A stretch of DNA of 64,000 nucleotides from NCBI RefSeq assembly GCF_003337275.1, contig NZ_QPJQ01000001.1:62001-126000 (forward strand), written 5' to 3'. Origin of the DNA: Marinomonas foliarum. GTDB taxonomy: Bacteria > Pseudomonadota > Gammaproteobacteria > Pseudomonadales > Marinomonadaceae. The notes beneath the pieces are model-generated. The model was given only the letters and a program-made list of their open reading frames with translations. It ran no database searches and was not told the DNA's origin. The translations under genes were made by a program, and so were the position numbers. This document shows, one piece after another, positions 1 through 64,000 of the stretch (position 1 is its first letter; every line of letters starts with the position of its first letter).

Positions 1-46
1 TTTAAAAGCTATACATTAAAAATCGACTTACCTTTCCCTATTTACA

Positions 47-85
47 CTACGCGGTTAATTCGCGATGGTCAAAGCCACACATCAT
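47..85 (-). other. possible 12-codon leader ORF
   Basis: A very short frame, MMCGFDHRELTA, is preceded by a strong Shine-Dalgarno sequence (GGGAGG, about 5 bases before the first ATG). It reads out of the window to the left and could be a leader peptide or upstream ORF of a gene beyond position 1. Nothing else supports translation, and no downstream gene can be seen, so this is only a candidate. Confidence 0.2.
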
Positions 86-216
86 AACGCCTCCCTTTTC
101 CTTTTTTTATCGTTAATCTTTAAGCTATTAGAGGCTAGACATAAATGCACACAGATTGAGAAAATAATATTTAGATATATTGGTCAATGATCTCCTATCA
201 GCTTTTCTGACAATAA

Positions 217-263
217 AAAAGGGCAGTAAGCATACAACCAACAGGTATGCTCTTTGCCCTTTT
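217..263 (-). terminator. intrinsic terminator after the 46-aa ORF
   Basis: Arms AAAAGGGCA...GCATAC (217-235) and GTATGC...TGCCCTTTT (245-263) pair around a short loop with a small internal bulge. Read on the minus strand, the stem is followed by a T tract. It lies about 70 bases beyond the stop of the small gene at 334-474 and fits as its terminator. Confidence 0.6.
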
Positions 264-333
264 AGAATAGACTCATATCGACTCCTATCTACAGGTATCA
301 GCCAAAGCTTTTCAATCTTTAAACTGGAACACT

Positions 334-474
334 TTATTTTTTAACATCTACCCAAGCATCCCATCCTTTCCAATCATCCATGTCTGAATGGCTTCCTGTT
401 TCAATATCAACAGGCTCTTTAGTACGACGACTAAATACATGTACGTTCATTAGCTTTTTAATTAAACGAGACAT
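334..474 (-). CDS. small hypothetical protein, 46 aa
   Basis: A short reading frame beginning MSRLIKKLMNVHVFSRRTKE and ending in an acidic, tryptophan-rich tail (DMDDWKGWDAWVDVKK). A Shine-Dalgarno sequence (GAGGGAAG) sits at good spacing before the ATG, and an intrinsic terminator follows at 217-263. The N-terminal half is basic and the C-terminal half is acidic with three Trp. There is no signal peptide, membrane segment or Cys motif. I do not recognise the family. The RBS, a free-standing transcription unit and protein-like composition support a real gene. Function is unknown. Confidence 0.5.
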   Translation of the reverse strand: MSRLIKKLMNVHVFSRRTKEPVDIETGSHSDMDDWKGWDAWVDVKK

Positions 475-688
475 TTCCGCTTCCCTCATCTTTCATGATT
501 TTGGAAATATCATCCTAACACCGAAAAACTAAAGTAATCGTCAACATAGCCTAAAGGAAGTATCTTTCCCTATTCGAAGGATTATTATTGATTTTCTTGA
601 CGTTGGAGTGCTTTATGCAGAATAAGTGACCATTTCATTCAATCAATAGCCACACTATGAAGATTATAAGGCACTATCAAACAAGCTT

Positions 689-1300
689 TTACCTACAAAT
701 AGACCATTGACGAGCAAGCATTAACGATTCGTTTAACAAAGACCAGCCCAATAAACTTTGCTGGTACTCACCTGCTTTACCATCCAAAGACACTCCATAC
801 GCTTTTAGACGGAAGGCAAGAATCGCATAAAAAGCATCTACTGCACCCGCTTGATCAAACATAAAAGGTCCTTTTGCTTGGGCAAAAATCGTTTCAATAC
901 GCTCAATCTCTTTTTTCATCGCATCCGATAAATTATCCAACGGAGAGACCGGATCAAAGGTAAACCCGCATTGACCACGCAGATTTATAAAGCCTGAATG
1001 CATTTCCATACAAAGGCTTCTTGCTTGTGCTCTTTCAGACTGATTCTTAGGATAAAGTGCACCATTGGAGCATTCATTAAGGTATTCGGTAATTGCTAAA
1101 GAATCGTGTACAACATCATCATCCACCAGCAATACTGGCACCAATCCAGTCGGCGAGTATTTCAATACTTCAGCTTTATAGCCTTTGGCTTCTAAATTAA
1201 TTGGGATAAGGTCCAGTTTGATACCTGCAATTTGACTGCAAAGATACGCCCGTAGTGACCAAGTCGACAATGTTCCAACAACTAATTTCATACCGTCCAT
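689..1300 (-). CDS. glutathione S-transferase family protein
   Basis: A cytosolic GST-like protein of 203 aa. Residues about 4-80 form the thioredoxin-like domain: an N-terminal STWSLR segment where GSTs place the catalytic Ser/Tyr, a SPTGLVPVLL segment with the conserved Pro, and DSLAITEYL, which binds the gamma-glutamyl part of glutathione. The rest is the helical C-terminal domain. The predicted role is glutathione conjugation or glutathione-dependent reduction; the substrate cannot be told. The start could be the first ATG or the fourth codon (MKLVVG), since GGATGGACGG lies just before the latter. It follows the CNNM gene by 13 bases on the same strand and is probably co-transcribed with it. 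Confidence 0.85.
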   Translation of the reverse strand: MDGMKLVVGTLSTWSLRAYLCSQIAGIKLDLIPINLEAKGYKAEVLKYSPTGLVPVLLVDDDVVHDSLAITEYLNECSNGALYPKNQSERAQARSLCMEMHSGFINLRGQCGFTFDPVSPLDNLSDAMKKEIERIETIFAQAKGPFMFDQAGAVDAFYAILAFRLKAYGVSLDGKAGEYQQSLLGWSLLNESLMLARQWSICR

Positions 1301-1313
1301 CCCATTTACGTTG

Positions 1314-2591
1314 CTACTTTAATTTAGTCACTAACAGCTGTTCAACTCTGACGCCTTCCAAATCCAATACTTCAAACTTATAGCTGTCATAGACATAAAA
1401 GTCCGTGCGCTTTGGCAAACGCTTTAAGCTGTAAGTAATAAAACCACCAAGCGTTTCATATTGAGTACGATCAGGGAACTCTTCTATATTCAAACTGCGC
1501 ATCACATCATTGATCGGCGTTAACCCTTCAATCAACCAAGAGTTCGCATCACGTTGTACTATTTGCTCCTCATCATGAGGCGTTAACAAGCCACCCATAA
1601 AGCCACCTAATAAGTCTTTCACCGTTACAATACCGACAATCGTTGCGTATTCATTCACGATGACAGCAAAAGCTTGTGGCGCTACTCGAAATGCATTAAG
1701 CGCCTCGGAAAGCGTCAAGGTTTCTGGTAGATAAAAAACCTCTTTATCCACTTTTTCAGGTTTGATTTGTGCTGACTCACCTTTAAGCACCAAGCGTAGT
1801 ATTTCTTTCGAATCAATAATGCCTTCGATTTTATCCAAACTGCCGTTACAAACTAAAAAGTCATTATGTGGATGATCAATAATCTTTTGGCTGATCTCTT
1901 CACTACTGTCATCGATATCAAAATAGATAATCTGATCTCGTGGCGTCATGGCACTAGAAATGTTTCGAGTTTCTAATTCGAATACATTGCCAATCAATTG
2001 ATATTCTTGGCTCTGCAAACTGCCGTCTTCTGCGCCAGCATCCATCATGGCAACAATGTCTTCAGTAGTAACGACTTCTTGGCGCTCAATAGGCACATTA
2101 AATAAACGTAAAACCAAGTTAGTAAAACCGTTAAATAGAAAAACCACTGGTGTCAATAGAAAGGTCACCCAGAGCATAGGCGTGACCATTCGAATTGCCA
2201 CAGCTTCTGGCATAATCATCGCCAAGCGTTTAGGTAATAGATCGGCAAATAGAATAAAAAGTGACGTCAGACACAGAAAGGAAACAACAAAGCTAACTTG
2301 ATCCAATAAAGGTCCAGCATAAAGCAAACTAACAAGCTGCTTTATATAAGGCGTCAGAGCCTGTTCACCAACAATACCACCTAAGATAGCAATAGCGTTC
2401 AGCGCAATTTGAATCATGGCAAAAAAAGCGCCTGGTTTTTGTTGCAAGGCAAGCACAGCTTGCGCTTTAACGCTGCCTTCATCCGCTAAGACTCGCAGCT
2501 TAATCTTCCTAGCCGCCGCCATGCCAATTTCAGCCATAGCAAACAAAGCTCCAGCAATTATCAGCAATCCTATACTAAATACATCACTCAT
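1314..2591 (-). CDS. CNNM/CorC-family (DUF21-CBS) membrane transporter
   Basis: This 425-aa protein has the hemolysin C/CorC-CNNM architecture. An N-terminal DUF21 membrane domain has about four hydrophobic segments (near residues 4-24, 55-75, 98-118 and 125-155). A CBS pair follows at about 205-330 (MTPRDQIIYFDIDD...; a second repeat around AFAVIVNEYATIVGIVTVKDLL). A transporter-associated CorC/HlyC domain covers about 345-425. Characterised relatives handle Mg2+ or Co2+ efflux and are regulated by nucleotide binding to the CBS domains. The ion specificity here is inference. It is the first gene of a two-gene unit with the GST. Confidence 0.88.
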   Translation of the reverse strand: MSDVFSIGLLIIAGALFAMAEIGMAAARKIKLRVLADEGSVKAQAVLALQQKPGAFFAMIQIALNAIAILGGIVGEQALTPYIKQLVSLLYAGPLLDQVSFVVSFLCLTSLFILFADLLPKRLAMIMPEAVAIRMVTPMLWVTFLLTPVVFLFNGFTNLVLRLFNVPIERQEVVTTEDIVAMMDAGAEDGSLQSQEYQLIGNVFELETRNISSAMTPRDQIIYFDIDDSSEEISQKIIDHPHNDFLVCNGSLDKIEGIIDSKEILRLVLKGESAQIKPEKVDKEVFYLPETLTLSEALNAFRVAPQAFAVIVNEYATIVGIVTVKDLLGGFMGGLLTPHDEEQIVQRDANSWLIEGLTPINDVMRSLNIEEFPDRTQYETLGGFITYSLKRLPKRTDFYVYDSYKFEVLDLEGVRVEQLLVTKLK

Positions 2592-2785
2592 TTTTTTCTC
2601 TTTATATCGAAAGACAGAACGTCAATATAGGCCGCATTATAGAAGGAAGTTGCTACGATACAATGCTTATTTTTTATACTTTCAGAAGGGGTAAACGCAG
2701 TTCAAAAAAACACATTGAAGGCGTAATATAAGGTAACTAAACAGCGTAAAACACTGTCTTTATTTATTGATCAGCAGGACCCAGC

Positions 2786-3193
2786 ATGATTATCACTCTA
2801 ACGACTCCCGCAATGTTGTTCCCCGCCGTTTCTTTATTGCTTTTGGCTTATACGAACCGCTTTGTCACACTAGCATCAATTATTCGTAACTTTGACCCAA
2901 AACTTGAAGACGCAAACACAACAGATCAAATTACAAATTTACGTAAACGTATTTATTTAATAAGACGCATGCAAGAAGCTGGGGTGATTAGCTTTTTTCT
3001 GTGTGTATTATCTATGATGGCAATCTACCTTGAGTACCAAGAAATAGGCAGTTACATTTTCGGGGCGAGCCTAATCTGCCTAATGTATTCTTTGTATTTA
3101 TCTGTGCGCGAGATCACTATTTCTTGCGATGCATTGGAGCTACACCTTCAGCATTTCAGCACTAACTTTAAAAAGAGCAGTCGCAAAAAATAG
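2786..3193 (+). CDS. DUF2721 membrane protein
   Basis: A 135-aa integral membrane protein. The N-terminus has the DUF2721 signature (TTPAMLFPAVSLLLLAYTNRF), a polar central helix rich in Arg/Lys (NLRKRIYLIRRMQEAGV) and two more hydrophobic segments at about 70-90 and 93-110. The C-terminal tail is basic (FKKSSRKK). Function of the family is unknown. CAGGA precedes the ATG at good spacing. The stop codon directly abuts the TTAA target site of the MITE-like element, so its native terminator may have been displaced. Confidence 0.8.
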   Translation: MIITLTTPAMLFPAVSLLLLAYTNRFVTLASIIRNFDPKLEDANTTDQITNLRKRIYLIRRMQEAGVISFFLCVLSMMAIYLEYQEIGSYIFGASLICLMYSLYLSVREITISCDALELHLQHFSTNFKKSSRKK

Positions 3194-3478
3194 TTAAGGA
3201 AGGTGCGAACAAGCCCTCTTGTCTCAGCATGTGGATAAAAGCCTGTTATTCGAGGCGAGTAGCGAATGTGAATAGTGGTTCTATTTTCGAGGTGCTCAAC
3301 AAAGAATACAGCCTTTTAGGCCATGCCCTGCGGGTCTTTCAGAGCTTACTATTAAAAATAACAGGCCACATATCGTTGCGACTCTTTGAAAGGTACCTAC
3401 ATTCCTTCAGAGTCGCGCCTTATTTGACGATTTCTCTGAAAGACTGAGGCTTAGTAGACTTATTCGCACCTTCCTTAA
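3194..3478. mobile_element. MITE-like non-autonomous element with TTAA duplications
   Basis: The ends are inverted copies of GGAAGGTGCGAACAAG (3198-3213) and its complement (3459-3474), with one mismatch (AACAAG versus AATAAG). The tetranucleotide TTAA flanks both ends (3194-3197 and 3475-3478) and looks like the target-site duplication. The 277-bp body encodes no transposase; its only frame (3229-3447) resembles no protein I know. It fills the gap between two convergent genes, one base past one stop codon and four bases from the other. Size, terminal repeats, duplication and lack of coding capacity fit a MITE mobilised in trans by an IS; the IS family is not assigned. Confidence 0.75.
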
Positions 3479-3482
3479 GCTG

Positions 3483-4412
3483 CTAGCGTCTTAATACTTG
3501 AACATTAAAGCCTTTTAAAGAAGAGGTTTTAGAGTAATGAGAGAAGTAATCTGAGAAATTTTCATCTATTACTTTTTTGTTCGTCAAACTAGCATGTCGA
3601 AGAAACAAGGTACCGTTTTTACGAATAGCCAGACCTTGGTGCGAGACATTCATATTCGTACCAATGTATTTCTTTATATCCCAATTAGGCCGTACCATAC
3701 TGATCACACTGCCAGAAGGGATACGATCTAAAAGTGCCTGATTAACCTCATTTGTGTTACCACCAAACAGCGCCGTTAATGGTACATAAGGGATATAAGC
3801 AGGCTCTGCGGAATAAATACGGCCTTCATCATGTAACTGATTCAACAAAGTTAGACATTCGCTAGAAGAATCGGCATCACATTGCAGCACATCACCAGTA
3901 AGATACTTATACCACGCAGACTTATCTATCATCGCCTTCGCAACCCGCGCTTGGCCATGGCCAACATCCGGCGTGATGTCCATTAGCTTATCTTGGTTGT
4001 TGCGAAACCAATCAACACTCGGAAAATGATTACGAGAAACAAAATCAACGTTCGAGTTTCGATAGCGAATACTTTGTAAGTTTGACTGAAACTCATCAGA
4101 CGTACTAGAAATAGCGCCAGCCAACACAGTTTCAACATAGGTAGTACAATCAAACACATCAAAACGGGTCAACGGATCTTTGTCATATTTACCCTGCTCA
4201 CCTTCTCCAACACTACCGCCCACATAGATAGAACCTAGCAAGGTACGACTTAAAGCGTCTATTTTCTCTGCATTGGGCAAAGCAGAGCTATTGTCTATAG
4301 TTTGATAAAAAAGTGCTTTGTTTGCAGTATCAAGTGAGTTCAGTGCCATTGCAGGTGACAAAAAAAGAATAAGTGTAATAGCAGCAATGACTTTTTGAAT
4401 AACCATGTTCAT
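3483..4412 (-). CDS. DUF1460 NlpC/P60-like secreted amidase-fold protein
   Basis: A secreted protein of about 309 aa that matches the DUF1460 family of NlpC/P60-superfamily (N-acetylmuramoyl-L-alanine amidase-like) proteins. It has a hydrophobic signal peptide (VIAAITLILFLSPAMA), the catalytic-Cys motif DVFDCTTYVE at about residues 85-94, and a later NVSHQGLAI segment that probably carries the active-site His. It likely acts on peptidoglycan peptides in the periplasm. I start at the seventh codon of the longest frame because a GGGG sequence lies 5-8 bases before it and the signal peptide is better formed; the longer form would begin at 4430. Confidence 0.75.
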   Translation of the reverse strand: MNMVIQKVIAAITLILFLSPAMALNSLDTANKALFYQTIDNSSALPNAEKIDALSRTLLGSIYVGGSVGEGEQGKYDKDPLTRFDVFDCTTYVETVLAGAISSTSDEFQSNLQSIRYRNSNVDFVSRNHFPSVDWFRNNQDKLMDITPDVGHGQARVAKAMIDKSAWYKYLTGDVLQCDADSSSECLTLLNQLHDEGRIYSAEPAYIPYVPLTALFGGNTNEVNQALLDRIPSGSVISMVRPNWDIKKYIGTNMNVSHQGLAIRKNGTLFLRHASLTNKKVIDENFSDYFSHYSKTSSLKGFNVQVLRR

Positions 4413-4533
4413 ACGCCCCAACAGCTCCATTCAAGCTACTTTCAATTTAAAACATAAAAAAACAATCATTGTCTAAAAAACGAACACTCTATTGTGCTAG
4501 ACTTATCAAATAATGCGGAATGAAGGTACGACT

Positions 4534-4803
4534 ATGCAAATCAATAACTCGTCATTTATCTATGGTCAACAAGGCCTACAGCGTAGTCAAGACAAGCTAG
4601 ACCAAGCAAGCCAAAAAGTAGCTGACGCATCGACCCGAACCTTGAGCCAACCAACTGACACCAAGGATACTGGACTTTACGGTTCACCAATTCAAGATGG
4701 CTTAATCGAAGCAAAAAGCAGCGTGTTAGAAGCGCAAGCCAATGCCAAAGTAATAGATTCATCCGATAAAACCATTGGTCGCCTCATCGATATAACCGTT
4801 TAA
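4534..4803 (+). CDS. small flagellar rod-like protein
   Basis: An 89-aa soluble protein with the shape of a flagellar rod/hook protein reduced to its two ends. The N-terminus (SSFIYGQQGLQRSQDKLDQASQKVADAST) resembles the flagellar basal-body rod N-terminal helix. The C-terminus (VLEAQANAKVIDSSDKTIGRLIDITV) resembles the FlgC/FlgE/FlgG C-terminal helix. The middle domain is missing. The start is set at the eighth codon of the longest frame because GAAGG sits at good spacing before it. No flagellar genes are near. A rod or hook accessory role is inference. Confidence 0.7.
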   Translation: MQINNSSFIYGQQGLQRSQDKLDQASQKVADASTRTLSQPTDTKDTGLYGSPIQDGLIEAKSSVLEAQANAKVIDSSDKTIGRLIDITV

Positions 4804-4824
4804 TTACTCTGCTTCCTTCGTGTC

Positions 4825-5163
4825 TTAAATCGCTGTGTCCAATAATTTGCGAACGGCGTCAGAGGCTGTAAAACGCACAATACGACTCACCTCTTGACCA
4901 TCTTTCAGAACGATTAAGGTCGGCCATAATTTAACACCAAACTGGCGCCCCAAACGTTTTCCTTTACCGTCAAATACCTTGATATGAGCCATATCTGAAT
5001 ATGATTGCATGGTTTCTTTCACGGCATCATGAGAAGCCTGACAATGACCGCACCAAGGCGCCCCGAACTCCAAAACGGCCACACCTTTTAGACTATTAAT
5101 CTCATCAAGCGTTGGCGCTTCTTCTGCGTATTCTGGATTAAACCCAAATTGCGTTGCGTTCAT
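4825..5163 (-). CDS. thioredoxin family protein
   Basis: A 112-aa cytoplasmic thioredoxin-fold protein. The active site is APWCGHC at residues 35-41, and the cis-Pro loop is KLWPTLIVL. The WCGHC sequence (instead of WCGPC) is shared with protein disulfide isomerases and some specialised thioredoxins. No signal peptide is present. The start is the tenth codon of the longest frame, where GGGGGAG lies five bases upstream. It follows the cysteine-cluster gene at 5193-5483 by 29 bases, so the two are likely one operon, possibly keeping a metal-binding cysteine cluster reduced. Confidence 0.85.
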   Translation of the reverse strand: MNATQFGFNPEYAEEAPTLDEINSLKGVAVLEFGAPWCGHCQASHDAVKETMQSYSDMAHIKVFDGKGKRLGRQFGVKLWPTLIVLKDGQEVSRIVRFTASDAVRKLLDTAI

Positions 5164-5192
5164 AAAACTCCCCCTGCGACTATGATTCACCT

Positions 5193-5483
5193 CTACCTGA
5201 TAACATTAAACTCTTCCTTACACTCATCGGATCCCATTTCGAACTCACGACAAATCCACGGACGGTTTTCATAAATAGTGCAAAGATAGGTCTCTCTATC
5301 AACGGCAGAGCACCAACCATCGTCTAATCTCAACATGGTTTCCCCACCCCACTCATCCACCGAAATATGTTTATCAGGCACACCAGTATCACTGATGATC
5401 ATGACCTCCATCCGGCAGCAGCAAGCTTGACAGTTAGAGCAGACCACATCACTGGTAGAGATATTTTTCAATTCGATATTCAT
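5193..5483 (-). CDS. YkgJ-family cysteine cluster protein
   Basis: A 96-aa protein with the YkgJ/UPF0153 cysteine pattern: CSNCQACCCR near residues 15-24, then CSAVDRETYLCTIYENRPWICREFEMG. The last part matches the family motif CxIYxxRPxxCRxF. Such clusters are thought to bind zinc or an iron-sulfur centre; the biochemical role is unknown. It precedes the thioredoxin gene on the same strand. GGTGG lies about 12 bases before the ATG, so initiation may be weak. Confidence 0.8.
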   Translation of the reverse strand: MNIELKNISTSDVVCSNCQACCCRMEVMIISDTGVPDKHISVDEWGGETMLRLDDGWCSAVDRETYLCTIYENRPWICREFEMGSDECKEEFNVIR

Positions 5484-5651
5484 CGTTATTCTGTACCACC
5501 TAGAAAAATACAGTGTTGGTTAGTGGCCTAACCATTCGATAAGCAATAGTACACTCGATCTGGTGTGGAAGATATCTATCCCCTACGAGCACTGCGGTTC
5601 TTTAATTCAATGAAAACAGAGTGGTTATTTAAATAAAAAAGGAGACATACC

Positions 5652-5774
5652 ATGCAAACTAGTTTATTAATACCTATCTCTTAAGGTGAAGTCCTCTTCC
5701 GTGAGAAACAAAATATCACCATGGTAAAATACCACTTATTTTTATCCATCAAGTTTGTGTGCATATCCTATTAA
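5652..5774 (+). pseudogene. possible gene remnant or 10-codon leader
   Basis: An excellent ribosome binding site (AAAAAAGGAG, then ATG) opens a frame MQTSLLIPIS that ends at TAA (5682-5684). The same frame continues as GEVLFREKQNITMVKYHLF to the TAA at 5772-5774. GEVLFRE is reminiscent of cyclic-nucleotide-binding domains, and CAA to TAA would explain the internal stop. It is either a degenerate 5' end of a lost gene or a true ten-codon peptide. No other gene lies in the 314-base gap 5484-5797. Confidence 0.25.
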
Positions 5775-5797
5775 TAGCAGCTAATTACATAGAAAAA

Positions 5798-6457
5798 CTA
5801 TGAGAAAATCATCTTAACTTTCTCCATAATTACCTTGCCCAAAGCAGCGTTATTTTCGACCGTGAAATGGATGCCATCCACACCGTCAGTTGTAATAAAG
5901 TCGCCAGCATTCAGAAATTCGATGTTCATAAAGTCAGCCAAGGCTGCATAATATTTGGGCAGTTCCAATGTTTTTTCAAGCCCTCCTTCGAATGTGCCTT
6001 GAAACCAAATATGCTTCAATTTACCAAGTGGCGGCGGTGCGACGAGAAGAACCTTAGGCGCCGAATACGATGTACCAACACCACCAGCACAACTAATCAC
6101 TTGCCCAATTAATTTAGAAACACCATTCGCTATCTCGAACGCAGAGCGGTGAAAAAAAGCCTTTGTATCATTGGTGCCTAACATAATAATAACCAGATCT
6201 AGCGGAAGATGACTGGCCAGCGCGGAAGGCAGGTAGCTGGAGCCATTCAACCGTGGGTCAGTGGGGTCGTCTAACGATGTAGTACGTGCACTCAAACCTT
6301 CTTCAATTACATGAAAATCCGAACCTAATAACCCTCCCATCACGCCTGTCCAACGCTGTTCATAAGGGTAACGGCAAGTCGGAGCCCCCTCTTCGACTGG
6401 TATCCAGCCCCAAGTCAAAGAGTCCCCATAACAAAGTATGCTCTTTTTATTCGTCAT
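5798..6457 (-). CDS. SGNH/GDSL hydrolase (arylesterase-like), operon copy
   Basis: A 219-aa cytoplasmic esterase of the SGNH superfamily. Block I is CYGDSLTWG (nucleophile Ser near residue 13), block III is MLGTNDTK, and block V is DGIHFT with the catalytic Asp and His. Overall it resembles the small arylesterase/perhydrolase group. It likely removes an acyl group from a small substrate brought in by the upstream importer. It is the last gene of the SBP-ATPase-permease-permease operon, 144 bases after the second permease. A paralogue lies across the promoter at 11601-12251. Substrate unknown. Confidence 0.85.
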   Translation of the reverse strand: MTNKKSILCYGDSLTWGWIPVEEGAPTCRYPYEQRWTGVMGGLLGSDFHVIEEGLSARTTSLDDPTDPRLNGSSYLPSALASHLPLDLVIIMLGTNDTKAFFHRSAFEIANGVSKLIGQVISCAGGVGTSYSAPKVLLVAPPPLGKLKHIWFQGTFEGGLEKTLELPKYYAALADFMNIEFLNAGDFITTDGVDGIHFTVENNAALGKVIMEKVKMIFS

Positions 6458-6601
6458 TTTATTTGTCCTTTTTGAGTTAGTTGTGTTTAGTCAAATTGGT
6501 TATAGACCATAATATAATGGGGCGTGATGCTACCCATATCAGCGAAAACGGCTCAGATTCCCACCACACTCTTCCAAGGGCTATTCTCTTATTCATTCCG
6601 C

Positions 6602-7552
6602 TTAACTTTTGGACCGTATTCCATAAAATACAGCAGCCAAAAGAATGATCACGCCTTGCACAACCAGTTTCCCTGGCTCGCCTACGCCATAAATGGTCAG
6701 CACAACAAATAGCAAAGAGAAGGATAAAACACCAAAGAAAGGTCCCCATACACCACCTTCACCGCGACCAAAGGCGACACCACCAAGAATCGTCGCCGCC
6801 ACAGCGAGAATAGGCAGATCTAAACCAATTCGAACACTGCCTACGGCAATAGATGCGGTTTGCACCAAACCAGCAATTCCGGCAATAACGCCCGCCATTG
6901 TATGTGCCACTATGACTGTCCGCTCGACAGGCACCCCTGAGAAATGTGCCGCCTCTGCGCTCTCCCCTACTGAGGTTACAAATCGACCATAGACAGAAAG
7001 CGATAGGAACAACGACATAATCAAAGTCAAGAATGCCCAGAAAATGACCGGATTAGGCATGACTCCCGTACGGGTGTTGTAGATATCTCTTAAAAATGTC
7101 GGTACATTTCCCGGCGGACTCCCACTGGATAGGAACTGAACCATCCCGATCAAAATGATACTCACCGCGAGTGTCACGATCACTGCAGACACACGTCGCT
7201 TAGCGATCATCCAACCGTTAAACATTCCGACGATAAATCCCGTGGCAACCGCGAGAAATATAAAGGCAGGAAGAGATGCACCGGGAAACATGCCCGAGGA
7301 AATATAATAATTGACCAGCAGGATTACCCCCCCACCCGAAAGATCAATCGATTTCACCCGCATTACTAGCAACTGACCTAGTACAAGAATACCAAGAGGG
7401 GCTACTTGACGGAGAAACACACCCAAAATGTTCAGATTTAGCATTTGTGGTCGTGTCAGCCATAGGATCAAGAACAGGGAAATGAAAACCAAATAAGATG
7501 GTGGAATCCGTAAAACTCGCTGAACTAAGGTCTGCAATTGAATTTTGGACAT
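6602..7552 (-). CDS. ribose-type ABC transporter permease (second)
   Basis: A 316-aa polytopic inner-membrane protein of the BPD_transp_2 (RbsC-like) family with about eight to ten hydrophobic segments. It contains the family features LGQLLVMRVKSIDLSGGGV near the first third and VAATILGGVAFGRGEGGV near the C-terminus. It forms the transmembrane channel with the neighbouring permease and the double ATPase. The gap to the preceding permease is three bases, so the genes are translationally linked. Substrate specificity cannot be read from the sequence. Confidence 0.9.
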   Translation of the reverse strand: MSKIQLQTLVQRVLRIPPSYLVFISLFLILWLTRPQMLNLNILGVFLRQVAPLGILVLGQLLVMRVKSIDLSGGGVILLVNYYISSGMFPGASLPAFIFLAVATGFIVGMFNGWMIAKRRVSAVIVTLAVSIILIGMVQFLSSGSPPGNVPTFLRDIYNTRTGVMPNPVIFWAFLTLIMSLFLSLSVYGRFVTSVGESAEAAHFSGVPVERTVIVAHTMAGVIAGIAGLVQTASIAVGSVRIGLDLPILAVAATILGGVAFGRGEGGVWGPFFGVLSFSLLFVVLTIYGVGEPGKLVVQGVIILLAAVFYGIRSKS

Positions 7553-7555
7553 AAT

Positions 7556-8515
7556 TTAAAGCCCCATTTTCTTGCGGGACTGTAACCCGACGACAATGAG
7601 TAAAATTCCACCTTTCACAACGGTTTGAACAAAGGGCGAAAGATTGACTAGGTTCATCCCGTTCGACATGAGTGCCAGTACTAACGCACCAATGACCGTT
7701 CCCTGTAGGCTGCCAACACCACCTGACAATTGAGTACCGCCCAACGCGACAGCAGTAATGCTGTCAAGCTCAAACAGCAATCCAACATTCGGATCACCAG
7801 AAGTAATTCTCCCAGCCAAAAAGATACCAGCGATGGTGGCAAAACAAGCAGACCCAACATAGGCAAGTACAATATTTCGACGAACGGCAATGCCGAAATT
7901 ATGAGCTGCATCGGTTTGACCAGAAGCCATCCCACCGCCAATAGCAAACAGGTGTAGTCCATATCGAGATCTGTAGAGCAATTTCCAAGCAATAAGCACA
8001 ACGACGATCCCCCAGAAAACGGGAAATGGTATACCGAAGAACTCACCTGAAACGGAGTCAAGCACCAATTGAGGAATTTCACCGCCTGACACAGGACGGA
8101 TCAGACGTGTAGCCCCCAGCAACATATATTGCATTGCTAATGTAGCGATAATCGGATGCACGTTACAACGTGTCACGACCAGACCGTTCATCAGTCCGAC
8201 CAATGCAGCGAGAACAAAAACTACAGGGAGTAAAACTATTGTCGGTGCATCTAATGACAAGATAGCCGTGGTAAAACTGATCACCGCACCAACGGATAGG
8301 TCAAGACCTCCAACCAATACCACCAACATCTGACCAATAGCTACTATGATCAAAGGCATCGCCTGAGCAATCAGGTTTTCAGCATTTTCTATCGTCGCAA
8401 AACGTGCTGTATTAAAAGACAACCACACACAGATCCCTAGAAAAACTAGGAGAGGAAAGCCCCATGCACCTTGGCGTGTATTCCGACGAGTCAAAATATC
8501 AATGTACTTACGCAT
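7556..8515 (-). CDS. ribose-type ABC transporter permease (first)
   Basis: A 319-aa RbsC-family permease. Characteristic segments are AIGQMLVVLVGGLDLSVGAV and ITAVALGGTQLSGGVGS, the usual conserved loop region before the last membrane helices. Its start overlaps the end of the ATPase gene by eight bases. Two different permeases in one operon suggest a heterodimeric channel, which is less common than the RbsC homodimer but known among sugar and autoinducer importers. Confidence 0.9.
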   Translation of the reverse strand: MRKYIDILTRRNTRQGAWGFPLLVFLGICVWLSFNTARFATIENAENLIAQAMPLIIVAIGQMLVVLVGGLDLSVGAVISFTTAILSLDAPTIVLLPVVFVLAALVGLMNGLVVTRCNVHPIIATLAMQYMLLGATRLIRPVSGGEIPQLVLDSVSGEFFGIPFPVFWGIVVVLIAWKLLYRSRYGLHLFAIGGGMASGQTDAAHNFGIAVRRNIVLAYVGSACFATIAGIFLAGRITSGDPNVGLLFELDSITAVALGGTQLSGGVGSLQGTVIGALVLALMSNGMNLVNLSPFVQTVVKGGILLIVVGLQSRKKMGL

Positions 8516-10022
8516 AGTGGGCCTTCTTATCAGTTTTCAAGGCAGCATTGAGGATACTGTGCTCTGTGGCCTCAATCGCCAACATTTCAGCGACAATGGT
8601 ATTTTCATGCACGACATACAATCGGTCACTTAAACCAATCAGTTCGAGAGTTTCTCTAGAAAGAACAAGGATCGCACCACCTTGCTCAGTAAATTCCCTT
8701 AATAATCGATAAATCTCCGACTTAGCCCCAATATCCACTCCGCGCGTCGGTTCCTCAATAACAAGAATGTCAGTCTTAGCAGCCAAATAGCGTCCAAGTA
8801 AAACCTTCTGCTGATTGCCTCCGGACAAGGATCGAACTCTCGCATTGGCATTTGGCGCTTTGACGTTCATCGACTGCATAATATCTGCAACTACGGGCCG
8901 ATATTTTCGAACAAGGGCAATAGCGGCGCGGCGAGAGTGCAGACCAATAACAATGTTATGTAAAATCGGCAGTTCCAAAAACAATCCCTCTTCCTTTCGA
9001 TCCTCAGGCACAAACCCAAGACCAAGTTTTTGAGTACGACGGATACCCGTAATACCAGAAAACGGTAACTCCAAAATCACCCCCTTAACCCTAATTTGAC
9101 CCGAAAATAGTGCATGCTGTCCGATCAACGCACGCGAAAGTTTTTGCTGCCCCTGACCTTCTAAGCCTGCAAGGGCAACTATCTCACCTCTATGTAATGT
9201 TAGCGAAAGTGGACGGGCGTTTTCCGTGAGTTGTATGTCTTTTAGTTCCAGCACCACCTCTCCCGCCATAGTCGAGCGTGCTGGAAACAGGCTGGTTAAC
9301 TCCCGCCCAACCATCATTTCGATCAATACATTAGGTGTGAGGTCAGAAATAGCCTGTTCACCAACCAGTTTTCCGTCTTTAAGAACCGTCACGGTATCGC
9401 AAATATTGAAGATTTCTTCCATCCGATGTGAAATATAGACAACCGCCTTACCACGTTCGCAAAGTTTACGAATACTAGTATTGAGCACCTCAACATCTGC
9501 GGCATTAAGTGCGGCAGTTGGTTCATCAAGAATCATCACGCTGGCGTCAGCTTCAATACCATGAGCAATCTCTACGAACTGTCGCTCGCCAATGGTCAGC
9601 GTTGAGACAAGTCGGGTTGGATCGAGGTCAAGCCCCAACTCATCCAAAGCACGACGTGTATCCCGTATCATAGCGTCATAATCAATTGCCCCAGTGCGAG
9701 TTAGCGGCTCTCGACCAAGAAACATATTTTCAGCTATTGATAGATTAGGCAGAAGCGAATGCTCCTGAAAAACAGTAGAAATACCAGAGTCAAGAGCATC
9801 GCGAGGGGACAGAAGATTAACTTTTTGGCCATTAATCTTGACTTGTCCGGCATCGGGCTGATGCACGCCAGCAAGAATTTTCATAAGAGTGGATTTTCCA
9901 GCACCATTTTCACCCATCAAAGCATGCACACTGCCAGAATTCAGCGAGAATGAAACTGAGTTTAGCACTTGGTTATGTCCAAAGGCTTTGCTAATCCCGT
10001 GCATCTCTACAATAATTGTCAA
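8508..10022 (-). CDS. double-domain sugar ABC transporter ATPase
   Basis: A 504-aa RbsA/MglA/XylG-type protein with two nucleotide-binding domains. The first has Walker A GENGAGKST (about 38-46), TIGERQFVEIAHGI in place of the usual signature, and Walker B VMILDEPTAAL. The second has a degenerate Walker A (LEGQGQQKL) but an intact LSGGNQQKV signature and LVIEEPTRGVDIGA. This asymmetry is normal for the family. It energises import through the two permeases. It follows the binding-protein gene by about 100 bases, in which a small hairpin lies. Confidence 0.93.
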   Translation of the reverse strand: MTIIVEMHGISKAFGHNQVLNSVSFSLNSGSVHALMGENGAGKSTLMKILAGVHQPDAGQVKINGQKVNLLSPRDALDSGISTVFQEHSLLPNLSIAENMFLGREPLTRTGAIDYDAMIRDTRRALDELGLDLDPTRLVSTLTIGERQFVEIAHGIEADASVMILDEPTAALNAADVEVLNTSIRKLCERGKAVVYISHRMEEIFNICDTVTVLKDGKLVGEQAISDLTPNVLIEMMVGRELTSLFPARSTMAGEVVLELKDIQLTENARPLSLTLHRGEIVALAGLEGQGQQKLSRALIGQHALFSGQIRVKGVILELPFSGITGIRRTQKLGLGFVPEDRKEEGLFLELPILHNIVIGLHSRRAAIALVRKYRPVVADIMQSMNVKAPNANARVRSLSGGNQQKVLLGRYLAAKTDILVIEEPTRGVDIGAKSEIYRLLREFTEQGGAILVLSRETLELIGLSDRLYVVHENTIVAEMLAIEATEHSILNAALKTDKKAHYA

Positions 10023-10067
10023 CTTAATTTCTCCTATGTTTGGGTGATTTGCTTATTGTTCGACGAA

Positions 10068-10099
10068 TACTGGAGACTGGAATGTACCACCCTCCAGTA
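10068..10099 (-). other. intercistronic hairpin between binding protein and ATPase
   Basis: TACTGGAG (10068-10075) and CTCCAGTA (10092-10099) form an 8-bp stem with a 16-base loop in the 101-base gap after the binding-protein stop codon. It lacks a long T tract. Such hairpins after ABC binding-protein genes often stabilise the upstream message and allow partial read-through, giving more binding protein than ATPase. That role is inference. Confidence 0.45.
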
Positions 10100-10123
10100 C
10101 CACGCAACCAAGAGAGTGTTGTA

Positions 10124-11221
10124 TTACTTGTCGTAGTAGTGCAGCAATAGCTCTTCTGACAACTCTGATGGCCACCAAACATTTGCTGAGAGATCCTCAC
10201 GGTATTGTTTCGTTGCTCGCTCACGATCCCATCCTGATGGATGATATATATAGCTACGATGAAGTGGTTTGCCTTCCAGCAGTGCAACAGCAGCTCGAAT
10301 ACCTGCGGCACCTTGAGCAGGACTATACTCAGGTGAAATTGAAGGAAAGCCATCGGATATCCATTGCTCAAAATAACCGTTATTTCCCTCACCTGATATA
10401 GGAGGAATATCTGCACCAAACTGTTTAAAAACGTCAATACAAGCACGGGTCATGTCCGCCCCAGAAGACCAGATTCCATCTACATTTGGGCTACTCAAAT
10501 AAAGCGTTTCACAGATATTACGACTTTTATCATATTGCCAATCACCGTAACCTTCAGCAACAATCTTGATATCAGTACCCTTGATTGACTGTAATAATCC
10601 ATTGTAGCGGTTGGTATCTTCAGGGTGTCCAGCAAGTCCACGCAATACCCAAATATTTCCTCTTTTATCCAGTTGATCAACTAGCCAATCCCCCATTACC
10701 TTACCAAAATGCTCAGCACCACCTTGAATTTCAGTAGTGAAGGCATCAGAATTGATTCGTCCAGTATGAAGCACAACAGGGATCCCCGCCGCGATGGCCT
10801 TCTCTATGCCACGGTTAGCAGAAGTGGTCGTCACGGGCATTACTATGATTGCATCCACCTCCTGAGCAATCAGATCTTCAATATCGGCAACCTGTTTCCT
10901 TTGGTCAAAACCAGCATCAAGCATAATGAACTTTGTGATGCGACCATCCAAGTTCGCTGCATATTCCGCTTCATGTGCAACCTGCACAGTCCAGGTATTA
11001 GCATTGACACCAAAATGACTCATGCCAATAACCCAAGGCGCTTCTGTCTTATAGGAATCAGCTTTAACAATGGCTGTATTATCAGGATTGATGGCAATGC
11101 CCTGCATCACATCACCAGCAATAATATCCACATCACTTTCAGCCAAAGCAATGCTCGTTAGGAAACCAGATACAATTAAGGGTATCAGTCCAAATTTTAG
11201 TGTCTTTTGTAGCTGTCGCAT
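10124..11221 (-). CDS. periplasmic sugar-type substrate-binding protein (peripla_BP_4)
   Basis: A 365-aa secreted binding protein with a signal peptide (LIPLIVSGFLTSIALA, cleavage before ESDVD). It has the two-lobe type I periplasmic-binding fold: WVIGMSHFGVNANTW near the start of the mature protein, DLIAQEVDAIIVMP and AAGIPVVLHTGRI in lobe one, and PNVDGIWSSGADMTRACID in lobe two. It is the first gene of the operon, and the 380-base upstream region carries the long palindromic operator. Specificity is unknown. The aromatic- and acid-rich pocket regions would suit a polar carbohydrate-like ligand. Confidence 0.9.
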   Translation of the reverse strand: MRQLQKTLKFGLIPLIVSGFLTSIALAESDVDIIAGDVMQGIAINPDNTAIVKADSYKTEAPWVIGMSHFGVNANTWTVQVAHEAEYAANLDGRITKFIMLDAGFDQRKQVADIEDLIAQEVDAIIVMPVTTTSANRGIEKAIAAGIPVVLHTGRINSDAFTTEIQGGAEHFGKVMGDWLVDQLDKRGNIWVLRGLAGHPEDTNRYNGLLQSIKGTDIKIVAEGYGDWQYDKSRNICETLYLSSPNVDGIWSSGADMTRACIDVFKQFGADIPPISGEGNNGYFEQWISDGFPSISPEYSPAQGAAGIRAAVALLEGKPLHRSYIYHPSGWDRERATKQYREDLSANVWWPSELSEELLLHYYDK

Positions 11222-11434
11222 GTGTTACTCCTATTTTTTTGTTTTTAGATACGGGTTAGAACCCACGAACACATAAATTCATCTCATCGGATATGGAACT
11301 ATAGAAAACGCCTCATCCAAAAAGTCCACAGACTTGGCCTCATCAGCCCCTCTAAAAATCCAATTCCACTAGCAGTTTTCCTTCGTCTACCCACCACTAT
11401 GAAAGAAAGTATATACAGCGAAACATCTACCAGT

Positions 11435-11489
11435 CAATAATTATTCACTATGAATGATTAACTAAATCATTCATAGTGAATAATTATTG
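11435..11489. promoter_or_regulatory. perfect 25-bp inverted repeat, likely ROK operator
   Basis: Two arms of 25 bases (11435-11459 and 11465-11489) are exact reverse complements around the 5-base spacer AACTA. Each arm itself contains a near-dyad, ATTCACTATGAAT, so the site looks like two operator copies facing one another. It lies in the 379-base region between the divergent importer operon and the SGNH/ROK unit. A dimeric ROK repressor such as the product of 12276-13352 is the obvious candidate ligand. The rest of 11222-11600 shows no gene. Confidence 0.75.
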
Positions 11490-11600
11490 TTGTTGCACAA
11501 ACCCGCCCAAACTGCCTATAATCAAACGCAATGGCAAAAACAAAAGCCATTAAGCAGTTAATAAATAAGTAGTACAAACCTCAGCGGTGGACATTCCCTC

Positions 11601-12251
11601 ATGAAAAATCTTCTCTGTTATGGCGACTCCAATACACACGGCCAAATACCAGGCGGTCAATCTACGGAGCGATTTGGACCAGATGACAGATGGCCTGGTG
11701 TTCTAGCACGTAAACTAGGAAGTAGTTGGCATGTCATTGAAGAAGGATTGAGTGGCCGTACTACGGTTCGCAACGACCCAGTTGAAGGCAAGCATAAGAA
11801 TGGTCGGCGCTATTTAACACCCTGTCTGCAAAGCCATGCACCACTGGACTTAATCATACTGATGCTAGGAACCAATGACCTGAAACGTCGATTTTGGCTA
11901 ACAGCGTCTGAAGTCGCAATGGGAATCAGCTGTCTAGTACACGACATCAAAGAACTTGCGCCGGGTCCAGCCGGACGTGTACCCGAAATCTTGATTGTTT
12001 CTCCTCCCCCTATGCTAAACGACCTTAAAGAATGGTCAGCCATATTCGAAGGAGCACAGAAAACTTCACGAGAGCTGGCCATGGCCTACGAAATAATGGC
12101 CGACTCACTAGAAGTCCATTTTTTTGATGCCTCATCCGTTTGTGTTAGCGCCCCTGAAGATGGGTTCCACATGGACCTCCAAGCACACCATTTACTAGGT
12201 GAAGCCCTTGCTCAAGAGATAGTTAATATTGGATGGATAAATGATAATTAA
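11601..12251 (+). CDS. SGNH/GDSL hydrolase (arylesterase-like), divergent copy
   Basis: A 216-aa SGNH hydrolase related to the one at 5798-6457. Motifs are CYGDSNTHG (nucleophile Ser near residue 10), VIEEGLSGRTT, MLGTNDLK and, near the end, EDGFHMD with the Asp-His pair. No signal peptide is present, so it acts in the cytoplasm. It is transcribed divergently from the importer and followed after about 24 bases by the ROK regulator, so it is probably controlled by the same operator. Keeping two paralogues suggests two acyl positions or two related substrates; this is inference. Confidence 0.85.
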   Translation: MKNLLCYGDSNTHGQIPGGQSTERFGPDDRWPGVLARKLGSSWHVIEEGLSGRTTVRNDPVEGKHKNGRRYLTPCLQSHAPLDLIILMLGTNDLKRRFWLTASEVAMGISCLVHDIKELAPGPAGRVPEILIVSPPPMLNDLKEWSAIFEGAQKTSRELAMAYEIMADSLEVHFFDASSVCVSAPEDGFHMDLQAHHLLGEALAQEIVNIGWINDN

Positions 12252-12275
12252 GATTCAAATCATGGAAGTTTGCTA

Positions 12276-13352
12276 ATGCCAGACATGCGCTTTTCCCCCC
12301 CAAATCCACTCCGTATTGCTGACCGTACGTCTGGATTAAATGCCGTTAGAGTACGTAGTCACAATGAACGCTTGGTTCTTTCAATGCTCTTGCGCAATGG
12401 TAATATCTCACGACTAAAGATTGGTGAGAGTTCAGGGTTATCCGCGCAGACTGTTTCAGTCATAGTGCGTTCACTCGAAAAAGAGGGCCTTATCGTTAGT
12501 GGCAGCGCACAAAAAGGCCGCGTGGGGCCACCGACCATCCCCCTTTCCCTTAATGCAGAGGGCGCCTATTCAATAGGGATTAGTATCGGTATTCGCAAGA
12601 CCCATGTCGTCTTGATCAATTTTTTAGGCGAGATTACCGCACACTCTCAGTTTTCCCATGAATTTCCAGGAAATGATATAGTACACCCTGATATCTTTGT
12701 GGCAGTAGAAGAACTTCTTTCAAAACTGTCCGTTAAGAAAAGGGAGCGAGTCGCCGGAATTGGTCTTGCTTTGGCTGATACTTTCCGCGAATCTGAGGCG
12801 CTAAATGTTCTCCGAGAACTACTTGAAAAAGAGTTTTCATTAGAGGTATTTATTCAAACCGATATAACCTCAGCCGCTTCTGGCGAAAGCATGTTCGGGA
12901 AGGCCAAAAACCTAGAGAACTACCTTTTCTTTTATATTGGTGCCCAAATCCACTCCCGCCTTGTGTTGAACCACCAAATTCTTCGTAGTGCAACTAGCGC
13001 AACCTATGACGGCGGAACCTTAGAGCTTGAGAAACGACTAGGATCAGATAACCTATCTATTAATGAATTAGAACAACTAACAGAGCAGGAGTCTCAACAC
13101 TCAAAAGACCTGCAAGAATGGACAGAACAATGCTCTGCACTCATTCGCGAGAAACTACGCGACGCAAGTCAATTTGTTGATGTTGAAGCCCTGCTACTGT
13201 CATCCTATATTCCCAATACTATGCTTCAAAATATCAGCACTGCATTGGTATTACCTGAAACAGGACCAGAAGTTGTCGTTAGCGAATTAACGAAAGCCCC
13301 AAAAGCCGTCGGAGCTGCTAGTCTTCCATTCGCTGGCCGATTCATGCTGTAA
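12276..13352 (+). CDS. ROK-family transcriptional repressor, degenerate sensor domain
   Basis: A 358-aa regulator. Residues about 28-85 form a winged helix (NERLVLSMLLRNGNISRLKI...LSAQTVSVIVRSLEKEGLI), as in NagC/XylR. The rest follows the ROK fold (SIGISIGIRKTHVVLINFLG; GIGLALADTF; LENYLFFYIGAQIHSRLVL). The zinc-binding CxCGxxGC motif and the usual GTGIGGG loop are absent, so the domain is a sensor and not a kinase. The longest frame starts at a TTG (12270), but the ATG at 12276 has GGAA at eight bases and is preferred. It probably binds the repeat at 11435-11489 and responds to the imported compound. Confidence 0.85.
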   Translation: MPDMRFSPPNPLRIADRTSGLNAVRVRSHNERLVLSMLLRNGNISRLKIGESSGLSAQTVSVIVRSLEKEGLIVSGSAQKGRVGPPTIPLSLNAEGAYSIGISIGIRKTHVVLINFLGEITAHSQFSHEFPGNDIVHPDIFVAVEELLSKLSVKKRERVAGIGLALADTFRESEALNVLRELLEKEFSLEVFIQTDITSAASGESMFGKAKNLENYLFFYIGAQIHSRLVLNHQILRSATSATYDGGTLELEKRLGSDNLSINELEQLTEQESQHSKDLQEWTEQCSALIREKLRDASQFVDVEALLLSSYIPNTMLQNISTALVLPETGPEVVVSELTKAPKAVGAASLPFAGRFML

Positions 13353-13459
13353 ATATTCCGTTTGATAACATTCTTGGGCATACATTTTTGTATTTATTCT
13401 ATAAACTCCTGAGCCCAATAAACTACGGTACTGGAGTCTATAAAAATATCACCTTTAAT

Positions 13460-14710
13460 TCACAGAACTTTCAAATGCTCTTCGTTTGCAATCCAATACT
13501 CTAGTTCCTCTCTCGATAAAGGTGGAGACAATAAATATCCTTGGATAATCTGATAGCCTATAGTCGATAAATAAGATAATTGTTGTTGTGTTTCAACACC
13601 TTCAGCAACTGGCACAGCATCAATCTTTTGACAAATAGAGAACACTACCTCGCTTAATTCTTTTGATAGTTTATTAGGCAGCTCACTGACAAAAGAGCGA
13701 TCTAACTTGAGCTGGGAAACGGGAAATTTTAACAACCTTTTTAGATTTGAATAATCCGTCCCAAAATCATCTAAAGAAATAGCCACCCCCAGCGCATGAA
13801 TTCGTGCAATAGTATTATCAAAACAGCACGATGTGTTGATGGACTTATTCTCAGTCACTTCTATAACCAAATCCGATGGCAATAAGCTATTTTCCTCTAG
13901 AATAGCTTGTACCTTTTGTTCTAGGTGGGCGTAAGTAAAGGTAAGCGGTGAAAAATTAACGGCAACGGTAGGGATGTGAATGCCCTGCTCTCGCCATAGC
14001 GCTAATTGCCGACAAGCTCGACTCATTACCCATATATCCAAATCCGCTATTAACTCATGCTCTTCTGCCAAAGCAATAAAGTCGTCAGGAGCAACACGGC
14101 CAAATTCTTTGTTTGTCCACCTTGCTAACACCTCCACACCATGAAGGCTATTATCTGTAATATTTATCTGTGGCTGATAATGCAGGTCGAGCAAGTCGTC
14201 ATTCAGATCATCTATCAAAGCCTGAACTTTTTTAGCTGAAGACAATGCAACTACATGCTCCTGCTCTACTAAGCGGTTTTGAAAAAACAGGCTGTAATAT
14301 TGCTTCCCTAATAACCAAAAAGCATCCGCCCACACTTTCACTTTATGTGTATTAACCCCATTATCCATAAATAAAAGCCTGGCCTCCTTTCCAATAGAAT
14401 CTTTGAACTCACTCAGCTGAAACAGTCGACTCTCATCATCTAACCAAAAACGATCAAACGGTAGTATTGTCTGTATTGTTAGAGCCAATCGAGCTAATTT
14501 CGCCTCATCGTTACAAGAAACAATCACACCCTTACTGTTTAATACAATAAAGCCACCATTCGTTTCTTGTATGTGATGCCAATCGCACTCAGTATCTAAA
14601 CCATCATTTTTCACAAAAAAACCTTCAACTGCATGCCTCGATTCGTACATAACGCAATCAAAATTTTGTCTTTTAGACACAAAATCCAGCCAATATTGCC
14701 TATAAGGCAA
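13460..14710 (-). CDS. EAL-domain c-di-GMP phosphodiesterase
   Basis: A protein of up to 416 aa. The N-terminal 165 residues are a non-membrane region of unknown type, possibly PAS-like (GGFIVLNSKGVIVSCNDEA). The C-terminal EAL domain has EVLARW in the EAL position, VAVNFS, VIEVTE, LDDFGTDYSNL, QLKLDRSFV, AEGVET and QGYLLSPPL. The metal- and substrate-binding residues are therefore present, and activity is expected. The start is uncertain. The longest frame begins at a TTG inside the palindrome at 14696-14710. A TTGACA/AATATT promoter lies there, which would favour the in-frame ATG at 14650. It is divergent from the XRE regulator. Confidence 0.85.
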   Translation of the reverse strand: MPYRQYWLDFVSKRQNFDCVMYESRHAVEGFFVKNDGLDTECDWHHIQETNGGFIVLNSKGVIVSCNDEAKLARLALTIQTILPFDRFWLDDESRLFQLSEFKDSIGKEARLLFMDNGVNTHKVKVWADAFWLLGKQYYSLFFQNRLVEQEHVVALSSAKKVQALIDDLNDDLLDLHYQPQINITDNSLHGVEVLARWTNKEFGRVAPDDFIALAEEHELIADLDIWVMSRACRQLALWREQGIHIPTVAVNFSPLTFTYAHLEQKVQAILEENSLLPSDLVIEVTENKSINTSCCFDNTIARIHALGVAISLDDFGTDYSNLKRLLKFPVSQLKLDRSFVSELPNKLSKELSEVVFSICQKIDAVPVAEGVETQQQLSYLSTIGYQIIQGYLLSPPLSREELEYWIANEEHLKVL

Positions 14711-14740
14711 AATGTGTCAAGTGAATTGCCTTATAGGTTT
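14696..14740. promoter_or_regulatory. nested palindromic operator between EAL gene and XRE regulator
   Basis: TTGCCTATAAGGCAA (14696-14710) is itself a palindrome. Twelve of its bases recur in inverted orientation as TTGCCTTATAGG (14726-14737), giving a perfect 12-bp inverted repeat with a 15-base spacer. On the minus strand the left site lies between a TTGACA box (14714-14719) and an AATATT box at 17-base spacing, an ideal position for repression. The XRE protein encoded next door is the probable binder. Confidence 0.65.
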
Positions 14741-14775
14741 TGCTCTGTAAGCAAAGCAGGACGGATAATTAAAGT

Positions 14776-15174
14776 ATGAATATTGGACATGTGATAAAAA
14801 CTTTGAGGACTCAAAGGGGTCTGACGCAAGAGCAAATAGCCCTGGAAGCTGATATAGCAACCAGCAATATATCGCGCATTGAAAAAGGTCAAAGGCAGCC
14901 TTCACAAAAGGTACTACACAAGATTGCTCAAGCACTCGATACCAAACCGTCTGTGCTATACACGGCTAGTGAGCAGCCAATAAGCCAGATATCGGTTTTT
15001 TTACAGCAAGAAGGTATGCTGAAAAAAGAAAAAATAGAAGTGGATAGCCTTTTACTAAAGCAAGATTCACAAACAATGCTGTCGTTATTTAATGAGTTAA
15101 CGCCAAGCAATAAATCATTGTTATTAGAACAGCTTAAAACTCTGCATAGCTGGCAAAATAAACCCAGCTCATAA
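14776..15174 (+). CDS. XRE-family transcriptional regulator
   Basis: A 132-aa DNA-binding protein. Residues about 5-62 form a Cro/C1-type helix-turn-helix (IKTLRTQRGLTQEQIALEAD, then SNISRIEKGQRQPS as the recognition helix region). The C-terminal half is helical and charged, with a short repeat-like stretch around LLKQDSQTMLSLFNELTPSN, perhaps for dimerisation. It is divergent from the EAL gene across a nested palindrome, so it probably represses itself and the phosphodiesterase. No toxin partner is adjacent, which argues against a HigBA-type module. Confidence 0.85.
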   Translation: MNIGHVIKTLRTQRGLTQEQIALEADIATSNISRIEKGQRQPSQKVLHKIAQALDTKPSVLYTASEQPISQISVFLQQEGMLKKEKIEVDSLLLKQDSQTMLSLFNELTPSNKSLLLEQLKTLHSWQNKPSS

Positions 15175-15209
15175 ACAAATCATTTTAAAATATAGCAACT
15201 TATGTGTTT

Positions 15210-15860
15210 TTAGGCCCCATAAAAATAGATTGAAAAATAGTGACAAACTGTCCCACCAAGTACAAATAAATGCCAAACCAAATGCCCGTAGCGCAATCGT
15301 GAATCCAGCACAAAAAACACCACACCAAGAGTGTAAAGCACGCCGCCCAACACTAACAAAAGTAGTCCTGTTGGTGCCATCAAAGCAACAAGCGGCTTAA
15401 TCGCAATAAGAATCAGCCACCCCAACACAACATAAAGTATGGTTGAAACGGCTGGGTGAGAGACTTTGCCAAACGCCTTTAGCCCAACGCCAATACTTGC
15501 AAGCACCCAAACAGATATTAGTAAAGACCAACCCCACGCACCACCCAATACCCCCAACATAAATGGCGTATAAGTTCCGGCAATCAATAAATACACAGCC
15601 GAGTGATCGATTACTCGAAAGACATATTTTAGTTTACCTTTAGGCATTGCATGGTAAAGAGTAGAGGCTAAATACAATATGATCATCGTTGCTGAAAAAA
15701 CACTGACTCCAACAACGTAACTCAAATCAGCGTATCGAATCGCGCTCAAAATAAGAAACGGAGTACCAACAATGGCAGCAATTAAGCCTAAACCATGGCT
15801 GATACTATTAGCCACTTCTTCTCCAAGCGATTGGTGACGGTTAGACGTCAGCTTTCCCAT
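15210..15860 (-). CDS. hemolysin III/TrhA (YqfA) family membrane protein
   Basis: A 216-aa protein with about seven hydrophobic segments and the PAQR/hemolysin III signatures: EEVANSISHGLGLI near the N-terminus (His), LASTLYHAMP in the first third, and FRVIDHSAVYLLIAGTYTPF in the middle. The C-terminal GHLVWHLFVLGGTVCHYF contains the last two conserved His. The conserved Ser, Asp and His residues form a metal site in the wider family. In E. coli the homologue is linked to membrane-energetics homeostasis; no function is proven here. Confidence 0.9.
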   Translation of the reverse strand: MGKLTSNRHQSLGEEVANSISHGLGLIAAIVGTPFLILSAIRYADLSYVVGVSVFSATMIILYLASTLYHAMPKGKLKYVFRVIDHSAVYLLIAGTYTPFMLGVLGGAWGWSLLISVWVLASIGVGLKAFGKVSHPAVSTILYVVLGWLILIAIKPLVALMAPTGLLLLVLGGVLYTLGVVFFVLDSRLRYGHLVWHLFVLGGTVCHYFSIYFYGA

Positions 15861-15971
15861 ACTTCCCTACCTAACGTTAATTGGACTCATACCAGCATGG
15901 AGCAAGAAAACAAAATTAACAACGAAAGAGAATGAATAAACAATGGAAGCCTAGCAACAAAAACCTACATA

Positions 15972-17075
15972 CTAACTCTGACAAATAATGGGCGCTTGAT
16001 ATTCTAGATCCAACAACTGAAAATAATTTTCACCCAAGGCAATATTTCGAAAGGCATCATCATCGATATACTGCAGAATTCTGCTAGTCGCTTCCAGCTC
16101 GGATTGATACACCTTAAAATTATTTCCGCGAAAAGCAACAAAATCAGAGCCAGGCAGAATACGATCTGAGTAACGATTCATAAAAGCAACGTACTCGCTC
16201 CGATTCCCAAACTTACTAAAATAGTAATCTTCAAGAACACGCCACGAAATATCTATCATCAAATTCGGGTATTGATCTAACAGGCGCGACAAAATAGCAA
16301 TGTGTTCTGAAGCATCCAACGATTTTTGTTCATAAGAAATCCCCATGTGCGCCCAGACGATTTTATTATCAGGATAAAGTGTTAACGCTTTCTCCATTAA
16401 GGGCAAATATAAGGTTGGCGTTGCGTTGTTACCGATATCGGAGTGAATCGTTATCGGGTAATCTCTGGCTCTTAACTCGGCCATAAAACCCGCCCACTTT
16501 GTGATGTCTTTTGGTGTCGCGGGTTTATGTCGATTATTAAATTGAGCTTGCTTCACCAAATTCACTTCCCCCATCCAGTGAAATAGTCCTGGGTATTCCT
16601 TTTCGTAAAGCTCCATCAAGGCAACGGTCGGTTCAGGATCAGACAAGTCCGTAAAGGTCATCGACAAAGTCAGGTGAAGATCATCGGGCTTGTACTCCAC
16701 CATGTTCGCAGCATTAACAAAATCATTTCGCGTTGTAGGCGATACTGGCGTGCCTGGGCATTTTAAATAATTCGAACAAGAAGAGTTAGCTGGCAACATT
16801 TGTCCAATGCCATACACATTGGCAAAGCGCACACTGGTTTGAGATAAATAGTCATTCACTTCATTAAAGGGAATCGCTCGACCATCAAATGGTCGGTAAT
16901 GTAAATGCGTATCTACAACTGGAGTGTAAGGCTCTGTTTCTCGATCATAACAAGCTGAAGAACCTTTAAATGAGTCTAATGAACGATTTACTGGGGTGTT
17001 ATCAGAAGAGGCACAACCTCCAGCTAACAAAGAAGCAAAAATGGCGAAAGGAAAACAACGACGCATGACAAACAT
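15972..17075 (-). CDS. amidohydrolase-family lipoprotein
   Basis: A 367-aa protein with a lipoprotein signal ending in LLAGGC (Cys near residue 21), so it is probably anchored in the envelope. The body resembles the amidohydrolase_2 TIM barrel: VVDTHLHYRPF carries the HxH metal motif on strand one, PITIHSDIG and VWAHMGIS carry further His ligands, and LPGSDFV gives the late Asp. A hydrolase or decarboxylase role on a small cyclic or carboxylated substrate is likely. The start could be the fourth codon (MRRCF), preceded by GTGGGA. No operon partners are evident. Confidence 0.78.
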   Translation of the reverse strand: MFVMRRCFPFAIFASLLAGGCASSDNTPVNRSLDSFKGSSACYDRETEPYTPVVDTHLHYRPFDGRAIPFNEVNDYLSQTSVRFANVYGIGQMLPANSSCSNYLKCPGTPVSPTTRNDFVNAANMVEYKPDDLHLTLSMTFTDLSDPEPTVALMELYEKEYPGLFHWMGEVNLVKQAQFNNRHKPATPKDITKWAGFMAELRARDYPITIHSDIGNNATPTLYLPLMEKALTLYPDNKIVWAHMGISYEQKSLDASEHIAILSRLLDQYPNLMIDISWRVLEDYYFSKFGNRSEYVAFMNRYSDRILPGSDFVAFRGNNFKVYQSELEATSRILQYIDDDAFRNIALGENYFQLLDLEYQAPIICQS

Positions 17076-17213
17076 CCCACTGAATCACATTGAAAAGGTA
17101 AACAGAAAGGAACATTACAAAACATCCCTTCTAATGTGTAAACCACTATATCACTGTAAATCACAACACTAAGAAAATCGTCTTGAGCTATAAGTCATTG
17201 ATAAATGAAATTA

Positions 17214-17978
17214 TCACGCAAAAGCCAGTAAAAGAACGCCAAATAAAATGCGATACCAGCCAAATGCCACAAAGGTAAATTTTTCCAAAAACACCATAAA
17301 CAGCTTCATAACAATAAAAGCACTTAGAAAAGCCACTACAAACCCAATTGCCAAAGGTACCCACAGCTCCCCCGAGAACTCGTTATAATTGGAAAGAAGA
17401 TCATAACCCGAAGCAGCCATCATCACAGGTAACGCCAATAAGAAGGAAAACTCCGCACTGGCCTTTCTGCTTAATCCCACAAGCAAGGCCCCCACAATCG
17501 TTGAGCCTGCACGGCTGGTGCCGGGAATAAGCGCAAAAATCTGGGCAATACCGACCCACAGAGACTGCTTAAAATCCAGATCATCCAAGCTATTCACTCT
17601 CGGAGACTTATGCTTTATATACCTCTCTGTCAGTAAAAAAACTCCACCTCCGACAATAAACATGGTCGCTACGACAGACACGGAAAACATCGCTTTTATT
17701 TGATGCCGAAATAAAAAGCCCACTATAGCAACCGGTAAGAAGGCCACGAATACCTGGCACCATAAACGGAAATACTTCACAGAAAAACGCTCTTTATAAT
17801 TCGCCACAACCGCCAAAATAGCCGCCAGCTGAATAATCACCTCAAACGCTTTATTGCCTTCTGATTGCTCCATTCCCAACCATTGACTAACAACAATCAA
17901 ATGGCCTGTTGAAGAGATAGGTAAGAACTCTGTCGCTCCCTCAACCAGCCCAAGAATGACACTATGAAATACATCCAC
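17214..17978 (-). CDS. uppP: undecaprenyl-diphosphatase UppP
   Basis: A 254-aa polytopic membrane enzyme that dephosphorylates undecaprenyl pyrophosphate to recycle the carrier lipid for peptidoglycan and other surface polymers. The two catalytic motifs are clear: EGATEFLPISSTGHL at residues 13-27 and PGTSRAGST in the middle, which supply the conserved Glu, Ser and Arg residues. About seven to eight membrane segments are visible. Length is typical of the BacA/UppP family. It is a single gene, and a short TGATAA/TTATCA repeat lies at its 3' end. Confidence 0.95.
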   Translation of the reverse strand: MDVFHSVILGLVEGATEFLPISSTGHLIVVSQWLGMEQSEGNKAFEVIIQLAAILAVVANYKERFSVKYFRLWCQVFVAFLPVAIVGFLFRHQIKAMFSVSVVATMFIVGGGVFLLTERYIKHKSPRVNSLDDLDFKQSLWVGIAQIFALIPGTSRAGSTIVGALLVGLSRKASAEFSFLLALPVMMAASGYDLLSNYNEFSGELWVPLAIGFVVAFLSAFIVMKLFMVFLEKFTFVAFGWYRILFGVLLLAFA

Positions 17979-18102
17979 TACAACCTACCTTCCACTACTT
18001 ACAACGACTGGACCATTCAATGAAATCAAATGCATAATCATTTGCGCCGGCAATGTAAAACATTTTAGGTGAAAGAAAAATAAAAAATGCTTAACAAGAA
18101 TC

Positions 18103-18134
18103 TTGACCTAGGACCTAGATCTAAGGTTTATACT
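18103..18134 (+). promoter_or_regulatory. MerR-type promoter of the zntR-like gene
   Basis: TTGACC (18103-18108) and TATACT (18129-18134) are separated by 20 bases, longer than the usual 17. The spacer contains a dyad, ACCTAGGACCT/AGATCTAAGGT, with nine of eleven positions matching. Overlong spacers with a central dyad are diagnostic for MerR-family activation by DNA distortion. The site suggests that the regulator controls its own gene. Confidence 0.7.
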
Positions 18135-18159
18135 GAAAGGAAATAAACAGGAGCAAGAA

Positions 18160-18594
18160 ATGTATCGCATTGGGGAACTAGCAAAGGCCTGTGACATCAA
18201 CAATGACACATTACGCTTTTACGAAAAAAACGCCCTACTCAGCCCATCAAGTCGATCTGAGTCTGGCTATCGTCTTTACACTGAAAAAGACAAAGACATT
18301 CTGCAATTCATCCTACGCGCAAAGAACGTTGGATTCACTCTGGCAGAAATTCGTGAATTACTTTCAATTGAAGTTAATAAAGCCGACAACGCCTGTGCTG
18401 ATGTTAAAGAGCTTGTCGATACCAAACTCTCAGCTGTCGAAAGGAAACTTGCAGAACTCACTCGTTTTCAAACCTCACTCAAACGCCTATCCGATGCCTG
18501 CTGTGGCGGTGAAGAAAGCGCCGAGCATTGCACCATACTTGAAGCGCTAGAATCCAATACAGATGATGTCCGTCATGAACATCATCATGATTAG
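18160..18594 (+). CDS. zntR: MerR-family metal-responsive regulator, ZntR-like
   Basis: A 144-aa MerR regulator. The N-terminal helix-turn-helix (MYRIGELAKACDINNDTLRFYEKNALL, then SESGYRLYTEKD) is followed by a dimerisation helix. Metal ligands fit the ZntR pattern: a Cys near residue 79 (NACADVK), DACCGGEESAEHC near 112-124, and a His-rich tail HEHHHD. It should sense Zn(II), perhaps also Cd or Pb, and distort its promoter to activate efflux genes. No efflux ATPase gene is adjacent, so its target lies elsewhere. AGGAG precedes the ATG. Confidence 0.82.
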   Translation: MYRIGELAKACDINNDTLRFYEKNALLSPSSRSESGYRLYTEKDKDILQFILRAKNVGFTLAEIRELLSIEVNKADNACADVKELVDTKLSAVERKLAELTRFQTSLKRLSDACCGGEESAEHCTILEALESNTDDVRHEHHHD

Positions 18595-18598
18595 ATAT

Positions 18599-19423
18599 TC
18601 AATCAATCAGCTTGTTATTCTCATCGAAAAAGGGAAACGGGCCCGCTGACTTTTCTCCGGATTCAATATAACTGATATGACTCACCAGACTGTCTAACTC
18701 AAGTTTAAACAACTGAATCGCTGGCGGTTCAAGGGAAAATCTAGAAGGTGCATTAGGGTTTAAATCCAAGGTCACTGCATGACTGTGAGATGGCCCAACC
18801 CAAACTGGCAGCCCATTCCATGTTGCATAAATAGCACGGTGTAAATGCCCTGCTACCAAACCTTTGACTTGTTTATGCTGCTGAAGCACTTGCCATAGAT
18901 CTTCATCGTTAAGAAGTTTTTGTACATCCATATGATCAATTCCCACCTTCATCGGCGGATGATGGAGAAAAATCAATGTCGGTAAGGCGCTTTGCTCATT
19001 AAGTTGAGAGTCCAACCAGACTAACGATTCTGGCGTTAGCTTCCCATAAGGCTTACCCAAGACAGAGGAATCCAAACCAATTAGATGGTAGCCATCAACT
19101 TGTTGGGAAAAATGGCAATACTCAGGGTGATCAAAACTCGCAAATCCATCAAAAGCCACTCTAAGATGATCTCTATGATCATGATTCCCAGGAATAACCT
19201 TAACCGGCGCCTTAAGCTTCTTTAGCTCTGGCACCAAGACCTCGTACTCTTCAGGTATACCAAAGTCACCTAAGTCACCGGTTATCACCACCCAATCTGG
19301 CTGAGGTAATAACTCATTAATATGGTTAACAGCATTTTTTAAGCACTGTAGAGTATCCACTTTTTGATACGCAATTTTTCCATCCTTTTTGATGTGCAAA
19401 TCTGTTAACTGGGCAATTAGCAT
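18599..19423 (-). CDS. GpdQ/CpdA-like metallophosphodiesterase
   Basis: A 274-aa calcineurin-type phosphoesterase. Motifs in order: QLTDLHI (D-x-H), VVITGDLGDFG (GD), VIPGNHDHRD (GNHD), FLHHPPM (H) and VAGHLHRAIY (GHxH). These give a full dinuclear metal site. The C-terminus PFPFFDENN and overall length resemble GpdQ glycerophosphodiesterase and CpdA. The start is the 14th codon of the longest frame, with GGAGG just upstream, and overlaps the ATPase gene by seven bases. As the last gene of the ABC operon it probably hydrolyses an imported phosphodiester; cAMP is the alternative. Confidence 0.85.
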   Translation of the reverse strand: MLIAQLTDLHIKKDGKIAYQKVDTLQCLKNAVNHINELLPQPDWVVITGDLGDFGIPEEYEVLVPELKKLKAPVKVIPGNHDHRDHLRVAFDGFASFDHPEYCHFSQQVDGYHLIGLDSSVLGKPYGKLTPESLVWLDSQLNEQSALPTLIFLHHPPMKVGIDHMDVQKLLNDEDLWQVLQQHKQVKGLVAGHLHRAIYATWNGLPVWVGPSHSHAVTLDLNPNAPSRFSLEPPAIQLFKLELDSLVSHISYIESGEKSAGPFPFFDENNKLID

Positions 19424-20520
19424 ACTTCCTCCGATCCAGAATTGGGCAATAACACAAGACATGAAGGAGGTATGACTAAACCAACTCGATCCCCCATGCT
19501 GTAGCGTTTTCGCTCAAAGCAATCCACATGTACCAATTCTTTAACACCTTCTACGCTGAGCAAAACTCGCGTTCTGTCTCCTAAAAATACACTGTGTGAC
19601 ACGGCGCCTTTTAGCGTGGCGTCCTCAAACGTCGTTAAGCGCATATCCTCAGGACGAGCCATACATCGGAGTCGGTCACCTTCTTTGCAGCTAGAAAATA
19701 ATGCTTCAGGCAACGGAATAAAATTAGAGCTAAAAGACAGAGCTTGACCATTCAATAAGCCATCAAAATGATTCATTTGACCAATAAAGTTTGCAACAAA
19801 CTCACTATTTGGCGATAAATAAACCTCTTCAGCGGTCCCAATTTGCGCAATTTCACCGCGATCCAAAATGGCAATTCGATCTCCCATCGCCATCGCCTCT
19901 TCTTGATCGTGAGTCACATAAACCGCGGTGATACCTAAACGTTTCAACAACGCATTGATGTCCGTTCGCAAGCGTTTTTTCAACAAGGCATCTAAGGCAG
20001 ACAAAGGCTCATCAAGCAAGAGTACTTCTGGCTCTGTGATAATGGCACGCGCCAAAGCGACTCGCTGACGCTGCCCACCAGACAACTGATCAATGCCACG
20101 GTGGGCATAAGACTCAAGATCAAATAACTCAAGCATTTCCTGGACTTTTTTCTGTTTTAACTCTTTGCTCTCGCCACGTACTCGCAATCCATACGCGATG
20201 TTCTCACTCACATTCATATTGGGAAACAAGGCATAGGATTGAAACACCATACCAACGCGGCGTTGTTCGATGGCAATGTTGGTGACGTTTCTTTCACCAA
20301 ACAAAATTTGCCCGCCTTGATCGCAAAACTCCAAACCAGCGATAAGGCGCAACGTTGTGGTTTTGCCACAACCAGAAGGTCCCAGTAAAACTAAAATTTC
20401 GCCTTTCTCAATGTGCAGGTCTAAAGGCTTTAAAGCCAATGTCCCGTCTGAAAAAGTTTTCTGTACCTGCTTTAAAGTAATCGCCACACTTGTTGCTGTA
20501 TTTTTCATTATGTTACTCAT
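19417..20520 (-). CDS. ABC transporter ATPase (Fe3+/2-aminoethylphosphonate type)
   Basis: A 367-aa single-domain ATPase with a C-terminal regulatory extension. Walker A is GPSGCGKTT (about 48-56), the Q-loop VFQSYALFPNM, the signature LSGGQRQRV, Walker B VLLLDEPLSALD and the H-loop THDQEEAMA. A TOBE-like domain occupies the last 100 residues. It belongs to the PotA/FbpC/PhnT group and energises the two MalF/CysT-type permeases that follow the binding protein. A second Met at codon five could be the start; neither has a clear ribosome-binding site. Confidence 0.92.
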   Translation of the reverse strand: MSNIMKNTATSVAITLKQVQKTFSDGTLALKPLDLHIEKGEILVLLGPSGCGKTTTLRLIAGLEFCDQGGQILFGERNVTNIAIEQRRVGMVFQSYALFPNMNVSENIAYGLRVRGESKELKQKKVQEMLELFDLESYAHRGIDQLSGGQRQRVALARAIITEPEVLLLDEPLSALDALLKKRLRTDINALLKRLGITAVYVTHDQEEAMAMGDRIAILDRGEIAQIGTAEEVYLSPNSEFVANFIGQMNHFDGLLNGQALSFSSNFIPLPEALFSSCKEGDRLRCMARPEDMRLTTFEDATLKGAVSHSVFLGDRTRVLLSVEGVKELVHVDCFERKRYSMGDRVGLVIPPSCLVLLPNSGSEEVC

Positions 20521-20552
20521 CTTGTTTATTCGTAGATGCGTTTATATCCGCT

Positions 20553-21341
20553 CTATGCCATACGCTTCGGTTTTCGGTTCAGCCACTGTGCCGCGATCAA
20601 TAAAGGCAAAATCATCCCAAGGAAAATCAAGGTATAAGCCGAACTCACCTCCAACCGCATTGAGGCATAAGAATCCGCTAACCCCACTGGCAAGGTTTTG
20701 GTTAACGGTGTATGCAACATCCACGTCAGGTTAAATTCCCCTGCAGACAAGGTCAGAGTCATCAAGACACCACTGACAATACCCGTTTTGCAATTAGGCA
20801 CGATGACATGAAAAAAGCGTTGCCAAAAACTCGCTCCCAAACTGGCGGCTCCTTCCTCTAACACTCTAAAGTTAATACTTTGCAATACCGCCAACACCGA
20901 CTTCACCATGAATGGCAAAGTAAAAATCACGTGCCCAACCAAGATAAATAACCAACTCATACGAAACTCACTAATACCGCCATAAACAGAAATTAAGCCG
21001 AGCGCAATTGCCATACCTGGTATAGCAATGGGCAGCGTCAGACATTCATCCAAAAACGCCGATAATTTGCTGCGTGTTCGAGCTAAATAGTAAGCACAAG
21101 GCACACCAATACAAAGATTCACCAAAGTCGTCACTAGGGCAATCCCCATGGTCAGCCAAATAGTATCGGCATACATTCTCCAAACCTGCTCAACCCAGCG
21201 AAGAGTCAGACCGCTCTTAACGCCAACAAAATAGTTATTAGTCAGCCCCGCTGTGATCGACATGAAAATCGGCACAATCAAAAAAGCACAAACGAGCAAA
21301 GTGAAAGCCAGCTGCAAATAAAAATACATCCCCTTTTTCAT
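20553..21341 (-). CDS. ABC transporter permease, second subunit
   Basis: A 262-aa inner-membrane permease with six hydrophobic segments. The EAA loop region is EEGAASLGASFWQRFFHVIVPNC, typical of BPD_transp_1 permeases. Other family features are GVPCAYYLARTRSKLSAF and PIAIPGMAIALGL. It pairs with the permease at 21343-22155 (one-base gap) and with the ATPase. The arrangement binding protein, permease, permease, ATPase is that of the spermidine/iron/2-aminoethylphosphonate importers. Confidence 0.92.
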   Translation of the reverse strand: MKKGMYFYLQLAFTLLVCAFLIVPIFMSITAGLTNNYFVGVKSGLTLRWVEQVWRMYADTIWLTMGIALVTTLVNLCIGVPCAYYLARTRSKLSAFLDECLTLPIAIPGMAIALGLISVYGGISEFRMSWLFILVGHVIFTLPFMVKSVLAVLQSINFRVLEEGAASLGASFWQRFFHVIVPNCKTGIVSGVLMTLTLSAGEFNLTWMLHTPLTKTLPVGLADSYASMRLEVSSAYTLIFLGMILPLLIAAQWLNRKPKRMA

Positions 21342-21342
21342 A

Positions 21343-22155
21343 TCAGCCTCCCATTCCTAATGACGAACCGCCTTGACGTCGCGCGATAGTCAGACACAGC
21401 CAAGTAATAAAGCCGAGAATCAAACTAAGCGCTGCCGCCATAGCAAAGTTCGCATTCAGGGTAAATTCGGTATAAATCGTCATGGGCAAAACATTCAGGT
21501 TGGTAGCCAAAGTAAAGGCCGTGCCAAACGCGCCCATGGAAGTGGCAAAACAAATTGAGCCGGAGGAAATCAACCCCGGTGTTAACGCAGGCAAAGTCAC
21601 ATCTCGTAATAACTGCCAGCGGTTAGCGCCTAACGAACGCCCCGCCTCCATCAAGTTATGATCTAACTTCTCTGCAGCGCCCATCACGGTAAGCACGACA
21701 CGAGGAATAGAGAAGTACAAATAACCAATAAAGAGACCGGAAATAGAATAGGCAAGCGTCCAACGGTCGCCAGTCAGAGCAAGGCCAAGCTCAGCAAACA
21801 AACCTTGTCGACCTGCGAGCATAATGACGAAGAAGCCAATCACCACGCCAGGAAACACCAAAGGAAAGCTCAACATGGCGACTAATATTGATTTGCCTTT
21901 GAACTCATGCCGAGTCAAAAATAAGCCCACAATAGTTGCAATGACTAAACTGGCGATGGTCACCACAGCAGACAATAAAAAAGTTGACCAAAGGCTTTTC
22001 AAATACATGGGTTTGGTCAAAATATACCAATAGCTAATGCCATGCTGCTCAGCCAATGAAAGCCATACCAGTTTTGCCATAGGTAATAGAAAAAATGCCG
22101 CACTGATAATCAACGCGGGGATAATTAATAAAGTGTATTGCCTGTTTTGCTTCAT
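21343..22155 (-). CDS. ABC transporter permease, first subunit
   Basis: A 270-aa permease with six hydrophobic segments and an EAA loop reading MEAGRSLGANRWQLLRDVTLP. The segment SFPLVFPGVVIGFFVIML is typical of PotB/PhnU-like subunits. It lies between the binding-protein gene (82-base gap with a hairpin) and the second permease. Membrane channel subunit; substrate is set by the binding protein. Confidence 0.92.
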   Translation of the reverse strand: MKQNRQYTLLIIPALIISAAFFLLPMAKLVWLSLAEQHGISYWYILTKPMYLKSLWSTFLLSAVVTIASLVIATIVGLFLTRHEFKGKSILVAMLSFPLVFPGVVIGFFVIMLAGRQGLFAELGLALTGDRWTLAYSISGLFIGYLYFSIPRVVLTVMGAAEKLDHNLMEAGRSLGANRWQLLRDVTLPALTPGLISSGSICFATSMGAFGTAFTLATNLNVLPMTIYTEFTLNANFAMAAALSLILGFITWLCLTIARRQGGSSLGMGG

Positions 22156-22191
22156 AAAAGATATTTCTTTAACTGATTACTTCAACATGAG

Positions 22192-22232
22192 TAATGAAAA
22201 GAGCGGCGGTCTGCACACCACCCTTTTCATTA
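22192..22232 (-). other. intercistronic hairpin after the binding-protein gene
   Basis: TAATGAAAAG (22192-22201) and CTTTTCATTA (22223-22232) form a 10-bp stem, with additional GGT/ACC pairing inside. It lies in the 82-base gap between binding-protein and permease genes and ends six bases past the binding-protein stop codon. Its position suggests mRNA stabilisation or partial termination that favours binding-protein expression. Confidence 0.5.
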
Positions 22233-22237
22233 TTAAA

Positions 22238-23245
22238 TTAACGGACTTCGTTCAAATAACGCTGAGCAAAATCACTTTGAGCTTCTGCCATCTTGGCAAA
22301 ATCCACAGTTTTAGCCCGTTTATAATCTGATTCAGGCAAGAACTTCGCCTCAATCTCAGGTGTCATTGCAGAAGAGATAACAGGACGAAGATAGGCTTGC
22401 GCCCATACCTGCTGGCCTTTATCCGATAACACAAAATCCAGTACTTTGTGACCATTATCAGGATGTGGTGAGTTCTTCACCGCACTCATCACGTATGGCA
22501 CGACCACAGAACCCTCTTTAGGAATGACAAACTGTACATTTGCACTGTCTTTGTATTTAGCGCGGTAAGCATTGAAGTCGTAATCCAGCAATATCGGAAT
22601 CTCACCAGAAATAACCCGAGCGTAAGCAGTTTGCTTAGGCACAATTGGCTGGTTCTTAGCCAACTTTTTGAAGTAATTGATTGACGGGGTAAAGTTGCTC
22701 ATATCCCCCCCAAAAGATTGGTTGATAGCTACCGCGCTGGCATAACCAACAAAGGCACTAGTCGGATCAAGGTAAGCGACCATACCTTTATATTCTGGTT
22801 TTAAAAGATCATCCCATGACTGTGGAACCGGTCTACCATCAAGCGCATCTTTATTAACAAAGAAGCCGATGGTACCAGAATGAATCGCAAACCAACGCCC
22901 TTGTGGGTCTTTTAGACCTTGAGGAATCTTGTCCCAGTTTTTCGGTTTATAAGGTGCAACAACCCCTTTTTCAGCAGCCTTAATACCAAAAGACACACCA
23001 TAATAGACAACATCCGCAACAGGACTGTTTTCCTCTGCAACTAATTGAGACAGAGACTGACCAGAGTTTTTATTATCCATTGGAATGGAAATACCTAGAT
23101 CTTTTTTGATCAGCTCAAGCTGTCCACCCCAGTTTGCCCATTCCGGTGGGCAGTTATAACAAATCGCATCCGCTGCGAAAGATGCTCCCGCTGTCATCCC
23201 TAATGATAAAACTGCCAGTTTAGAAACCTTTTTAAAGATACTCAT
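22238..23245 (-). CDS. ABC substrate-binding protein with N-terminal CYNC motif
   Basis: A 335-aa secreted family 1/8 binding protein. The signal peptide ends at GASFAADA; the mature protein begins ICYNCPPEWANWGG, with an unusual CxxC pair directly after cleavage. Later segments (VADVVYYGVSFGIKAAEKG; HSGTIGFFVNKDAL; PVPQSWDDLLKPEYKGMVAYLDP) follow the pattern of Fe3+, spermidine and 2-aminoethylphosphonate binding proteins. It delivers an unknown ligand to the two permeases. With the phosphodiesterase at the operon's end, a phosphodiester or phosphonate-like compound is a reasonable guess. Confidence 0.85.
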   Translation of the reverse strand: MSIFKKVSKLAVLSLGMTAGASFAADAICYNCPPEWANWGGQLELIKKDLGISIPMDNKNSGQSLSQLVAEENSPVADVVYYGVSFGIKAAEKGVVAPYKPKNWDKIPQGLKDPQGRWFAIHSGTIGFFVNKDALDGRPVPQSWDDLLKPEYKGMVAYLDPTSAFVGYASAVAINQSFGGDMSNFTPSINYFKKLAKNQPIVPKQTAYARVISGEIPILLDYDFNAYRAKYKDSANVQFVIPKEGSVVVPYVMSAVKNSPHPDNGHKVLDFVLSDKGQQVWAQAYLRPVISSAMTPEIEAKFLPESDYKRAKTVDFAKMAEAQSDFAQRYLNEVR

Positions 23246-23263
23246 CGAATTTTCTCCTGCTAT

Positions 23264-24283
23264 TTAAAGAACATTTCGCATTATGGATGGCTGACACTCA
23301 GCCACGGTGCCCACAAAGTGGGTTTGGAAATCTAACTTTCTAACTAAAGACAACGCCGTTTTATGCTTGGCGTTAAACAACAAATCCACAGCACACATAC
23401 CCATGTCATGATGCGGAACCTGAATGGTGGCGAGTGGCGGATATAAAATTTGCCCTAGCGCCATACCGTCAAAACCGACAACAGATACAGTTTCAGGCAC
23501 AAGAACGCCCTTAGACTTAAGATGATTAACTAGCTTCAACGCCAACAGGTCATTACTGCAAAACCAAGCCGTTGGGGCATTAGCAGAATCGAAAAAAGAA
23601 GATTGAGTTTGATCAAAGGGAGTTAAGGCATATTGATCGACTTCAATCAATTGCACAGAAGGTAAAGACGAATCCTGCTTTAAACGCTCAGTAAAACCCA
23701 AGTATCGTTTCTTAGCCCTATCAGAAGATTGAAAGCGCCCAGCCACCATGCCTACTCGTTTGTGACCGAGTGCTAAAAATTGTTCAGCGACTTCACTGCC
23801 TGCTTGGTAGTTATCAACGTACACGCAAGGCTCATCTGATGATTGGTTATGAACAAGACAAAAAGGAAAATTAAACTCTCGTAATAAAGACAAGGCTTCG
23901 TTGTCTTCTACCGAGGCAGTCGTCAAAATCACGCCGGCAACACGCTGTCGAATCAAATCTATAATGGCCTGTTTTTCTAGACCGCGTTCATATTGGGTAT
24001 CAACAACAATGACGGAATAACCAAAGTGGCGCGCTCGCTTCTGTATTCCCGATACAATTTCAGAAAATACAGGGTTAAGTAAGCTAGGAATCATGACGCC
24101 GATGGTAGGATTGTGATTCCAATCCACCTGCCTAGATGCCTGATTCACCTCGTAGCCAGTTAACTCAACCACTTTTTCAATACGAGCACGCGTTATCTCA
24201 TTCAATGGACCCGTATTGTTTAAGCATCGGGAAACCGTTGCAGGCGACACGCCAGCTAACGCTGCTACGTCCTTGATGTTCAT
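23264..24283 (-). CDS. LacI-family transcriptional regulator
   Basis: A 339-aa LacI/GalR repressor. The N-terminal helix-turn-helix and hinge read MNIKDVAALAGVSPATVSRC and then RARIEKVVELTGYEVN; the sensor domain begins PTIGVMIPSLLNPVFSEIV. The start is codon 28 of the longest frame because the HTH begins there and GAAGAAGG lies upstream. It is the first gene of the operon, 18 bases before the binding-protein gene, so it controls its own importer. A near-palindrome at 24423-24440 is a candidate operator. Confidence 0.9.
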   Translation of the reverse strand: MNIKDVAALAGVSPATVSRCLNNTGPLNEITRARIEKVVELTGYEVNQASRQVDWNHNPTIGVMIPSLLNPVFSEIVSGIQKRARHFGYSVIVVDTQYERGLEKQAIIDLIRQRVAGVILTTASVEDNEALSLLREFNFPFCLVHNQSSDEPCVYVDNYQAGSEVAEQFLALGHKRVGMVAGRFQSSDRAKKRYLGFTERLKQDSSLPSVQLIEVDQYALTPFDQTQSSFFDSANAPTAWFCSNDLLALKLVNHLKSKGVLVPETVSVVGFDGMALGQILYPPLATIQVPHHDMGMCAVDLLFNAKHKTALSLVRKLDFQTHFVGTVAECQPSIMRNVL

Positions 24284-24422
24284 GATGACCTTCTTCGACA
24301 ACCATAAGATGTTGCGGAGTATAGAAATCATAAGTGACGAATTTGTGACAAAAAAAGACATCAAACAGCAATTTAGGAGATTTTAAATACCATTTAGTGA
24401 GTTTTTAATAGAACTTAGCATC

Positions 24423-24440
24423 TGAAACACTATCGTTTCA
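24423..24440. promoter_or_regulatory. candidate LacI-family operator
   Basis: TGAAACACTATCGTTTCA has TGAAAC and GTTTCA half sites, with seven of nine positions symmetric. It lies about 140 bases before the lacI-family start codon. Half sites of this type are common for LacI-family repressors, although here they are separated by six bases and not joined at a central CG. Confidence 0.4.
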
Positions 24441-24464
24441 TAGGGAAATAAACACATAAAAAAG

Positions 24465-24493
24465 AATAAAAAATAAACAAATTATTTTTTATT
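24465..24493. repeat. perfect AT-only inverted repeat
   Basis: AATAAAAAATAA (24465-24476) and TTATTTTTTATT (24482-24493) are exact complements around a five-base loop. The 300-base gap 24284-24583 between the LacI gene start and the diguanylate cyclase stop contains this, the candidate operator and no gene. It could weakly terminate transcription from either side or bind an AT-specific architectural protein. Confidence 0.4.
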
Positions 24494-24583
24494 TTTTTCG
24501 TTACTTGATGAGATTAAGGGTGGGTAGCCACCAAAGAGAGTAAAGAACAACTAGAGTAGATGAAGGGCAACACGCGAGCTAAA

Positions 24584-25723
24584 TCACAATTCAACATTAT
24601 TGTCATGAAGTACAAGTTTATTACGACCTTGTTTTTTAGCTAGATAAAGAGCCTGATCGGCATGTTGGTAGATTTGACTAAAGGTAGTTTGTCTATCTCC
24701 TTCATGGTAATAAAGGCCTGTGCTGAGCGTGGTGTGGATCAAGGCACTGTTGTTCACCTTGATCTTGGTTTGCTCCACTGTTTGACGAATTTTCTCACAA
24801 ATGTCGATTACTTCATTTTGAGTCTTCTCTAAGAACAGTATGCAGAACTCTTCTCCACCAAGACGAGCGACAAAATTAGGCGAGGAAATCGAATGCTCTA
24901 GTATATCAGCAATCATTTTAAGCACTTCATCGCCAGCTGGGTGACCATATAGATCATTTATTTTCTTGAAGAAATCTAAATCAATAATAGCAAAACCAAT
25001 CTGTTGCGGCCGATTCAGTAAAACAGCTTGTGTTTTTTCTGTAATGAAACGTCGATTAGGCAATTGAGTTAAATGGTCTCGATTATTTTGTATGGTAAGG
25101 AATTCCTTATGCCAATAAAGACGAGTCAATACTAACAAAAGAGCTGAGACAACCAGCAATATTGTAGCAATCAACCCCCAAATTAAATACGTGAGTTCAT
25201 TCTTTAGACGACGCTCTATGTTAGAAGCCGATTGAATTACATTGTGTAGACCTGTGTAGGAAAGTGCCAAGTCCAACTCTAGTTGGGTAAGCTGTTTAAC
25301 GAGCATTTTTTTGGCATTTTTGTTTTGCTCGAATGCTCTAATATCTTGTTGAGACGTCTCCAAAGCAAGCTTCGTCTCATTTAGCTGATTTATATATTCA
25401 ACATAAACAAAGTCTTCGGCTGTACTATCACTCATTTTTCTATCAATTAGAGGAATACGATACTGGAGTCTTAGTATTATTTTTTTCAATTCTTTGATAT
25501 CAAAAAATGGGCTGTCTTCCTTTAAGTAGTCCAAAGACCGCTTTAGCAAATGAACATCCTCTTGGGCTTGAGTAATGTCAATTGCCAGCGCCGTAAAATT
25601 TGAACCAAGCAACTGCCTAGACTGCTGTTGAAAATAAAATACGGACCAAACACACAAGCTTAGAAATACGGCGAAAATCAGCCAGATTCTAATTTTGATT
25701 TGCTTTGCACTGGTTTTAATCAT
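24584..25723 (-). CDS. membrane diguanylate cyclase coupled to a periplasmic partner
   Basis: A 379-aa inner-membrane GGDEF protein. A transmembrane segment at about 11-30 leads to a helical periplasmic domain of about 145 residues, then a second membrane segment (about 178-202) and the GGDEF domain. The active site is ARLGGEEF (GGEEF at 289-293) with the upstream DLDFFKKINDLYGHPAGD. No RxxD inhibitory site precedes it, so product inhibition is not expected. Its start overlaps the stop of the sulfite-oxidase-fold gene by ATGA, so the two products are probably made together and may form one signalling unit. Confidence 0.9.
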   Translation of the reverse strand: MIKTSAKQIKIRIWLIFAVFLSLCVWSVFYFQQQSRQLLGSNFTALAIDITQAQEDVHLLKRSLDYLKEDSPFFDIKELKKIILRLQYRIPLIDRKMSDSTAEDFVYVEYINQLNETKLALETSQQDIRAFEQNKNAKKMLVKQLTQLELDLALSYTGLHNVIQSASNIERRLKNELTYLIWGLIATILLVVSALLLVLTRLYWHKEFLTIQNNRDHLTQLPNRRFITEKTQAVLLNRPQQIGFAIIDLDFFKKINDLYGHPAGDEVLKMIADILEHSISSPNFVARLGGEEFCILFLEKTQNEVIDICEKIRQTVEQTKIKVNNSALIHTTLSTGLYYHEGDRQTTFSQIYQHADQALYLAKKQGRNKLVLHDNNVEL

Positions 25724-26277
25724 TGAGACAAGATTTCATTGAGAGCCCAAACCCAGTAGTTTTTACTTTCAGAAAGGTGTGAAGCAAGGCCAGCATCAGC
25801 AGGGATAATTAACAGTAAAGGCCCTAGATTTTCAGCACTAATAGGTTGGCGATTTAAGCGGGTAGCTATCAGATAACGCTTTCTCTCTATACTTTCTTTT
25901 GGAATAAATACTTCATATCCATCAATAGCAATAAAGCGCAGTCTTGGCGAATCGTTAAGGCCATACTTTATTAATAAATCATCCAGCCATATACCACTAA
26001 AACGCCCTTGAGGACCATCAAAATGCACCATGTCTTCGGTATCAAACAGAGGAAGAGATTCTATTTCCGCCATAGATATTGAAACTTCTTGGCCGGATAC
26101 TCCCAAAGTGAGTACTGCAGATGTATCAGAAGATGGTAAAAGGTCACTAGGATAAACGTCTACGGCGTATGCAGTGGCATTGAGAAGCGAAGAGATTGCC
26201 ATCAGCAAAATTAACTTAACTAGGTATGATTTGACGGCTTTTATTTTGAATAAGGAACAACTCAAAAAAATTTTCAT
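25720..26277 (-). CDS. secreted molybdopterin-oxidoreductase-fold (SUOX-like) protein
   Basis: A 185-aa protein with an N-terminal signal peptide (LILLMAISSLLNATAYA, cleavage before VDVYP). The mature part resembles the oxidoreductase molybdopterin-binding domain of sulfite-oxidase-like proteins: LTLGVSGQEVSISMAEIESLP, GRFSGIWLDDLLIKYG, IDGYEVFIPKESI and the terminal YWVWALNEI. The mature protein has no cysteine, so the usual cysteine ligand to molybdenum is missing and catalysis is unlikely. It precedes and overlaps a membrane diguanylate cyclase. The likely role is periplasmic ligand sensing for that enzyme; this is inference. Confidence 0.75.
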   Translation of the reverse strand: MKIFLSCSLFKIKAVKSYLVKLILLMAISSLLNATAYAVDVYPSDLLPSSDTSAVLTLGVSGQEVSISMAEIESLPLFDTEDMVHFDGPQGRFSGIWLDDLLIKYGLNDSPRLRFIAIDGYEVFIPKESIERKRYLIATRLNRQPISAENLGPLLLIIPADAGLASHLSESKNYWVWALNEILSQ

Positions 26278-26431
26278 ATACGCCCTTTGAGCCTGTCTCG
26301 CTTAATTAAGTCTGTGGTTTGATTGGTCTACATAATACTGTTTTTTTCTCCTCTATGATGTTGTAAATCGTAATTTTTTGTCTGCTTTCCTACACTAATA
26401 AGTATCAAAGGCAACTTTTGAGACAAAGTTA

Positions 26432-28111
26432 TTAACTAGTAATCGCGCTCAAAACAACCCTATTTCGTCCTTGTTCTTTAGCGTCATAAAGCGCGGCATC
26501 TGCACGATTCAGCACCTGCTCATAGTGTGAATCATCAGCGAGGTAGATAGCCACACCAAAACTAGCCGAGACAAATAAACCATCACTCATCTCTTCTTTT
26601 TCAAGAGCCGAGCGAAGAGTCTCAGCAATAATTTCAGCCTCCTCGACAAGGAAATTAGGTAATAGAACCGTAAACTCTTCACCACCAAATCGAGCAACCA
26701 TGCCCTTACTCCCGACCAGACGGGAAAATAGGACAGCCATTTTTTTGAGTACGGTATCGCCAACCGTGTGACCATATACATCATTTACTTTTTTAAAATA
26801 ATCGACATCGGCCATAATCACAGCGAACGGCCGCTGCGATTGTTTCGCTAAATTATATTCATCAAGCAAAGCCTCATCTAAAGCCAAGCGATTATAACTT
26901 TGAGTTAATGGATCTTGTCGCACAATCACTTCTAGTGACCGATTGCTGGCTTCCAGTTCGGCCGTTCGAGTGCGTACTTTTGTTTCTAACGTGAGATTCA
27001 TTTGCATTAAAGACTGTTCTCGCACCAATAAAGAAGACATCATTTTTTCTAATGAACAACTCAGGCTCGCAACTTCGCTCAATTTACTATCATCTTGGAA
27101 AGTCGCATTACGATTTCCTTGCTGAATACTTTGAGCTGTGAGCGCCAACCTTTCAAGAGGGCGACTTAAAGTACTCGCAAATTGGTAAGCCAAGAACATA
27201 CAAAACAAAGTGGCAAGCCCACCAAACAAAATCAATAATTTATGCACTTCATTGACGGTTGCCATAGCAATAGACAGCGGCTGACGCACGACAATTTGCC
27301 AACCAAGCTTCGTTGAATCTAGAAAACCCACAGAAACCAAGCTGGTTAAATAAGCCTCTTCATCTTGCCACACCAGCGATTTGAATTGACCATTCTTAGG
27401 CAATTCCTTTGGTACAGCAATATCACCTTGCGCACTACCACTTGGATATAAAACATTCCTATCTCTATCAATGATAAAGACATCAATTTTTTTTCGTTTC
27501 GATGCCTCAGTTAATGAAGAGGAAATAATATCCCTTACCCAAGTCCAATCCGCATGTATTCCAACAACTCCCTTAAACTCACCATTTTCACCGGTTACAG
27601 GAGCCGCAAAGTCAACTAAGCGAATAGGAATCCCATCCTTCGGCTTAGGCAGAAGACTTTCAAGCAAGAGTGCTGGGTGAACATCGCCAACAAAAGGAGC
27701 GGTTCGAGCATTAATAAACCAAGGTCGCTGACTCACATCCGCCCCCTTTAACAACCCATTACCTGACGCTAATACCAACCCATCGGGATTAGCAAAACCT
27801 ATCCATGCGTAGTCTTTATAGGAGCTTTTGATTCGATCTATTACGTCTTGCAAATCACTTAGATCTTGATTTTCATATAAAAAAGTACGCTTACTAAGCA
27901 GAATAACTTCCCGCTTACGCTCAGCAATATTGGCGGTTAACATATTTGAAATGGATTGGCTGATGCCGACGAGAGATTCCCCACTCGCGTGCGAAAGACG
28001 AGTTGAGGTGAGCTGGTAAAAAGAAGCAATAAGCACCAAGCTTAAAGAAAGAAGCAAACCACCAGATAACAAAGTGATTCGCTTTCGAAAAGTGTCAAAG
28101 CCTCTTAACAT
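26432..28111 (-). CDS. dCache-HAMP diguanylate cyclase
   Basis: A 559-aa membrane sensor enzyme. A transmembrane segment at about 10-33 is followed by a large periplasmic dCache domain (DYAWIGFANPDGLVLASG; DVSQRPWFINAR; GVVGIHADWTWVRDII), a second membrane segment at about 290-312, a HAMP domain (STLSRPLERLALTAQSI), a coiled coil (TLETKVRTRTAELEASNRSL) and a GGDEF domain with ARFGGEEF (476-480). No RxxD inhibitory site is present. It should make c-di-GMP in response to an external small molecule such as an amino or organic acid. Single gene. Confidence 0.92.
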   Translation of the reverse strand: MLRGFDTFRKRITLLSGGLLLSLSLVLIASFYQLTSTRLSHASGESLVGISQSISNMLTANIAERKREVILLSKRTFLYENQDLSDLQDVIDRIKSSYKDYAWIGFANPDGLVLASGNGLLKGADVSQRPWFINARTAPFVGDVHPALLLESLLPKPKDGIPIRLVDFAAPVTGENGEFKGVVGIHADWTWVRDIISSSLTEASKRKKIDVFIIDRDRNVLYPSGSAQGDIAVPKELPKNGQFKSLVWQDEEAYLTSLVSVGFLDSTKLGWQIVVRQPLSIAMATVNEVHKLLILFGGLATLFCMFLAYQFASTLSRPLERLALTAQSIQQGNRNATFQDDSKLSEVASLSCSLEKMMSSLLVREQSLMQMNLTLETKVRTRTAELEASNRSLEVIVRQDPLTQSYNRLALDEALLDEYNLAKQSQRPFAVIMADVDYFKKVNDVYGHTVGDTVLKKMAVLFSRLVGSKGMVARFGGEEFTVLLPNFLVEEAEIIAETLRSALEKEEMSDGLFVSASFGVAIYLADDSHYEQVLNRADAALYDAKEQGRNRVVLSAITS

Positions 28112-28552
28112 GACTTGTAAACCTGATAATAAATAAAAGTTAACTGCGGATATTTCTGCATCATAACACGCCTATACTTGCACTTTATATACACAATCAA
28201 AGATATGTCTCTAGCACGTTCAGGACCATTTTTTGCTTATCAAGATTGAAGCTTTTCAACCATGTTATTCAGTCTCTATACAATTCAGCAGCATATCAAG
28301 TAACCTCACAAAAACAGCCAAATCATAAAGAGACCAAAGCACGAAAAGTACCGCTGAGAACGGTATAGCAGTAAACAAAGAGCTAAAGCATTAACACAAC
28401 GCTACAGTATAAAACACTAATGTTACCTAACTATTCAGTATGCTAAGTTAGTGCTTTGTTTATTATTGGTATGCTCATAAAGAGTAGGATGAAGAGTGAT
28501 TAGCTAAGTGGACCGATTTAAATTTACTCTGCCCCCATTTATCTAATCACGA
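28112..28552. other. 441-base intergenic region, no gene seen
   Basis: This stretch separates the dCache diguanylate cyclase start from the stop codon of the LysR gene. No frame with a ribosome binding site and protein-like composition was found. A small inverted repeat (CTAACT at 28427-28432 and AGTTAG at 28446-28451, with flanking CACTAA/TTAGTG) could be a hairpin. It presumably holds the promoter of the cyclase gene. Confidence 0.5.
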
Positions 28553-29470
28553 TTAAACTAAACATAGTCGTCGAGATTCATCATCAAAACGTTTACGCAG
28601 AAAATCAAGGAACGTTCTTACTCTAGCTGGCATATAGCGATTTTTGTGATATAACGCATGCACAGGGGCGTCGGTAAAGCTCCATTCAGGTAAGACAACC
28701 TCTAGTCGTTTTTCTTCAATATCCATTGCTACATCCCAAATAGATTTTAGGACTATTCCATGTCCATCAATTGCCCATTGACGAGCTATAGCCCCATCAT
28801 TTGTCTCTCTTGCACACTCCATCGAAATCGTAACGTTTTCTACTTCTTCGTCATATTTGAATAGCCACTGGTTTATGGGGCCGCTGTCTGTACTCAAAAC
28901 AATACAGGGAAACTGGACAAGGTCTTTTGGCGACTTGGGAGAACCATGTTTTTTAAGATACGTTGATGAAGCGCACAATACTCGTCGGTTTTTAGCCAAT
29001 TGACGAGCTATAAACAAACTATCTTGAGGCTCGCCAAAACGGATAGCTAAATCAATATCGTCACGATGCAGACTGGATAATGAATCTGAAAGCAACAAAG
29101 TAAACTGCACATCTGGATAAACCTTATTAAATTCATCCAACCAACCAGTCAACTTATGTCGACCAAAATCCGACGTAGCTGAAAGCCGAATTCGTCCGCT
29201 AACCGCCTGAGTGCGGTTTTCTAGAAAAGCAAAACCATCATCAAACGCCTCTAACCCTTGTTGGCAATAAAGCAAAAAAGCTTTGCCTTCATCTGTAAGC
29301 CGAAGACTGCGCGTTGTCCGTTCAAATAACCGAGATTTTAAATGCGCCTCAAGATTGTTAAGACGTGCACTAGCTGCGGCAGGAGACAGCCCAAGCTTAC
29401 GGCCTGCAGCTGATATACCACCTAAATTTGCAGCTTCAACAAATAATCGAATATCACCAAGGTTTTGCAC
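28553..29470 (-). CDS. LysR-family regulator, divergent from Old Yellow Enzyme gene
   Basis: A 305-aa LysR-type regulator. The winged helix-turn-helix spans about 1-60 (DIRLFVEAANLGGISAAGRK; SPAAASARLNNLEAHL; LFERTTRSLRLTDEG), followed by a two-lobe inducer-binding domain beginning RIRLSATSDFGRH. It belongs to the group typified by DsdC/YafC-like regulators that control a divergent oxidoreductase. A 10-bp inverted repeat at 29485-29522 lies in the shared promoter and suggests control of the ene-reductase gene. Confidence 0.9.
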   Translation of the reverse strand: MQNLGDIRLFVEAANLGGISAAGRKLGLSPAAASARLNNLEAHLKSRLFERTTRSLRLTDEGKAFLLYCQQGLEAFDDGFAFLENRTQAVSGRIRLSATSDFGRHKLTGWLDEFNKVYPDVQFTLLLSDSLSSLHRDDIDLAIRFGEPQDSLFIARQLAKNRRVLCASSTYLKKHGSPKSPKDLVQFPCIVLSTDSGPINQWLFKYDEEVENVTISMECARETNDGAIARQWAIDGHGIVLKSIWDVAMDIEEKRLEVVLPEWSFTDAPVHALYHKNRYMPARVRTFLDFLRKRFDDESRRLCLV

Positions 29471-29484
29471 AACTATTCCAAATA

Positions 29485-29522
29485 ATTTGATAATACTTCA
29501 AACAATAGACCAATTATCAAAT
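29485..29522. promoter_or_regulatory. inverted repeat in the LysR/OYE intergenic region
   Basis: ATTTGATAAT (29485-29494) and ATTATCAAAT (29513-29522) are perfect complements with an 18-base spacer, in the 111 bases between the divergent genes. LysR-type regulators usually bind an interrupted dyad at this position, so this is the probable recognition site. Confidence 0.55.
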
Positions 29523-29581
29523 CATTAAAACAAGTAAATAATAACTCCTAATAGTTACTGATTAACGTGGAGATCAATAAG

Positions 29582-30706
29582 ATGCTAACGAACAACACCA
29601 CCCCAAATACACTTTTTTCATCATTTACCTTTTTAGGAAAAGAGCACCCTCATCGAGTTGTTATGGCACCAATGACACGCGCCAGAAGCACTCAACCGGG
29701 TGATATTCCAAACCAAATGAACGCGCTCTATTACGCACAACGTGCATCCGCAGCACTAATCATTACAGAGGCGACACAAATCTCACCACATGGAAAAGGT
29801 TATTCTTACACCCCAGGCATCCACAGTGAAGAACAGGTAAAAGGATGGCGTATAGTGACTAACGCTGTTCATTCCAAAGGCGGTAAAATATTTCTGCAGC
29901 TTTGGCACGTTGGTCGTATGTCTCACCCAGACTTCCATCAAGGAGATCTACCTGTCGCGCCATCTGCAGAGCCTTTTAAAGGGCAGATATGGAAAGTTGA
30001 CCCTGCTACGGATAAAGGTGTTATGGTCGATTGTCCAACGCCTAGGGAATTAAACAAAGAAGAAATCGCAGCTATTATTCAGGATTATAGACACGCAGCG
30101 CAAAATGCAATGGATGCAGGATTCGATGGTGTTGAAATTCATGGAGCAAATGGCTATTTAATTGACCAATTTCTTCGTACCACGTCTAACACACGACAAG
30201 ACCAATATGGCGGCTCACGTGAACATCGCCTGCGTTTTCTAAAAGAAGTGGTCATCGCTGTGGCCGATCAAATAGGTCCTCTGCATACAGCAATACGATT
30301 AGCACCATTTCTTACTGCACGTGGCATGGATTGCTCAGACATTCTTCCAACCATTGCCGACGCTGCTGAATTCTTAGACAAAATAGGCATTGCTTATTTA
30401 CACCTTGTCGAAGCGGATTGGGATGATGCGCCGACATTCACGGAATCATTTAGACAAACTATTCGAAGCCGCTTTAGTGGCCCAATCATCGTAGCAGGAA
30501 AATATAACCTTTCTCGTGCTGAATGGGTTATATCAAATGGTTATGCAGACTTAGTTGCCTTTGGTCGAGACTTCGTAGCGAACCCAGATTTACCAAAGCG
30601 TTTAAGGCAAAATTTACCACTTGCCCCCTTTGATGGATCAACTCTTTTTGGGGGATCTGAGCGAGGCTACAGTGACTATCCAACATGGGAAGAAGCTTCC
30701 TATTAA
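29582..30706 (+). CDS. Old Yellow Enzyme family ene-reductase (NemA-like)
   Basis: A 374-aa FMN-dependent alkene reductase with the OYE TIM barrel. Motifs include RVVMAPMTRARS near residues 20-31, FLQLWHVGRMSHP with the active-site region, GFDGVEIHGANGYLIDQFL (substrate His/Asn pair as HxxN) and LVAFGRDFVANPDLP, which holds the FMN phosphate. It reduces activated double bonds or nitro/nitrate esters using NAD(P)H. The GTG that begins the longest frame (29567) is less likely than the ATG at 29582, which GTGGAG precedes at about nine bases. Probably induced through the divergent LysR. Confidence 0.93.
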   Translation: MLTNNTTPNTLFSSFTFLGKEHPHRVVMAPMTRARSTQPGDIPNQMNALYYAQRASAALIITEATQISPHGKGYSYTPGIHSEEQVKGWRIVTNAVHSKGGKIFLQLWHVGRMSHPDFHQGDLPVAPSAEPFKGQIWKVDPATDKGVMVDCPTPRELNKEEIAAIIQDYRHAAQNAMDAGFDGVEIHGANGYLIDQFLRTTSNTRQDQYGGSREHRLRFLKEVVIAVADQIGPLHTAIRLAPFLTARGMDCSDILPTIADAAEFLDKIGIAYLHLVEADWDDAPTFTESFRQTIRSRFSGPIIVAGKYNLSRAEWVISNGYADLVAFGRDFVANPDLPKRLRQNLPLAPFDGSTLFGGSERGYSDYPTWEEASY

Positions 30707-30724
30707 ATTAGAGAAACAAAGCAC

Positions 30725-31501
30725 TTATTCGCTTCTAAACCCTCTTGCCAAAGCACAGGTCGCTTTGGCGTTTTTGATTTTATTCAAGATAAGCTCAGGT
30801 TCTGTACCTGTTTTAATTTGGGCAGCTAACAGCGCGGCAGATTCGGCGACGCCATAAACACCGACGGTGTTGAGGATGTAATCGGATTTGGTACTAAGAA
30901 GCGATTCCATTGGCGTGAGCTCTTGGGCACTGTAGGTGTTGAAGTCCCAATGGTATTTTTCCGCGAGGGCGATGAGGTTGGTTTCGTCGGCTTTGATGTC
31001 GATGCTGTTTAAGGAATGAATATCGCTTGGCGTTAAGCCTTTTTGACTAAGCGCATCAAGCATCAGGTTTTCGATAAATTCCAGCGGGCAGTTGCGTTCG
31101 CAGCCCATTCCCAGAGTATAAATAGGATTCAAGTAAGGCTTCGCTGTGGTCATAACCAACTGTGCGCTAAGGGATTTTGCCACTTGCGCGCCCCACTCGT
31201 TCGCACCACCTTCATGTCCAGATAAAAGCGGAATGACAAACTTACCTTCTTCATCCAATACCAAGACTGGCGGGTCTTGATACTTGTCTTGTAGCACAGG
31301 CGCGAGCGTTCGCATCACGATGCCAGTGGCACAGATAAACACCAGCCAATCGCCATTTTTAAACGCCGTTTGCACGAACTCGGCGAAAGGTTTTGGTTTG
31401 TAGTCGACAACCGCATCTGGCCAGTTATTCTGTGTCCCGTTAGACAATAGTTTTTTCGCTAGCTGTTCACCTGCTGGCGTTAATGCGATAAAGCGTATCA
31501 C
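30725..31501 (-). CDS. cbiG: cobalamin biosynthesis protein CbiG, without middle domain
   Basis: A 258-aa enzyme that opens the delta-lactone ring of (cobalt-)precorrin-5A, releasing acetaldehyde. The N-terminal CbiG domain is clear (WLVFICATGIVMRTLAPVL; LLSGHEGGANEWGAQVA) up to about residue 118. The CobE-like C-terminal domain follows at once (YTLGMGCERNCPLEFIE; GVYGVAESAALLAA). The middle domain found in enzymes of about 350 aa is absent. It is the last gene of the cobalamin operon and overlaps cobI by four bases. Convergent with the OYE gene, 18 bases away. Confidence 0.9.
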   Translation of the reverse strand: MIRFIALTPAGEQLAKKLLSNGTQNNWPDAVVDYKPKPFAEFVQTAFKNGDWLVFICATGIVMRTLAPVLQDKYQDPPVLVLDEEGKFVIPLLSGHEGGANEWGAQVAKSLSAQLVMTTAKPYLNPIYTLGMGCERNCPLEFIENLMLDALSQKGLTPSDIHSLNSIDIKADETNLIALAEKYHWDFNTYSAQELTPMESLLSTKSDYILNTVGVYGVAESAALLAAQIKTGTEPELILNKIKNAKATCALARGFRSE

Positions 31502-32238
31502 CGAGTGCCTCGCTCACTTTTAGTCACCACAAACAAGGAGAAATACGGCCCTACTTTGTCTTCCAAGGTCGATACATCGCGCACGATACGTTCGTTGTCA
31601 CGGCCAATGTACTCAAGATATTTTGCATCTTGCATACGATTGGTTTTGCGCAGAGCCATCAAGATGCGAGGACGCGCGCGTCCTGCTTTCATGATAACCA
31701 CACTATCGTGTTGTTCTAGCGCAGTATCAATTTGCAGTGCGGTGTGACGACCGCTCACCACCGCAAAGGATTCTTTTAATACGGTTAACGGATGATTCAA
31801 GGCGGACGATGCGGCATTGATTGACGACACACCGGGCACCACTTGGCATTGAAAATCGCCTTCTAGGCGTTCCAATAAATAAGCAAAAGAGCCAAAAAAC
31901 AACGGGTCGCCTTCACACAAGAAAACCACGTCTTTGCCTTGCGATAATTCATTGGCAATGGCTTTCGCACCATTGTCGTAAGCTTCATTTGCCAAGGAGC
32001 GATCTGTCGACATCGGCATGACAATGGCAATTTCATTTTGCGCATGAGTAACGCCCGCAAAGGCTTCACTGGCGATATTTTTCGCTTGGGAACCACCTTC
32101 GTCGTTGGCAAGGTAACTCACCACACTGGCACGCTGAATTAAACGCAAGGCTTTTAAGGTGATCAATTCTGGGTCACCAGGACCTACGCCCACACCAATG
32201 AATCGGCCTGTTTTTTGTGATGTTTCCAAGGCACTCAT
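31498..32238 (-). CDS. cobI: precorrin-2 C20-methyltransferase
   Basis: A 246-aa SAM-dependent tetrapyrrole methylase of the CobI/CbiL type. The N-terminal GVGVGPGDPELITLKALRLI and VVFLCEGDPLFFGSFAYLL are the two SAM-binding signatures; VVPGVSSINAASS is the third. It methylates C20 of precorrin-2, an early step in corrin formation. Start and stop overlap both neighbours by four bases (ATGA), so translation is coupled along the operon. Confidence 0.92.
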   Translation of the reverse strand: MSALETSQKTGRFIGVGVGPGDPELITLKALRLIQRASVVSYLANDEGGSQAKNIASEAFAGVTHAQNEIAIVMPMSTDRSLANEAYDNGAKAIANELSQGKDVVFLCEGDPLFFGSFAYLLERLEGDFQCQVVPGVSSINAASSALNHPLTVLKESFAVVSGRHTALQIDTALEQHDSVVIMKAGRARPRILMALRKTNRMQDAKYLEYIGRDNERIVRDVSTLEDKVGPYFSLFVVTKSERGTR

Positions 32239-33596
32239 TGTGCGTTTTCCTTATGATTTGTATTGATGGCCGATGTTGTGGCCGTATATTTTCTAAAATG
32301 ATAAAGCGTCACCGGCAAACTAGGACGAAATAATCGCTGCCCCGCTAATCGCTCGCCTTTGGCGATCGATACCTGCAAACTCTGCTCGTCGGCGTCTTGT
32401 GCTTGGTCACGCTGTTGCGCGAATTGCATGACCTGATATTTTGTTTCTTCGGTAACAGCGCTGACCATCAAACTGCCACCATCGGGTAATAGCTCCCAAA
32501 CCTGCGCCATCAAGGTATTCAATTCACCATCACTGCCACCAATGAAGACTTTGTTAGGCTTGCCATGTAGTGCGTTTTTGCCGGCAAACAAATTGTCAGC
32601 AAGTAAATCCACCAGCACGTCCGGCGCTCGCCCTGCGACAATAGATAAATTCTGCATAACACCAAATCGATCTTGGTTAGCCGCCAAACAAGCCAAGCGA
32701 TCAGGATGATGTTCAATGGCGATAATCTGACTACGCGGATGCCAATAGGCCATTTCCACGCTCACACCACCGCAGCCCGCGCCAATGTCCCAAACGGTGT
32801 CGCCTTGCTGAATGTCCATGTAAGACAAAATCGCCAAGCGCACTTCCCGCTTAGTAATCATGCCTTTACCGTCGCCTTTATCGGTGATGAAAGCCGTATC
32901 AGGGATACCAACTGAGCTAGGATAAAGTGAGGTTTGTTGGCTGGTTTTCAGCACGATCACATTGAGCGGATCGAATTCTAGTTCAGACTCTACAAAAAAC
33001 TTAGCTGCAAACGTACGGACTTTTTCTTGCGGATAACCCAAGGCTTCACATACGGTTATCTCACTTTGATCCAACCCTGCTTTAACGCATTCTTCGGCAA
33101 CATGTTTCGGTTGGCTGTATTGATCGGTCAATAAAACCAAGGTTTTATTCGACTGCAAATAACGACGCAAAGACGCCAAAGGACGACCGTGCAAACTCAC
33201 TACTTGCACATCTTGCAAAGACAAACCAAGACGATGACAGGCCGCTTGGATACTGGAAACATTCGGATAAAAGTGTAGGTTTTCAAGCGAAAAAGTACGC
33301 ATCAACCAAGCACCAATGCCGTAATACAGCGGATCGCCAGAAGCTAACACCACCACTTGCTTCGCCCCTTCGGACTGCCAATCGGCAAAGGCTTCTTTCA
33401 ACATACTAAGTTTGGGCAGATCTTCACGACGAGCCAGATGGGCATAGTGCGCAATAGTTTCATGCTGACGAGGAGCACCCAACACAATATCGTTCACCGA
33501 CAAGCTCGCCAAAACCACTTGCACCGCCTCATCCAGATGCGCCTCTTGATTAACACCCAGACCGATTACATGGATTGGCATTTGTGTGTGTTTCAT
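32235..33596 (-). CDS. cobL: precorrin-6Y C5,15-methyltransferase (CbiE-CbiT fusion)
   Basis: A 453-aa fusion. The CbiE-type methylase domain covers about 1-200 (IHVIGLGVN; VVVLASGDPLYYGIGAWLM; NVSSIQAACHRLGLS). The CbiT domain covers about 235-420 with a class I methyltransferase fold (DTVWDIGAGCGGVSVEMAYW; VFIGGSDGELNTLM). It methylates C5 and C15 and removes the acetate carboxyl at C12. The start is set at codon nine of the longest frame, where GTAGG precedes the ATG. A 153-base gap with a hairpin separates it from cobH, the only sizeable break in the operon. Confidence 0.92.
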   Translation of the reverse strand: MKHTQMPIHVIGLGVNQEAHLDEAVQVVLASLSVNDIVLGAPRQHETIAHYAHLARREDLPKLSMLKEAFADWQSEGAKQVVVLASGDPLYYGIGAWLMRTFSLENLHFYPNVSSIQAACHRLGLSLQDVQVVSLHGRPLASLRRYLQSNKTLVLLTDQYSQPKHVAEECVKAGLDQSEITVCEALGYPQEKVRTFAAKFFVESELEFDPLNVIVLKTSQQTSLYPSSVGIPDTAFITDKGDGKGMITKREVRLAILSYMDIQQGDTVWDIGAGCGGVSVEMAYWHPRSQIIAIEHHPDRLACLAANQDRFGVMQNLSIVAGRAPDVLVDLLADNLFAGKNALHGKPNKVFIGGSDGELNTLMAQVWELLPDGGSLMVSAVTEETKYQVMQFAQQRDQAQDADEQSLQVSIAKGERLAGQRLFRPSLPVTLYHFRKYTATTSAINTNHKENAQ

Positions 33597-33669
33597 AAAC
33601 CTACTTCCATTCAATGCCATTAAATTAAGCTAGGTGGATTAACGAGAGTAAAAAACGGATAACAAGAAC

Positions 33670-33735
33670 CTTGGTATTTGATTCACGCTGACGCGTTGAG
33701 CTTGCGAAACAGGCGCAAATGCATTGAATACCAAG
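33670..33735 (-). other. inverted repeat in the cobH-cobL gap
   Basis: CTTGGTATT (33670-33678) and AATACCAAG (33727-33735) form a 9-bp stem enclosing 48 bases that include a GC-rich stretch. It occupies the single non-overlapping junction in the cobalamin operon. It lacks the typical B12-box sequence, so a cobalamin riboswitch is not supported. It may be an attenuator, a processing site or a stabilising stem. Confidence 0.4.
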
Positions 33736-33749
33736 ACTCATGGAATGCA

Positions 33750-34415
33750 TTAATAATACTCGCCTAAATTACACCGCAACAAAGCATTACAACTGGCCGA
33801 TGTCACGGCGCTGCCACCCATTCGCCCTAGCAAGGTGATGCATTCAATACCCAGTTTCTCATGGGCTTCCCACAGCGCGTCTTTCGATTCCGCTGCGCCG
33901 ACAAATCCCACCGGCATGCCGATAATTAAAGCTGGTTTTGGCGAGCCTTGTTCGATCATTTCTAACAAGCGAAACAGGGCCGTTGGTGCATTGCCGATTA
34001 AAACCACGCTGCCAGCAAGATCTTGCTGCCATAAACTCAGCGCCGCCATAGAGCGAGTCTCACCTTTGCTTTTGGCCAATTCGACAGTGCGAGGGTCGTT
34101 CAAAAAGCACAAGGGTTCCTGCGTTATCATGCGCTTGGTCACGCCTTGCTTGACCATTTCCACGTCGCACAAAATCGCCCCATTGTTGGCTAACGCCTTG
34201 CGCCCAGCTTGAGTTGCATTGGCACTGAATCGCACTTGTTCAGCAACGTCTGGCAAACCCAAACTGTGTACCACACGCATAACGACTTGCTGCTGATCTT
34301 GGCTCAAGCCAGACAAATCAGTTAGCTCGCGGATTTGTCGAAAGCTGTCGCTCTCAATGGCTTGAGGGTTGTTTTCGTATTTTCTTTCGTATTGAGAGTC
34401 GTCTGAAGAAGTCAC
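33750..34415 (-). CDS. cobH: precorrin-8X methylmutase
   Basis: A 221-aa CobH/CbiC enzyme that moves the methyl group from C11 to C12 to form hydrogenobyrinate (or its cobalt form). Family segments are VMRVVHSLGLPDVAEQVRFS, AILCDVEMVKQGV, LIGNAPTALFRLLEMI, PALIIGMPVGFVGAAESKDAL and the C-terminal GRMGGSAVTSASCNALL. The catalytic His is in RVVHSLG. The start overlaps cobK by four bases. The N-terminal 25 residues are a polar extension. Confidence 0.93.
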   Translation of the reverse strand: MTSSDDSQYERKYENNPQAIESDSFRQIRELTDLSGLSQDQQQVVMRVVHSLGLPDVAEQVRFSANATQAGRKALANNGAILCDVEMVKQGVTKRMITQEPLCFLNDPRTVELAKSKGETRSMAALSLWQQDLAGSVVLIGNAPTALFRLLEMIEQGSPKPALIIGMPVGFVGAAESKDALWEAHEKLGIECITLLGRMGGSAVTSASCNALLRCNLGEYY

Positions 34416-35200
34416 TGTTGGCTATCTTTTTGTTGATGCTTAATGTTACTAGAAGTATTCCCCCAAGCGGCTAAACAGGCTTGAAGGCACTCCTCTGTGT
34501 CACTAAATTCACGTTCTGCTTCTGGCAACAATGGCCGAGCATGCAGTAAAACGGGAATAGATAATTCTCTGGCGGCTTCAAGCTTGGAATAGGTTGCCGA
34601 ACCGCCGCTGTTCTTACTAACGATAACATCAATGCCGTGATCCATTAACAATTGGCGCTCGTCTTCTAAGGCAAAAGGCCCAATGGCTTTTATCCAATCT
34701 ATCTTATCTGGCAGATCAAACTTAGGCTCAACCGCCGTTCGCCACACAATACGTTCGATATTCGGCAATTGTAAAATACGTTCTAATAACGCTTCGCTCA
34801 TTTGCCCAGCACTTAATAAGGGCACTCGAAAACCATCAAGCTGAGCAAGTAAATCGGTTTCATCTTGGTAATATATCCAGTCATCGGCCTCTTCTTGTTG
34901 CCAAGCAGGGCGATGAAAACGCCAGCAGGGAATGCCAACATATTTAGTGGCCGTGACGGCTTTGCTGCTCATGGTTTGCGCATAAGGATGGGTCACATCC
35001 AAAATCGCGCCAATATTATTGTCTTTCAAGTACTGAGCTAACCCACCAAATTGGGTAAAGCCTCCTACCACCAGCTGGCAATCGACTTTTGGCACGCGTA
35101 CCAACCCCGCCAAGCTGTAGATGACTCTTACACTCTCTTTATGTAATGAGTCGGCCAAACGGCGAGCATCGGCGGTGCCACCCAACAATAAAACCTTCAT
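34412..35200 (-). CDS. cobK: precorrin-6A reductase
   Basis: A 262-aa CobK/CbiJ enzyme that reduces precorrin-6A to 6B with NADPH. Evidence: [17 protein letters not shown] at the N-terminus (nucleotide binding), [39 protein letters not shown] and the C-terminal [20 protein letters not shown]. These are all typical. It overlaps both cbiD (upstream) and cobH (downstream) by four bases. Confidence 0.93.
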
Positions 35201-36333
35201 AGCTCGTCTCGCTTAATCATATCCGCATCCAAGGCTTTACCAACAAATTGGCCTTTGCGATCAATCGCCCAGACTTCTAACTCGATATGAGCGGGAATGT
35301 GCTGTCTTGCAAAGTCTAAAGCTTGCTGACAGATGGCATCAGCCAGAGGTAATCCTGCGAACATGGCAAAAGACAAGGCTTCCACACTGGTGTTGGCGTT
35401 TGTCATACGCTCTTGTAACTCAGCCTCAGCGCCTAAACTGGCCGCCAATTGCGCCAAGGAAGCAAGATCTATACTGGATGCGCGACTGTTTAGATCCATG
35501 TGATGCTGAGCCAACTTGCTGATTTTACCAAAGCCTCCGCAAATACTCAGCTTAGTCAGTTGAACAGACGCAGCGGATTCGACTTTTTTAATATGTTTTA
35601 ACACGGCACCAACAAAGTCGCCCATTTCGATTAAAGCCATATCATCGAGCTGATAATGACTTTTTATCGCGTCTTCGCTGGCGTTGCCAGTGGTAGCGGC
35701 AATGTGTGTAATTGAATTAGCACGAGCTACATCAATGCCCTGATGAATAGACGCAATGTAGGCGGCACAGGAAAACGGACGCACAATGCCTGTGGTGCCC
35801 AAAATCGATAAGCCACCCAAAATCCCCAAACGTGGATTCATGGTTTTTTGCGCGATTTGCTCGCCATTAATCACGCCAACTGACACATCGAAACCACCAT
35901 GATATTGATAGGTTTGCGCAAAACCTTCCAAATGCTCGGTCATCATTTTACGCGGCACTGGATTAATTGCTGGTTCGCCAACATCAAGCAGCAAGCCGGT
36001 GCGTGTCACAGTGCCCACGCCTTGCGCCGCATGAAAGCGTACGCCCTGCTCTGGCGATAATCTAAGCTCGACAAATAAGGTTGCCCCGTGGGTCGCGTCT
36101 GGATCGTCTCCAGCGTCTTTAATCGTCGCGGTTTTGATGCCCATGTCTATTTCTTGGTATTCGATAATCGGCAGATCAACCACTTTGCCTTTAGGCAAGG
36201 TGACGCTGACGCTTGCATCTTGTTGTTGGGCAAAAAGTGCCTGAGCCGCCGCCACACAGCAAGCTGTCGCGCAGGTTCCGGTGGTTAAGCCCGTACGCAG
36301 TGGCGCGGGCGATTCAGCACTTTCAGGCCACAT
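35197..36333 (-). CDS. cbiD: cobalt-precorrin-5B C1-methyltransferase CbiD
   Basis: A 378-aa enzyme that methylates C1 of the corrin precursor in the pathway with early cobalt insertion, where CobF does the job in the late-insertion route. Signatures: [73 protein letters not shown] and [14 protein letters not shown]. Length is normal. It sits six bases after cobB. Its presence together with CbiG and a ChlID-type chelatase is the mixed feature of this operon. Confidence 0.93.
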
Positions 36334-36339
36334 AATCCG

Positions 36340-37674
36340 CTAGCCCTGCTGACCCGCTAAAAAGATCTTAGCAGTGACGTCTAAATTCGAAGGGAAAAAC
36401 AAATGCAAATAACTCGCGGTTAAGCCTTTCTGCTGATAAATCGCCTCGCCCGGTGCTGGGTGTCGCTGACGACGACCATAACCAACCGGCTCAGGTGTAT
36501 TGGCACTGCGCGACCTGTGATGCGCATGGCCGCGAATTTCACCTTGTGGAATCACCGCAGTTTGCATGCCTTGGCAGCCGCGTTTGCCGCGCATTGCGCC
36601 TTGACCTGATAAAATCCCCAACATTGGATAACACTGATTATCCAAATCGGTTAGATCATCCAAGCTATAAAGCATGCCGCCACATTCCGCTAAAATACCT
36701 TTTCCCGAATGGAAGAAAGCCTTGATGGCTTGGCGCATTGGAAGGTTTTCAGAGAGCGCTTTGGTGTGTAATTCAGGATAACCACCCGGCAACCAAAGGG
36801 CATCAGCATCGGGTAAAGCTTGATCGTGCAAGGGAGAGAAATACACCACCCTCGCGCCCAAGCTTTTCAAAGCAATCAGGTTCGCATCATAGATAAAACT
36901 GAACGCGGCATCTCTAGCAACCGCAATGGTTTTACCCAGCAAGCTTTGTTCGATGGTTTGACTGTCATCTATTTGCTTAGCGGCATAAAAAGGCACGGTG
37001 TTAGGCAATGCCAACAAGCCCGTGTCTTGAGTTTCTTTCAGCCATTCTACTGCCGCTTCAAAACGCACTTCTAGTTCGTCTTTTACTTCATCAGCTTGCA
37101 CCAAACCTAAGTGACGCTCTGGCAAGGTAATTTCTTCATCACGCTTTAAGGTTGCGAGCAAAGGCAAGCTTTTAGGTAGCGCATCGCGGATCAATTCCGC
37201 ATGGCGTTCGCTGCCACAACGGTTAGCAATCAGACCTGCGACTTGCACATCATCACGGAAATTCGCCAAGCCAGTCGCTACCGCTGCAGCGGTTTGCGCC
37301 ATGCCTTTAACGTCCATAACAATCGCCATGGGAATACCAAAACGAACGGCAAGATCGGCACTGGAGGGTTCGCCATCAAACATGCCCATGGCACCTTCCA
37401 CCAAGATCAAATCTGCCACTTGGGCAGCTTGGTAAAGCATGTCTTGGCAATACTCTTCGCCCGCCATCCAAATATCCAGTTGCTCGACTGGCTGCTTAGA
37501 CGCTTGCGCTAAAATCTGCGGATCTAGGTAATCAGGACCTGTTTTAAACACACGAACTACTTTGCCTTGATTGGTAAAATAACGCGCCAACGCCGCCGTA
37601 ATGGTGGTTTTTCCCTGATTAGACGCGGGAGCTGTCAAAAATAACGCGGGACAATGAACAACAGAAGTGGTCAT
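36340..37674 (-). CDS. cobB: cobyrinic acid a,c-diamide synthase
   Basis: A 444-aa CobB/CbiA enzyme that amidates the a and c side chains using glutamine and ATP. The N-terminal P-loop-like synthetase domain has TAPASNQGKTTITAAL and VEGAMGMFDG. The C-terminal glutaminase-like domain has LPGGYPELH, GILAECGGMLY (nucleophile Cys) and GHAHHRS. The tail, rich in Arg and Pro (TPEPVGYGRRQRHPAPGEA), then LTASYLHLFFPSN, is normal for the family; I saw no frameshift. Overlaps the chelatase gene by four bases. Confidence 0.92.
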   Translation of the reverse strand: MTTSVVHCPALFLTAPASNQGKTTITAALARYFTNQGKVVRVFKTGPDYLDPQILAQASKQPVEQLDIWMAGEEYCQDMLYQAAQVADLILVEGAMGMFDGEPSSADLAVRFGIPMAIVMDVKGMAQTAAAVATGLANFRDDVQVAGLIANRCGSERHAELIRDALPKSLPLLATLKRDEEITLPERHLGLVQADEVKDELEVRFEAAVEWLKETQDTGLLALPNTVPFYAAKQIDDSQTIEQSLLGKTIAVARDAAFSFIYDANLIALKSLGARVVYFSPLHDQALPDADALWLPGGYPELHTKALSENLPMRQAIKAFFHSGKGILAECGGMLYSLDDLTDLDNQCYPMLGILSGQGAMRGKRGCQGMQTAVIPQGEIRGHAHHRSRSANTPEPVGYGRRQRHPAPGEAIYQQKGLTASYLHLFFPSNLDVTAKIFLAGQQG

Positions 37675-39458
37675 AAAGCAGTCTCTAAGAGCGAATTTAA
37701 TGAAACGTATTGTGCGCCCAAATGCTGGGCAATATCCTGGCCTCGGCCTCGTTTAACTGGCGCGTTTTCAATATCGATTAATACTGTATTGCCTGGCAAC
37801 ACAAGATCTGACACGTCGGCTTGAGTGCGGCCATCGGTCAAGATGTAAGTTTGGCTGTGCAAGCCTGTCGTTGCTTTATGCTGCTGCGCCAAATACTGAC
37901 TGGCGTTTTCAATAGCAACACGAAATGGCGTACCGCCACCAGCACCTAAATCCTCCAATAAATCAGAGATTTCTTTAGGAGCGCGGACTTTGGCCAAAAT
38001 CGACGACACGCCATCTTGTCCAAAACCTAAAATAGCAATCTGTTCTCGCGCTAAATAGGCACGCTTAGCAATGTCTAAAATCACACCCTTGGCATGGGCA
38101 AAAACGCCTTGGCTCAAGGTGGATGCAGAGGTATCTAACAACACCAAATGCAAAACAGATTGACCGGTTTTAGCGGGCTTATGAGCCAGGTTCTTCGGTG
38201 GCCATTCTTGCGGCTGACTGATAATGCTACGAAACCAGTCAATGCCATCCGCTGCTTGAGGGTCAATTGATTGCGCCACATCAGGACGATAACCGCCCAG
38301 CTGCTTGCCTTTATGCTTTCCCGGCGTCACCTCGGCGACCATTGATTGAGTTGCACTTCGTTCATCCGGTTTGTCATCAATGACAACATTGATCGGCGCG
38401 CTGCTCGCAAGCGTTTGGGGAGACATACTGCCCCACTCCCCAGAAGCATCTTGCTTATGGGTCTGGTTATCTTGAGAGCTTTCTTGATCTTGTCGCTGAT
38501 TACCTTTGTTTTGCGAAGGCGAACGCGAACTATCAGGACGACGAGACGGTGGTGGGCTAGGAGGCTGTGACTGGTTCTGAGTTTTAACTTGGCGTCTATG
38601 TGCCAACACCAAATCTTCCACCGCTTGAATATCATCTAAGGACACGACTTTTGCGCCACGCCAAGCGGCGTGGGTCATAGCGGCTCGAATCCAAACAATA
38701 TCGCCACGTACACCGTCTATGTTGGCTGACTGACAGCGAGTTGCGACATCTAAACGTAATTCATCAGAGCAACGCACTTGTGTCAAAGCTTGCCTTGCCA
38801 AGCGAATGCTGCTTTTTAGGTTGCGCTGTTTGTATTTAAAGGCTTCACAAAATGCTTGAGTGTCTTGATCGTATTCGTCTCGCAGACGAACAATCTGTAC
38901 GCGCTCTTCAAGGCTGTATTGATTCACTAATTCAACCATTAACCCAAAGCGGTCTTTTAACTGCGGACGCAACTCGCCTTCATCGGGGTTCATGGTGCCA
39001 ACCAATAAAAAGCGCGCAGCGTGTTCATGGCTGATGCCATCACGCTCAATACGGTTTACACCGCTGGCGGACACGTCCAAAAGTTGATCAACTAAATGGT
39101 CGGCAAGCAAGTTCACTTCATCGACATACAAGACGCCGCCATGGGCTTTACTCAATAAGCCGGGCTTAAAAGCGACATTTTTATCCTGTAGAACTTGCTC
39201 TAAATCTAATGCGCCAAGCAAGCGATCTTCACTGGTACCAAGAGGTAGAGTGGCAAAAGGAACAGATTCATCATCTTGTAAAGCTGGCATGACGCCAGAC
39301 AAACCACGCGCCAAGGTAGACTTTGCAGATCCACGCGGACCGCTGATCAAGACACCGCCAATTTGCGGATTAATCGCACATAAAATCAACGCCAGTTTAA
39401 GCGGCTCTTGCCCCGCTACTGCGGTAAAAGGAAAGTCACTAGAGGCTAAACCGGTCAT
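37671..39458 (-). CDS. putative cobaltochelatase subunit, ChlI-ChlD fusion
   Basis: A 595-aa protein combining two magnesium-chelatase-type subunits. Residues 1-270 form the AAA+ ChlI/BchI part (Walker A GPRGSAKSTLARGL, Walker B GVLYVDEVNLL, then LVGTMNPDEGELRPQL). A low-complexity polar linker at about 290-345 (SPPPSRRPDSSRSPSQNKGN) leads to a von Willebrand A domain at about 405-595 with the MIDAS motif LLDTSASTL. As the first gene of the cobalamin operon it most likely drives cobalt insertion with a CobN-type catalytic subunit, which is not in this window. Confidence 0.88.
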   Translation of the reverse strand: MTGLASSDFPFTAVAGQEPLKLALILCAINPQIGGVLISGPRGSAKSTLARGLSGVMPALQDDESVPFATLPLGTSEDRLLGALDLEQVLQDKNVAFKPGLLSKAHGGVLYVDEVNLLADHLVDQLLDVSASGVNRIERDGISHEHAARFLLVGTMNPDEGELRPQLKDRFGLMVELVNQYSLEERVQIVRLRDEYDQDTQAFCEAFKYKQRNLKSSIRLARQALTQVRCSDELRLDVATRCQSANIDGVRGDIVWIRAAMTHAAWRGAKVVSLDDIQAVEDLVLAHRRQVKTQNQSQPPSPPPSRRPDSSRSPSQNKGNQRQDQESSQDNQTHKQDASGEWGSMSPQTLASSAPINVVIDDKPDERSATQSMVAEVTPGKHKGKQLGGYRPDVAQSIDPQAADGIDWFRSIISQPQEWPPKNLAHKPAKTGQSVLHLVLLDTSASTLSQGVFAHAKGVILDIAKRAYLAREQIAILGFGQDGVSSILAKVRAPKEISDLLEDLGAGGGTPFRVAIENASQYLAQQHKATTGLHSQTYILTDGRTQADVSDLVLPGNTVLIDIENAPVKRGRGQDIAQHLGAQYVSLNSLLETAL

Positions 39459-39651
39459 TGAGCTACCTGTTGCGATTGATTAAAGTCAAAAGGAAATCAT
39501 AAGCCGTCTATTGTAGGCGTTTTCTCTATGATTTGTCTTGTTTGACCTTATCCAGATTACTGTCAAACCCAAATCCTTCAATATGCCTTGAGTGGAATAC
39601 ATACAACAAAGACAACATACCGTAAATTAGGGCTTCTTAGACTAATTCTTG

Positions 39652-42351
39652 TTAAGCAGAATATTGGGCAATTAGGTTTTCCACTAAACCCAAATCAAAT
39701 TGACTGATCGCCGTTTGAATGGCTTTTTGTTGATTCGAAGGCAAGGACTTACCTAGTAACTGAAATACTTCTTCAGTGGTCTGAACATCACCACTTTGTG
39801 CAGCTCGCAATAATGGCTGCCAATCGTCTACTGTTAACTCAGTTAATGGCTCTTTTGGCTCAGCGTCCAAAGCTGCTTCTTTAAACTCCCCACCAGTATC
39901 ATTCTTCCTTTTTGTCGTTTCAACGATAGGTACAAATTTTACATCAAGGTGAGCGGCTAACGCGGTATAAATATTTTCAATCTGATAAGGCTTGGCAATT
40001 ACCTGCCAAAAACCTTCGTCCAAAAGTGCTTGCTGTTCATGAATCAATGTCGACGCAGTCACCGCAATAACAGGAATCAGCTGTTCTGTGTCTTCTTTTT
40101 GAATAAATTTTAATAAGTCGATTCCTGTTTTATTGGGCATTCGAATGTCTGTCATCACCAAATCGGGTGGATTCAGCCTAAACGCTTTTATGGCTTGCTC
40201 CCCATCTTCGGCTTCAATTATCTGACAGCCTGCTTTTTCGAGCAAAGACACAAGAATATCTCTAGACCATTCGTCATCCTCTGCCACCAGCACTCTTATC
40301 GGGTTGTTTAACCTCATATTCAGTAAAGAATCTTGCTCCTCACCATCCAGCACGTCACCGTCCTCCACTTTTGATAGTGGTAGATCGACGACAATTTGCG
40401 TACCTACACCGTCACTACTTTTGACCGATAGCGAACCTTGCATTAACTTAACTAGAGTCGTCGACAATGCCAAACCTAACCCTGTTCCGCCTGACGCTTC
40501 ACCAGCTTTACCCTGTATAAATGGCGTAAACAAATGCTCCATTAATTCTGTCTCGATTCCAGGGCCTGTATCTTCGATACTGACATGAATGCGGTCTTCT
40601 ACAATTTGAACAACGACCTGAACATACCCCTGAGCTGTAAACTTCACCGCATTGCCTAAAAGGTTAGTGATGATCTGCTGAAATTTAACTGGATCCATCC
40701 AAACAGACAGACGCTCATCAATATCGCAATCAACAGTAAGGTCTAAACCTTTTTCCTGCGCTTGACCTTGAAAGAGCCTGCCAATCTGACTAACCTCTCG
40801 ACAAAGATTCATTTTTTGCTCATGCAATACAAGTCGACCAGATTCAATACGCGCAATATCTAAAATATCGTTAATTAAGCCTAGTAAGCGATTACCTGCG
40901 CTGGCAATAGATAAAAATCGCGTTCGGGAAACTCCCGTCAATTGATTATCTTCGCTAATCAATTGCGCATAGCCAATGATGGCATTGAGCGGGGTGCGGA
41001 TTTCATGACTCATATTGGCAAGGAAATGGCTTTTCGCTTGGCTTGCTTGTTCTGCTGCTTCTTTGGCTTGCTCTAATTGTGCTGAGACATTTTTTTGTTC
41101 TGTGATATCACTCATTATGTAACCAACAGAAGTGGCATGACCATTTTCATCACGCAGTAAAAAATAAGTTTCGTGAGTAGCAAAAATGCGATCATCCATG
41201 CTCTTAGCTTGCATTTCCCCTTCCCAGACACCATGATCTTTCACATAAGGAATCACGGTTTCTTTAAGGAATTTCTGGCTAGCTTCAGGGTAAAAATCGA
41301 GATAATTTAATTCAGCTAAAGATGAATTAGTCACTTCTTCATCAACACCAAGCAGGCTGCGTATTTTTTTATTGAAGTAATTGATATCACCATCCAATGT
41401 CGCCATAGCAAAGCCTTGTGCTGAATTATCAGCAAAGCTTTTAAATAGTTTTAATTGGTTAAAAAGTCGGTGACGTTCGGTAATGTCTCGGGCAATACCT
41501 AAAGTGCCACAAAAGTTTATCGAAGGCTCTACCACTGGAACACGATGAACTTCAAACAAACATGGCTCACCGCCATCTTTTGGCGTCCCCCAACCTTGTT
41601 CATGTGATGTCATACCCGTTTTTAAGGGAGTATTTCCTACACTTTGGTAATAAGCGCCTTTCCCATCTAGGTTTAGCTCTAAGTCACTTTTTCCTTTAAT
41701 TTCATCTAATGTCAGTTGATTGAAATCTAAAAAGGCTTGATTACAATCAAGGTAATTCCCTTGCTCATCTTTAGACCAAACAATATCGGGGATATTATTA
41801 AGCAACGAAGACAAGGTCAGCTCTCGACGCCGCGCATCTTCACGGGCCACAATTAAATCGTTCTCAGTCTGGACCCAATAACCTATTTCTTCAAAAATTC
41901 CAGCTACGCTCAAGGCCCTATTACGACTGTCTCTACGAGTAACGCTACCGCGCATCTCTATCCAAAAACATTCTTTTGAAGGGTTTTGTATTTGCAAACG
42001 TACTGACTTACGTTCAATCGCTACTTCTTGCTCAAGTAATGCGGCTTTCCATGCCTTGAACGTTACTTGATCGTCTGGCGATAAGAACGCCAACCAATCC
42101 TCTACGCATTTTGGCGTCTTTTTTTCTTCAAAACCCAACTGCATGAAAAATTCAGAGGAAGCATACAAACGATTCGTTTCCGGATACCACTCCCACACTC
42201 CAGCATTAGTTGCTAAAATTGCTCTTGAATAACGGCGCTGTAGAAGTTTAAAGCGCCATAAAAAAACAAGCTGAAGAATAACCAAAGCAAAAGCGGTCAC
42301 ACAAAATAAAAAGACAAGTATTTTGAAAAGTGTAGGCAGTTGAATATCCAT
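39652..42351 (-). CDS. hybrid sensor histidine kinase with PAS repeats and receiver
   Basis: An 899-aa protein anchored by one N-terminal membrane segment (about 8-31). Three PAS domains follow (about 40-155, 180-290 and 305-415). A HisKA domain has the phospho-acceptor SHEIRTPLNAIIGY at about 445-460. An HATPase domain has N, G1 and G2 boxes (NLLGNAVKFT, EDTGPGIE, GGTGLGLALS). A receiver domain covers about 695-810 (VLVAEDDEWSRDILVSLLE; DLVMTDIRMPNKTG). The last 50 residues may be a small phosphotransfer-like helix bundle. Hybrid kinases pass phosphate to a partner regulator, plausibly the REC-GGDEF-EAL protein at 42426-44210, transcribed just upstream. Confidence 0.92.
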   Translation of the reverse strand: MDIQLPTLFKILVFLFCVTAFALVILQLVFLWRFKLLQRRYSRAILATNAGVWEWYPETNRLYASSEFFMQLGFEEKKTPKCVEDWLAFLSPDDQVTFKAWKAALLEQEVAIERKSVRLQIQNPSKECFWIEMRGSVTRRDSRNRALSVAGIFEEIGYWVQTENDLIVAREDARRRELTLSSLLNNIPDIVWSKDEQGNYLDCNQAFLDFNQLTLDEIKGKSDLELNLDGKGAYYQSVGNTPLKTGMTSHEQGWGTPKDGGEPCLFEVHRVPVVEPSINFCGTLGIARDITERHRLFNQLKLFKSFADNSAQGFAMATLDGDINYFNKKIRSLLGVDEEVTNSSLAELNYLDFYPEASQKFLKETVIPYVKDHGVWEGEMQAKSMDDRIFATHETYFLLRDENGHATSVGYIMSDITEQKNVSAQLEQAKEAAEQASQAKSHFLANMSHEIRTPLNAIIGYAQLISEDNQLTGVSRTRFLSIASAGNRLLGLINDILDIARIESGRLVLHEQKMNLCREVSQIGRLFQGQAQEKGLDLTVDCDIDERLSVWMDPVKFQQIITNLLGNAVKFTAQGYVQVVVQIVEDRIHVSIEDTGPGIETELMEHLFTPFIQGKAGEASGGTGLGLALSTTLVKLMQGSLSVKSSDGVGTQIVVDLPLSKVEDGDVLDGEEQDSLLNMRLNNPIRVLVAEDDEWSRDILVSLLEKAGCQIIEAEDGEQAIKAFRLNPPDLVMTDIRMPNKTGIDLLKFIQKEDTEQLIPVIAVTASTLIHEQQALLDEGFWQVIAKPYQIENIYTALAAHLDVKFVPIVETTKRKNDTGGEFKEAALDAEPKEPLTELTVDDWQPLLRAAQSGDVQTTEEVFQLLGKSLPSNQQKAIQTAISQFDLGLVENLIAQYSA

Positions 42352-42425
42352 GTTTAATCCCTAAAAACATCAAACACTAGACTTATGTAGATGAGATATT
42401 GGTTTAGATTTGAGGTTTCGATACT

Positions 42426-44210
42426 CTACAGTTTTTCTGGCTTATGAAAAAAGTAGCCTTGGCCCCATTCAACCCCAAGCAATTTAAGTCTATCAACAAT
42501 ACTTTGGTTTTCCACAAACTCAGCGACAACAGGTTTATCCAGCATTTTGGCTAGTTTAACGATTGAATCCACCATGCCGAAGTGAAGCTCGTTAAGGTGC
42601 ATGTCTTTTATAAACATGCCGTCTATTTTGATTAAATCGAAAGGCAAATCCATCAAATAGGCAAAAGAAGAAAAACCTGTTCCAAAATCATCTAACGCAA
42701 TCGTACAGCCATGCTCATGCAACAAAGACATAAAACGACGGGTATCAGCGAAGTTATTTAATGCCTCGGTTTCGGTAATTTCAAAGCAAAACTTTGAACC
42801 GTCTAATTGAAATTCCGCCAACTGCTCAACGATGTATTCAGCAAAGTTCGCTTGCCTGACAGAAAGTGCTGAAACATTAAGTGCAACCTGATCAATTGTG
42901 TCCCACAAATCACTGTTTTCAGCCATTTTACGCATAGTATTACGAATCACCCAGCGATCTATCTTGGAAACAATTCCAAATCGCTCTGCGGCACGGATAA
43001 AATCATTTGGATAAATTAATTTACCAGTCTCTTCATCGATAAGTCTCACCAGTATCTCAATTTTCTTTTTTGGCCCTTCTTTAAGAAGTGAAAACACTTG
43101 CTGAAAATGAACTTCAAAAAGGTCTTTCTCTAAACCATCGATAATACGGAGGCCCCAATTTAAGTTCCCTCGATGTTCTTCATATGCTAAATCTTGTGCA
43201 TTCTTGATAACTTTAGAATGAATACCAGACTTTTTACTGGTATAGCATAATTCATCAGCCAGCATGACAACTTGCTCAAATGACACCATATCAATAGTAA
43301 TAGGCATAGCGACTTGCGTTACGGTCATTCGAAATTGACGTTCATCCCACACAAAGGCGAAGTCTTTAAAGCCCTGCTGCAATAGACGAAAAAAAGACTC
43401 AACCGCCACATCGCCGCCTTGGCTAATCACTATGGCAAATTTATCACCACTTAAACGTGCACAGAAATCTCGTTGAGGATCGGCAAGTTCACTCATCATA
43501 ATGGCCAACTGGTGCAACAATTCGTCACCAGCGATACAACCACATGAATCGTTTATCAGACGAAACTCGTTCACGTCGATTAAAATAAAATATGGTATGT
43601 GCTCGGCTGTTTTAGCTTGGACTCCAGAAATAAGGTGGGATACGTGCTCATCTAGTGCATCGCGGTTATAAAGTTGGGTTACGAAATCGTGCTGAGCAAG
43701 ATAATTGAGTCGATCTTGCATATAACGCCTTTCGTTCACTTCTTTTCGAAGATTTCGATTTACCAAATTAAGATCGGCTGTGCGCTCACGAACCTTCTCT
43801 TCTAGTGACGCAGTAAGCTCTCTTAACTCATTTACTAATTGGAACTTTTCTAGCTGATGCTGGACTCTTGAACGAACTTCTTCAATTCGGATAGGCTTAC
43901 TTATATAGTCATTACCGCCTGCCTCAAAACCTCGACTTACTTCGTCTTCTAATGCAGTGACAAAAATAACGGGGACGTCTTTGTGTATAGGATGAGATCT
44001 AATACGCCGACAAGTCTCAAAACCATCTATGCCTCCCATCATAACGTCTAGCAGTACTAAGCAAGGTTCAGTTCGCTCAAGCAGCTCTAATGCACGTTCA
44101 CCAGAATTCGCAACAGCAATATGACAATCTAACGCGTCCATCACTTCCTGTAATACGCGTAAATTCTCTGGTACATCATCGACAATTAACACTGTTGGGA
44201 ATTGCTTCAT
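42426..44210 (-). CDS. response regulator with REC, degenerate GGDEF and EAL domains
   Basis: A 594-aa regulator. The receiver domain (1-120: VLIVDDVPENLRVLQEVMD, phospho-Asp in LVLLDVMMGG) is followed by a coiled coil (LEEKVRERTADLNLVNRNLR), a GGDEF domain with a broken active site (ARLSGDKFAI in place of GGDEF) and an EAL domain with EILVRL, VALNVSAL, CFEITETEAL, LDDFGTGFSS, LIKIDGMFI, VAEFVEN and QGYFFHKP. The key catalytic residues of the EAL domain remain, so it is probably a phosphorylation-controlled phosphodiesterase. It precedes the hybrid kinase on the same strand with a gap of about 75 bases. Confidence 0.9.
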   Translation of the reverse strand: MKQFPTVLIVDDVPENLRVLQEVMDALDCHIAVANSGERALELLERTEPCLVLLDVMMGGIDGFETCRRIRSHPIHKDVPVIFVTALEDEVSRGFEAGGNDYISKPIRIEEVRSRVQHQLEKFQLVNELRELTASLEEKVRERTADLNLVNRNLRKEVNERRYMQDRLNYLAQHDFVTQLYNRDALDEHVSHLISGVQAKTAEHIPYFILIDVNEFRLINDSCGCIAGDELLHQLAIMMSELADPQRDFCARLSGDKFAIVISQGGDVAVESFFRLLQQGFKDFAFVWDERQFRMTVTQVAMPITIDMVSFEQVVMLADELCYTSKKSGIHSKVIKNAQDLAYEEHRGNLNWGLRIIDGLEKDLFEVHFQQVFSLLKEGPKKKIEILVRLIDEETGKLIYPNDFIRAAERFGIVSKIDRWVIRNTMRKMAENSDLWDTIDQVALNVSALSVRQANFAEYIVEQLAEFQLDGSKFCFEITETEALNNFADTRRFMSLLHEHGCTIALDDFGTGFSSFAYLMDLPFDLIKIDGMFIKDMHLNELHFGMVDSIVKLAKMLDKPVVAEFVENQSIVDRLKLLGVEWGQGYFFHKPEKL

Positions 44211-44532
44211 ACCTAGCTATGCCTTTTCTATGATTTAACAATCACTTGTAAAAGTAATTAAAACGCCATAATCGAACAATATTTAAGTAACGCCCCTAAA
44301 TATTAACCCTGTTCCTGACAAAATATCCATCTTAGTTATGCAGATAAAGAGACGAAATGTAAAGAAAACACACCTTATACTATAATGTAAGTGTATTTAG
44401 GGTACATATTTATTAAACGGGGAGTACAGCAAAACAAAAAAGCACCAAAGAGATGCATCCAATAAATCATATTGCCACGTGAAGCATCTTAATCAACCTA
44501 GTTAGGTAGTAGCAGCTAGAAGAATAAAAACC
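44211..44532. other. 322-base intergenic region, promoter-like, no gene seen
   Basis: This gap lies between the response-regulator start and the YitT-family stop codon. It is AT-rich. An imperfect dyad around CTTATACTATAATGTAAG (about 44372-44390) contains a TATAAT-like box. A short AGATGC/GCATCT repeat is found near 44450-44490. No coding frame with a ribosome binding site was seen. Confidence 0.4.
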
Positions 44533-45138
44533 TCAATTAGCCTTAGCATCAACCAAAGAACTCTGCGCCCATTTAGGTGGTCGATGGTAACGTCCTACAA
44601 CAGAGCTCAATAGCAAAAACGCCACCAAAGAATAACCTAGCTGGCTTAAATCAAGAAAAATAACAGCTGCAATCAAAACCGAGATATCAGCAAATAAAGT
44701 GGTTTTACTCGCGTGGATAGAGAATCGACGTTCTAAATAGACAGCCAAAATATTTAATCCACCCAATGAAGCGTTATGGCGGAATAGAATAATCAGCCCA
44801 AAACCTACTAATAGCCCACCTAACGCACCTGAAAGTCCAGGATGGATAGATAAGACAACATAATGCTTCATCAACTCTGATAAAGCAGATAATAGGCTCA
44901 CACTAACAAATGTTCGGATAGTAAAATCGCGACCCAAGGTACACCAAGCCAAGATATAAAAAGGAATATTAAGAAGAAAAAATAAGGTTCCAAATGACAG
45001 ATCTGTCAGCCTTAGTAGAATCATACTCACTCCTGCCGTTCCGCTAATTAATAACCCAGCAGAATTAAGAATGTGTATGCCTAAAGCAACGAGCAAGCAG
45101 CCTTCAACAATAGAGAGCCAACGATGGGTAGTTTTCAT
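44533..45138 (-). CDS. YitT-family membrane protein
   Basis: A 201-aa integral membrane protein of the YitT/DUF161 group. Five hydrophobic segments are visible, with the family segment SGTAGVSMILLRLTDLSFGTLFFLLNIPF and the conserved ALGGLLVGFGLIILFRHNASLGGLNILAVYL. The soluble C-terminal DUF2179 domain of longer relatives is absent. The start is codon six of the longest frame, with GAAGGA upstream. A transport role is assumed; nothing is proven. It faces a LysR regulator gene across a 251-base divergent promoter region, so it may be that regulator's target. Confidence 0.85.
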   Translation of the reverse strand: MKTTHRWLSIVEGCLLVALGIHILNSAGLLISGTAGVSMILLRLTDLSFGTLFFLLNIPFYILAWCTLGRDFTIRTFVSVSLLSALSELMKHYVVLSIHPGLSGALGGLLVGFGLIILFRHNASLGGLNILAVYLERRFSIHASKTTLFADISVLIAAVIFLDLSQLGYSLVAFLLLSSVVGRYHRPPKWAQSSLVDAKAN

Positions 45139-45389
45139 GGCAAAATCCTTCACATAAATCGTATTAACTTTTGGTTAATAACAAAGGTTTGTAAATCGCC
45201 TCTTGTGGAAGCGGATAACACAGACCGATTGCAGTACTGAGTCTATCAATACAAATTTCTGCATATTTCATACCATAAAAGAAAAATGCACAATCAATTT
45301 TTACGGATTTATTGGCACTTTCCCCCATTTATATAGTCAATAAACATTAGCACTACTCTTCCAGCTAAAAACAGAGCTACAATAGCAAA

Positions 45390-46277
45390 ATGAGAATAAC
45401 ACTTAGACAATTACAGATATTTGAAGCCGTTGTGCACACCGGATCAGTAACAGCTGCAGCCGAAATGGTCTCTATCAGCCAGCCTGCAGCCAGTCAGGCC
45501 CTAAGAGAATTAGAAGCATTACTTGGACGCCCTCTTTTTCGACGGCATGGCAAGCGTTTACAAATCACCCCTCAAGCTAGGCACCTACTTCCACAAGCAC
45601 GCGCCGTTCTCAGCCAGATAGAGCAAATAGAAAGCATGGGCAATGAAGATGAGCTTAGTGGTTCACTCCATTTGGCAGCCAGCGTAAGTGTTGGTAATTA
45701 TCTACTCCCAAAACAAATGTCTCTATTTAAGCGCCAACACCCAAATATTCGTTTTAACTTGGATATTGGCAATACGCAAAGTGTTATCCAACAGCTATTA
45801 ACAGGCAAAGCTGAAGTGGGCTTCATTGAAGGTTACTGTCAGCACGCTGAACTCATGACTCAAATTTGGCTTAAAGACGAATTAGTTGTTTTTGGCTCTG
45901 CTGAAGAAGACCGACCAGAAAGTTTATCTTGGGAAGACTTAAAAGAAGCCAGCTGGGTAATGCGAGAATCAGGGTCTGGCACACGAAACATATTGGAACA
46001 GGCAACTGCAGCTCATATTTCCCAACTCAATGTGGTTTTATCCCTTGCTCATATGGAAGCGGTAAAACAGGCCGTAATCCATCAAATGGGGCTAGGCTGT
46101 TTGTCGCGTATGGCTATTTCACAGGAACTCAACTCTGGGCTGATCCGTCTTTATCAAACACCATTAGAACTGAACCGAAACCTATTAATAGTGACACCAA
46201 AAAATACGGCTCTCACTCAGAACGCCCAACGTTTTATTGATCTTTGCTGTGCCGTCCCAATTTTACCGGGAGTTTAA
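45390..46277 (+). CDS. LysR-family regulator (YeiE/CysB-like group)
   Basis: A 295-aa LysR-type protein. The helix-turn-helix (ITLRQLQIFEAVVHTGSVTA; SQPAASQALRELEALL; LFRRHGKRLQITPQA) and the inducer domain (SLHLAASVSVGNYLLPK; EVGFIEGY; GLGCLSRMAI) match the group that includes YeiE and CysB-like regulators. It is divergent from the YitT-family gene. Ligand unknown. Confidence 0.88.
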   Translation: MRITLRQLQIFEAVVHTGSVTAAAEMVSISQPAASQALRELEALLGRPLFRRHGKRLQITPQARHLLPQARAVLSQIEQIESMGNEDELSGSLHLAASVSVGNYLLPKQMSLFKRQHPNIRFNLDIGNTQSVIQQLLTGKAEVGFIEGYCQHAELMTQIWLKDELVVFGSAEEDRPESLSWEDLKEASWVMRESGSGTRNILEQATAAHISQLNVVLSLAHMEAVKQAVIHQMGLGCLSRMAISQELNSGLIRLYQTPLELNRNLLIVTPKNTALTQNAQRFIDLCCAVPILPGV

Positions 46278-46389
46278 CACCGACAACAAAGCAAAATGTA
46301 GACTCACAATATGCATTCTATTGTTGTAGTTTACACAAAGGTCAATACAATTAATTCATTATATAAGCCATGCGAAACTCATAAAAAAT

Positions 46390-47343
46390 ATGAATATTAA
46401 TAAAATCGATCTTAATCTTCTTATTTATCTCGATGTACTGTTAAGAGAATGTAACGTCACACGCTCTGCAAGCAAACTAAACATTACTCAGCCAGCAATG
46501 AGTAATGGATTAAAGCGCTTAAGAGATCTGCTTGGTGACCCTTTACTTGTTCGCACCAGCGAAGGTATGAAGCCCACAGAGAAAGCCTTACGTTTACAAC
46601 CTATTGTACGTAAAGTACTTCTAGAGTTAGAAGAAGCACTTCAACCTGAAGCAGACTTTAATGAAAGCACAAGTACACGTGTGTTTCGCATTATGGCAAG
46701 CGACTACGCTGCGTCTACTGTTATTCCCAGACTATTGAACCGCTTACGCGAATTTGCGCCTGGGATCACACTCGATATCATGACTCCTAGCGATGTTACC
46801 TTTCATGATGTCGAAGCGGGGAAGATTGATATGGCGATTAATCGTTTTGAAGAGTTACCGCAATCCTTCCATCAAAAAAGCGTCTGGTTCGACACTTTTG
46901 TCTGCATGATGAGCTCAAGAAATCCAATTAAAGACCACTTTGACATTAAAGCTTATTTAGCTGCACAGCATATTTGGGTAAGTAAGACAGGGTTTGGCGT
47001 GGGCGTCGGCATGGACCCAAACGACGTACAAAAATTAGGCTGGGTTGATGAAGCACTGCAAACTCTGGATCATAAACGTAGCATTCGAGTCTTTACCAGA
47101 AGCTACCACACAGCAATGCATCTGGCGCTTGAACAAGACCTGATTGCAACTCTGCCTAAAAAAGTCGCCATGGTTAATAAGAAGAACCCTGACCTCGTTA
47201 TTTTAGACCCACCATTCGATATACCAAAAATTGAACTTAAAATGATTTGGAGCCCATTACTTCATCATGATGCCAGCCATATTTGGTTTAGAAGGCAAGT
47301 CATCGATGTAGCCAATGAGCTAAAAGCACAAACAAAAAAATAA
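46390..47343 (+). CDS. LysR-family regulator (NodD/LeuO-like group)
   Basis: A 317-aa LysR-type protein of the NodD/LeuO/NahR branch: the N-terminus IDLNLLIYLDVLLRECNVTR and SKLNITQPAMSNGLKRLRDLL, then DPLLVRTSEGMKPTEKA. The inducer domain begins RVFRIMASDYAASTVIPRLL, typical of that branch, which often senses aromatic or hydroxylated compounds. It is followed at 11 bases by a small VOC-family gene, probably co-transcribed and perhaps acting on the inducer. Confidence 0.88.
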   Translation: MNINKIDLNLLIYLDVLLRECNVTRSASKLNITQPAMSNGLKRLRDLLGDPLLVRTSEGMKPTEKALRLQPIVRKVLLELEEALQPEADFNESTSTRVFRIMASDYAASTVIPRLLNRLREFAPGITLDIMTPSDVTFHDVEAGKIDMAINRFEELPQSFHQKSVWFDTFVCMMSSRNPIKDHFDIKAYLAAQHIWVSKTGFGVGVGMDPNDVQKLGWVDEALQTLDHKRSIRVFTRSYHTAMHLALEQDLIATLPKKVAMVNKKNPDLVILDPPFDIPKIELKMIWSPLLHHDASHIWFRRQVIDVANELKAQTKK

Positions 47344-47354
47344 GACGTATCATT

Positions 47355-47744
47355 ATGTTTTCAGTCTCACACATTCATCACGTCGCTATTATTTGTTCGA
47401 ACTATCAAACTTCAAAAAAGTTTTATAGCGAAATATTGGGCTTTCGTATCATTGCTGAAACTTATAGAGAAGAGCGTCAATCCTACAAACTAGATCTTGC
47501 TATTAACCCCAACCAACAAATCGAGCTTTTTTCATTTCCATCGCCGCCAGAACGCCCTTCCCGGCCTGAAGCCCAAGGCCTGAGACATCTGGCTTTTGCT
47601 GTAGATGATTTGGAATCCTGCATAAAACATCTAAATCAGCATGGCGTCATAACTGAAACCATTCGATGGGATGAGCTTACTGGCAAACGCTTTACCTTCT
47701 TCGCCGACCCTGACGACTTACCTCTAGAGCTTTACCAACTATAA
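47355..47744 (+). CDS. VOC-family (glyoxalase/dioxygenase fold) protein
   Basis: A 129-aa protein of the vicinal oxygen chelate fold, GloA2/SMU1112c-like. It has HIHHVAIICSNYQTSKKFYSEILGF at the start (first metal His), IELFSFPSPPERP, GLRHLAFAVDDLESC (second metal His) and the C-terminal FFADPDDLPLELYQL (metal Glu). The two beta-alpha-beta-beta-beta modules and metal residues are intact. Lyase, dioxygenase or isomerase activity cannot be told apart. Downstream of a LysR gene on the same strand. Confidence 0.85.
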   Translation: MFSVSHIHHVAIICSNYQTSKKFYSEILGFRIIAETYREERQSYKLDLAINPNQQIELFSFPSPPERPSRPEAQGLRHLAFAVDDLESCIKHLNQHGVITETIRWDELTGKRFTFFADPDDLPLELYQL

Positions 47745-47807
47745 ACACAGCATCAACTTACTAATCATCCACTCACTAATATAGCGATAAGCTCGACACA
47801 AAAAAAA

Positions 47808-47836
47808 ACGCCCACTACTTTTCAGTAGCAGACGCT
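47808..47836. terminator. bidirectional intrinsic terminator
   Basis: ACGCCCACTACT (47808-47819) pairs with AGTAGCAGACGCT (about 47824-47836) around a TTTC loop. On the minus strand it is followed by a run of T (the A tract at 47801-47808), terminating the peroxiredoxin gene. On the plus strand it is followed by CTTTTT, serving the VOC gene. Confidence 0.8.
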
Positions 47837-47842
47837 CTTTTT

Positions 47843-47866
47843 ACTATAAAACGAAAGTTTTATAGT
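47843..47866 (-). other. hairpin overlapping the peroxiredoxin stop codon
   Basis: ACTATAAAAC and GTTTTATAGT are perfect 10-bp complements around a GAAA tetraloop (GNRA-like on the plus strand). The peroxiredoxin stop codon (TAA, 47860-47862) lies inside it, just before the real terminator. It could protect the 3' end of the message. Confidence 0.5.
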
Positions 47867-48483
47867 GATTTTGAATTCTCAGCAAGGTAAGACGCAACGC
47901 CTTCAGGTGATGTGTTCATGCCTTTGTCACCTTTGTTCCAGCCAGCTGGGCAAACTTGACCATTTTCTTCGAAGAACTGAAGTGCATCAACAACACGAAC
48001 CAATTCGTCCATGTTACGACCGATAGGCTCATCGTTTACTACTTGTGAACGAACGATACCTTTTTGGTCGATAACAAAAGACGCACGCATCGCAACGCCA
48101 GCTGGGTAGTAAGAATCACCACCTTCTGACTCAATGCCGTATGCTTTAGCAATTGCATGGTCCATATCTGCAGCTAGAGTATATTCAACAGCACCGATAC
48201 CACCGTCTTCTACTGGAGTGTTACGCCACGCATTGTGAGTAAAATGAGAATCGATAGATACACCGATAACTTCAACACCCATTTCACGGAATTTGTCCAT
48301 GCGGTGTGACATAGCGATAATTTCTGAAGGACATACAAATGTGAAATCCAATGGATAGAAAAACACGATTGCATATTTGCCTTTGATTGTTTCAGCTAGG
48401 CTGAAAGAATCAACAATTTGGCCGTCAGCCAATACTGCAGGAACTGTAAAATCTGGAGCTTTCTTACCAACTAAAATAGACAT
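47860..48483 (-). CDS. 2-Cys peroxiredoxin (AhpC/Prx1 type)
   Basis: A 207-aa thiol peroxidase that reduces hydrogen peroxide and organic peroxides. The peroxidatic Cys lies in FYPLDFTFVCPSEI near residue 51, with the catalytic Arg in GVAMRASFVID and the resolving Cys in GQVCPAGW near residue 177. These mark a typical 2-Cys enzyme of the Prx1/AhpC class. It follows the monothiol glutaredoxin gene by about 96 bases on the same strand, so thiol-based redox control is a common theme of the pair. A strong terminator follows. Confidence 0.93.
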   Translation of the reverse strand: MSILVGKKAPDFTVPAVLADGQIVDSFSLAETIKGKYAIVFFYPLDFTFVCPSEIIAMSHRMDKFREMGVEVIGVSIDSHFTHNAWRNTPVEDGGIGAVEYTLAADMDHAIAKAYGIESEGGDSYYPAGVAMRASFVIDQKGIVRSQVVNDEPIGRNMDELVRVVDALQFFEENGQVCPAGWNKGDKGMNTSPEGVASYLAENSKSL

Positions 48484-48579
48484 TTTTAACGTCTCCTTTT
48501 TATTGCTTGATGTTTAAAGGCTAAATTTAACTCAACGTAGCATCACGTATTATTTACCATAATAAGCAACGCAAAAAAC

Positions 48580-48909
48580 TTATTCTTCAGAAGAACCTAC
48601 GGCTTCATTAATCAACGTCTGTAATTCGCCGTTAGATGCCATCTCTACGATAATATCGCAACCACCTACTAACTCACCTTTAACCCAAAGCTGAGGGAAT
48701 GTTGGCCAGTTAGCAAACTTTGGTAGCTCAGCACGAATGTCTGGGTTATCCAAAATATTAACAAAAGCAAAACGCTCGCCACACGACATTAATGCTTGAA
48801 CAGCCTGAGATGAAAACCCGCACTGCGGAGCGCGAGGATTACCTTTCATGTAAAGCAGAATATCATTACTGCTAATTTGCTCTTTGATTGTTTCGATTGT
48901 ATTACTCAT
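48580..48909 (-). CDS. grxD: monothiol glutaredoxin Grx4
   Basis: A 109-aa monothiol glutaredoxin with the CGFS active site (APQCGFSSQAVQAL), the WPTFPQLWVKGELVGGCDI glutathione-binding segment and normal length. Such proteins bind a glutathione-coordinated [2Fe-2S] cluster as dimers and serve iron-sulfur delivery and iron sensing, not disulfide reduction. The start is the eighth codon of the longest frame (MSNTIETI), with GAGG upstream. It is upstream of the peroxiredoxin gene. Confidence 0.93.
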   Translation of the reverse strand: MSNTIETIKEQISSNDILLYMKGNPRAPQCGFSSQAVQALMSCGERFAFVNILDNPDIRAELPKFANWPTFPQLWVKGELVGGCDIIVEMASNGELQTLINEAVGSSEE

Positions 48910-49152
48910 GCTTAAAACCTCGCTCTGCAACTGTCTTTTTGTAATGACTCAATCAATGATTAAAGCCCTTACGAAATTCAAGTCTATTAAATTCACTAAA
49001 CTTGCATCAGTTTATTGGGTCTAGTGGTGTATTTACAACCCCAAAAGAGCGCTTTCAGTTACACTTTCCCTTGTTAAATGTCCTTTACTCACTTACCTGA
49101 GTGTATTAAATTGGTCGATTCCCTTTTCAGTACACAATTAAGGAGCTATAGC

Positions 49153-50058
49153 GTGTCGCCTAGACATTTTCTTACTCTGAAGGATCTTTCTTCCGATGAG
49201 TTAAAACAGTTATTATTTCGAGCCTCTGAGCTTAAGAAAATCCATCACGAAGGCACACTATTTCAACCGCTTAAAAACCGAGTGTTGGCGATGATCTTTG
49301 AAAAATCATCTACCCGTACACGGGTTTCTTTTGAAGCCGGCATGGCTCAGTTTGGTGGTCACGCGTTATTTCTTTCTTCACGCGATACACAGCTTGGTCG
49401 CGGTGAGCCAGTAGAAGACAGTGCTCGTGTGATTTCGAGCATGGTTGATGCCGTAATGATTAGAACATTCGATCATCAAACAGTAGAAACTTTCGCTAAA
49501 TATTCTTCGGTACCTGTAATCAACGCCCTCACCGATGACTATCACCCATGCCAACTACTTGCAGACATGCAAACATACCAAGAGCACCGCGGGTCAATCG
49601 AAGATAAGAAAGTCGTTTGGGTTGGCGATGGCAATAACATGTGTAATTCCTACATCAATGCGGCCGCCATGCTCGACTTCAAATTGGTTGTTGCATGCCC
49701 TGTTGGTTACGAGCCTAACGCTGAACTTGTTGCTGAACACGGCGATCGTATTACCGTACTTCACGACGCTCACGAAGCAGCAAAAGGCGCTGACTTAATC
49801 GTGACCGATGTTTTTGCTTCTATGGGACAAGAAGATGAGCAAGAGCAACGTCTAAAAGATTTTGATGGTTTCCAAGTCAATACAGACTTAATGTCCAAAG
49901 CAAATCCTGATGCTTTATTCATGCACTGTCTGCCAGCGCACCGCGGTGAAGAAGTATCTGCCGATGTGATTGACCGCTCTGATAGCGTTGTCTGGGATGA
50001 AGCAGAAAACCGCCTACATGCACAGAAAGCGCTACTTGAATTTTTGCTGTGCCGCTAA
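49153..50058 (+). CDS. argF: ornithine carbamoyltransferase
   Basis: A 301-aa enzyme making citrulline from ornithine and carbamoyl phosphate in arginine synthesis. Evidence: [16 protein letters not shown] at the start, the carbamoyl-phosphate motif [16 protein letters not shown]-equivalent [28 protein letters not shown] and the ornithine-binding [12 protein letters not shown]. The start is a GTG with AGGAG seven bases upstream. The ATG 75 bases earlier (49078) would add 25 residues not found in the family. A terminator follows. Confidence 0.95.
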
Positions 50059-50070
50059 CACACTATTAAG

Positions 50071-50104
50071 GCTCGTATGAGTGAGTTTCTCTACGAGCTT
50101 TTTT
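50071..50104 (+). terminator. intrinsic terminator of argF
   Basis: GCTCGTA (50071-50077) and TACGAGC (50092-50098) form a stem with a 14-base loop, followed directly by a run of six T (50099-50104). Confidence 0.8.
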
Positions 50105-50155
50105 ACTCCCAAGCACTGCCCCAACATTGAAAAGACACATCAACAGTGAATTACT

Positions 50156-51082
50156 ATGAGCATTATTGAAGTTAGGCATTTAAAAACACTGGCCGCACTC
50201 AGAGAAACTGGAAGCTTAGTTGAAGCTGCTGAACGAGTTCACCTAACACAATCCGCTTTGTCGCATCAGCTCAAAGATCTTGAAGAAAAGCTAGGCTGCC
50301 CGCTTTTCATACGAAAAACAAAACCCGTCCGCTTTACCAGTGCAGGATTACGTTTATTGCAGCTTGCCGATGATGTGCTACTGTCATTCCGCTCTGCTCA
50401 GCGCGATATTCAACGCTTCGCAGAAGGTGAAAGCGGTCGCTTACACATCGCTATTGAGTGCCACAGTTGCTATGAATGGCTTATGCCAACTATTGACCAT
50501 TTCCGTGAGCACTGGCCAGACGTTGAATTGGATCTTTCAACAGCTTTTGGCTTTATGCCGCTGCCTGCGCTTGCCCGTGGCGATCTGGATTTGGTGGTAA
50601 CATCCGACCCGCAAGACATTACCAACATTGAGTACATTCCATTATTTCAGTATGAGTCACAAGTTGCGCTATCGCGACATCACGCTCTTGCTAAAAAAGA
50701 ATACTTAACACCGGAAGACTTCGCTAAAGAAACACTGATTACCTACCCTGTAGAAACCGAACGCTTAGATATCTTCAAACACTTTCTAAACCCTGCCGAT
50801 ATATCTCCTGCGAAAATTCGCCACAGTGAATTGACACTAATGATGATGCAGCTAGTAGCAAGTGGCCGTGGCGTATGCTGCCTACCAAATTGGGCATTAA
50901 CGGAATATACCAACCGACAATATGTAATTACTAAGTCGCTTGGCGAAGAAGGGGTTTGGTGTAAGCTCTATTTGGCAATAAGGAAAGATCAGCGTGAAAA
51001 CACCTACATGGAAGATCTGATAACAACAGCGTCAAAAACTTGCTTTAAAAATCTAAAAGGCATTTTGGCACCAGAACTATAA
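50156..51082 (+). CDS. metR: LysR-family regulator MetR
   Basis: A 308-aa regulator that closely follows E. coli MetR: EVRHLKTLAALRETGSLVEA, then LTQSALSHQLKDLEEKLG, LFIRKTKPVRFTSAG, LHIAIECHSCYEWLMP, VELDLSTAFGFMPLPAL and KIRHSELTLMMMQLVASG. In E. coli MetR activates methionine-synthesis genes with homocysteine as co-effector. No met genes are adjacent, so its targets are elsewhere. The ATG is 98 bases after the argF stop, beyond that gene's terminator. Confidence 0.92.
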   Translation: MSIIEVRHLKTLAALRETGSLVEAAERVHLTQSALSHQLKDLEEKLGCPLFIRKTKPVRFTSAGLRLLQLADDVLLSFRSAQRDIQRFAEGESGRLHIAIECHSCYEWLMPTIDHFREHWPDVELDLSTAFGFMPLPALARGDLDLVVTSDPQDITNIEYIPLFQYESQVALSRHHALAKKEYLTPEDFAKETLITYPVETERLDIFKHFLNPADISPAKIRHSELTLMMMQLVASGRGVCCLPNWALTEYTNRQYVITKSLGEEGVWCKLYLAIRKDQRENTYMEDLITTASKTCFKNLKGILAPEL

Positions 51083-51105
51083 TCAGCAAGCCTTCGTAAC
51101 CAGCA

Positions 51106-52620
51106 TTACGCCACAGTTTTTTTATGCTGGTTACGAGACCAAATAAAGCTAAATTTGGCACCACCAGATTCACTAGCATCAATCAACACAGCACCACCGT
51201 GCCAGAACGCAATCCTCTGAACAATCGCTAATCCCAAACCATACCCTCCTGAGGCTCGTGTACGGCTATTGTCTAGCCGTTGAAATGGTATAAAGACTTT
51301 ATCTCTATCTTCAAAAGCAATGCCTGGGCCATCATCCTCAATATCTAATTGCCAACGTTCGTCATCGTATGAAAAAGTCACAGATATTGCTGTCGAGGCA
51401 TATTTGGCGGCATTAAGAATTAGATTTTGCAAAGCGCGACTTAAATGATGCTCGTCAGCTAAGACAATATCTTCTTTGGAAATATTCACTTCAACGCTAA
51501 GATGCTGCAACAACAAATGATTATGACTCAAAATCCCATCAACCAATTGCGATACAGACAACTCTTTAAAGTTAAGTTCTAACGAACCACCCTCTAGTTT
51601 TCCGTAGGTTAATACCTCATCTACAAGGGTATTTAACTCTTCTACATCACCTTCTAGAGCTTCTATCGTTTTAGCAACACCATCATCCACTTCATCTTTC
51701 ATAACCTCTAACCCAAAGCGTAAACGAGCGATCGGAGTTCTAAGTTCATGGGAAATGGCATTAATCATCTCTCTCTGCACTTTTAATAAGCGCTGTATAT
51801 GAGAGGACATTGAATCAAATGAATAAGCTAACTCTTTTAATGTCCCACTACTGTCTGGAACACCTTTTGGAAGGCCGCTTCGGCCACGGGCAATCTGGCG
51901 AGTAATACTTTCAAATGTCTTGCGTTTAGAATCTAACGAAACGAGCTCCCGCCAAATTAAAATCAACATGACAGCGATTCCCAAACCCACGACGATAACA
52001 ACGACTAAGGATAAAGAAACATCATTTTCTTCAGTGACAAACACCAGTAGAGATTGACTGGCATTTTTATCTCTCCAAACAAAACCATGTTTAGTATAAG
52101 CTCCGTGGACTGTTGCCACGCCCGTTAATGGACCAGGAACGTCGTAAGAAACCGCCTCCATATCCACACAGTTGAAACTTTCCAGTAAAACCAACTTGTC
52201 TGAATAACTTATTAAATCCGTTAACAATAACTGACTAAGCAAAAACTCTAACTGAAACAATGGATCACTTTCATCAACACGACCAACCAGCACGGGCTCA
52301 TCGGATTTACCAAGAGCTATCTGATAACTGTCTTCGGGGAGTTTTAGCCACTTTTTCTCTTGAATCAAAGCTGAAATGGCCGAAATATTGAGAGATTCTC
52401 TGGGTTGAACAGTCCAGTTGAATTGGGACTCTGGAATTTCTTGTCGAATACCTGAAAGCAATAAGGCTGAGCTTATTTCTGCATCGACACAGAGTAATTG
52501 CTCTTCTCTTGAGCCACTAAAACGAGCTTGAGTAAACTCAATAACAATATAGCAACATGCAACAATAACGACACCTCCTATAATAAGGTGTCGATATAAT
52601 CGCCACATTTCAGCACGCAT
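51106..52620 (-). CDS. sensor histidine kinase, RstB-like
   Basis: A 504-aa membrane kinase. A transmembrane segment at about 9-30 and a second at about 203-223 enclose a periplasmic domain with two or three Cys. HAMP follows (about 225-280), then HisKA with INAISHELRTPIARLRF (His near 290), and an HATPase with NLILNAAKYA, IEDDGPGI and GGYGLGLAIV. Organisation and partner are like RstB of E. coli. The gene is four bases after its response regulator, so they are co-transcribed. The signal is unknown. Confidence 0.9.
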   Translation of the reverse strand: MRAEMWRLYRHLIIGGVVIVACCYIVIEFTQARFSGSREEQLLCVDAEISSALLLSGIRQEIPESQFNWTVQPRESLNISAISALIQEKKWLKLPEDSYQIALGKSDEPVLVGRVDESDPLFQLEFLLSQLLLTDLISYSDKLVLLESFNCVDMEAVSYDVPGPLTGVATVHGAYTKHGFVWRDKNASQSLLVFVTEENDVSLSLVVVIVVGLGIAVMLILIWRELVSLDSKRKTFESITRQIARGRSGLPKGVPDSSGTLKELAYSFDSMSSHIQRLLKVQREMINAISHELRTPIARLRFGLEVMKDEVDDGVAKTIEALEGDVEELNTLVDEVLTYGKLEGGSLELNFKELSVSQLVDGILSHNHLLLQHLSVEVNISKEDIVLADEHHLSRALQNLILNAAKYASTAISVTFSYDDERWQLDIEDDGPGIAFEDRDKVFIPFQRLDNSRTRASGGYGLGLAIVQRIAFWHGGAVLIDASESGGAKFSFIWSRNQHKKTVA

Positions 52621-52624
52621 CAGG

Positions 52625-53344
52625 CTACACTTCTTTTACGAACAAATAACCTTTGCTACGAATGGTCTTAATACGACGAGGGTGAATAGGATCATCACCT
52701 ATTTTCGAGCGTATACGAGAAATACGAACATCGACAGATCTGTCTTGACCATCGTATTCAATACCACGTAACTCTCCGAAAATTTCTTCTCGACTAAGAA
52801 TTCGTCCAGCATTACTCGACAACAGCCATAGCAAATCAAACTCTGCACTGGTTAACTCAACCTCTTCTTCAAGAAGCCATGCCTCACGACGAGAATTATC
52901 AATAGTTAATGGGCCAAATATGAGGTTTTGCTCTTCTTTAGAGGAGGCAGCGTCAAGGTCAACATCTTGATTACTACGACGTAATAAAGACTGAACCCTA
53001 GCTAACAACACTCTAGGCTTGGCTGGTTTAGACACATAATCATCTGCACCAATCTCCAAACCTAATATCTGATCAACATCATCACTGCGAGCCGTTAGCA
53101 TTAAAATAGGACCTTTATAGTCATTTCGAACACTTCGACATACTGTAAAGCCATCAGCACCTGGTAGCATCAAATCAAGGATTACTAAAGAAGGCTGCTC
53201 GGCAATAATACGAGAAATTGCTTTACGTCCATCAGGTTCAATTGCCACATTGAAGCCATTTTTTTGCAAATATTCCTGAGTAAGTAGCGCCAAGCGCTCA
53301 TCATCTTCCACTATCAAAATAGTTTTGTTGTCATCTATACTCAT
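52625..53344 (-). CDS. OmpR-family response regulator, RstA-like
   Basis: A 239-aa response regulator. The receiver domain (about 8-120) has ILIVEDDERLALL, phospho-Asp 57 in LVILDLMLPGADG, LTARSDD and the KPAKPR loop with the conserved Lys. A short linker leads to an OmpR-type winged helix (about 145-239: VELTSAEFDLLWLLSSNAGR; RSVDVRISRIRSKIG; IKTIRSKGYLF). It regulates genes in response to the kinase encoded downstream. Confidence 0.93.
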   Translation of the reverse strand: MSIDDNKTILIVEDDERLALLTQEYLQKNGFNVAIEPDGRKAISRIIAEQPSLVILDLMLPGADGFTVCRSVRNDYKGPILMLTARSDDVDQILGLEIGADDYVSKPAKPRVLLARVQSLLRRSNQDVDLDAASSKEEQNLIFGPLTIDNSRREAWLLEEEVELTSAEFDLLWLLSSNAGRILSREEIFGELRGIEYDGQDRSVDVRISRIRSKIGDDPIHPRRIKTIRSKGYLFVKEV

Positions 53345-53393
53345 GGGCGATCCTCGTCCAGTTATTATCGTTTTAGATCAAAAGACTTATAAA

Positions 53394-53849
53394 TCAATCT
53401 ACTAAAAGTTCTTTCATTTGTCTAACTCTGTCTCGATTAACACCAAAATCTGAGTAGCCAACCCTAGAAGCAGAGCGAACATGTATCACACTGTCCGCAT
53501 CAGGAAGGTAAACTTCGACATCATCCACATAACCAATCAATGAGCTTTTCACTTCAAAATGAACATAACCCAACGTACTGGCGATAATACGAGTACTTCC
53601 TTGCCCAAGCAGATATGACTCAATAGCCAGCTGTGCACTTTTTCGATCACTGGTATAAATAATCGGCTCAGCATAATGGACTTCATCATCTTCTGATGCT
53701 TGAGTTGAGACACAGTTTGGAGAAGAAGGGCAAGCCTTTAAAAAGCCATCGGTTAAACCCAACCCTTCTGGTAATTTATTGCCAATACTGACATAAATGC
53801 CAAACCCAATAACCAAAGCAACAACTAATCCAATTATCCAGCGAACCAT
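53394..53849 (-). CDS. DUF1499 membrane-anchored protein
   Basis: A 151-aa protein with an N-terminal membrane segment (IIGLVVALVIGFGIYVSIG) followed by a DUF1499 domain: LKACPSSPNCVSTQASEDDEVHYAEPI, then RIIASTLGYVHFEVKSSLIGYVDDVEVYL and VIHVRSASRVGYSDFGVNRDRV. Both Cys of CPSSPNC are conserved in the family. Function is unknown. It lies between rluB and the two-component genes on the same strand. Confidence 0.85.
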   Translation of the reverse strand: MVRWIIGLVVALVIGFGIYVSIGNKLPEGLGLTDGFLKACPSSPNCVSTQASEDDEVHYAEPIIYTSDRKSAQLAIESYLLGQGSTRIIASTLGYVHFEVKSSLIGYVDDVEVYLPDADSVIHVRSASRVGYSDFGVNRDRVRQMKELLVD

Positions 53850-53878
53850 GCTTCTGCGACTCCTAAGCCATTTTTATC

Positions 53879-54781
53879 TTAACGAAACGATCTTTTACCT
53901 GGCTTTTTAGGTTTAAACTCAGGCTTATCATTGCTCTGCCAATCAAAACCTTTAGGTGGCGCACGACGAGCTCCACCGGCTGTGGCTTTGTTTTTATGGC
54001 GTTTCAACTCTAATTTCTCTTGTTGAGTTTTTGATGTCAATTCCGATAGTTTCAGATCAACCATTGCGCACAAAGAGTTAACGTCTTTATCTTCCATCTC
54101 GACCCAACGCCCAACTTTAGCTTTAGATGGCAAAAAGACAGGACCAAAACGAACACGTTTCAAACGGTTAACTTTAACGCCTTGAGACTCCCAAAGACGA
54201 CGAACTTCACGGTTACGGCCTTCCATCAAGCAAACATAGAACCAACGGTTAATACCTTCACCACCGCCATCAACAATGTCGGTAAACTTGGCAACGCCAT
54301 CATCTAAAATAACGCCTTTTTTAAGTACGGCTAAATTTTCTTCTGTTACTTCACCCATCACGCGAACAAGATACTCACGATCAATTTCCGTTGATGGATG
54401 CATTAATCGATTTGCCAATTCACCGTCAGTTGTGAACAGAAGCAAACCCGATGTATTAATATCCAAACGGCCAACAGCAATCCAACGCTCTCCGCGCAGC
54501 TTTGGCAGCTTATCAAACACAGTAGGTCGACCCTCAGGGTCTTTACGAGTACATACTTCGCCTTCTGGTTTGTTATAAATAATAACGCGGCGGTTTTCAC
54601 CTGCCTCAGTAGCAATAATAGAATAGCCATCTATTGTGATCGTATCTTTCACGCTAACGCGGTCACCCAATGTAGCAACTTCGCCATTAACCAATACACG
54701 ACCTTCGCGAATACGAGTTTCCATCTCACGACGTGAACCTTGACCCGCTCTTGCTAATACTTTTTGTAACTTCTCGTCCAT
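53879..54781 (-). CDS. rluB: 23S rRNA pseudouridine synthase RluB
   Basis: A 300-aa RsuA-family enzyme that forms pseudouridine at position 2605 of 23S rRNA. An S4 RNA-binding domain is at the start ([18 protein letters not shown]), the catalytic Asp is in [16 protein letters not shown], and [19 protein letters not shown] and RVRFGPV follow. A basic tail ([19 protein letters not shown]...[11 protein letters not shown]) is typical of RluB. The start is codon 12 of the longest frame (MDEKLQ), with AGAGG upstream. Confidence 0.93.
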
Positions 54782-54896
54782 TACGAACCTCTTAGAGGGA
54801 ATGCTTCTCAGCAACCCAGTTTTAATAAAATTAGTTAACTATTTTCCGCATTATAAGTCACACAGCCTGAGACTTTACAGCGGTATCTGTACCATT

Positions 54897-55517
54897 TTAC
54901 GCAAACGGCGCAGGATCACCAGCACCAATACGCACCACCTCGATACTGTCTGCATCCATTTTAACAACTGTTGTCGGTTGCAGCCCACAAAAACCGCCGT
55001 CAATCACTAAATCTAGAGCATGCTCCAACGTATCGCGAATATCATATGGATCTGTCATTGGGTCCGTTTCGCCAGGTAGAATCAAAGATACACTCATAAT
55101 CGGAGCACCCAATTCTTCTAGTAGCGCAGAAACTATCTGATTATTGGGAATGCGAATACCAATCGTTTTTCTTTTTGGATGCAGCAATCGTCTCGGTACT
55201 TCTGATGTGGCATTGAATATAAATGTGTAAGGGCCTGGGGTATTGTTTTTTAATAATCGGTATAAGTGATTATCAAAACGTGCGTATGTTGATATTTCAG
55301 ACAAGTCCCGGCACACCAAGGTAAAGTTGTGCTTATCGTCTAAACGACGAATAGCACGAATTCGATCTAAAGCAGTCTTATCGCCAAGGTGACAGCCAAG
55401 TGAATACCCACAATCCGTAGGGTAAGCAATTACGCCGCCTCCGCGAATCACTTCCGCTGCTTGCTTTATCAAGCGTACTTGCGGATTTTCTGGGTGTATC
55501 TGAAAAAATTGACTCAA
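54897..55517 (-). CDS. yciO: YciO/Sua5-type L-threonylcarbamoyladenylate synthase family protein
   Basis: A 206-aa YrdC/Sua5-fold protein that resembles E. coli YciO: LSQFFQIHPENPQVRL at the start, GGGVIAYPTDCGYSLGC, HNFTLVCRDLSEISTYA, NNTPGPYTFIF, RRLLHPKRKTIGIRIP and LVIDGGFCGLQPTTVV. It may form threonylcarbamoyl-AMP for tRNA modification, although YciO is usually a secondary homologue of TsaC. The start is taken as the TTG at 55517, with GGAG six bases upstream and agreement with YciO; the longer GTG form starts at 55529. Confidence 0.88.
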   Translation of the reverse strand: MSQFFQIHPENPQVRLIKQAAEVIRGGGVIAYPTDCGYSLGCHLGDKTALDRIRAIRRLDDKHNFTLVCRDLSEISTYARFDNHLYRLLKNNTPGPYTFIFNATSEVPRRLLHPKRKTIGIRIPNNQIVSALLEELGAPIMSVSLILPGETDPMTDPYDIRDTLEHALDLVIDGGFCGLQPTTVVKMDADSIEVVRIGAGDPAPFA

Positions 55518-55566
55518 TCTGCTCTCCACAAAAATTTATAAATTGAAATAACCGAGCCTCAATGGA

Positions 55567-56418
55567 TTATGCCCATGACTGCCATACCAAATCCACCTCG
55601 CTTTCATGAATTTGGGTAAACTTGCCAACCTGCATCCATGGCCCATATGGTCCGTGATAATCACTTCCTACGGAAGCTTTTAAATCAAATTCTCTCGACA
55701 AACGCTCCAGCAATCGCACGCTATCCGGACGCTCATTTCCAGATACAATTTCAATTCCCGTTCCACCCCACTTTTTAAAATCACTCAGGAGTCGCTTTAA
55801 TTTAGTAACAGTTAAAGGGTAGCGTTTAGGATGGGCTAAAACCAGTTCAACATCCTGACCAGAAAGCGCAGTCAAAACATCCTCAAGTTCCGGCCAAACA
55901 TCACGTAACTGACCCAATTTTTTATTACCTAGATAGCGATCAAAGGCTTTATTAGTGTCTTTTACGAAGCCCTTTTCTACCAATAAAGAGGCAAAGTGTG
56001 GTCGCCCAAGCTGACTCTCTCCCGCCAAAGCAACCGCTTCATCATATAAATCAGGTAGCCCCTGCTTAACCAATAAGTCGGCTATCCGTCTAGCTCGGTC
56101 AAGACGAATCGCCTGATTTTCATTCACAATAGACAGCAATGCTGCGTTATCTAAGGAAAAATCCAAAGCAACCATGTGCAAAGGAATACCATTCCATTGC
56201 GTTGACAACTCGACACCATAAATAAAACTAAGTCCATGTTCAGAAGCTCGTTGACTCGCCTCTGCAATGCCATCTAATGTGTCATGATCAGTAAGAGCAA
56301 ATAAGGAAACGCCCTGATCAACGGCAAGATCGACAAGTTCCGTTGGCGATAAACGACCATCTGAACGCGTAGAGTGTGTATGTAAATCGACTTTTCGATA
56401 ACTTGCTGCTTCAGGCAT
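55567..56418 (-). CDS. PHP-domain phosphoesterase, YciV/RNase AM
   Basis: A 283-aa metal-dependent phosphoesterase. The PHP signature is complete: VDLHTHSTRSDGRLSP at residues 10-25, LFALTDHDTLDGI, YGVELSTQWNG, VLAHPKRYPL and a late SVGSDYHGPYGPWMQVG. In E. coli YciV (RNase AM, formerly TrpH) removes nucleotides from 5' ends of RNA and hydrolyses 3',5'-bisphosphates. It is upstream of yciO on the same strand, a conserved neighbourhood in gammaproteobacteria. Confidence 0.9.
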   Translation of the reverse strand: MPEAASYRKVDLHTHSTRSDGRLSPTELVDLAVDQGVSLFALTDHDTLDGIAEASQRASEHGLSFIYGVELSTQWNGIPLHMVALDFSLDNAALLSIVNENQAIRLDRARRIADLLVKQGLPDLYDEAVALAGESQLGRPHFASLLVEKGFVKDTNKAFDRYLGNKKLGQLRDVWPELEDVLTALSGQDVELVLAHPKRYPLTVTKLKRLLSDFKKWGGTGIEIVSGNERPDSVRLLERLSREFDLKASVGSDYHGPYGPWMQVGKFTQIHESEVDLVWQSWA

Positions 56419-56501
56419 AGATTGGCTGTTCTTTAAAAGGAATGGTGGTTATCATAAGTCCAGCATACATACATTTAAGTATACATTCACTGGATTTTTA
56501 T

Positions 56502-57038
56502 ATGAAAATACTGTTCGACTTCCTTCCTATTGTTATCTTCTTCGTTGTTTATAAAATGACAGGCAATATCATTTTAGCAACAGCTATCTTGATCCCCGCC
56601 ACCATACTTCAAGTGGGTTTCACTTGGTTCAAAAACAGAACAGTAGAAAAGATGCACTTGGTTTCTCTGGCATTAGTTGTACTGCTAGGTGGAGCAACAG
56701 TTCTACTTGGAGACGGTGATTTTATTAAATGGAAGCCAACAATTGTAAATGGTTTGTTTGCGATTGCATTTTTAGGCAGTCAATTCATTGGTGATAAAAA
56801 CATTATTCAACGTATGATGGGTGATAAATTAGATTTACCTTTCAAGGTATGGCGAACATTAAACCTTGCATGGGTTGGCTTTTTCATTATATCTGGTGTC
56901 ACCAATTTATATGTCGCGTTTTCATATAGCGAAGAAATTTGGGTAGATTTTAAATTGTTCGGTTTATTAGGAATGACCATTGTATTTATCATACTACAAG
57001 GCATTTATTTATCATCGCATTTGCAAAATAAGGAATAA
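56502..57038 (+). CDS. yciB: inner-membrane septation protein YciB/IspA family
   Basis: A 178-aa polytopic membrane protein (five segments) of the YciB/intracellular septation protein A family. Evidence: [19 protein letters not shown] at the start, [64 protein letters not shown] and [15 protein letters not shown]. The family is linked to envelope integrity and cell shape. The start is codon 21 of the longest frame, since family members begin at MK-LxDFxP. It is followed after two bases by yciI. Confidence 0.92.
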
Positions 57039-57040
57039 CA

Positions 57041-57346
57041 ATGCTGTACTCAATTATTGGTGAAGATGTAGCAAACAGCCTTAGCGCTCGCATGCAGGCT
57101 CGCCCTGCTCACTTAGCTCGATTGGAGGCCCTACAAAATGAGGGTCGCTTAGTATTAGCTGGACCAAATCCAGCCATCGACTCAGAAAATCCAGGCGATG
57201 CGGGCTTTAGTGGCAGTGTTGTTATTGCTGAGTTTGCCAGCCTTGAAGAAGCGAAATCTTGGGCAGACGCAGACCCTTACGTAGCCGCTGGCGTTTATGA
57301 AAATGTGACTGTTAAGCCGTTCAAGCAAGTTTTTCCGAACGCCTAA
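57041..57346 (+). CDS. yciI: YciI family protein
   Basis: A 101-aa small protein of the YciI/YCII-related ferredoxin-like fold: [20 protein letters not shown], then [22 protein letters not shown] and [33 protein letters not shown]. The conserved His (PAHLAR) and Asp (ADADPY) are present. The biochemical role is unknown; relatives act as dehydrochlorinases or putative metal-binding enzymes. Co-transcribed with yciB. Confidence 0.9.
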
Positions 57347-57385
57347 AAGAAACACCCGCTAACCCTTCCCTTGAAGCTTTTAGCC

Positions 57386-57407
57386 CCTCCCTCTGCTAAG
57401 AGGGAGG
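57386..57407 (+). terminator. hairpin after yciI
   Basis: CCTCCCTCT (57386-57394) and AGAGGGAGG (57399-57407) pair perfectly around a GCTA loop. No T run follows, so it may be a GC-rich stop/stabilising stem or a repetitive palindrome unit and not a classical terminator. It lies between convergent genes. Confidence 0.5.
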
Positions 57408-57418
57408 CTGGTAGGGCG

Positions 57419-57700
57419 TTATTTCTTCACATCCGAATGCCCAAGATCTCGTTCAGGGTCAATCACATCCCGCATTCTCTGCTTTAGTACTTTCGCTTCT
57501 GGAAAACCGTCTTCTTTTTTACGGCACCAAATTTCTTCTCCATTCACCCTAACTTTAAAGATCCCACCTTGGGTTGGTACCAATGTGACGCTCTTGATAT
57601 CGTCATCAAAGGTTGTCAGTAGCTCTTGGGATAACCATGCCGCACGCAACATCCAACGACATAAGGTACAATATTCAATTTCTACGGCTGCAGTTCGCAT
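57419..57700 (-). CDS. SelT/SelW/SelH (Rdx) family protein
   Basis: A 93-aa thioredoxin-like protein of the Rdx family. The redox motif CTLC is near residues 11-14 (VEIEYCTLCRWMLRAAWLSQ), followed by LVPTQGGIFKVRVNGEEIWCRKKEDGFPEAKVLKQ, which is diagnostic. Where selenoproteins of the family have Sec, this one has Cys. A thiol oxidoreductase role is presumed. The start is codon nine of the longest frame (MRTAAVEIEYC), with GGAG about nine bases before it. Confidence 0.85.
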   Translation of the reverse strand: MRTAAVEIEYCTLCRWMLRAAWLSQELLTTFDDDIKSVTLVPTQGGIFKVRVNGEEIWCRKKEDGFPEAKVLKQRMRDVIDPERDLGHSDVKK

Positions 57701-57791
57701 TCGCTTTTTCTCCAAAATTTTCACTCGACGTCTTGGAACGTCAAGACATACCCAATACTATTGCCCATACATTAAATTAGGAAGTAGCACT

Positions 57792-58343
57792 ATGCGTAAA
57801 TATCTTATCACTGGTCTGGCTTTATTCACCCTTTGCTCCCAAGTAAACGCCACCGAAGTGGATATTGTAACAAATCAAGGTTCGATTAGAGTTGATCTAA
57901 ATGATGAAGCCGCACCAAAATCTGTTGCTAACTTTCTTCGTTACGCTGATGAAGGTTTCTATAACGACACGATTTTCCATCGCGTTATTCGTGGTTTTAT
58001 GGTTCAGGGCGGTGGCTTTACGAAAGACCTAGAACGAAAAACAACCCATCAAGCCGTTGCCTATGAAGGTGACAATGGCTTGGCTAATAATCGTGGCACA
58101 CTTGCCATGGCGCGTACACAAGATCCGAACAGCGCCACATCGCAGTTCTTTATCAATCAAGTTGATAACACCTTTTTGAATGACGGTGCCCGCGGTGCGG
58201 CCGGCTACACTGTTTTTGGCAAGGTCATTTCGGGAATGGATATCGTTGATGCCATCTCTGCTGTACCAACCTCTACAGTTGGTCCCTACCAAAATGTCCC
58301 AAAGACACCCGTTATTATCGAGAGCATCACACGTGTTAACTAG
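57792..58343 (+). CDS. ppiA: periplasmic peptidyl-prolyl cis-trans isomerase (cyclophilin)
   Basis: A 183-aa cyclophilin with a signal peptide (LITGLALFTLCSQVNA, cleavage before TEVDIV), so it acts in the periplasm. Catalytic segments are FHRVIRGFMVQGGGF (Arg and Phe of the active site), LAMARTQDPNSATSQFFINQ and GYTVFGKVISGMDIVD. Length matches PpiA. The longest frame begins far upstream in the convergent gene; the ATG at 57792 has GGAAG upstream and opens a proper signal peptide. Its end overlaps the mnmC start by 11 bases. Confidence 0.93.
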   Translation: MRKYLITGLALFTLCSQVNATEVDIVTNQGSIRVDLNDEAAPKSVANFLRYADEGFYNDTIFHRVIRGFMVQGGGFTKDLERKTTHQAVAYEGDNGLANNRGTLAMARTQDPNSATSQFFINQVDNTFLNDGARGAAGYTVFGKVISGMDIVDAISAVPTSTVGPYQNVPKTPVIIESITRVN

Positions 58344-60336
58344 TTACCAGTTGGAATCCCCTGCATTAAGTTGGGGTGAGGATGGCGCGCCTCACTCCAA
58401 CCAGTTTGACGATGTTTATTTTGACAAAGAGTCAGGACTGGAAGAAACACGCCACGTTTTTTTAAAAAACAATCAGTTAAGCGAACGCTGGGCATCACTT
58501 CAAAAAAACGCCTTCGTGATTGCTGAAACAGGCTTTGGTACAGGGCTAAATTTTTTATGTGCATGGCAGGCTTTTTTAGTCGAAGCGGGCGGCGATAAAC
58601 AGTTGCACTTCATCTCGGTCGAAAAATATCCCATGACCAAAAGCATGCTGACTGACGCATTAAAAATGTGGCCATCTATAAGCCATTTTAGTCAGCAACT
58701 AATCGATGCCTACCCAGAAGTGTGTCATGGCTTTCATCGCATTGAATTAGAACAAGGGCGAATCCAATTAACGCTTTGGTTTGGTGAAGCAGAAGACGGT
58801 TTCGCGGCGCTTGATGCAGACGTCGATGCTTGGTTTTTAGATGGTTTTGCACCAAGTAAAAACCCTGAAATGTGGTCTGATAACCTATTTCACCATATCC
58901 ATCGCCTTAGCCACCAAGGCACGACCTGTTCAACCTTTACCGCAGCAGGTATTGTACGTAGAGGGTTACAAAGCGTTGGCTTTGACGTGCGCAAAGTAAA
59001 AGGCTTTGGCCAGAAAAGAGAAATGACCGTTGGCGTTCTAAACACCACGACAACCCCATTGACTGAACGCATGTCTCAGGGACAATCTTGGTTCAACCTT
59101 CGCCAAGATGACACTCAAGACATCACTAAGGTATTGGTCGTGGGTGCTGGACTAGCAGGTGCCAATACAGCTTACGCTCTTGCTAAACAAGGCATACAAG
59201 TCGAGGTATGGGAACAAGGTGACTGTATTGCTGGCGGCGCGTCAGGTAACCCTCAAGGTATGCTTTACCCTAAATTGGCTGCACAGGACACACCCGTAAA
59301 TCGTTTTTATCTATCCGCTTACCTACATGCGACTCGCTTATATTCCAGCCTAGATACAAACAAACAATTCTGGGACGCCTGCGGATTAATACAAATACCG
59401 AAGCACGATAAAGAAGCCGAACGCTTTCAAAAGTTGCTTAATGAAAAGCTATACCCTGAAACTATTTTGCAAGCCTCAAAAGACAGAGAAGGCAGTTTAC
59501 TCTTACCGCTATCTGGCTGGGTCGTTCTGACAGAGCTTTGCAAGACTCTTTTGTCTCATGACAATATTAAGGTTTGCTTAAACACTAAGCTTGAAGACCT
59601 TTCTGCCATAAAGACAAATGATCAAACTATTGGCTGGCAGGCTCGATCTGCCGATCTTGAAACTGACTTCTCTCATGTAGTGCTTTGTACAGCCAATGAC
59701 ACCAAAGCCTTAGACATGACACCAAATATGCCAGACTACCCGATTCGGGGGCAAGTCTCGTTTATTGATATAGAAAAAGCCAAGTCAGCGTGCGAAGCCA
59801 TGGGAGAACCTGCCGATAAAACAAATTTCGACAAGGTGCTTTGTGAGTTTGGCTATGTTTCCCCATCGATAAATGGCTTGCTGCATTTTGGCTCTACGTA
59901 CGATCTAAAAGATCAAGATGGCCAAGTAAGAGAAGAAGGACACAAACGAAACTTAGCTATTTTGGAAAGCCTGCTTTTATTACCAAAAGAGACTTTTAAT
60001 AGTGAAGACTGCGGAGGACGAGTATCTTTTAGATGTGCCGTACCAGATTACACACCAATTGTTGGCCCTGTTCAATCGGATGAAATGTATCGGCAGGCAT
60101 ATTCAGCACTCAGTAGAAATGCTAAGTGGCAAAGTAATGAAATTGCAGAACCACTAACGCAGTTATTTATTAACATTGGGCACGGTTCTAGAGGATTAAT
60201 TTCAACGCCTTTGAGCGGCAGCTATATCGCAAGCTTAATTACTGGGGTGCCTTCCCCTTTAGAGCAGAAAATAAGTCATAAACTTCACCCGAGCCGCTTT
60301 ATAATCAGAGATATGAAGCGCAGCCAAAATAGCTAG
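58333..60336 (+). CDS. mnmC: bifunctional tRNA (mnm5s2U34) biosynthesis protein MnmC
   Basis: A 667-aa bifunctional enzyme that finishes the 5-methylaminomethyl-2-thiouridine at the wobble position of tRNA. The N-terminal methyltransferase part has FDDVYFDKESGLEETRHVFL, IAETGFGTGLNFLCAWQAF and DAWFLDGFAPSKNPEMWS. The C-terminal FAD oxidase part starts with VLVVGAGLAGANTAYALAKQG (dinucleotide fold) and has GGASGNPQGMLYPKL and HGSRGLISTPLSGSYIASL. The start is a GTG within the end of ppiA, giving a length equal to E. coli MnmC (668 aa); GAGAG lies eight bases upstream. Confidence 0.92.
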   Translation: MLTSYQLESPALSWGEDGAPHSNQFDDVYFDKESGLEETRHVFLKNNQLSERWASLQKNAFVIAETGFGTGLNFLCAWQAFLVEAGGDKQLHFISVEKYPMTKSMLTDALKMWPSISHFSQQLIDAYPEVCHGFHRIELEQGRIQLTLWFGEAEDGFAALDADVDAWFLDGFAPSKNPEMWSDNLFHHIHRLSHQGTTCSTFTAAGIVRRGLQSVGFDVRKVKGFGQKREMTVGVLNTTTTPLTERMSQGQSWFNLRQDDTQDITKVLVVGAGLAGANTAYALAKQGIQVEVWEQGDCIAGGASGNPQGMLYPKLAAQDTPVNRFYLSAYLHATRLYSSLDTNKQFWDACGLIQIPKHDKEAERFQKLLNEKLYPETILQASKDREGSLLLPLSGWVVLTELCKTLLSHDNIKVCLNTKLEDLSAIKTNDQTIGWQARSADLETDFSHVVLCTANDTKALDMTPNMPDYPIRGQVSFIDIEKAKSACEAMGEPADKTNFDKVLCEFGYVSPSINGLLHFGSTYDLKDQDGQVREEGHKRNLAILESLLLLPKETFNSEDCGGRVSFRCAVPDYTPIVGPVQSDEMYRQAYSALSRNAKWQSNEIAEPLTQLFINIGHGSRGLISTPLSGSYIASLITGVPSPLEQKISHKLHPSRFIIRDMKRSQNS

Positions 60337-60397
60337 CTAAAATGCATTGAAGCGTTTTACCACGCCTCAATGCATAGCACCACAAGCCACAATAACC

Positions 60398-60727
60398 TTA
60401 TGATTCAAAAAGAGCACAAGCGCTTGGAATAAGCGCAACAAATCGGTTGGAGGTTTGCGGGCGAATTATGTAATTATTAAGCTCAGGCAACAAAGCTCTC
60501 AGCTTATCACTCAGTTGCAGCAAGCTAGGGTTTATCGGTTCATAAGGATAAACATGGTCTTGTAGACTCAATTTATGCAACTCATCCAATTCATCTTGTA
60601 AAATGCCCTTCATCGCAAAAAAACGGTCTTTTTGGTTAATGTCATTGGTCTCCCAATAGGCATCAGAAAACGCTTCATTTAATTCATAAAAAATATGCAA
60701 CGCATCAGCAACATTTTTCTTAGACAT
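60398..60727 (-). CDS. hypothetical protein, 109 aa
   Basis: A soluble, mainly helical acidic protein (ALHIFYELNEAFSDAYWET; FFAMKGILQDELDELHKLSL). It has no signal peptide, membrane segment or Cys pair. I do not recognise the family. It is flanked by convergent mnmC (61-base gap) and divergent cysE, and the start is an ordinary ATG. Composition and isolation as a single unit support a real gene of unknown function. Confidence 0.6.
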   Translation of the reverse strand: MSKKNVADALHIFYELNEAFSDAYWETNDINQKDRFFAMKGILQDELDELHKLSLQDHVYPYEPINPSLLQLSDKLRALLPELNNYIIRPQTSNRFVALIPSACALFES

Positions 60728-60833
60728 GCTATCTCCAATCTTTCTTAGGCAATATTACTATTACCCCTTGTATTGTTTAACCCTAACCCTATAACCTACA
60801 TTCTAAACATGAATCAATATAGGTGAATACCCC

Positions 60834-61664
60834 TTGAGTACAACAATGCATCATGCCGTGACTTCTGACAATCTCTGGCAGTCTTTGCAAGCAGAAGCCA
60901 AAAAGCTTGCACAAGATGAACCGATTCTAGCCAGCTATTTTAATACGACTATTTTACGTCATGAATCATTGTGTTCGGCATTGAGCTTTTTACTTGCTAG
61001 CAAACTCGACAGCATATCCATCCCAGCTATGGTTCTACGAGAAGTATTCGAAGAAGCTATGGCAGATACTAACTCTGGCATTGTACGGTGCATCGAGCAA
61101 GATATTTTAGCAATAAAAGAACGCGACGCGGCTTGCGATACACTTACAACGCCTTTGCTATTCTTTAAAGGCTTCCACGCCTTGCAAACTCATCGAGTAG
61201 CGAACTGGCTATGGAAAAACAATCGTAGAAGTTTAGCTTTGTATCTTCAGGGTCAAATGTCGATGGTCTTTAGTGTTGATATCCATCCTGCGGCCACAAT
61301 AGGCTGTGGTGTTATGTTAGACCATGCCACAGGGCTTGTAGTGGGCGAAACCTGTGTCATTGAAGATAACGTATCAATTTTGCAATCCGTTACTCTAGGC
61401 GGCACAGGTAAAGAGCACGGAGATCGTCACCCTAAGATTCGTACAGGCGTATTGATTGGTGCCGGCGCAAAAATTCTTGGCAACATTGAAATCGGCGAAG
61501 GTGCAAAAATCGGTGCCGGTAGCGTGGTGTTAGAACCCGTTGAACATCACACTACTGTCGCTGGTGTACCAGCCAAAGTAGTGGGTCGCAACATGGGAGA
61601 AGACCCATCCAGAGCCATGGATCACAATATCAATCACTGTATTCGTGATTGCGTCGAAGAATAG
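60834..61664 (+). CDS. cysE: serine O-acetyltransferase
   Basis: A 276-aa enzyme that makes O-acetylserine, the carbon skeleton for cysteine. The N-terminal helical region (DNLWQSLQAEAKKLAQDEPILASYFN) is followed by the left-handed beta helix (DIHPAATIGCGVMLDHATGLVVGETC; VTLGGTGKEHGDRHPKIRTGVLIGAGAKILGNIEIGEGAKIGAGSVVL), with the catalytic His in LDHATG and the regulatory C-terminal tail. The start is the TTG at 60834, preceded by AGGTG at about nine bases; an ATG four codons later is possible. Confidence 0.93.
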   Translation: MSTTMHHAVTSDNLWQSLQAEAKKLAQDEPILASYFNTTILRHESLCSALSFLLASKLDSISIPAMVLREVFEEAMADTNSGIVRCIEQDILAIKERDAACDTLTTPLLFFKGFHALQTHRVANWLWKNNRRSLALYLQGQMSMVFSVDIHPAATIGCGVMLDHATGLVVGETCVIEDNVSILQSVTLGGTGKEHGDRHPKIRTGVLIGAGAKILGNIEIGEGAKIGAGSVVLEPVEHHTTVAGVPAKVVGRNMGEDPSRAMDHNINHCIRDCVEE

Positions 61665-61675
61665 TTCAATAAAAC

Positions 61676-61707
61676 GTAACTACGATCTTAAAAAAGATCG
61701 TAGTTAC
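61676..61707. other. 14-bp perfect hairpin between cysE and UPF0270 gene
   Basis: GTAACTACGATCTT (61676-61689) and AAGATCGTAGTTAC (61694-61707) pair perfectly around AAAA. The stop codon and the last codons of the minus-strand gene lie within it, so the C-terminal residues NYDLF are encoded by one arm. No long T run follows on either strand. It could end or protect both converging messages. Confidence 0.6.
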
Positions 61708-61924
61708 TTAAGTCACCTTTCGGAATCATTTTGATGGTTTCGCTCTCTGTATCAAACAACAACACTGCTTCCCCGCTTCGCAACGACCGCAACGCTTGCT
61801 CGCGCTTCTGCGCGACCGATAGATCATAATCACCATAATCCGTGCCATCACGGGACACGATATCGTCCAAAATGGTTTCTAACGTATCTAGTGCTAACGA
61901 ATCGTAAGGTATTAAAGTATCCAA
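61688..61924 (-). CDS. UPF0270 (YheU) family protein
   Basis: A 78-aa acidic protein that follows the YheU/UPF0270 pattern: LIPYDSLALDTLETILDDIVSRDGTDYGDYDLSVAQKREQAL, then LRSGEAVLLFDTESETIKMIPK. The TDYG box and GEAVLxF segment are the most conserved. Function is unknown. It follows ligA by one base on the same strand, so it is translated from the same message. Confidence 0.88.
   Translation of the reverse strand: MDTLIPYDSLALDTLETILDDIVSRDGTDYGDYDLSVAQKREQALRSLRSGEAVLLFDTESETIKMIPKGDLSNYDLF

Positions 61925-64000
<2,076 letters not shown>

Follow-up and report, generated by a model that had tools for sequence, protein, structure and literature searches.

Periplasmic binding proteins that report to a membrane signalling enzyme are known from the NspS-MbaA and TorT-TorS systems, whose binding-protein folds and ligands are unrelated to those of PruR pairs. 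The closest described system to the gene pair analysed here is PruR-DcpA of Agrobacterium tumefaciens. According to a review (PMC13259868, citing Greenwich et al. 2024 PNAS and Feirer et al. 2015 mBio), reduced pterins whose synthesis involves PruA are the ligands of PruR, which interacts with the periplasmic portion of DcpA and shifts this GGDEF-EAL enzyme towards breakdown of the biofilm signal c-di-GMP. The pruR gene is located directly upstream of dcpA and both genes are transcriptionally coupled (PMC13259868). Pairs of the PruR-DcpA type are widespread in Proteobacteria, from which over 5500 unique sequences have been reported (PMC13259868). The outputs of PruR partners are either c-di-GMP enzymes or histidine kinases, and the vast majority of the receptor domains carry a WX7E motif (PMC13259868). 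Pterin binding involves Tyr104 (or Phe) and W160 in the A. tumefaciens numbering, and Asn102 is replaced by Asp in two described PruR groups, which has been related to a possible difference in specificity (PMC13259868). The route from pterins to c-di-GMP has been established in a single organism, whose receptor is a dual-function enzyme.

We analysed a stretch of 64,000 nucleotides of the Marinomonas foliarum genome (hereafter the window; contig NZ_QPJQ01000001.1, positions 62,001 to 126,000). On its minus strand, a pruR-like gene encoding a protein of 185 aa (25720..26277) is followed by the gene of a diguanylate cyclase of 379 aa (24584..25723), and both genes are intact. Stop and start codons share four bases (25720-25723), which read TCAT on the plus strand and ATGA on the minus strand. 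This overlap, noted in the original prediction and borne out by the sequence, was the same in most relatives of the pair, and translational coupling across it is likely. As in A. tumefaciens, pruR is located directly upstream of the gene for a membrane-bound c-di-GMP enzyme that has a periplasmic domain. The statement that no characterised example of such a pair existed fails, because PruR-DcpA has been described in A. tumefaciens; crystal structures of PruR from four species also exist. In our reading, the pair consists of a pterin sensor of the PruR type and the DcpA-like receptor to which it is coupled, a receptor with cyclase output only, and we give this reading a probability of about 0.78. 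A second diguanylate cyclase gene (dCache_1, HAMP and GGDEF domains; 26432-28111, minus strand) lies directly upstream of the pair, at a distance of 154 bases and in the same direction. It was considered as a part of the system and dropped, as the Marinomonas orthologues have other genes upstream of pruR. When the region was scanned for promoters and terminators, the hits did not exceed those in shuffled sequences.

The identity of the small protein was examined by phmmer/hmmsearch, structure prediction, structural alignment and conservation in 31 family members. The protein starts with a hydrophobic N-terminal helix that, read by eye, corresponds to a signal peptide (about residues 1-38, with the cleavage site between AYA and VD), and both its secretion signal and its size agree with those of PruR proteins, which are near 170 aa. 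Its only cysteine, C7, is inside the signal peptide, leaving the mature protein cysteine-free as predicted, a feature shared by 29 of the 31 aligned family members. With respect to the molybdopterin-oxidoreductase-like domain that had been assigned to it, the sulfite-oxidase fold was recovered in the predicted structure, while the Pfam label itself is weak, since the match to PF00174 (Oxidored_molyb) reached 20.6 bits, under the 24-bit cut-off. A single-sequence search against all PDB chains retrieved four matches only (7RKB, 7KP2, 7KOM and 7KOS; E 5e-5 to 8e-3), all of them titled PruR by their depositors. When an 11-row family profile was used against the PDB, the PruR entries improved to values between 7e-12 and 4e-9, against 0.18 for the best-placed true sulfite oxidase. 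The AlphaFold model (31 family sequences, mean pLDDT 87) gave PruR structures as top Foldseek matches (E 6e-9 to 3e-6), corresponding to proteins of Vibrio cholerae, V. vulnificus, Agrobacterium fabrum and Klebsiella pneumoniae. Alignment of these structures to the model with VIA-align produced Z scores of 16.1-16.5 and rmsd values of 2.4-2.7 over 130-134 residues, compared with Z scores of about 7-13 (best 12.7) for molybdenum enzymes. From these sequence and model comparisons we concluded that the small protein is a PruR, like those of V. cholerae (7KP2) and V. vulnificus (VV2_1280, 7KOM), with a predicted sulfite-oxidase-type fold that is closest to the solved PruRs, ahead of molybdenum sulfite oxidases. 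It resembles A. tumefaciens PruR (Atu3496; PDB 7KOS, 7KOU) in being secreted, in lacking the molybdenum-ligating cysteine and in having Trp and Tyr in the pocket, but differs from it in having Asp at the Asn102 position and an extra Trp, both proteins being 18-19% identical in the structural alignment. By analogy with Agrobacterium, the proposal that a catalytic fold without this cysteine has been reused as the periplasmic ligand-binding partner of a membrane c-di-GMP enzyme appears to be correct.

The partner gene had been predicted to encode a membrane diguanylate cyclase with a periplasmic helical domain, in agreement with the results of Pfam, the predicted model and Foldseek. The protein contains a transmembrane helix at about residues 12-33, a periplasmic helical domain of ∼140 residues at about 35-178 (segment 25190..25621, minus strand), a second transmembrane helix at about 179-203 and one GGDEF domain at residues 214-369 (PF00990, E 1.7e-42) with an intact GGEEF motif. 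Foldseek matched the model (pLDDT 91) to DgcB, SiaD, WspR and other cyclases. Unlike DcpA, which is a GGDEF-EAL protein with the WX7E motif, the output of the window's cyclase is GGDEF alone, without EAL, and the WX7E motif was found in the periplasmic domain of none of the 43 cyclases of this branch. The I-site RxxD, which mediates product inhibition, is absent from the window's cyclase; it is kept in nearly all Halomonas-type cyclases and lost in the Marinomonas ones. A G[SA][ND][YF]TA motif is conserved near the start of the periplasmic domain, at residues 40-45. PDB sequence searches with this domain returned nothing significant. When the periplasmic domain of the branch was compared by hhalign with the WX7E domains of PruR-linked kinases, a score of 58.0 over 220 columns was obtained at 9% identity in the profile alignment, the controls giving 22.7 (reversed) and a mean of 19.2 with a maximum of 30.1 (local shuffles). 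The domain is thus remotely homologous to WX7E domains of the DcpA/DTB type. A PruR together with a homologous periplasmic domain is also found in the PruR-DTB histidine kinases (Ruegeria pomeroyi type), whose output, unlike that of the window's pair, is a phosphorelay and not c-di-GMP.

Co-occurrence of the two genes across genomes, proposed originally as a test of the pair, was confirmed. While a single-sequence scan of genome contigs detected nothing, a profile scan provided the loci. The PruR profile alone identified 39 loci in named genomes, belonging to Marinomonas, Halomonas, Billgrantia, Vreelandella, Ectothiorhodospiraceae, Arhodomonas and Aquisalimonas. In all 39, a homologous GGDEF-only cyclase gene adjoined pruR in the same place and in the order pruR then cyclase, as in a two-gene operon. 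The pairs that were not clean showed a premature stop codon within the GGDEF domain (L046), a frameshift (L051), about 1.3 kb of inserted DNA (L052) or contig ends (L054 and L056). In locus L034, on a contig equal in length to that of L052, a transposase-like gene was present between the pruR and cyclase genes. Searching with the periplasmic domain alone recovered 8 of 48 Marinomonas genomes plus three from other genera in the order, and pruR was present at all eight Marinomonas loci and at the three other-genus loci. As the genome encodes 41 GGDEF domains, adjacency by chance would be expected at about one in a hundred, and the pairing of pruR with the cyclase is far beyond chance. Distances between PruRs correlated with those between periplasmic domains (37 pairs, r 0.76; partial correlation 0.46 with the GGDEF domain controlled for; Mantel p 0.001). 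Such a correlation is expected if the two partners are passed on as a pair, although shared ancestry also contributes to it.

Conservation of the pocket was analysed in the 31 family members. Y121, at the position of A. tumefaciens Y104, and W177, at the position of W160 and in place of the molybdenum-ligating cysteine, were invariant (31/31 each). D119, which corresponds to A. tumefaciens N102 and represents the Asp form of the PruR family, was Asp in 31 of 31 members, and the extra Trp, W175, located two residues before the pocket Trp (WxW), was invariant in the family. Neither the Asp at the N102 position nor the second Trp is present in any of the four crystallised PruRs. By analogy with the described PruRs, the ligand is likely a small pterin rather than the molybdenum cofactor, a sulfur compound or an aromatic; given the pocket Asp and the second Trp, it may differ from that of Agrobacterium PruR.

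The genome was also inspected for a supply of pterins. folE and folM are located side by side on contig 1 of the same genome (42835-44314), ∼18 kb outside the window. FolM is 50% identical to E. coli FolM and contains the TGX3RXG and YX3K motifs, FolE was named by eye from its sequence, and two FolB/FolX-family proteins are encoded in the genome. With FolE and FolM encoded, a source of tetrahydropterins is present and they are probably made. A pterin-dependent aromatic hydroxylase was looked for in the genome and not found, so that there is no evident enzyme using the tetrahydropterin made by FolM. Tetrahydropterin without an evident consuming enzyme fits, without proving it, a use in signalling.

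How far these residues and enzymes define the ligand bears on the alternative that survives best, namely that the PruR fold has been kept for another ligand, which could be a non-pterin or a pterin that differs in its side chain or its oxidation state. Pairing and mechanism would then hold and the chemistry would differ. Both the invariant Asp, at a position linked to possible specificity in some PruR groups (PMC13259868), and the invariant W175 of the WxW, two features that set the family apart from the four crystallised PruRs, argue for this alternative, but the pocket Tyr and Trp are kept and FolM is encoded, with tetrahydropterins probably made, and we consider it rather unlikely. Still less probable is an envelope redox sensor in which the pterin bound to PruR is a redox cofactor and its oxidation, not its arrival, switches the cyclase: pterins are redox-active and this property has been stressed as a likely facet of their signalling, but there is no evidence that they react chemically with PruR (PMC13259868). 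Finally, that the protein is a molybdenum oxidoreductase, degenerate or atypical, that carries a working cofactor and lies beside the cyclase by accident, is suggested by the Pfam name of the sub-threshold match and is very improbable, since the mature protein has no cysteine to act as ligand, PruR structures match it better than any molybdenum enzyme, the pairing recurs at every one of the 39 loci and a separate PF00174 family member, well over the cut-off, is encoded on contig 40 of the genome.

The proposed pair of sensor and receptor would operate as follows, with pterin binding, direct contact and the effect on activity all modelled on the Agrobacterium system. PruR would be exported to the periplasm, where it would bind a small, probably reduced, pterin in the truncated sulfite-oxidase-fold pocket, with Trp replacing the molybdenum-ligating cysteine. 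Its docking site on the membrane cyclase would be the periplasmic helical domain, and docking would shift the transmembrane helices and change GGDEF activity, leading to a change in c-di-GMP levels and attachment. Because the receptor has no EAL domain, the complex could tune only synthesis, and pterin-loaded PruR might turn the cyclase either on or off. With a receptor limited to cyclase activity, the action of PruR would be simpler to read out, and the control of c-di-GMP by pterins, by analogy, would likely extend to marine and halophilic gammaproteobacteria.

The place of the pair within the PruR family was assessed in a phylum-wide survey of PruR loci, weighted to the window's own branch and including near-copies, in which a WX7E partner accompanied none of the 59 PruRs with WxW and Asp and a readable partner, compared with 52 of the 76 PruRs with Asn and without the second Trp. 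The partners of those 59 PruRs were short GGDEF proteins in 56 cases, a GGDEF-EAL protein in one (L247), a kinase in one (L224) and unclassified in one. Short GGDEF partners with WX7E exist elsewhere (L208, L239 and others), and cyclase-only partners are not unique to the branch. At L208, L215, L232, L237, L239 and L241, for instance, PruR is beside a short cyclase-only regulator as it is in the window, but WX7E is retained in these partners, and their PruRs, which have Asn and lack the second Trp, fall apart from the window's branch on the tree. The window's PruR falls in a group with 37 further proteins of its type (SH-aLRT 96), the crystallised PruRs being placed elsewhere. Taken together, the pair is a member of a coherent, divergent, cyclase-only PruR-DcpA branch in Marinomonas, Halomonadaceae and Ectothiorhodospiraceae, and the kind of system is one already known. 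A branch without WX7E suggests that this motif is not essential for the pairing of PruR with its receptor. We also considered that a Trp had moved from the receptor (in WX7E) to PruR (W175). The association is strong, but WxW changes only about four times on the PruR tree, leaving too few independent pairs for a test, and WxW and WX7E are both present in L162, L189 and L206, and we do not claim such a move. Given so few origins of the trait, we make no claim of repeated co-evolution. The branch may be functionally distinct, with a different pterin or another ligand, a different PruR-receptor interface (Asp, WxW, no WX7E) and a cyclase without phosphodiesterase, a possibility that we put forward tentatively and with some doubt.

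Several other PruR loci were observed in the survey. PruR-like proteins at L217, L226 and L229 adjoin GGDEF-EAL-type proteins without WX7E, and their periplasmic domains are not clearly related to the one in the window's branch. The genome from which the window was taken carries a PruR-histidine kinase pair on contig 8 (L256) and a third PruR on contig 29 (L257), whose WX7E partner, of only 215 aa, ends close to the end of the contig and seems to be truncated. Marinomonas also has two additional types of PruR with a short cyclase lacking WX7E (L009-L012, and L262 and L263), giving at least three lineages of this kind in the genus in addition to the kinase type.
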